Of a DNA stretch of 22,367 nt, positions 1-22,367 are shown one piece after another. The stretch is from positions 1 to 22,367 of the IMG/VR virus record IMGVR_UViG_3300002334_000306, one strand, 5' to 3'. The notes under the pieces are model-generated. The model saw nothing but the letters and a program-made list of their open reading frames with translations. It made no database searches and was not told where the DNA came from. The position numbers were made by a program, and so were the translations under genes. Each line of letters begins with the position of its first letter. Within the stretch, counting starts at the first letter, position 1. Origin of the DNA: a virus.

Positions 1-18
1 TTTTACCTTCGAAGTCAT
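1..18 (-). CDS. Possible first codons of the next leftward gene (partial)
   Basis: An ATG on the minus strand at 18 lies 7 bases past the stop codon of the membrane-protein gene at 25-387 and opens a frame (MTSKVK) that runs off the window. The spacing fits the tightly packed leftward operon. A weak GAGA stretch lies upstream. Only six codons are visible, so this could be chance. Confidence 0.3.
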
Positions 19-24
19 TGATTC

Positions 25-387
25 TCAACCTGCGTTTCTGATTATTTCGTCCCCGGTAATTGCGCGCTCCACTCCACCTTTCATCAAGATGTAATAGAGG
101 CAGGGCCTCACAGAGCATTCAATTCTTTCCACTCTGCCCAGTTCATTGAACGGTTTGATGATCAATATCTGCCCAACTTGAGGTCCGGCACGTTCGCGCG
201 CTTTCTGTTGTTCGATACTTTCCTCAAACACGCTCCATAGCCACATGACGACTGCTCCAATGGCTAATGCTTTAGCCCAGAACCAGACGAAGCGCCAAAC
301 TTGGCGTAGTGTGATCTCACGCCAGTTGCGGAATGGATTTCGGAATGGGTTACCCACTGCTCGGATGCGTTTTAGGAATTGAATCAT
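25..387 (-). CDS. Small single-pass membrane protein, unknown function
   Basis: This 120-residue protein has a basic, Arg-rich N terminus (residues 6-29), one strongly hydrophobic Trp-rich segment at about 33-54, then a charged stretch and a soluble C-terminal part of about 65 residues. The layout predicts a single-pass inner membrane protein with its basic N terminus in the cytoplasm. The start is supported by a GGAGG site about 10 bases upstream and by an ATGA overlap with the stop codon of the preceding gene, which implies coupled translation. It is the last complete gene of the leftward operon. I recognise no family. The position is compatible with a membrane-acting early phage protein, but nothing in the sequence proves that. 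Confidence 0.75.
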   Translation of the reverse strand: MIQFLKRIRAVGNPFRNPFRNWREITLRQVWRFVWFWAKALAIGAVVMWLWSVFEESIEQQKARERAGPQVGQILIIKPFNELGRVERIECSVRPCLYYILMKGGVERAITGDEIIRNAG

Positions 388-1250
388 ATCGATGATCCTC
401 CATCCGTTTTACGTCCATTCATGATGATCGTATTCTTGTCCACCGTCTCTGTGATGATGTGCGTGGTGCCGCTGGATTCAGTCACTTTTGCTGGTGGCAC
501 GACTCCGGTAGTGAGATCGTCTCTCTGCTCAGCCAGGTATTTGAGTCGCTTGGCAATCCCGTTTACAGATACATCGGTGATCTGCAGATATGAGATCAGT
601 CGCGCCTGTTTTAGATAGACAGACCAATCTTCTTTGCGGTGTATGTCGAGTGTTTCTTTGCAGCGTTGTGTGATGCTTTTACTTTCCTCGACTGCCTGAA
701 ATTTGACCATGGGATTGAATGTTTCAGCCATCTCTTTTTGAATAACCTCAAAATCATTGGGCTCACGATCCGGGAGATAATGCTCGCGGTTGTGCGATGA
801 TTGCTGATCAAGCAATGCGTCATAGTTTTCTTCCATCACAGCAATGTATTTGCAGATCATCATGAAGTTGATTGACGTATGCAGGGCGTTGCCGGTCTCG
901 CTGGTATAGTTCGAATCTTTAATGCCAAGGAGACTTGCAATGCTGTCAAAATTTTTCAAGCTGGGTAGAGCAACCGAGTCAATATCCCGGGCGAATTTTG
1001 CTCGGCGCGCGACAATCTTATCAGCTTTGCGATCTACATCTTCGGTAGCTAATCTTTCAAAAGCAGCAGCGTCTTCGTGCATCGGCGGGGCACATTTTTT
1101 GTATGTCTCCAGCGCTTGCCGGGCGGCTACCAATTTTGTAGCTGCGTCAAGCTTCTCTTTGTACGGCGCGTTGCCTTTTATCTTATGCTCAACATTGGAT
1201 AGCCCATCGTGTACCTGAGATTTTAAATTTTCATATTCTGTTGTGGTCAT
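384..1250 (-). CDS. Unknown phage protein, largely helical
   Basis: The product is 288 residues, acidic-basic mixed and mostly predicted helical. Heptad-like charged stretches at about 1-110 suggest coiled-coil or helical-bundle structure, and the last 45 residues look like short beta strands with polar linkers. There is no signal peptide or membrane segment, so it should act in the cytoplasm or be structural. The start has an AAGGA site about 7 bases upstream and overlaps the preceding gene by four bases (ATGA). Its own stop overlaps the next gene in the same way. No catalytic motif or known family is recognisable. Its operon mates are also mostly unknown, so context adds little. Confidence 0.75.
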   Translation of the reverse strand: MTTTEYENLKSQVHDGLSNVEHKIKGNAPYKEKLDAATKLVAARQALETYKKCAPPMHEDAAAFERLATEDVDRKADKIVARRAKFARDIDSVALPSLKNFDSIASLLGIKDSNYTSETGNALHTSINFMMICKYIAVMEENYDALLDQQSSHNREHYLPDREPNDFEVIQKEMAETFNPMVKFQAVEESKSITQRCKETLDIHRKEDWSVYLKQARLISYLQITDVSVNGIAKRLKYLAEQRDDLTTGVVPPAKVTESSGTTHIITETVDKNTIIMNGRKTDGGSSI

Positions 1251-1678
1251 GCTTTTTCCTTAGCGTGTGCCGCTTTGAGTTTCGATGCTATATCTCGCAC
1301 AGACATGTTACCTATGTCAAGGTCAGCAATTTTTTGAGCTTCTGTCATGAAGGGTTGCAGGTCATGCATATCATCCATGGCGGCAACTGTTTCTTCTCTA
1401 ACAGCGCCTAAAGCATTGGCGATATACTCGATCAAAAGATCGCGGCGATTAGCTTGAGTGTACATTGAATTCCGGCTGTCTTCTTGTACTTTATCCAAGA
1501 TGTCTGATGCCGTCGAGCAGTCTTTTTCAACCTCTACGTCCAGCGCATCTTCATAATGATCGCGTTCATGCTTGGCTTCATTCAGCTGAGCGCGTATGTT
1601 GTCGATCATTTCTACGCCGATTGCCTGTGACAACTCATATTCCAAGGCGTCTACCTTTGCTCTGAGTTTCTTGATCAT
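1247..1678 (-). CDS. Small coiled-coil protein, unknown function
   Basis: I place the start at the internal ATG (1678), giving 143 residues beginning MIKKLRAKVDALEYEL. This ATG forms an ATGA overlap with the stop of the preceding gene, the junction style used throughout this operon. An in-frame ATG seven codons upstream (1699) lies inside the neighbouring gene and is less likely. Residues 1-55 are a strong coiled coil rich in Glu, Lys and Leu. The C-terminal half is helical and ends with Ala and Lys (KAAHAKEKA). It overlaps the following gene by four bases. The function is unknown. A coiled-coil partner for the next, also helical, product is possible but is inference. Confidence 0.75.
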   Translation of the reverse strand: MIKKLRAKVDALEYELSQAIGVEMIDNIRAQLNEAKHERDHYEDALDVEVEKDCSTASDILDKVQEDSRNSMYTQANRRDLLIEYIANALGAVREETVAAMDDMHDLQPFMTEAQKIADLDIGNMSVRDIASKLKAAHAKEKA

Positions 1679-2295
1679 TGTACATCTTTCTGGGTGCAAT
1701 CGAATTGCATTGTTCCATTCAGCTGCTCGGAGGTAATTTCTTCGAGTTGCATATTTATGATCTTATCGACAAAAGCCTCATCTTTGCGAGCAAGCAGATA
1801 TGCGGCAAACTGATCCGGTCGGCAGTGAATTACGATATCGTTTTGCTCTTCTTCAATGTCAATTTTGAATACATTCTTAACCATATTAATCATTATCGGC
1901 GCATGATGTGCCTCGGTGCCATTGAAGTTTTGTGCTGGCGCTCGCAATAAGAATGACAGATAGGATGGCGTTGATCGGCTACTGCAACCCCTAATACCTT
2001 TATTTCTATATTTGGTCGCATTGCAGATTTTTCTTTGCCTTGGCATGTCATCTCTGTTACGCACCTGGACGAGCCACTTGGGAATTAAATCATAGATGTC
2101 GTTCATCAACATCAGGAAGTGGGTGTACTGCTCCGGCGTGATTGTGAAAACCAAATCTCGTTTCCAATTGCAGCGTCCAATTGTTTCCCCGAACGCCCGG
2201 GAGATTGCCGCGCGCATTTTGCTTTCCTTGGTGGCTTCTTTATGCACTTCCTTATATGGAATGGTGAGTACGAGATGAGTGAGTGAGTGAGTCAT
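1675..2295 (-). CDS. Unknown phage protein (206 aa)
   Basis: The start is taken at 2295 (MTHSLTHLVL), because an AGGAAAC ribosome site sits about 6 bases upstream and the next gene upstream in the operon ends at 2315. A longer frame to 2412 would read into that gene. The first codons contain a short GTGA/GAGT tandem repeat. The protein looks like two related halves: a hydrophobic strand, a helix, then a phrase like D-hydrophobic-V/I-F/H-T/C-I-T/R-P-EQY/DQF (FTITPEQY near residue 50, IHCRPDQF near 165). That suggests an internal duplication of about 100 residues. The middle part (about 75-110) is rich in Arg, Lys and Cys. No known family is recognisable. Confidence 0.7.
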   Translation of the reverse strand: MTHSLTHLVLTIPYKEVHKEATKESKMRAAISRAFGETIGRCNWKRDLVFTITPEQYTHFLMLMNDIYDLIPKWLVQVRNRDDMPRQRKICNATKYRNKGIRGCSSRSTPSYLSFLLRAPAQNFNGTEAHHAPIMINMVKNVFKIDIEEEQNDIVIHCRPDQFAAYLLARKDEAFVDKIINMQLEEITSEQLNGTMQFDCTQKDVQ

Positions 2296-2314
2296 ATTGT
2301 TTCCTGTCGTTTGT

Positions 2315-3310
2315 TTAGAAGTTTTCAGATACGAAATCCAACACAGCCTGTGCGTTGTCGCTGATCTTGGCAAGCATCTCACGGTTCTCACGCTCAATCT
2401 CACCGGCTGCATTCCATGCTTCGAAGTCGATGAAGCTTTTGATTTCAGATGAGATCAGATCGCTAATGACGGATGGAGTCAGTGCGTCGAGTTCCCAAGA
2501 GGTATCACCAAATTCTCGCATGTAGGCTTTCGCACGACTATCGGTTACTTTTGTTGGGTTGGGTGGCGGACTGTACTTCTCAATCTGATCCATGTTCATG
2601 GCGATGCGGCGGATTTCAACCTCACATTCGGAAAACATGGAGACGCGCACTTGGTTGTCTCTTGTCATGTCGATGCCAGATGGATCGTGATCGCCAAGGT
2701 GAATCAAGACGGTACGCTTGCCTTCTGCTTCGGCAGCTTTAAATCGGTTGCCAGCGTCCCACTGCGCAGAGGCAGACATGTATCCTTTACAGGCCATGTA
2801 CGGAACATCCCAAGTGTTGCATGGTCGCTCGATCACATTTGACAGAGCATCTTTCTCAACCCAGACTTCCACGTAGGTGTCTTGAGTTGCCCAGCGATCT
2901 TCGGAATAGGCATATTCAATACCATCGAGAACACTGGCTGGCTCGTCATTGTTGTATGGTAATTTACATTTGCGTCCACGATCTTCGATACGGTCGAACG
3001 GAATTTCACCTGCAAGGCGCGCGTCCGTAATGATGCTGCCAAGGCGTTTGTATGATTGCTCAGTGTTTGGCAACCAAGCTTTCGCAATGAAGCGGTAATA
3101 CAGCTGGCGCAGAGACAATTTGTAACCCTGCTTGCGATACTCTTCGATGAATACGTTTGCCCGGCTGATGATGTGCTGGTGGTCTTTGTTGAATTTCTTT
3201 GCAACGTAGACTTTGTTTGCAGGACCTACCGGCTCGCCGCAATACCCACATTCAGATTCCATCGTCGGATCGTTCTCGTTACCACATTCACATTGGATGT
3301 ATGTTGTCAT
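2315..3310 (-). CDS. Spo11/topoisomerase VI A-like TOPRIM protein with zinc ribbon
   Basis: The product is 331 residues. Residues 7-24 form a CxC...CxxC zinc-binding knuckle (C7, C9, C21, C24). At 67-73 the sequence LRQLYYRF matches the winged-helix motif (R-x-x-YY) that carries the DNA-cleaving tyrosine in Topo VI A and Spo11, most likely Tyr72. The TOPRIM metal site is visible as VWVEKDAL (Glu152) and LGDHDPSG (Asp207, Asp209). These are the key residues of a type IIB topoisomerase A subunit. No ATPase B subunit is present in the window, as in the orphan 'Mini-A' proteins known from phages and plasmids. A role in DNA cleavage, replication or recombination is likely; the substrate is unknown. 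The neighbours upstream are small, one with a zinc ribbon. Identification is firm, the exact activity is not. Confidence 0.88.
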   Translation of the reverse strand: MTTYIQCECGNENDPTMESECGYCGEPVGPANKVYVAKKFNKDHQHIISRANVFIEEYRKQGYKLSLRQLYYRFIAKAWLPNTEQSYKRLGSIITDARLAGEIPFDRIEDRGRKCKLPYNNDEPASVLDGIEYAYSEDRWATQDTYVEVWVEKDALSNVIERPCNTWDVPYMACKGYMSASAQWDAGNRFKAAEAEGKRTVLIHLGDHDPSGIDMTRDNQVRVSMFSECEVEIRRIAMNMDQIEKYSPPPNPTKVTDSRAKAYMREFGDTSWELDALTPSVISDLISSEIKSFIDFEAWNAAGEIERENREMLAKISDNAQAVLDFVSENF

Positions 3311-3326
3311 ATTTTTATTCCTGTGT

Positions 3327-3530
3327 TTATGATTTGTTGATGTCTTTTAGGTTTTCCAATTCTGGGATGAATTGTTTTATGCATTCGCCGCCTTCGCCAT
3401 ACAATTCGTAGAACCGCTCGGCAAGTGGGCAACCCATAACGCCGTGTTCGCCAGTCATTGCTTCATTAGCATCGGTGCGGTCGTCGGTGACAAAGCCTTC
3501 GGTTTTATTTGCGTTCCATACGATGAACAT
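3327..3530 (-). CDS. Small unknown protein (67 aa)
   Basis: The start is placed at 3530 (MFIVWNANKTEG), where TAATG joins it to the stop of the preceding gene. A longer frame to 3647 would overlap that gene by over 100 bases and carries a low-quality, Arg- and Pro-rich extension. The 67 residues begin with a beta strand, contain an acidic stretch (TDDRTDANEA), and have two cysteines in short loops (GVMGCPLAERF and GGECIKQF). There is no membrane segment. The function is unknown. Its place directly before the topoisomerase-like gene means they are co-expressed. Confidence 0.65.
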   Translation of the reverse strand: MFIVWNANKTEGFVTDDRTDANEAMTGEHGVMGCPLAERFYELYGEGGECIKQFIPELENLKDINKS

Positions 3531-3826
3531 TATTCTGATCCTTTTGCAAAGTTTCGATTGTTTTCTCGCCATTGCCTTGACCATGGAGTAAGAGATGTAT
3601 GGCGGTGCGGGTATTGGGCTGGCTCCAGATCGGTTGAGTGTCCACATTCAGGACAACCTACAACCACTTGTTCAGAGGGAATATGAAACGTGGTCTCTCG
3701 TGGTGAGAAATAACGCAGATCATCCCGGTCGACGAGCAGTAGCGCGCCACAACCTGATTTCTCGTTACCTTTGCCAGTGCAGTGCACTTCGACTTGGAAG
3801 GGGAGTGGTTTCTTTAGGACTTTCAT
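3530..3826 (-). CDS. Small zinc-ribbon protein
   Basis: The product is 98 residues with four cysteines arranged as CTGKGNEKSGCG (C16, C26) and CPECGH (C58, C61), separated by about 30 residues of beta-type sequence. This is a typical treble-clef or ribbon zinc site and resembles small zinc-ribbon proteins common in tailed phages. The C terminus is basic and Trp-containing (TPWSRQWRENNRNF), suitable for nucleic acid or protein contact. The start overlaps the preceding gene by four bases (ATGA), and the stop is shared with the next start. A nucleic-acid-binding or adaptor role is likely from the fold only. Confidence 0.75.
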   Translation of the reverse strand: MKVLKKPLPFQVEVHCTGKGNEKSGCGALLLVDRDDLRYFSPRETTFHIPSEQVVVGCPECGHSTDLEPAQYPHRHTSLTPWSRQWRENNRNFAKGSE

Positions 3827-4359
3827 GCTTTGCTCGCTTTGTGTTTTTCACGGATCGTGTGTTTTCGCCATTCCTCGGCGTTGGTAATCAGCAGGTCAAA
3901 ATCTTTGAGTGTGCCGTTGGGAACGCGCTGCTGCATGTACTCACCAATGCGCGCTTGCTCCACGAGATTGTCGAAAGCTTTTAGTTTCGGTGCCGGGATG
4001 TGTTTTTGGATCGCAGAAATTACAGTGTCCACATAAGAGTTGTTCGAGAGGTTGTATCGGTTGGTGCCATCATAATGTTTACGCAATGAAACAATGTCTA
4101 TGAACGCAACGTGACTGCTGCGCGGTTTATTGGCTGAATGAAGACGCTTGTTTAATTGAGTGACTGATCTATTATAGCGCTTGAGCACGGTCTCCAAATC
4201 ATTCTTTCCCTGAACCAATTGTAATGAATCTTTCAGGTGTTGTGGGCCGTGTTGTGGCATATATAAGAGTTCGGGTTTAACCAACGCAACCTGATCGTAA
4301 GCAGAAACGATGCTGAGATACTCTTTGATTAGCTGGTCAATTATCTCTTTGTCAGTCAT
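3823..4359 (-). CDS. Unknown protein, first gene of the leftward operon
   Basis: I choose the ATG at 4359 (MTDKEIIDQL), with an AAAGG site about 8 bases upstream, giving 178 residues. An ATG twelve codons earlier (4395) lacks a ribosome site and overlaps the candidate promoter. The protein is mainly helical and basic (calculated by eye). A central stretch reads SSHVAFIDIVSLRKHYDGTN, and the C terminus is a charged helix ending in KHKASKA. No motif or family is recognised. As the promoter-proximal gene of an eight-gene operon it should be the most strongly expressed of the set. Confidence 0.7.
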   Translation of the reverse strand: MTDKEIIDQLIKEYLSIVSAYDQVALVKPELLYMPQHGPQHLKDSLQLVQGKNDLETVLKRYNRSVTQLNKRLHSANKPRSSHVAFIDIVSLRKHYDGTNRYNLSNNSYVDTVISAIQKHIPAPKLKAFDNLVEQARIGEYMQQRVPNGTLKDFDLLITNAEEWRKHTIREKHKASKA

Positions 4360-4392
4360 ATTTGTAGCCTTTTGTAAACAGTCATTGCATCT

Positions 4393-4421
4393 CATGTAAC
4401 ATTGGTTTGAGTGGATGTAAA
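4393..4421 (-). promoter_or_regulatory. Candidate promoter of the leftward operon
   Basis: On the minus strand TTTACA (4421-4416) is separated by 17 bases from TACATG (4398-4393). The -35 matches consensus at five of six bases and the -10 at three of six. It would give a leader of about 25 bases before the start at 4359. A candidate operator ATGGTTAAT lies just upstream at 4437-4445. Confidence 0.4.
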
Positions 4422-5058
4422 ACTGAAATGATTGTTATGGTTAATTTTTCTTTGAGCCGTTCGTAAATAATCCTTGACGAGGGGCTGTCTATGTGTCAGG
4501 CTGATTGTTAGGACGAATCCGTTAAGCAACCCTAATGTGTTGTGATTTGTCCTCTTCTCCTGGATTGAGCGATTGCTCTCCGATTGAGGTTTTAGGCACT
4601 GCTTAGAGCATTATGTGCCTGAAATAAACAAGGCGTACATCGAAAAACACAGATTTGTGTCAGATATTCAGCCTTATTTGAGAGAAGAAACCTTACTGAG
4701 CCCCAAAGAGGGCGTTAAAAACCAAATAATCAAATATCGACCCAAAACGCCTATATAGAGAGTAATTTTATTTACTTGTCTGTCTACGTTTGTCTTAAAT
4801 AATATTATTCCCTAATAGCAATGTAGTACATTACCATCATTATTATGTATTCTTTATATATAAATTAAAAAAGGTATAAGAAAGGGGAGTTTTCTCCCGA
4901 TCCCCTTGATAAATTTCTCAGAAAATCGTGTTAGAAATCGTGTTTTTTCTTGACACACGGCACTGATAATTGACACAACTCTTTCGAAATGGGAGTTTTC
5001 AGCCATTTATCTGTGTCAAATATGATTCTGAGTAAATTGTTGCTTTATTTCCCTCATC
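4422..5058. promoter_or_regulatory. Divergent AT-rich control region with TGTGTCA-type repeats
   Basis: There is no gene here. The region separates the leftward operon from the rightward packaging genes and should hold both sets of promoters. GTGTCA or its complement TGACAC occurs at 4493, 4657, 4951, 4971 and 5013, two of them as TTGACAC exactly 20 bp apart. The middle (4740-4880) is extremely AT-rich. Other structure includes an interrupted hairpin at 4594-4620 (AGGCAC/GTGCCT outside TGCT/AGCA), AAATCGTGTT twice with a 12-bp period (4923-4944), and GGGAG-TTTT-CTCCC at 4885-4898. I could not fix a clear rightward promoter for the resolvase gene. Confidence 0.5.
4882..4907 (-). terminator. 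Possible terminator hairpin in the divergent region
   Basis: GGGAG (4885-4889) and CTCCC (4894-4898) pair around a TTTT loop. An alternative outer pairing is AAGGGG/CCCCTT (4882-4887 with 4902-4907). Read on the minus strand the stem is followed by a T-rich tract ending in TTTTTT, which fits an intrinsic terminator blocking leftward read-through. There is no leftward gene immediately upstream, so the role is uncertain. Confidence 0.25.
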
Positions 5059-5592
5059 ATGGTTAACTACAACATGGAAACAAAACCCACATTCATTGGT
5101 ATCGATCCGGGAGCACACGGTGCGCTGGCGTTCATCAATCCAAATACATTAGTGATGGATATTCATGACATGCCCATGATCCCGGTAGGAAAGTCAAAGA
5201 AGAGAAATGAAGTGGATGGTCGAGCGATCTATAATATGCTCCCTCCAGAAGGCGATGTCGTTGCTTACATTGAGGATGTCTGGTCGATGCCACATGATGG
5301 ACACGTAGGCGCATTCAATTTTGGCGACCGGTACGGATTGGTGCGGGGGGTGATGATGGCGTCAGATGTCGAACTCTTTAGAACGCGCCCACAGTCATGG
5401 AAGTCGAAGATGGGATGCCCAGCGAGTAAGACAGGGGCCCGAAATCTAGCAATGAAGCTCTTCCCTGACTTTGAAGAGACGTTCAAACGGGTAAAAGATG
5501 ATGGTAGGGCGGAAGCGGCTATGATCGCGCTCTTTGGTCTCTTATCACATGGAATACGGCTTAGAGGGCCTTTAAAACGCTTTGAGAGCTGA
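5059..5592 (+). CDS. RuvC-like Holliday junction resolvase
   Basis: The product is 177 residues with the RNase H-like fold of RuvC/pox-type resolvases. The acidic active-site pattern is complete: IGIDPGAHGALAF (Asp16), YIEDVW (Glu72), and the C-terminal DDGRAEAAMIALFG (Asp148 and Glu152). Such phage enzymes cut branched DNA, often so that replicated concatemers can be packaged, which fits the terminase genes directly downstream. Neither the ATG at 5059 nor the one at 5074 (MET...) has a good ribosome site, so the start is uncertain by five codons. The first ATG sits inside an ATGGTTAAC sequence, the phage-wide repeated motif. Function by motif is reliable; the exact substrate is inferred. Confidence 0.88.
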   Translation: MVNYNMETKPTFIGIDPGAHGALAFINPNTLVMDIHDMPMIPVGKSKKRNEVDGRAIYNMLPPEGDVVAYIEDVWSMPHDGHVGAFNFGDRYGLVRGVMMASDVELFRTRPQSWKSKMGCPASKTGARNLAMKLFPDFEETFKRVKDDGRAEAAMIALFGLLSHGIRLRGPLKRFES

Positions 5593-5609
5593 GCCATTCC
5601 AACAAAATC

Positions 5610-5638
5610 TTTACAAACATGGTTAATTTTGCGATAAT
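5610..5638 (+). promoter_or_regulatory. Promoter of the terminase genes
   Basis: TTTACA (5610-5615), a 17-base spacer and GATAAT (5633-5638) match the sigma70 consensus at five of six bases each. Transcription would start about 25 bases before the terS start codon. The spacer contains ATGGTTAAT, a motif repeated in front of other transcription units here. Confidence 0.65.
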
Positions 5639-5669
5639 CCATCGGTAACAACCCGGCACTGGATATCTC

Positions 5670-6269
5670 ATGAGTAATGCTAAAACACCAAATAGACCGA
5701 AACAACTCCCTTTACCAGAGGTACCATTAGCGAACGCACGCCACGAAATGTATGCGCAGAATTTATCTGTGGGTATGGAGCAGGCTCCAGCATACATCGG
5801 TGCCGGATTTTCACAGACAGGTTCAGGGGCATCTCGTACAGCAAATTATCCAGAAGTAAAACAGCGCATAGTGTGGTTGCAAAAGTCAATGGCACAGAAC
5901 CGCCATGCTCTGATCATGCACCAAGCGAATGAAATTGGTGACGTGGATACAATCACAGCGATCCAAGAACTCAAAATCACAAAAACATATCTTCTCGCCC
6001 ACCTGATGCACAACGTTGTGCTGGCTCAAGAAGTTGGACAGATATCTGCATCGAACAAAGCGATTGCTATGCTCTGGGCTGTGCTGGAAGAAGGAACAAC
6101 TCGGGACCCTGATGGAAGACGAAACGACAACAAACTACCAGATACCACATCCATTGGAATGATATTAGATTTCGCGAGAGAGATGAGTCAGAAACCAAAA
6201 GTAAACATCGTAGCTGCAGACGACATTGGTTTTACTGAGGATGCAGATTTGAAAGATGCAACTGAATAA
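5670..6269 (+). CDS. terS: Terminase small subunit
   Basis: The product is 199 residues. Residues 21-70 read as the helix-turn-helix of the Terminase_2-type small subunit: a first helix (NARHEMYAQNL), a short turn, AYIGAGFSQ and a recognition helix leading to YPEVKQRIVWLQ. This corresponds to the familiar pattern ending in a conserved 'AGYS...A..LL..P.V...I' phrase. The middle is helical, as needed for ring assembly. The C-terminal 60 residues are polar and acidic. TerS binds the packaging site on phage DNA and stimulates the large subunit. The stop codon overlaps the terL start (TAATG), which is strong context. A GGATATC stretch near the start is only a modest ribosome site. Assignment rests on motif plus position. 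Confidence 0.85.
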   Translation: MSNAKTPNRPKQLPLPEVPLANARHEMYAQNLSVGMEQAPAYIGAGFSQTGSGASRTANYPEVKQRIVWLQKSMAQNRHALIMHQANEIGDVDTITAIQELKITKTYLLAHLMHNVVLAQEVGQISASNKAIAMLWAVLEEGTTRDPDGRRNDNKLPDTTSIGMILDFAREMSQKPKVNIVAADDIGFTEDADLKDATE

Positions 6270-7999
6270 TGGTACAACCACTTCCCCATGATCAGAGAAA
6301 GATCATTCGAGGCGCGATCAAAACGCTCGCAGATCAAAAAGATCACCTTGAAGATTGTCTCTACAAAAAATTGAAACCAGATGCGTACTTAACAGAAAAG
6401 TTAACTACACTCCTGGGTACGTCTTCTGTTACAGGGCAGTTGAAAGCTCTCGAACAAATGCATGCCACAACTGAGAAAGGCTACATGGACCATCTAAAAT
6501 TGCTGGCACCAAACGATCTCACTGCCTATGCTGAATATATGGTACCGGATGAACCACCAGCCGACCACCACGTCTGGCTATGTGAACAGCTTATGAAGAT
6601 GGAGCGCCGGGAAGAAGGCTTCATGAGAATGTCAATTTCCATGGCTCCGGGACATGCAAAGTCAGAGTACGGATCACGGCGCTTTCCATCGTGGTATATA
6701 GGAAGAAACCCAAGACATAAATATCTTCAAGGGGGACACACCCAGGCATTCTGCGAAAGCGAATTTGGTAAACCAACCAGAGCGATGGTGGATAGTCAAA
6801 GGTACAGAGATGTATTTCCAGATGTCGAACTGACAAAAGATACCAAAGCTGCTGGAACATGGGCGGTCACAACCGGTGCTAAATATTATACAAAAGGCGT
6901 GGGCGTGGGCATCGCTGGCTTCCGTGCTAGTTGTGCCGGTATTGATGATCCATTCGCATTGAGAAAAGATGCAGAGAGCCCTACAACACGTCAAGAAGTA
7001 TGGGACTGGTTCTCTGCTGATTTCACAACCAGACTACTCCCACATGCTCCGCTATTTTTGATTATGACGCGGTGGAACAATGATGATCTTGCAGCACGTA
7101 TTGAAGATATGAATAAAGAGGGTAGAGGCCTTCCTTGGAATATCATCAACGTGCCAGCAATATGTATCGATGAAGAAAATGATCCAATGGGAAGGAAATT
7201 GAACGAACCGCTATGGCCTGATTTCTACACATACGAAATTTTGATGAACTTGAAAGCTACTCTCGAATCACGAGATTGGAATTCTCTGTACATGGGCAAC
7301 CCTGTGGATGAAGAAGGCAACGTGATAAATCTTTCTTGGTTCGGTCGATACGAAAGATTGCCAGATAGAAGAGAATGGAAGAAAATATTGCTGTCAGTAG
7401 ATACAGCCAACAAGAAAAATGAGCGTGCGGATTTCACATCAATTGGTGTGTGGATTGAGACCAAGGATGGACAGCATTACCTCGCCTACATCAAGAGAGA
7501 AAAATTAGAATTCAATGAGCTTGTCAAAACAATAAACACTGTTGGTACGGCATGGAATGTTGATGCTGTGTTGGTGGAAGACAAAGGATCAGGGACCCAA
7601 TACATTCAGACACAAGGCAAGGGTCAAGGACCACATCCAGTGATTGCAATCAGTACCAACAACAACTCCAAAGAGTTCCGTATGGATGGTGCCACCCCAA
7701 TGATTGAGGGAGGGTTAGTGAACCTACCGGTGCGTGCTGAGTGGTTACCTGACTATGAATTAGAACTTGTTTCATTTCCTTTCGGGAAAAATGACGACTC
7801 AGTAGACATGACAAGTCAATACCTAAATCATGTTAAGGTTAAGATTTCTGGCACCACCAAGAAAATGAAGCGCGGAGGCGCTGACACATCTGGGGTAAAA
7901 AAAGATATCATCAAGAGAATTGGAGAAGATATCCTGGCCAAGAGAGAGGGAAAAGAGCTCCATCCCGTAGCACAAGCGATCCTCGACGCCTCTAAATAG
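6269..7999 (+). CDS. terL: Terminase large subunit (packaging ATPase and nuclease)
   Basis: The product is 576 residues, a normal length for TerL. The ATPase domain shows Walker A MAPGHAKSE (126-133), Walker B CAGIDDP (222-228) and the coupling phrase LIMTRWNNDDL (264-273). The RNase H-like nuclease follows, with LSVDTANKK (Asp378), VLVEDKGSGT (Glu437, Asp438) and FGKNDDSVDM (Asp509-Asp513). It pumps DNA through the portal into the procapsid and cuts the concatemer. The N-terminal 90 residues are a helical extension before the adenine-binding region. It starts on the last base of the terS stop codon, so the two are translationally coupled. A terminator-like hairpin follows 16 bases after the stop. 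Unusually, the portal gene is not next but 6 kb away. Confidence 0.96.
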   Translation: MVQPLPHDQRKIIRGAIKTLADQKDHLEDCLYKKLKPDAYLTEKLTTLLGTSSVTGQLKALEQMHATTEKGYMDHLKLLAPNDLTAYAEYMVPDEPPADHHVWLCEQLMKMERREEGFMRMSISMAPGHAKSEYGSRRFPSWYIGRNPRHKYLQGGHTQAFCESEFGKPTRAMVDSQRYRDVFPDVELTKDTKAAGTWAVTTGAKYYTKGVGVGIAGFRASCAGIDDPFALRKDAESPTTRQEVWDWFSADFTTRLLPHAPLFLIMTRWNNDDLAARIEDMNKEGRGLPWNIINVPAICIDEENDPMGRKLNEPLWPDFYTYEILMNLKATLESRDWNSLYMGNPVDEEGNVINLSWFGRYERLPDRREWKKILLSVDTANKKNERADFTSIGVWIETKDGQHYLAYIKREKLEFNELVKTINTVGTAWNVDAVLVEDKGSGTQYIQTQGKGQGPHPVIAISTNNNSKEFRMDGATPMIEGGLVNLPVRAEWLPDYELELVSFPFGKNDDSVDMTSQYLNHVKVKISGTTKKMKRGGADTSGVKKDIIKRIGEDILAKREGKELHPVAQAILDASK

Positions 8000-8014
8000 C
8001 AGCGAGATTTTCGT

Positions 8015-8054
8015 GTTTGTTAACCTTAATTAGTAGGGTTAACAAACGATTTTT
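8015..8054 (+). terminator. Probable intrinsic terminator after terL
   Basis: GTTTGTTAACC (8015-8025) pairs perfectly with GGTTAACAAAC (8037-8047) around an 11-base loop, followed by GATTTTTTCCCC. The stem is AT-rich but long, with a six-T tract. It sits directly after terL. Its core is also the first copy of the 25-bp GTTAAC palindrome, so it may act as a protein site as well. Confidence 0.6.
8019..8043. repeat. 25-bp GTTAAC palindrome, copy 1
   Basis: The arms are GTTAACCTTA and TAGGGTTAAC with a 5-nt centre (ATTAG). One arm base differs from the other two copies and still allows a G-U pair in RNA. The same 10-5-10 arrangement recurs at 9095-9119 and 13775-13799. Confidence 0.8.
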
Positions 8055-8059
8055 TCCCC

Positions 8060-8461
8060 GGCGAAAATCTACTATTAACCTTAACAAACGATTTTACTTG
8101 ACATGAAAATTAACCACAAATCCAATTGTATATCTCTGTGGTAACTGACATACCACACAAAATCCCGTGATTTCCTTAGAACAAGCACTGTCATTTTCTT
8201 AGAACTAATCCTCTAAGTTACTGATTTTGCTTGTCTTTATTTTTGATCTAAGAGTTTGCACATTTTCTTAGAACTCCTTAACAAAACGGTTAAATACAAA
8301 TGAGAACTCAAAACACATGTGTGTTATGCCCACACCACACATTTTAGGAGGCAGTAGGGACCCTGCGAGTTTCAAACATGGGGTGGGTCTATTGATCGAA
8401 AACCAGAATTAGGAATCGGTTCACGCTTGCTCCCAGGGGGCATATATGCTATTTAAAATTC
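8060..8461. other. Non-coding region with CTTAGAAC repeats
   Basis: No gene is visible. CTTAGAAC occurs three times in the same direction (8175-8182, 8198-8205, 8267-8274), twice as TTTTCTTAGAACT, and once inverted near 9383. A hairpin TGTGGT/ACCACA lies at 8137-8157. A strong ribosome-site-like TAGGAGG at 8344 is not followed by a usable start codon. GCATATATGC near 8440 is a perfect palindrome just before the next gene and may be part of its promoter (TTCACG, 17 bases, TATATG). Confidence 0.5.
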
Positions 8462-8761
8462 ATGCAAATCTTAGGTAAATCAATTGAAGAATATGATCGA
8501 ATGCAAACCATCGACGCAAAGAAACAGCACTGGTGGAAAAAGCTGTGGCATGTCAAAAATAGAAAAGTGATGCCACTCTATGGGTACAGATTAAAGCAGC
8601 AAGAAATCGCCAAGGAATTATTTGACAGATCAAATTATATTCAGGACGCTTCAAGGCATTTCGATCAGGAGAATTTTGAGTTTGTTTTGGGTCAATGCTG
8701 TACGGCTGCACTGGATAGCTCAGCAGTGATAGAGGATGAGTTGAGGAGTAATCCGGCTTGA
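8462..8761 (+). CDS. Small unknown protein (99 aa)
   Basis: The product is 99 residues, basic and Trp-rich in the first third (HWWKKLWHVKNRK), then helical and acidic. There is no signal peptide or transmembrane segment. The start ATG has no clear Shine-Dalgarno sequence, and the upstream 460 bases are non-coding, so the gene stands alone between two repeat-rich stretches. The C-terminal half (about 50-95) reads like a short helical bundle, with LGQCCTAALDSSAVIEDEL. No family is recognised. Base use and an intact frame support a real gene, but isolation and the missing ribosome site lower confidence. Confidence 0.55.
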   Translation: MQILGKSIEEYDRMQTIDAKKQHWWKKLWHVKNRKVMPLYGYRLKQQEIAKELFDRSNYIQDASRHFDQENFEFVLGQCCTAALDSSAVIEDELRSNPA

Positions 8762-8789
8762 GCTGAAAGAAAGAAAAAAGATTTCATGC

Positions 8790-8880
8790 TTGCTTGCTTG
8801 GCGAGCTCTCGGCGCGCAGCGCGGAAGAAGAAATTTTTCTGCTTGACGGCTTTTTGCGGCTCGCCGTGTTTCTGCGTGCA
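8790..8880. other. GC-rich structured patch after the 99-aa gene
   Basis: GGCGAGC (8800-8806) and GCTCGCC (8859-8865) can pair around about 52 bases that contain further small hairpins (GCGC-GCA-GCGC, AGAAATTTTTCT). An alternative is ACGGC/GCCGT at 8846-8867 with a T-run inside. It contrasts with the AT-rich flanks. It could be a terminator region or a short structured RNA; I cannot decide. Confidence 0.35.
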
Positions 8881-8885
8881 GCATG

Positions 8886-9137
8886 GTTAACGGACTTGGT
8901 GAAAAAAGATGGTTAACAAATCGTTAAAAAACGTGGTTAACAAAATCTTAACGTTAACCAGTTAACGATTCGTTAAGGTTAACGAAATGTGAATTTCATC
9001 TTTTGTTAACTTAGTCTGGAAACGATTTGTTGTCAATCGTTAACCAATGTTCATCATAATTATTAAGGTTAACGTTTTGCAAAATTAAACATTTGTTAAC
9101 CTTACGAATTAAGGTTAACGTGTGAAATTACGTTAAC
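8886..9137. repeat. Dense cluster of 12 GTTAAC sites
   Basis: Exact GTTAAC occurs at 8886, 8912, 8936, 8953, 8961, 8978, 9005, 9039, 9068, 9095, 9114 and 9132. Because the hexamer is palindromic each is a site on both strands. Many have the longer form GGTTAAC, and near-matches (CGTTAAG, CGTTAAA, ATTAACC) fill gaps. Such iterated sites are typical of replication origins, partition sites or large operator arrays. There is no gene in this stretch. Confidence 0.85.
9095..9119. repeat. 25-bp GTTAAC palindrome, copy 2
   Basis: GTTAACCTTA, centre CGAAT, then TAAGGTTAAC: a perfect inverted repeat with a 5-nt centre, embedded in the GTTAAC cluster. Confidence 0.85.
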
Positions 9138-9170
9138 GGAAAATTAACCATACCAAAATTTTGTTGGTCG

Positions 9171-9325
9171 AAAAATTGACAGACCGATTTTTATGTGAGT
9201 GGAAAATTTCCACACGAAAATTTTGAACCGGCAAAAAATTCACACGCAACTTTTATGTATTCGAAAAAATTCACACGCAACTTTTATGCACTCGAAAAAA
9301 TTCACACGCAACTTTTATGTGCTAG
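9171..9325. repeat. 31-bp tandem repeats (three near-perfect, two degenerate)
   Basis: Three units beginning AAAAAATTCACACGCAAC start at 9233, 9264 and 9295, a period of exactly 31. They share at least 25 bases and differ only in the few bases after TTTTATG. Two decayed units lie upstream (about 9171 and 9203) with the same A-tract, TT-C/G-ACA and TTTTATG frame. There is no spacer between units, so this is not a CRISPR array. The A-tracts recur every three helical turns and would bend the DNA. The array sits between the GTTAAC cluster and the first gene of the small-gene cassette. Confidence 0.85.
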
Positions 9326-9353
9326 GTAAAATTTTTTCTGAACATTAACGCTC

Positions 9354-9359
9354 TATAAA
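9354..9359 (+). promoter_or_regulatory. Possible -10 element of the small-gene cassette
   Basis: TATAAA lies about 45 bases before the first likely start codon of the cassette. No good -35 is visible; a TTTTTTCT stretch occupies that position. Confidence 0.3.
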
Positions 9360-9402
9360 CCAACTAAAACGAATCGGCTTGTGTTCTAAGAAAATAACGA
9401 CT

Positions 9403-9627
9403 ATGTATAATGCAACGAAACAAAACCTGGATGTGAACATGAAACGACGAATTAGACCAGCAGAAGAATGCATGAACCCAGATTATTGCGATAGCCGTTT
9501 CTATATGGAAGGCTTTAACAAGGGCTATGCATGGGATAAACTTTCAAGCCCGAGTCATTTATACAACCCGGAGGAAAAAACGCTTTACCGTTTAGGTTTT
9601 GCTGATGCAAGGGAGTCAAGGGTATGA
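9403..9627 (+). CDS. Small protein resembling ribosome modulation factor (RMF-like)
   Basis: I prefer the ATG at 9403 (MYNATKQNLD), giving 74 residues. A TTG at 9379 and an ATG at 9439 (MKRRIRP) are alternatives, and none has a clear ribosome site. The C-terminal part FYMEGFNKGYAWDKL...YNPEEKTLYRLGFADARESRV follows the order of RMF-type proteins: a GY/GF-x-x-G helix, a Pro/Tyr turn, then an aromatic-x-x-GF/GW-x-x-A helix ending in basic residues. In bacteria RMF binds ribosomes and promotes dimerisation; phage relatives are uncharacterised. The next gene encodes a second, similar protein and overlaps by four bases. Similarity was judged by eye, so the role is tentative. Confidence 0.65.
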   Translation: MYNATKQNLDVNMKRRIRPAEECMNPDYCDSRFYMEGFNKGYAWDKLSSPSHLYNPEEKTLYRLGFADARESRV

Positions 9628-9827
9628 ATGACTCCTGCAAATTATCAAGAGATTTTGATCCTGCAAATGTGGGAAATAAATTATATATGCGAGGCTATAA
9701 ACTAGCCTTAAAAACATCGTGGTATGACATTCCAGACACTTGGAACAAATACCAGATTGCAGACTACGAATCCGGTTTCATTGCCGGGCGTCTATTTAGA
9801 AACCCAAACCTAAAGAAAACAACATGA
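9624..9827 (+). CDS. Second small RMF-like protein
   Basis: The product is 67 residues. Its core LYMRGYKLALKTSWYDIP...YQIADYESGFIAGRLFRNP repeats the layout of the upstream neighbour: aromatic-M-x-G-F/Y, a Trp, a Pro turn, then Y-x-x-GF-x-x-R. The two genes look like diverged tandem duplicates. It starts within the upstream gene's stop (ATGA) and its own stop overlaps the next start (ATGA), so three products are co-translated. There is no membrane segment. An RMF-like ribosome- or RNA-binding role is possible by analogy only. Confidence 0.65.
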   Translation: MNDSCKLSRDFDPANVGNKLYMRGYKLALKTSWYDIPDTWNKYQIADYESGFIAGRLFRNPNLKKTT

Positions 9828-10024
9828 GAAATCTTTTAATTGCACTACTAGTAATTGCGCCAAGTGTTGCGCTTGCCGATTCGTCTATCAATTCGCATAA
9901 ATGTGTATTTCACTTCAAGACAATTGAAGGCTATACAATTTGTATCACTGGCGCGCCTTCGGGAGGCGAGAAAACAAAGTCAGATGCGCAAGAACCGAAA
10001 CAGCATTTTAAAGTAGAAGGCTAA
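9824..10024 (+). CDS. Small exported protein with signal peptide
   Basis: The product is 66 residues. It begins with a textbook signal peptide: MRN, then LLIALLVIAPSV, then ALA before DSS, so cleavage after residue 19 is expected. The mature part is 47 residues with two cysteines (C27 and C39, possibly a disulfide) and a polar, charged tail. It should be located in the periplasm. It overlaps the preceding gene by four bases. A small periplasmic phage protein could serve superinfection exclusion or lysis, but no motif supports either choice. Confidence 0.75.
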   Translation: MRNLLIALLVIAPSVALADSSINSHKCVFHFKTIEGYTICITGAPSGGEKTKSDAQEPKQHFKVEG

Positions 10025-10027
10025 TTC

Positions 10028-10207
10028 ATGTTAAATGAAGTACAATGTCACGAATTTGATCAACTAATGTTTAAACGTGGTTATGGCATGAGTCATAATT
10101 CGTTTATGGATATTGTTGTCGAATTCAAAGGAAAAGTGATTCATATAGCTGAATCAATTGAGGCGGCAAGGCCATGGGTAAAAGCGCATTATTGGGCTAA
10201 TCATTAG
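10028..10207 (+). CDS. Small unknown protein (59 aa)
   Basis: An ATG three bases after the previous stop opens a 59-codon frame: it begins MLNEVQCHEFDQL, contains FKRGYGMSHNSFMDIVVEF and ends KAHYWANH. The middle is two beta strands (DIVVEFKGKVIHIAE) followed by a helix (SIEAARPWVKAHYW). The sequence is of normal composition with aromatic residues spaced as in a folded domain, and no competing frame is present. There is no clear separate ribosome site, so expression would depend on coupling to the gene before. The function is unknown. Confidence 0.6.
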   Translation: MLNEVQCHEFDQLMFKRGYGMSHNSFMDIVVEFKGKVIHIAESIEAARPWVKAHYWANH

Positions 10208-10210
10208 CCT

Positions 10211-10258
10211 TTTGTTAATACCTCAATGCTAAATTCTAACCATCGAAACAACAACAGG
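10211..10258 (+). promoter_or_regulatory. Degenerate copy of the cassette promoter/leader
   Basis: TTGTTAATACCTCAATG, then TGCTAAATT as an extended -10, then ATCGAAACAACAACAGGA. It aligns base by base with the better copies near 10616 and 11520 and leads into the ribosome site of the next gene. Confidence 0.5.
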
Positions 10259-10268
10259 AAACAACATT

Positions 10269-10613
10269 ATGATTTTGACACCAGAACAACAGGACGCCAA
10301 GCGCGCCGAAATTCTTTCTTTTATCGATAAGCAAGGCGCAAAATTTGTGAGCGTATTCTTCAAAAAGAAGAATGGCGATATGCGCACAATGGTTTTCAAT
10401 CCAAAGGCTGTCAAGAATGCAGCCAAGGGCGACAAAGCAACAGAGAAAGGCAAACGCCAGATTGCAACACGCAAGGCGAACAACCCACAACTGTACAACT
10501 TGTATGAACACAACAACGAAACAGGCTTGACTGATTTTAACCGCATGCGTTGCTTTGATATGCATAAAGTTCATCGTATCAAAGGCGGTGGTGAAGAAAT
10601 ATTATTTTCTTAA
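10269..10613 (+). CDS. SH3-barrel-like small protein (possibly DUF2693 type)
   Basis: The product is 114 residues, very basic. The central region VSVFFKKKNGDMRTMVFNPKAVK, then a Lys-rich linker, then PQLYNLYEH...FNRMRCFDMHKVHRIKGG follows the pattern of small phage and bacterial SH3-barrel proteins of the DUF2693 kind: strand, K-K-x-G-x-x-R, linker, L-x-x-Y/V, R-x-F-x-x-x-K-V-x-x-I. A ribosome site AGGAAAC precedes the start by about 7 bases. No enzymatic residue is apparent; RNA or DNA binding would fit the charge. The family call was made from memory of the motif, so is moderate. Confidence 0.7.
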   Translation: MILTPEQQDAKRAEILSFIDKQGAKFVSVFFKKKNGDMRTMVFNPKAVKNAAKGDKATEKGKRQIATRKANNPQLYNLYEHNNETGLTDFNRMRCFDMHKVHRIKGGGEEILFS

Positions 10614-10615
10614 CC

Positions 10616-10666
10616 CTTTGGTAAGATTTGAATGCTATATTCATCTTATCGGAACAACAAAACGAG
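10616..10666 (+). promoter_or_regulatory. Cassette promoter/leader, copy A
   Basis: The stretch GGTAAGATTTGAATGC is followed by TATATT, CATCTTATCGGAACAACAA and the ribosome site. TGCTATATT is a good extended -10; there is no recognisable -35. It is nearly identical to copy B at 11520-11570, implying shared control of the two downstream genes. Confidence 0.6.
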
Positions 10667-10674
10667 GCAAGATT

Positions 10675-10857
10675 ATGGAACTAGCAATTTTACTATTTAT
10701 CGCTTTTGGTGTACTGGTAGCAGTGCATGAATTAGCGCCAAGCTTTAAACCGTTAGTTGTGATTCTTGCCTTTTTGGTAATCGTGGCAATAGGCCCGAAT
10801 AATTCAATGGATGGTGTTCTTGCAACACTGGTTTATCTTGTAAACAAATCATTTTAA
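10675..10857 (+). CDS. Small membrane protein (60 aa, two helices)
   Basis: The start is placed at 10675 (MELAILLFIAFG), after a GAGG site. A longer frame from 10555 overlaps the upstream gene. The protein is almost entirely hydrophobic: a helix at about 2-18, a short polar link with HELAPSFKP, a second helix at about 26-42, then an amphipathic tail ending NKSF. Two membrane passes are expected. It resembles the size of small phage holin or membrane-modifier proteins, but the composition alone cannot prove a holin. Confidence 0.7.
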   Translation: MELAILLFIAFGVLVAVHELAPSFKPLVVILAFLVIVAIGPNNSMDGVLATLVYLVNKSF

Positions 10858-10870
10858 GGGAACTAAACAA

Positions 10871-11494
10871 ATGACAGATTCAAGACTCGAAACATTCGCA
10901 ACGGACAATCTTGCTAAAACTTCTTTTTGGAATCGTGGTGAGCATGTTGACTGGACGGATATCTGGCAACGCCATAGCGTCAACGTGATCATGCCAAATA
11001 TCACAACTGATATTTTAGGCGACCATTTCAGCGATTATGAGTCAAACATGACGCTAGAGGATGCAACAGAACGTTTTATGAACACATCCGCCTATGACGA
11101 ATGGCTAGACGGTTACTATCCAGCAACATACTGGAGCTATAAAATTGAGCTACCGGGCAACCATCGTGACCTTGAAGAAATTGCAACCGAGCTTGCAAAT
11201 GAAGTAGGTTGCGTTTCATTGGTGCAAGTAGGCGATGATTATTACCTTGCGCTTTCTGGCGGTGGTATGGATTTATCATGGGAAATTGCAGCGGCATTTA
11301 TTATTTGCGGCTTGATTCCGCCTTTGGTTATTCTGGACCAATTGCCGTGCATGTCCAGCGATAACAAGAAATTCAATTCACCACTTGGCGCAACATTCTC
11401 GCAATTGGTTATGGATTGCGTATATCAAGGGACGTTTCTTTTAGATATGAGAAAAGATGCATTGAATCGCACTTTGGAAGTTTTGACAAAATAA
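10871..11494 (+). CDS. Unknown phage protein (207 aa)
   Basis: The product is 207 residues. The first half is acidic and aromatic-rich (SAYDEWLDGYYPATYWSYKIELPG). Residues 100-130 look like an alpha/beta unit (DLEEIATELANEVGC...GDDYYLALSGGG). This is followed by GGGMDLSWEIAAAFIICGLIPP (129-151), a Gly-rich loop and a hydrophobic helix that could touch a membrane but is probably buried. I recall this phrase type from uncharacterised phage proteins, but no function is known. There is a good gap of 13 bases to the previous gene containing AAGGGAAC as a ribosome site. Confidence 0.75.
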   Translation: MTDSRLETFATDNLAKTSFWNRGEHVDWTDIWQRHSVNVIMPNITTDILGDHFSDYESNMTLEDATERFMNTSAYDEWLDGYYPATYWSYKIELPGNHRDLEEIATELANEVGCVSLVQVGDDYYLALSGGGMDLSWEIAAAFIICGLIPPLVILDQLPCMSSDNKKFNSPLGATFSQLVMDCVYQGTFLLDMRKDALNRTLEVLTK

Positions 11495-11519
11495 AATAAA
11501 AAACCTGGCTTTGTTAACG

Positions 11520-11570
11520 TTCTGGTAAGGTTTGAATGTTATATTCATCTTATCGGAACAACAACAGGGA
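11520..11570 (+). promoter_or_regulatory. Cassette promoter/leader, copy B
   Basis: GGTAAGGTTTGAATGT, TATATT and CATCTTATCGGAACAACAACAGGGA. It differs from copy A at only a few bases over about 45. GTTAAC occurs just upstream (11514), tying this promoter to the phage-wide GTTAAC motif. Confidence 0.6.
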
Positions 11571-11578
11571 ATAAAAAA

Positions 11579-11782
11579 ATGTTTGGAACTAAAAAAATCG
11601 TAGCGCATACAACAACAACAGACAAGAACCAGAAAATCGATTATGTTTCTGCAAAGTTTAATGTTGTTGAACACAACGCCGAAATGGATGCTTTTGTTAG
11701 CGATGCTGCAAGACGTGTTGCAACTAAACGCAACATGCAATCAAACCGCGCGCTTACTCGCAATTTTCGCTGGACTAAGTAA
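11579..11782 (+). CDS. Small basic protein (67 aa)
   Basis: The product is 67 residues, beginning MFGTKKIVAHTTTTDKNQK and ending RALTRNFRWTK. The second half is strongly basic and helical (DAARRVATKRNMQSNRALTRNFRW), suitable for binding nucleic acid. It follows copy B of the cassette promoter and a GGGA ribosome site. There are no cysteines and no membrane segment. The function is unknown. Confidence 0.65.
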   Translation: MFGTKKIVAHTTTTDKNQKIDYVSAKFNVVEHNAEMDAFVSDAARRVATKRNMQSNRALTRNFRWTK

Positions 11783-11806
11783 GTCGATCAATAGGGAGTT
11801 TATCAC

Positions 11807-12361
11807 ATGCCACAATTTCAATTGAATGGTGTAATGGAATCAAAATATACTGATTTGTCAGAATTCGCACAAGGTTATATTGAATGCGCTTTCTTCACTG
11901 CTCCGCGACCAGATGAAGCAGGTAACGGCGAAGGCGATCCATGCCCTAATTGTGAGACTGAACTAGAGTCGGGCGATGATGATTTGCCTTATTGCCCTCA
12001 ATGGGGTTGTGACTGGTCATGTGGCGAAATTCCAGAATCGTTTGGAATTGATAATTTGTCTGATAATGCGCTGCAAGATATTATCAAAGAAACTGACAAA
12101 TTTTGGAAAGAAAACCAAATCAATCTGGATAGGGTTTTAGGTTCAAAATGGAATGGTTCAGACAATTGGGGCGATTATGACGAAGCGCAAGCAGGGCGTG
12201 ACTTTTGGTTTACCCGTTGCGGTCATGGCGTAGGCTTTTGGGATCGTGGTTTTATTGAAACATATGCCAGTGATGCCGCCGACTCGCTTAGTGAAGCGGC
12301 TAATAAGTCGGGCAATGTGGATATGTATTTGGGCGATGATAGCCAAATCTATTTTATGTAG
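11807..12361 (+). CDS. Unknown phage protein with zinc knuckle
   Basis: The product is 184 residues. An N-terminal helix-strand part contains FAQGYIECAFFTA. A zinc knuckle follows (CPNC at 46-49 and CPQWGC at 63-68, separated by 13 residues). The C-terminal segment RDFWFTRCGHGVGFWDRGF...LSEAANKSGNVDMYLGDDSQIYF is a phrase I recognise from many uncharacterised tailed-phage proteins; in them the zinc knuckle is not always present, so it may be an insertion here. A GGGAG ribosome site precedes the start. The biochemical role is unknown. Confidence 0.78.
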   Translation: MPQFQLNGVMESKYTDLSEFAQGYIECAFFTAPRPDEAGNGEGDPCPNCETELESGDDDLPYCPQWGCDWSCGEIPESFGIDNLSDNALQDIIKETDKFWKENQINLDRVLGSKWNGSDNWGDYDEAQAGRDFWFTRCGHGVGFWDRGFIETYASDAADSLSEAANKSGNVDMYLGDDSQIYFM

Positions 12362-12372
12362 GAGTAGAGCTA

Positions 12373-12570
12373 ATGCAAAAATCAACTTTCACAAGAGGCA
12401 GCTTACATCGTTTTCACAATACCGTTGCTATTTATTTGGGCGATGGTGAAACGATTTACTTGACGCCAAAAGAGGCGCGAAAAATTGCGGCTGGATTATT
12501 TAAGTTTGCCCGGGACATTGAAACAAAAGATTTCAGTGATTCACAAGTTCACACAATTGATCTAAAATAA
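12373..12570 (+). CDS. Small unknown phage protein (65 aa)
   Basis: The product is 65 residues with a beta hairpin (VAIYLGDGETIYLTPKE) followed by a long helix (EARKIAAGLFKFARDIE). The G-x-x-x-L-T-P/D-x-E-A-x-x-I-A pattern is common in small phage proteins lying in such gene clusters. A GGAG ribosome site sits 8 bases upstream. It is flanked by the zinc-knuckle protein and the 219-aa protein with gaps near 12 bases, so the three are one operon. The function is unknown. Confidence 0.7.
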   Translation: MQKSTFTRGSLHRFHNTVAIYLGDGETIYLTPKEARKIAAGLFKFARDIETKDFSDSQVHTIDLK

Positions 12571-12582
12571 GGGAGTCAAAAA

Positions 12583-13242
12583 ATGGCACAATTAAAATCA
12601 AAATGGGTTTACAAATATCATGAATTGTCAGACGCTGCAAAGCAAAAGGCGATTGACTGGTATAGAGCTGCATGCGCTGGCGATATGTACTACAGTGAGT
12701 ATGTTCTAGAGGATGCGGCGCGCATGGCCTTTCTATTGGGAATTGAATTATCGACTCACACTATTCCGCTAATGAGTGGCGAAACGAGACAAGAACCAAT
12801 TATTTACTTTTCCGGTTTTGCCAGCCAAGGCGATGGTGCATGTTTTGAGGGCGAATATTCCTATAAAAAAGGCGCTATCAAAGCGATAACAGATGAGACT
12901 GGCGGAACTGATTCCGAACTAATCCGAATCGCAACTGAATTGCAGGAAGTCCAAAAAGAGTTTTTCTATTCGCTCAATGCGACCATGCGCCATAGCTCGA
13001 ATCATTATTATCATTCTGGTTGCATGACAGTCGAAACTGATTTGTCAGATTCTGTTGACCTTTGGGGAAATCGCGATTTAGAAGATGCCGCCGAATCAGT
13101 CGGGCAACTAATGCGCGATTTTGCCGATTGGATTTATAAACGCCTTGAAGATGCCTATGATTACGAAAATTCCGACGAACAAATCATAGAGTCGATTATT
13201 GCGAACGCTTATGAATTCGACGATACAGGGGAGCGCGCATAA
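12583..13242 (+). CDS. Unknown phage/bacterial family protein (219 aa)
   Basis: The product is 219 residues. It begins with YKYHELSDAAKQKAIDWYR, continues with a helix carrying EDAARMAFLLGIEL, then IIYFSGFASQGDGACFEGEY and a long C-terminal helical region with HSSNHYYHSGCM. This phrase order belongs to a widespread phage and prophage family that some databases loosely label as an antitoxin; I know of no solid function. The length looks complete. A GGGAG ribosome site precedes the start. It is the last gene of the cassette and is followed at once by the repeat-rich block. Confidence 0.78.
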   Translation: MAQLKSKWVYKYHELSDAAKQKAIDWYRAACAGDMYYSEYVLEDAARMAFLLGIELSTHTIPLMSGETRQEPIIYFSGFASQGDGACFEGEYSYKKGAIKAITDETGGTDSELIRIATELQEVQKEFFYSLNATMRHSSNHYYHSGCMTVETDLSDSVDLWGNRDLEDAAESVGQLMRDFADWIYKRLEDAYDYENSDEQIIESIIANAYEFDDTGERA

Positions 13243-13287
13243 GCACCCCTCTATATAGGCCCATATAGCACCCCTCTATATAGGCCC
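13242..13287. repeat. 21-bp tandem direct repeat
   Basis: The 21 bases at 13242-13262 (beginning AGCACCCCTC, ending TAGGCCC) are repeated exactly at 13267-13287, a period of 25 bp. The first copy overlaps the stop codon of the 219-aa gene. Confidence 0.85.
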
Positions 13288-13293
13288 TCCCGG

Positions 13294-13330
13294 CAGGCCC
13301 GCATATGGACTCTCACCATATGCGGGCCTG
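13294..13330. repeat. Perfect 14-bp inverted repeat (hairpin)
   Basis: CAGGCCCGCATATG (13294-13307) and CATATGCGGGCCTG (13317-13330) are exact complements around a 9-base loop. No T-tract follows on either strand, so it is not a standard terminator. It could still stop transcription, protect the 3' end of the cassette mRNA, or be a protein site. Confidence 0.8.
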
Positions 13331-13640
13331 TCCCATTGCACATGTGATATATGGAATAGTGCGAGCCTTGGCTATGAGCCACACATTCACCTGATACCCT
13401 GCATATATGATATCGCATTAGCATAGAGCTATTGTCTATCACATGCACATGCCTGCCCCTGCTACCCTGCCCATATGAGCCCCGTTGTATGAGCCCATAT
13501 ATGAGCCCTCTATTAGGGGGCATGGCTGCACATACACATGTGCATGCACATCATGTGTAGATGAGCGCCATACTGCATGCGTGTACATGGGCAGAGCCTG
13601 GAACACATCAACATATTGATGAGCCACGCCTTAACCATAT
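13331..13640. other. Non-coding block with ATGAGCC repeats and purine-pyrimidine alternation
   Basis: No gene is supported. ATGAGCC occurs at 13374, 13475, 13489, 13501 and 13619, all on the plus strand. A perfect 25-base purine-pyrimidine alternation lies at 13527-13551, another of 16 bases at 13574-13589, and one of 13 near 13440. Such runs can form Z-DNA under negative supercoiling. Base composition (CATATG, TGCATG, GCCC) is unlike any other part of the window. Confidence 0.7.
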
Positions 13641-13990
13641 GATTATTTTTATATAAGGGAGTACCCCCACCCCCTCCAAAATATTAATAAAAAATTAGGA
13701 ATGAATCTTAACTAATACACGCAGCATCCGTCCTCAAATTAACACAAAATTAACCATGTTTGTTGACCACATTTGTTAACCTTATTTATTAAGGTTAACG
13801 GGGGACCCAAGCGGGGGTACCCCCTGGGGTATGGTTAACGCGCCCCTCACTGTAAAACAAATGAATCAGTTTTTAAAGTTTCACTTCTCATGTAGCTACA
13901 GGGGGGGAGTACCCCTTTAAAAACGCCGACCCCTTACCTCTAAAATTAAATATTTTGCATAAAAATTGTTTGAGCCACTATATTAAAAAC
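13641..13990. other. Non-coding AT-rich region with GTTAAC and GTACCCC palindromes
   Basis: No gene is visible. GGGAGTACCCC occurs at 13657-13667 and 13905-13915, and GGGGGTACCCCC is a perfect 12-bp palindrome at 13813-13824. GTTAAC appears at 13775, 13794 and 13834. Confidence 0.6.
13775..13799. repeat. 25-bp GTTAAC palindrome, copy 3
   Basis: GTTAACCTTA, centre TTTAT, then TAAGGTTAAC. The arms are identical to copy 2 at 9095-9119; only the centre differs. Confidence 0.85.
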
Positions 13991-14019
13991 TTGACTTTTC
14001 GCTATGGTTAATGGACAAT
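13991..14019 (+). promoter_or_regulatory. Candidate promoter of the portal operon
   Basis: TTGACT (13991-13996), a 17-base spacer and GACAAT (14014-14019) match the sigma70 consensus at five and four of six. The spacer contains ATGGTTAAT, as in the terS promoter. The transcript would begin about 30 bases before the portal start codon. Confidence 0.55.
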
Positions 14020-14054
14020 TCGCCTAACTCATTCATAGACATGGATTCGCACAA

Positions 14055-15785
14055 ATGGCGCTATACTCACCCTCAGGCAACAAAAAAGCTAAAATTGAAG
14101 CACTCATCACGTCTTATCCGACTTGGGCCCATCCAGACGTGCACTACTACGAAGATGATTGGCGCATGATCCGCAATGCCTACGAAGGCGAGCGCGCAGT
14201 GAAAGAACGTGGTATCGAGCTTCTACCGGCAATGGCTGGCATGGATAGCGAGCAATACACCCTCTACAACGAGAACGCCACATACTTCAATATGGTCGCG
14301 CGTACCGTTGGAGCCTTATCGGGTACAATTTTTCGCAGAAATCCAGTAATCGACGATCTACCAAAGACATTTAAAGAAAAAATCAATGTAATCACCAAAA
14401 AAGGTCAGAGCCTGCGCTCCTTCACACAAGAAGTAGCTCGGGAGGTCCTTCAAATGGGACGTGTAGGCGTTTTGATTGATGCCAGCGATGGTGGAGACCC
14501 ATATCTCTGCATGTACGTTGCTGAATCAATCATCGACTGGGAATCTGAGGTGGTGAATGGACGAGAACAGCTGACAAAAGTCGTGTTGATGGAGATGGAA
14601 GAAATCGAAACTACTTCTGAAATCAATACGCGCACATATCAGGTGGTATTCCGCGTGTTGATGCTTTCAAACGGCACTTACAGGCAGGAAGTTTATCGCA
14701 CGCTCGCAGAAGGAGCCACATATCCAAATATCGACGGTGACCCTGATGAAGTGAAGGTCCCAACGAAACGAGGCGTGAAGTTTAAAAGAATTCCATTCAA
14801 AATCATCGGACCAACAGCCGGTCCATGGGATATGCAGCGCTCTCCGATGCTTGATATCGCAGCGATGAACATTTCCCACTACCGCTCATACGCTCAGCTG
14901 GAGCATGGGCGCTATTACACTGGCTTCCCTATATTTTGGGCGTCAAAAGCCTCTGCTGACCAAACAAACACATATGAACTGGGGCCTGACCGTGTTTGGG
15001 AGCTTCCATCCGGTGAAAAAGCTGGATTAATGGAATTTAATGGGCATGGACTGAAATTCTTGGAGAGTGCGATCCAAACGAAGCAAGGGCACATCGCCAG
15101 CCTCGGGGGACGCATGATTGGTGTGGAAGTGCAGGCAACGGCTGAATCTGACAACCAGGTCAACATGAAAGACCGGAACGAACAAGCCCTTCTATTCGAA
15201 GTGACTTTGAGCCTTGACGAAGCGTTCACTGACATCCTACGCCTCTGGGCTGAATGGGATAGCATGAACAAGACAGCGGCTATGAAGATTTCGATTGAAT
15301 TCAACAAAGACTTCATGCTAAAAGAGGTTGCCGCCCGGGAATTCCGTGCGATCCAAAGCATGTACGCCGATGGCATCCTTCCAATCGAAGTGCTCTTTGA
15401 TTACATGAAGAAAGCCGAAGTTATCCCTGACTGGCTGGAAATTGCCGAGTTTAAGAAACTTCTTAAATCAACCGCGTCCTTCCCGAACAACCCTGATGTT
15501 GATGCAAAAGCAAAAGGTTTCCCTGATGCCAAGTCACAGCAACAGGTAGAAGAAGCTGAAAAATCTCGCGAACATGAGACCGATGAAGCCAAGCTTGATC
15601 GCGAGGCGGAGGAAGAAAAAGCCAAAGAAGCGGCCAAAGAAGCGGAGAAAACCGCCGTAATCGCTGCAGCAAATGCGGAGAAAATGCAATTGACCAAAAG
15701 CCCGAACGACCCTAACTCCAATGATTCCGGGGTAAATCTACAGGGAAAACTCGTGAGAGATCAGCAAGATAAAAACCGGACATAA
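14055..15785 (+). CDS. Portal protein (DUF4055 type)
   Basis: The product is 576 residues. The N-terminal part (about 10-110) has the phrase order of DUF4055 portal proteins: a start region with DDWRMIRNAYEGERAVKERG, then YFNMVARTVGALSGTIFRRNP. A helix with QMGRVGVLIDASDGG follows at about 135-150. Residues 240-420 carry the clip and wing-type sequence IPFKIIGPTAGPWD...PMLDIAAMNISHYRS and GRMIGVEVQ. The last 90 residues are an Ala/Glu/Lys-rich coiled coil with a disordered tail. It forms the dodecameric ring at one capsid vertex through which the terminase pumps DNA. No typical ribosome site is visible before the ATG. Downstream a head-protein gene would be usual but is absent. Confidence 0.9.
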   Translation: MALYSPSGNKKAKIEALITSYPTWAHPDVHYYEDDWRMIRNAYEGERAVKERGIELLPAMAGMDSEQYTLYNENATYFNMVARTVGALSGTIFRRNPVIDDLPKTFKEKINVITKKGQSLRSFTQEVAREVLQMGRVGVLIDASDGGDPYLCMYVAESIIDWESEVVNGREQLTKVVLMEMEEIETTSEINTRTYQVVFRVLMLSNGTYRQEVYRTLAEGATYPNIDGDPDEVKVPTKRGVKFKRIPFKIIGPTAGPWDMQRSPMLDIAAMNISHYRSYAQLEHGRYYTGFPIFWASKASADQTNTYELGPDRVWELPSGEKAGLMEFNGHGLKFLESAIQTKQGHIASLGGRMIGVEVQATAESDNQVNMKDRNEQALLFEVTLSLDEAFTDILRLWAEWDSMNKTAAMKISIEFNKDFMLKEVAAREFRAIQSMYADGILPIEVLFDYMKKAEVIPDWLEIAEFKKLLKSTASFPNNPDVDAKAKGFPDAKSQQQVEEAEKSREHETDEAKLDREAEEEKAKEAAKEAEKTAVIAAANAEKMQLTKSPNDPNSNDSGVNLQGKLVRDQQDKNRT

Positions 15786-15802
15786 TACCGGACACCTTGG
15801 CT

Positions 15803-15883
15803 TGATTAAAGTCTACGAAATGCGCGAGAGGGAAACTGTAACCTCCACCTCCCGCGCGAAACGTGACCTTAGTCGAGCCTTTT
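15803..15883 (+). terminator. Possible structured terminator after the portal gene
   Basis: GATTAAAGTC and GACCTTAGTC (10 bp with one mismatch and one G-U pair) enclose a second stem, GCGCG/CGCGC with GG/CC. TTTTTCTTTT follows after five bases. It precedes the next promoter, so a terminator is reasonable. Confidence 0.45.
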
Positions 15884-15897
15884 TCTTTTAAATTGTA

Positions 15898-15926
15898 TTG
15901 ACACATCTGACACAATATCCTACATA
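15898..15926 (+). promoter_or_regulatory. Candidate promoter before the 39-aa and 895-aa genes
   Basis: TTGACA (15898-15903) is a perfect -35; after 17 bases comes TACATA (15921-15926), a weak -10. TTGACAC and GACACAA flank four bases inside it, forming a partly symmetric site like the TGACAC repeats at 4951-5018. Confidence 0.5.
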
Positions 15927-15958
15927 GGGTCCAATGAACGTTTTCCTATGGAGCCACA

Positions 15959-16078
15959 ATGACGCCACAACATGATCGACCACCTGAGAGCCCTTGGTAT
16001 TTTCTATTTAAGGGACTGTTGGCTTTTACTATAATTGCCGTAGCCGCACACTTCCTTTCTGCACGAGGCGTAATCTGA
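15959..16078 (+). CDS. Tiny membrane protein (39 aa)
   Basis: An ATG with a GGAG site 6 bases upstream opens a 39-codon frame: MTPQHDRPPESPWYFLFKG, then a hydrophobic helix LLAFTIIAVAAHFL, ending SARGVI. One membrane pass is expected with the N terminus in the cytoplasm. The TGA stop overlaps the next start (TGATG), the coupling style used all through this phage. This strongly supports a real gene despite its size. The function is unknown; small phage membrane proteins of this kind include lysis and exclusion factors. Confidence 0.7.
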   Translation: MTPQHDRPPESPWYFLFKGLLAFTIIAVAAHFLSARGVI

Positions 16079-18765
16079 TGGCGCTGCTCCCACCACATCT
16101 ATGGCATATTTACATGCCCTCAATTCTCGAACAGATGAAAACCCAAAGCGTATTGACGCCGTTTGCCGAGAACTCTCTGTACAAATACGTTATGCATAGG
16201 CGAGACGAATTTCCTTCCATTTACATCAACGCACCTGAGTCGAAAGAAGGTAAAGACATGAATCACATTATCAACAAATACCTCAACATCATTTCGCCAA
16301 AACGTAATCCGCTTACAATGGTAACGGCAAAACAGAAGGCAATGTATGCAACAAAAATGATGACAGATATCTATTTGATTATGCGCCAACTGACGCCGAA
16401 TGCTGAAAATCTCTCTTTGGGTGAATTTGCCGCTCGTTGGTTTACTGGATCAAGAGCCTACAATCACCTATTGGAAAATATCCAACCGTTTACCGGGCCT
16501 AAACAACAGGAAATGTTTCTGACGCGCTTCGTCGATCAGGTAATTGCCGACCTGCGAAACAATAACGATCTCGCCGATCTCGATAACTGGGACCAAGCAC
16601 TCGATCTGCTTGAAGACCTCGAAGCTTTTGCAGCGGATGATATTGATCCAATGGGCTTTGAAATCCTGGCACAAATCTGGCAGATCAAAAAAGCACTCAC
16701 TCCATACGAACCACACTTTGGCCTTCACCCAGCAGACGGTAAAGACTGGGAAAAATTTGTCGCCAGTGATCTCTATGACAAAGCCGGTGTACTCGGATAC
16801 GGCGAGTTCGAAGTTGATGGTGAAAAGAGCATGTACTTCTACGGCTTCCAAACTATGCAGGACTTATTCGACGCCGGTGGCACAGTTGCCCGAACTGAAT
16901 TGAAAAGCAAAAGCAACTTGAATTTTGATGAGCCGAGCAAAGGCTTCTCTTCCGACCAGCGTCATGCAATTGAAATGTTCGCTGACTATTTCCCACAACA
17001 TGTTCTCGATTGCGGCTGGTTCTTTGATGCGAAGAAGGCGAAAAATCCTTGCCTTGATATCGATGCATCTCTGCTGTGTGGATGGATGTTTGATTGGCAG
17101 AAACCTTCTATCGATCCAAGCGAATACAAAACAGTCTCACTACTTGATATTGAACTCCCACCAATCAAATGTCTCTCCGACATAGTTGGATCGTCAGTGA
17201 GTTGTACGTTAGAAGAGGCACTAAGGACTGATCCGTCCAGGTGTGCGATATTTTCATCTGTTACGCCCGATCTGATTTTCGAACTGACCATTGAGACAAA
17301 ATGTGGCGTCACAGTTTCGTGCCCTATCACTGCCGAGCAGTTTCGTGCTTATAATGAAGACTCAGATGCTTGGCTAACAAAGATGCTAAACATAAAACCG
17401 ACTAAGCTTGAGGTCGGACACTTCTGCGCCGGAGAGATGGATTATGTGCGTGAAGGCATCAGCTGGAACGCTGTTACATTTCCAGATTTTGCGCGCTACC
17501 CTAAGCCAATGAAAAATTTCTCGCAGCAGACACTCAATAGTGATATGGCGACTTGCTGCCTATCTGCCGAAGAAGCCGAGCGCCAGCGGAGCGATCCTAA
17601 TTGGCCTCAGGAACTCTTCACCGAGATGTATGAAGGATTCGTCGCCGACCACGCCCGGCAGATTATTGACGCAATGATCAGCGATAAAACATGCACCACA
17701 ATCCTATCTGACAAAACCTACCAGTTTCTGGACAGCAAAGGAAACTGGCTGGAGGGCATCCGCCCACACGTAACCATCACCGATGAAGTCAAATCAATCA
17801 AAGTTGGTCTGGGCAAAGAAGGCGGTGGCGGCGACCTCTATGAACTGCGCCAAGAACTGATCGACTCCATCAATGAGACGCTGCAGAAAACTATGGCAGC
17901 AGACATTGATGCTGATGATGCAGAGGTATGGGTGACCAAATCAGTAATCAAAAGCAAGATTTTGGGTAATATTACAGTGAAGGATTATCACGACACCCAA
18001 GATGATGCTTTGGGTTTTGCACGATCAATTACGCAAAATGGTTATGACCTTGAACAGCAAGAAGTTGTTGAAATTGATGTCACACCAGCAAGCGAGAAAT
18101 ATGCAGGATTCTGCATGACGTTTATTGAGCCGGTCGAAACTGGTCAAGTAGGCATCAGTGATAAATCAAAATCAGCTGCTCTGGATAAAGAAACTGAATT
18201 TTTTCTAAAAAAGGGAGACTCGACTGTCCGGGCTCTCGTTGATACTGGCGGAGATGAACCAAAAGATTATCTGCGCTCCTTCGAAACGCGCGAGCAAGCA
18301 GACAATTTTGCACATGGCATCATCGACAATGGCTGGATGGTCGGTGAATATATCAATGGACCTGACAACAATGTCGGTGAAGACTACTGCCGTGTTTGTT
18401 CGGTGCATGTTAGATATGGCGATGCGCCAGACACTTTCGAAATCACTGGAAAGATCGAAGTTTACTTCGGTGGCATTGATGATGGCTGGCATAAGGTCAA
18501 AACATTCATCAGCGGTGGCGAAGACAAAGTGTTCACCGATCTGTTTCGCATCGATGCTGCTGCCATGGATCATGTTGAACATATTCTTGAATGTGGGTAC
18601 ATCGACGTTGAAGATGATGTCGATACCTTTTATCCAAAACACACCGTGCAGAAAATTGAACTGCATACTCCCGGCGACGAATCTGCCCTGTACAACGAAT
18701 GGGTATTCGACTTCGAAACATTTGACGCCAATGGCGTCCCAACAATCACAGCAAGGAAAGTTTAA
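16078..18765 (+). CDS. Large unknown protein (895 aa) with C-terminal repeats
   Basis: The second longest product type for phages, yet no family is recognised. The N-terminal third is helical. The middle (about 220-560) is mixed alpha/beta with nine or more cysteines but no regular zinc motif. The last 280 residues contain three related units of 55-75 residues, each a beta strand, a helix and a final strand: TQDDALGFARSITQNGYD (near 640), TREQADNFAHGIIDNGWM (near 737), DAAAMDHVEHILECGYID (near 826). The common phrase is A-x-x-F/V-x-x-x-I-x-x-x-G-Y/W. The signature residues of RNA polymerases, nucleases or lysozymes are not seen. It is coupled to the 39-aa gene and to the DNA ligase (TAATG). 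A DNA-metabolism or virion role is equally possible. Confidence 0.85.
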   Translation: MALLPPHLWHIYMPSILEQMKTQSVLTPFAENSLYKYVMHRRDEFPSIYINAPESKEGKDMNHIINKYLNIISPKRNPLTMVTAKQKAMYATKMMTDIYLIMRQLTPNAENLSLGEFAARWFTGSRAYNHLLENIQPFTGPKQQEMFLTRFVDQVIADLRNNNDLADLDNWDQALDLLEDLEAFAADDIDPMGFEILAQIWQIKKALTPYEPHFGLHPADGKDWEKFVASDLYDKAGVLGYGEFEVDGEKSMYFYGFQTMQDLFDAGGTVARTELKSKSNLNFDEPSKGFSSDQRHAIEMFADYFPQHVLDCGWFFDAKKAKNPCLDIDASLLCGWMFDWQKPSIDPSEYKTVSLLDIELPPIKCLSDIVGSSVSCTLEEALRTDPSRCAIFSSVTPDLIFELTIETKCGVTVSCPITAEQFRAYNEDSDAWLTKMLNIKPTKLEVGHFCAGEMDYVREGISWNAVTFPDFARYPKPMKNFSQQTLNSDMATCCLSAEEAERQRSDPNWPQELFTEMYEGFVADHARQIIDAMISDKTCTTILSDKTYQFLDSKGNWLEGIRPHVTITDEVKSIKVGLGKEGGGGDLYELRQELIDSINETLQKTMAADIDADDAEVWVTKSVIKSKILGNITVKDYHDTQDDALGFARSITQNGYDLEQQEVVEIDVTPASEKYAGFCMTFIEPVETGQVGISDKSKSAALDKETEFFLKKGDSTVRALVDTGGDEPKDYLRSFETREQADNFAHGIIDNGWMVGEYINGPDNNVGEDYCRVCSVHVRYGDAPDTFEITGKIEVYFGGIDDGWHKVKTFISGGEDKVFTDLFRIDAAAMDHVEHILECGYIDVEDDVDTFYPKHTVQKIELHTPGDESALYNEWVFDFETFDANGVPTITARKV

Positions 18766-19985
18766 TGTCACAGCACGAAGGTAAACTCCTATACAAGCGC
18801 GACACCAAGGGCAAGACCCGCATCTGGCTCATGGAAATTCGCGCCGATGGCAAAGCCCACCGCACCGTATCCGGTCTGGCAGATGGCAAGCAAATCACAA
18901 CCGGTTGGACTGAATGCGAGCCGAAGAATGTCGGCAAAGCAAACGCCACGACTGAGGTCACGCAAACCGCTGCCGAAGTTGATGCCAAGTACGAAGTCAA
19001 CCTCGATAAAGGTTACGTCTGGGATGAGAACGATCTCGATACTGTGACGATCTTCAAACCGATGCTGGCGCAGAAGTATTCTGACTTTGTGAAGAATCCG
19101 AAGAAGACTTTGGATTTTGAAGCTGGGGTATTCTCTCAACCGAAACTCGATGGTATTCGTTGTATCGCAAAGATGGTTGATGGCGAAGTCACCCTTTGGA
19201 CACGCACCGGCAAAGCACTGGTCGGTGTTCCGCATATTGCTGAATCTCTAAAACCTCTGTTCAAAACATCTGAAATGGTATTGGATGGTGAGCTATACAA
19301 TCACGAACTGAAAGATGACTTCAATCAAATCACATCAATGGTTAAAAAATTGAAGCCAACCGAAGACGATCTGGCAAAATCAAAAGCGCTGGTTCAGTAT
19401 CACATTTATGATATCTTCACACCGGTAGCTCCAGATGTGGGTACCTATACTCGCGTTATGAGCATTGGTATTATGATGGATACAGTATTCGGAAAAGGGT
19501 TACCACATCCACATATCAAACAGGTTGTAACAAAGCAGATGCGCCGTGAGTCCGATATTGACGCCGCGTACATCACATACCTCGACGCAGGTTACGAAGG
19601 ACAGATGGTTCGTACTAATATGCCATATGCAAATACCCGCTCTTGGTCACTAATGAAGCGTAAGGAATTCATCGACGGTGAGTTCATCTTAGTTGGATTT
19701 GAAGAAGGTAAAGGTAACTGGGCTGGACATGCGAAGCGCGTGCTCTTCACGATGGACCCTGATCTGTATTTCGACGAAAAATTGAAAGGTTTTGATGGTG
19801 AAGGCAACTTGACTGTCTTCAAAGGAGGCGTTGTTGGTAGCATGCCAGTCTGCAAGGACCTTCTGGAAAATGCAGACGATTACATCGGCGGCGAGATCAC
19901 CGTCAATTACTTCCACCCAACCCCAGATGGAATGCCCCGGTTTCCGCGCGGCACCAAATTCCACAAAGGAAAGAGAGACGACTGA
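18765..19985 (+). CDS. ATP-dependent DNA ligase
   Basis: The product is 406 residues. Residues 1-84 are an N-terminal WGR-like domain (LYKRDTKGKTRIWLMEI...GKQITTGW...KNVGKANATT). The nucleotidyltransferase core follows: motif I QPKLDGIRC with the adenylated Lys127, WTRTGK, motif LDGELYNH (near 173), YHIYDIF, motif IV GYEGQMVRT (Glu278) and motif V SLMKRKEF (Lys298, Lys300). The C-terminal OB fold includes VGFEEGKGNWAGHAKRVLF and ends basic. It seals nicks with ATP during phage replication and repair. It starts on the last base of the preceding stop codon and its own TGA overlaps the next ATG. All motifs are intact, so it should be active. Confidence 0.95.
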   Translation: MSQHEGKLLYKRDTKGKTRIWLMEIRADGKAHRTVSGLADGKQITTGWTECEPKNVGKANATTEVTQTAAEVDAKYEVNLDKGYVWDENDLDTVTIFKPMLAQKYSDFVKNPKKTLDFEAGVFSQPKLDGIRCIAKMVDGEVTLWTRTGKALVGVPHIAESLKPLFKTSEMVLDGELYNHELKDDFNQITSMVKKLKPTEDDLAKSKALVQYHIYDIFTPVAPDVGTYTRVMSIGIMMDTVFGKGLPHPHIKQVVTKQMRRESDIDAAYITYLDAGYEGQMVRTNMPYANTRSWSLMKRKEFIDGEFILVGFEEGKGNWAGHAKRVLFTMDPDLYFDEKLKGFDGEGNLTVFKGGVVGSMPVCKDLLENADDYIGGEITVNYFHPTPDGMPRFPRGTKFHKGKRDD

Positions 19986-20140
19986 TGGATATTGCAAATC
20001 AAATCGTAGCCGGAATCGAACTGATGAATTCGCAGGTACACATTGCAGTTCAAGATGGTCTTACCCTCTCTGCGATATCAACCGGTGCTATATTGATTGC
20101 GTTCGCCGTAATCCTGCGCCAGTCGCGCAGCCGCATATGA
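19985..20140 (+). CDS. Small membrane protein (51 aa)
   Basis: The ATG overlaps the ligase stop (TGATG) and opens 51 codons. Residues 1-28 are amphipathic (MDIANQIVAGIELMNSQVHIA), then one hydrophobic helix (TLSAISTGAILIAFAVIL) and a basic end (RQSRSRI), which predicts a single pass with the C terminus in the cytoplasm. Its size and topology are compatible with a pinholin-type or other small phage membrane protein, but nothing proves that. Coupling to the ligase and to the next gene supports expression. Confidence 0.65.
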   Translation: MDIANQIVAGIELMNSQVHIAVQDGLTLSAISTGAILIAFAVILRQSRSRI

Positions 20141-20283
20141 TCTGGATTTGGTTCAGACGCGGTGCCACGAGTTGGGAAGCGCAATTTGGGCGTGTGTGCA
20201 TTTGGATTCCTCGTTGGGAATACTGGTGGTACGGATGTCGTCCAAGAATTAAAATTACAGACAAAGATGGGAATCTCTCATGA
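20137..20283 (+). CDS. Trp-rich tiny protein (48 aa)
   Basis: The ATG forms an ATGA overlap with the previous stop, and its own TGA forms the same overlap with the next start. The product begins MIWIWFRRGATSW and contains CIWIPRWEYWWYGCRP, giving seven Trp in 48 residues plus two cysteines and a basic tail. This is too polar for a membrane helix; it could be a compact beta protein or peripheral membrane peptide. Two four-base overlaps with neighbours make a real gene likely. The function is unknown. Confidence 0.65.
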   Translation: MIWIWFRRGATSWEAQFGRVCIWIPRWEYWWYGCRPRIKITDKDGNLS

Positions 20284-20627
20284 GACCAATTGAATTTAAA
20301 CAAGCCAACCGAAAAATTATCGGTGCCGTACTTCCAAATTCGGAAGACCCAAAAGATTATGGTGATCTGCATGTGTTCTTCGATAATGTCAGTGGCACCA
20401 CAACATCACTATGGAAACCGGAAACCGAAGACATTAAAGCAATCCTTGAAGGTGGGGCAATCGCATTCCGCATGCAGACACCAGGCGGACAACATCCACC
20501 AGTCGCAATCATGACTGCTGTCATCAATGAAGAAATCTCTGTCAGAGATGATTCGGATGAAGAGCCGGAAAGCAATATTATCAAACCAGCCAAGAAGAAA
20601 ATACATGTCCCTAAAAAATCTGGCTGA
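20280..20627 (+). CDS. Unknown phage protein (115 aa)
   Basis: The product is 115 residues. The N-terminal 85 residues are a compact beta-rich domain with the phrases FKQANRKIIGAVLPNSEDPKD, SLWKPETEDIKAILEGGAIAFRM and HPPVAIMTAV. The combination W-K-P-x-x-E-(D/E)-(I/L), G-G and H-P-P-V is found in many uncharacterised small tailed-phage proteins. The final 30 residues are acidic then Lys-rich and probably disordered. It overlaps the 48-aa gene by four bases. There is no known function. Confidence 0.75.
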   Translation: MRPIEFKQANRKIIGAVLPNSEDPKDYGDLHVFFDNVSGTTTSLWKPETEDIKAILEGGAIAFRMQTPGGQHPPVAIMTAVINEEISVRDDSDEEPESNIIKPAKKKIHVPKKSG

Positions 20628-20967
20628 TAATATCAGCATAAATTGGTCCAAGCAGGTCATGACGATCCGCGCGCCGATGTGTCTTCGTGACGTACAAATT
20701 GCCATGAAGAATTCCATGTTCTCTCGCACAAAACTGAGAGTAGTAATTTTGAATCACAGTTTTGATTATCTTGAGCAGCGGCGGGGCGCGCCTACAATGC
20801 CCCGGCTGGTACTGGACGTTGGCTGGAAAATAATCGGTGCGGATTACATCACCGATGCCAAGCACACCATCAATTGGTACGACGACGATACGGGTGAAAC
20901 TATCTGCCAGCATGTCTTCGAACGCATCCCTTTGGGATTGAGAAAACCAATAAAAATTGAAAATTAG
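20605..20967 (+). CDS. Unknown phage protein (120 aa)
   Basis: I place the start at 20605 (MSLKNLADNISINW), about 8 bases after a purine-rich AAGAAG stretch and overlapping the previous gene by 23 bases. An ATG at 20659 (MTIRAPMC) is an alternative; a longer frame to 20527 is unlikely. The sequence holds short beta strands and a central segment VILNHSFDYLEQRRGAPTMPRLVLDVGWKIIG, then YDDDTGETICQHVF. There is one Cys pair and no membrane segment. It is the last gene before the structured RNA region, whose promoter begins three bases after the stop. Confidence 0.7.
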   Translation: MSLKNLADNISINWSKQVMTIRAPMCLRDVQIAMKNSMFSRTKLRVVILNHSFDYLEQRRGAPTMPRLVLDVGWKIIGADYITDAKHTINWYDDDTGETICQHVFERIPLGLRKPIKIEN

Positions 20968-20969
20968 TG

Positions 20970-20998
20970 TTGACTCCCTGATTTCCTTCACGTATAAC
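20970..20998 (+). promoter_or_regulatory. Consensus promoter of the giant structured RNA
   Basis: TTGACT (20970-20975), a spacer of exactly 17 bases, and TATAAC (20993-20998): five of six matches in both boxes, the best promoter in the window. It starts three bases after the upstream stop codon and points into the region without genes; initiation is expected near 21005. Confidence 0.8.
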
Positions 20999-21004
20999 GG
21001 ATAA

Positions 21005-22367
21005 ATCAAAGCGCGTTACTTCGGTAACAAGCTAAGTGTAGATAGCAGACTAGGACCTGGGGGCAGTACCCAGCATCTCCACCACAAACACACTCTAAGC
21101 TGGCTGATACCCGCTGACCGGTTTTCGTAACTACCCTGTATCAGCAGGATGAGAAAATTGAGTGTGTTTATGATGGGGATGAAATAGGATCGACTGGTTG
21201 TGAATGATATTGAGTTGTCTTTGATTATGGCGAGAACGCACACGTTAAATGCAAATGATAACGTAAAAATTGAAATGGAACTTGCAATTGCCGCGTAAGC
21301 GTCAACCATAGTTACCATGGAATGGGTTCGAAGATGGAAAAGGACCTGGAAACAGAAATCTTCATAAATTATACCGAGTGATCTGCAGATACAGATTACG
21401 GACTGAAACAGAACCGACGATCAAAAGTCGGGTGCTCAGTAAGTCAAGAGAGAGGGTTACGACCTCGCCTCGGTGCCAGTTAACGGGCAAACCCTCCCTG
21501 ATAGGGCATGCATGCGATGGTAGGAGAATCCCCTACTTGTCCGACCAGAATATCAAGGTTTCCTATCATGACAATAGTCTAGGAACGGTAAGCGAACGAA
21601 ACTTATAGGCGCGCGTCTCTTAACGTGTGATAACTAGAGCTGAAAACAACGGCAGAGCGAAAGCTCAGCACCTTGACCACAAAGACCGCTCGACCATCCT
21701 CCCACGGATGCCGGACGGAAAAGGATAAACGTCCCTCTAAAAAGAAGATATCTGATGGAGATAGCGGCAACTCTGGAAACGGTCGCTTGAATTCGGAGCC
21801 GCTAACTCAGCCCGGCAGGGCGTATGCTACACGAGAGAGCGTGCGAAGCAGACAAAACTAGCCGGTAATAAGCACACCCTCCGATGCTAATACACGATGC
21901 AGCTAAACTTCGTGTGACTTACGTTCGGTGGAGAGCAACCGGCAAATAGCCTCGTCACCTTAATTGGCGTGACTTGTGGGTGGAAGAGTAACCCTCGATA
22001 GACAATTGAACAAATGCCCTTGGTCGCGCTTGGGCTGACTTCGGGAGGTGGAAAGAACCTCCCTACAAATTCAGTTTGGATTGTTGCTCTTTAAGTTTAG
22101 TATAATGGAGAGCGCCGGACGGTAAATTAGCCACTAGTAAATCGGTGTTCCCTAAGGCTAAACACTTCTGGTAATCACCCAGAGGTGCCGACATAATCGC
22201 TTGATACCGATTATCTGTGGAGCCATCGCGAGGCAATTTTACGTCACGGAGTCCATCATAGGAATAGGAAGGTCCCGCAACTCAAAGAAATGGCGGGTGT
22301 ATTGTTCTCTTAGGAGTTAATGACCTGAGGAATAAGCCGGAGCTGAGATTCATTACTTGCTTCCTGG
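21005..22367 (+). ncRNA. Giant highly structured non-coding RNA (partial, continues past the window)
   Basis: From the promoter to the window end (about 1.36 kb) no credible protein gene exists on either strand. The sequence is instead packed with short perfect helices that often close on stable loops. Examples are GTTAC-UUCG-GTAAC (21015-21028), a 10-bp closing helix 21086-21095/21160-21169 around an 8-bp helix 21103-21110/21138-21145, GTGATCTG/CAGATTAC (21378-21399), GAGGGTT/AACCCTC (21452-21496), GAGC-GAAA-GCUC (21655-21666), TAGCGGC/GCCGCTA (21762-21804), GCCGGT/ACCGGC (21861-21943), GGGAGGT/ACCTCCC (22043-22063), CACTTCTGG/CCAGAGGTG (22163-22187) and ATAATCG/CGATTAT (22193-22214). At least 25 such helices can be drawn, about one per 55 bases, with GAAA and UUCG loops and purine-rich joints (GGAAAC, GAAAC). 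Length, order and phage context resemble ornate RNAs of the GOLLD and ROOL type. I cannot assign it to either by eye, and it is longer than the usual size of both. Confidence 0.8.

What the first reader, a model, noticed from the sequence alone, without database searches (positions are those of the whole stretch)
20970..22367. A giant ornate phage RNA, possibly a new class, with its own consensus promoter
Seen: a TTGACT-17-TATAAC promoter directly after the last gene, then at least 1.36 kb with no credible reading frame but about 25 perfect helices of 4-10 bp, including nested ones (21086-21169 enclosing 21103-21145), UUCG and GAAA tetraloops, and a domain-closing GGTTG/CAACC pair (21196-21200 with 21303-21307). 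Known: phages carry very large structured RNAs of unknown purpose, notably GOLLD and ROOL, often near the middle or end of an operon. Inference: this is such an RNA, more than 1.3 kb long, hence longer than the usual GOLLD (about 800 nt) or ROOL (about 600 nt). Either it has an added 5' domain or it is an unnamed class.
Basis: partly seen in the sequence, partly recalled or inferred. Interest (0 to 1): 0.93.

Follow-up and report, generated by a model that had tools for sequence, protein, structure and literature searches.

The report
Phage tmRNA plus unclassified kilobase stretch
The supposed giant phage RNA begins with an ordinary ribosome-rescue RNA (a two-piece tmRNA) that the phage carries, and the kilobase after it is noncoding and matches no known RNA family, so it may be a new RNA but that is not yet shown.

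Summary
The stretch is not one giant RNA. Window 20975-21366 is a circularly permuted, two-piece alphaproteobacterial-type tmRNA (Rfam RF01849 108 bits, RF04321 91 bits; ARAGORN tag ANDNVKIEMELAIAA). An identical, longer contig shows that the noncoding stretch ends at about 22413, before two small genes and a tRNA cluster. The remaining ~1.05 kb has no coding signal and raised G+C, matches no Rfam family beyond chance level, and has no relative in the collections searched. Single-sequence folding does not set it clearly apart from other sequence of this phage, so a new structured RNA is plausible but unproven. In relatives the permuted tmRNA is common (8 of 9 GenBank records). Of 54 records searched 6 hold GOLLD, and in all 6 it lies upstream of the tmRNA on the same strand within 1.5 kb; the paper searches showed no report of that. 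Main call: known tmRNA plus an unclassified noncoding kilobase.

The parts
20970..20998 (+). sigma-70-like promoter TTGACT-17-TATAAC in front of the tmRNA
   Evidence: consensus match only, no transcript data
20975..21366 (+). permuted two-piece tmRNA gene (ssrA), alphaproteobacterial type; ARAGORN gives 20989-21389
   Evidence: RF01849 108.1 bits E 5e-29, RF04321 90.8 bits E 1e-16
21053..21084 (+). acceptor piece: T arm and CCACCA 3' end
21175..21363 (+). coding piece, from GGGGATGAAATAGGATCGAC to the conserved 3' motif GGACCTGGAAACAGAAATCTTC
21251..21298 (+). tag reading frame ANDNVKIEMELAIAA followed by TAA
21367..22367 (+). unclassified noncoding stretch, continuing to the equivalent of 22413 in L082; G+C 0.491; candidate structured RNA

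Best explanation
A phage-borne tmRNA gene followed, in the same apparent transcription unit, by about 1.05 kb of unclassified noncoding RNA. Shown by sequence models: 20975-21366 has the parts of a permuted alphaproteobacterial-type tmRNA. Inferred from established tmRNA biology: transcription from the 20970 promoter gives a precursor, tRNA-processing enzymes cut out the intervening hairpin (21085-21170), and the two pieces stay paired through the acceptor stem, are charged with alanine and work with the host's SmpB to free stalled ribosomes, tagging the broken proteins with ANDNVKIEMELAIAA. The phage would gain ribosome supply during infection, alongside the tRNA cluster that follows. Inferred more weakly: with no intrinsic terminator found up to the next gene, the transcript runs on through 21367-22413, which is most likely a large RNA of its own, cut from the same precursor.
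For: tmRNA. Permuted tmRNA in 16 of 34 records searched (the twin contig counted), 8 of 9 GenBank records. Synteny in the nearest relatives: L205, L220 and L221 have a portal gene, a permuted tmRNA 4-5 kb further on (Rfam; ARAGORN finds it in L221 only), then 414, 534 and 313 bases to the first frame of at least 110 aa. By the same measure the window has 1242 bases, while in 89 of 120 tmRNA-pattern loci that gave a value the median is 29 and 4 reach 600. Downstream stretch: no coding signal; G+C 0.491 against 0.444 in window 1-20970, reached by 1% of 1047-nt windows there, and against 0.357-0.443 in four other long gaps; MFE below 99 of 100 shuffles. No terminator-like plus-strand site between the tmRNA and the next gene. 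Relatives carry GOLLD next to the tmRNA.
Against: For the downstream RNA: no homologue, hence no covariation. 6 of 37 other 1047-nt windows of this phage have MFE z-scores as low, and the minus strand folds equally well (0 of 100 shuffles as low). 120-nt windows do not differ from the rest (15 against 349 windows, p = 0.27). Stems and tetraloops at chance. No expression data. For tmRNA function: not tested; no smpB was sought in the phage.
Confidence: 0.6

Rival explanations
1. The kilobase 21367-22413 is not a functional structured RNA: it is a spacer, a long leader of the small gene that starts at 22414, or worn remnants of older genes or tRNAs.
For: No homologue in what was searched; stems, tetraloops and local folding at chance; 6 of 37 other windows fold as well against shuffles; the window has other gaps of about 460-810 bases; a ribosome-binding-like GGAGAAGAA precedes the ATG at 22414.
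Against: Its G+C and purine content are unlike the other four long gaps (0.491 against 0.357-0.443; 0.552 against 0.474-0.522); MFE is below 99 of 100 shuffles; no tRNA match there at E up to 10.
Confidence: 0.35
2. The kilobase is a strongly diverged GOLLD, which sits beside tmRNA in related phages.
For: GOLLD lies next to the tmRNA in 6 of 54 records, 5 of them relatives by portal protein; the tRNA-island setting is alike.
Against: No GOLLD match at E up to 10 in 20900-22367 or at E up to 0.001 in the whole 55-kb twin contig; a model of the GOLLD 3' domain built from 6 phages gives at best 2.5 bits here against 148-195 in four of its own training copies; GOLLD lies upstream of the tmRNA in all 6, this lies downstream.
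Confidence: 0.06
3. The whole 20970-22413 stretch is one giant RNA of a new class with an added 5' domain.
For: One promoter match at its start, no terminator found, no reading frame.
Against: The first ~390 nt fit two tmRNA models end to end, with a tag frame.
Confidence: 0.02

Closest known systems
Permuted (two-piece) tmRNA, Rfam RF01849 alpha_tmRNA and RF04321 tmRNA_permuted; phage example OM43 phage Melnitz (PMC9004378, passages read)
   Same: Acceptor piece before coding piece, intervening segment, tag frame, conserved 3' motif. Phage-borne two-piece tmRNA is already in print: among 18,146 phage genomes 402 phages had 133 unique tmRNA types, 53 called two-piece (PMC9004378).
   Different: Followed directly by about 1 kb of unclassified noncoding sequence, two small genes and a tRNA cluster.
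GOLLD, Rfam RF02032 (PMC12286853, passages read)
   Same: Large phage noncoding RNA near tRNA islands; in relatives of this phage it adjoins the tmRNA.
   Different: No match in the window or its 55-kb twin, nor to a phage-specific 3'-domain model; lies downstream of the tmRNA, not upstream.
ROOL, Rfam RF03087
   Same: Large phage RNA near tRNAs (PMC12286853, passages read).
   Different: No match by Rfam scan or over the 55-kb twin at E up to 10 (where no control rang).

Membership tests
Permuted tmRNA (RF01849/RF04321) | Match to the covariance model over its full length above the gathering score | tested here: met
   108.1 bits (cut-off 50), positions 1-355 of 355; 90.8 bits (cut-off 47), positions 1-213 of 213
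Permuted tmRNA (RF01849/RF04321) | Permuted order with acceptor piece, intervening segment and coding piece with a tag frame | tested here: met
   ARAGORN tmRNA* with tag ANDNVKIEMELAIAA; positions
Permuted tmRNA (RF01849/RF04321) | Two-piece processing, alanine charging, tagging with SmpB | not testable with these tools
   needs RNA and protein from infected cells
GOLLD (RF02032) | Match to the GOLLD model (conserved 3' region) | tested here: not met
   none at E up to 10 in 20900-22367; none at E up to 0.001 in 55,459 bases, 9 candidates scored; R1 best 2.5 bits
ROOL (RF03087) | Match to the ROOL model | tested here: not met
   no control genome rang
Any other Rfam family | Match to one of 4227 models over 21367-22413 | tested here: not met
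   (to 22367, E up to 10): only Yar_3 on the minus strand, 13.5 bits against a cut-off of 50, E 1.6; (whole stretch in L082, E up to 1): none
A new structured RNA class | Compensatory base changes among homologues | not testable with these tools
   no homologue found; the one other copy is identical over the 18,313 bases compared

The most novel reading that the evidence does not exclude
21367-22413 is a new class of large phage RNA, unrelated to GOLLD and ROOL, made from the same precursor as the phage's tmRNA. It would stand beside tmRNA as GOLLD does in related phages, so that several unrelated large RNAs are recruited to one locus devoted to ribosome rescue and tRNA supply, perhaps to hold ribosomes, tRNAs or tmRNA.
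Probability: 0.3. Interest if true: 0.72.

Novelty: new variant of a known kind. Interest (0 to 1): 0.42.

Why it matters
It removes a false giant RNA and leaves a sharper question. GOLLD and ROOL have no known function; GOLLD is reported to form hollow cages and to bind ribosomes in pull-downs (PMC12286853, passages read). Finding GOLLD next to tmRNA in all six GOLLD-bearing records here, and an unclassified kilobase next to tmRNA in this phage, ties such RNAs to ribosome rescue by position. That gives a testable place to look, in isolated phages of Ruegeria and Phaeobacter (DSS3P8, MD18).

Tried and rejected
Homologue hunts that failed for 21367-22413: blastn in 50,697 phage records (with 20970-22367 at 1e-5: no match; with 21390-22367 at E up to 10: one match over 32 query bases, E 4, chance); 72,556 plasmid records at E up to 1 (none); 32 whole records at E up to 1 (9 records with short matches, best 16 bases at E 0.009 in G029, not believed); 385 genomes of the class of G026, the Rhizobium genome behind L277 (one 28-base match, which lies inside a protein gene). 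Earlier blastn and nhmmer runs against fetched loci were partly cut (one search printed 60 rows), so one search repeated them in full against all 308 held loci that do not come from the twin contig (3.26 million bases): 2 blastn rows at E up to 1 (the same 28-base match and a 20-base one), 0 nhmmer rows. A permissive alignment against 230 tmRNA flanks gave a best z of 3.3 (L134 and L137, upstream side) which I judged chance and did not follow.

Finding relatives: the last part of the upstream frame (117 aa) and the 895-aa protein found only the twin contig; the portal found two others, its alignments 24 others and 5 others.

YrlA: matches downstream of tmRNA in RcXuper and RpAliso (41, 42 and 35 bits, below the cut-off of 69). 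In one search (E up to 1) the model also rang in 13 of 14 control genomes, below the cut-off, and at many places in tRNA clusters, so I do not claim Y RNAs. Pseudo-tRNA remnants: only at ARAGORN thresholds lowered to 75%, not believed.

A structured RNA shared with L205/L220/L221 was considered: by eye they share a motif after the tmRNA, but I saw none of it in the window.

Folding energy as proof: rejected. The known GOLLD of DSS3_MAL1 is no better than shuffles (z -0.29), nor is the window tmRNA clearly (z -1.14).

A slip: the gap table skipped 17 of the 120 tmRNA loci (L083-L099) through a naming error; one search recomputed all 120. L094, with a gap of 1034 by that measure, was not read.

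Full report
What was claimed.

What the first 390 bases are. Rfam places a complete alphaproteobacterial tmRNA at 20975-21366 (RF01849, 108.1 bits, E 5e-29, positions 1-355 of 355) and a permuted tmRNA at 21023-21298 (RF04321, 90.8 bits, positions 1-213 of 213). ARAGORN independently calls a permuted tmRNA at 20989-21389 with tag ANDNVKIEMELAIAA. The anatomy is: acceptor arm and CCACCA at 21053-21084; an intervening segment closed by a perfect 10-bp stem, 21086-21095 with 21160-21169; the coding piece from 21175; the tag frame 21251-21298; and the conserved 3' motif 21342-21363. The promoter TTGACT-17-TATAAC at 20970-20998 is there, though such matches are not rare in this sequence (8 plus-strand sites in 25,188 bases, 5.95 in shuffles).

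Where the stretch ends. The window is a whole 22,367-base virus record. Another IMG/VR contig of 55,459 bases is identical over the 18,313 bases compared and runs on. The noncoding stretch ends at about 22413, where a 74-aa frame with a GGAGAAGAA leader begins; a second small frame follows, then a tRNA cluster (ARAGORN calls nine tRNAs after the tmRNA). No intrinsic-terminator-like plus-strand site was found between the tmRNA and those genes.

The remaining kilobase, 21367-22413. At E up to 10 the window part has one Rfam match, Yar_3 on the minus strand at 13.5 bits against a cut-off of 50 (E 1.6), which is chance; the whole stretch has none at E up to 1. It has no codon-phase signal and stops in every frame. 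Its G+C, 0.491, is reached by 1% of windows of equal length in 1-20970 and by none of four other long gaps (0.357-0.443); its purine content (0.552) is close to the tmRNA's (0.556). Measured to the first frame of at least 110 aa, the gap after the tmRNA is 1242 bases here; in 120 tmRNA-pattern loci, 89 gave a value, with median 29, and 4 reached 600. These facts fit an RNA gene.

Tests that do not favour it. Perfect stems are at chance (at least 5 bp: 68 against 59.7, 21 of 100 shuffles as many; at least 7 bp: 6 against 3.5, 9 of 100; at least 8 bp: 0 against 0.8). Tetraloop hairpins are at chance (1; 73 of 300 shuffles). Local 120-nt folding does not differ from the rest (mean z -0.45 in 15 windows against -0.35 in 349, p = 0.27). 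Whole-length folding of 1000 of its bases was z -1.68 with 1 of 20 shuffles as low. With pairs limited to 200 bases it was z -3.20, 0 of 60, and z -2.78, 1 of 100; mean pairing entropy was reached by 5 of 60 and confident pairs by 7 of 60 shuffles. But 6 of 37 other windows of this phage fold as well relative to shuffles, and the opposite strand does too (z -2.59, 0 of 100). A true GOLLD gave z -0.29 and the window tmRNA z -1.14 in the same test, so the test has little power either way.

No homologue. blastn in the phage and plasmid collections found nothing beyond one chance match. A full rerun over 308 held loci (3.26 million bases) gave 2 short blastn rows at E up to 1 and no nhmmer row. 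Among 32 whole records 9 gave short matches, best 16 bases at E 0.009. In 385 genomes of the class of a Rhizobium genome one 28-base match lies inside a protein gene. Without homologues the decisive covariation test could not be made.

What relatives show. By portal protein the nearest relatives are five other contigs at 54-58% identity (L205, L206, L220, L221, L238) and, further off, large phages of Rhodobacter, Ruegeria and Phaeobacter at 42-44%. A contig of Rhizobium rosettiformans W3 has a portal at 55%. Permuted tmRNA was found in 16 of 34 records searched, the twin contig counted, including 8 of 9 GenBank records; the exception is Microcystis phage Mwe-JY26. Many of the 34 are short fragments. 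In L205, L220 and L221 the tmRNA (Rfam; ARAGORN misses it in two of the three) lies 4-5 kb after the portal and is followed by 414, 534 and 313 bases without a frame of 110 aa; by eye these share a motif among themselves but not with the window.

GOLLD beside tmRNA. Rfam finds GOLLD in DSS3_MAL1 (160.5 bits) and DSS3P8 (150.7 bits) just before the tmRNA. I gave 54 records: 31 portal relatives (the twin included) and 23 of the 120 tmRNA-pattern loci, mostly from the long-gap end of the list. 6 carry GOLLD at E up to 0.001, 5 of them over the curated cut-off. In all 6 a permuted tmRNA follows on the same strand, 84 to 1485 bases after GOLLD. MAL1 and MD18 are near-copies here (91-95% identical), so this is about five independent cases; five of the six were reached through the portal, not through the tmRNA. 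The converse does not hold: of 13 portal relatives with a tmRNA that were searched for both, 8 show no GOLLD, among them RcXuper, RpAliso and the window's twin. Searches for papers holding phage, GOLLD and tmRNA, or GOLLD and ssrA, gave four and two papers. In the passages of PMC6582537 that I read no such linkage is described; the others I saw as listings only. A wider search showed none with GOLLD among its ten listed rows of 1,654 papers. Most subscription papers are not in the library.

The window against GOLLD. A covariance model of the GOLLD 3' domain, built from these six phages, scores 148-195 bits on four copies, all of its own training set, and at best 2.5 bits in the window stretch. 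The Rfam GOLLD model finds nothing in the whole 55-kb twin contig. So the kilobase is not GOLLD by these tests.

Reading. The finding is a phage-borne two-piece tmRNA, a kind already in print (PMC9004378, passages read), followed by an unclassified noncoding kilobase. How the tmRNA works is inferred from established tmRNA biology: processing into two pieces, charging with alanine, rescue of stalled ribosomes with host SmpB, tagging. Whether the kilobase is an RNA of its own is open; I put a functional RNA of some kind somewhat above a mere spacer, and an unnamed structured class at about 0.3.

Noticed in passing
L278-L283, L317 (MD18, DSS3_MAL1, DSS3P8, G015, G020, G027): GOLLD lies upstream of a permuted tmRNA on the same strand, 84-1485 bases apart, in all 6 GOLLD-bearing records of 54 searched.
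   Followed up: partly
L216 and L218 (RcXuper 2200-4320, RpAliso 1900-3950): No GOLLD match, but the tmRNA sits within 1.8-1.9 kb without annotated genes; upstream stretches are 85% identical over 101 bases between the two phages, and downstream modules match YrlA weakly (35-42 bits, cut-off 69), a model that also rings on tRNA clusters.
   Followed up: partly
L205 13085-13600, L220 16705-17110, L221 7705-8320: After the tmRNA these relatives share, by eye, a motif resembling GGTCAAAGGACGCC..GGCAACGCAAGTCCTCAG within sequence lacking long frames, with GC-rich terminator-like hairpins further on.
   Followed up: no
window 8000-9400 and 13700-14060: GTTAAC is concentrated here: 14 and 3 of the 21 copies in the window, against 4.0 (sd 2.6) in shuffles of the whole window, next to a 31-base tandem repeat at 9233-9320; possibly an origin or partition site.
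   Followed up: no
window 13230-13640: A gap that looks rich in short palindromes such as CATATG and ACATGT (by eye), with a 25-base tandem repeat at 13238-13287.
   Followed up: no
window 16078-18765: An 895-aa protein without a Pfam or PHROGs match at E up to 0.001 or a phage-collection match at 1e-5; in the viral scan only the twin contig encodes it.
   Followed up: partly
L082 12585-14520: A tRNA cluster of nine ARAGORN calls follows the stretch, one with a four-base anticodon.
   Followed up: no
L082 14043-14074: A 14-pair hairpin followed by a T-rich tail, terminator-like, inside the tRNA cluster.
   Followed up: no
L094: A tmRNA-pattern contig whose gap after the tmRNA is 1034 bases to the first frame of 110 aa; not read.
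   Followed up: no
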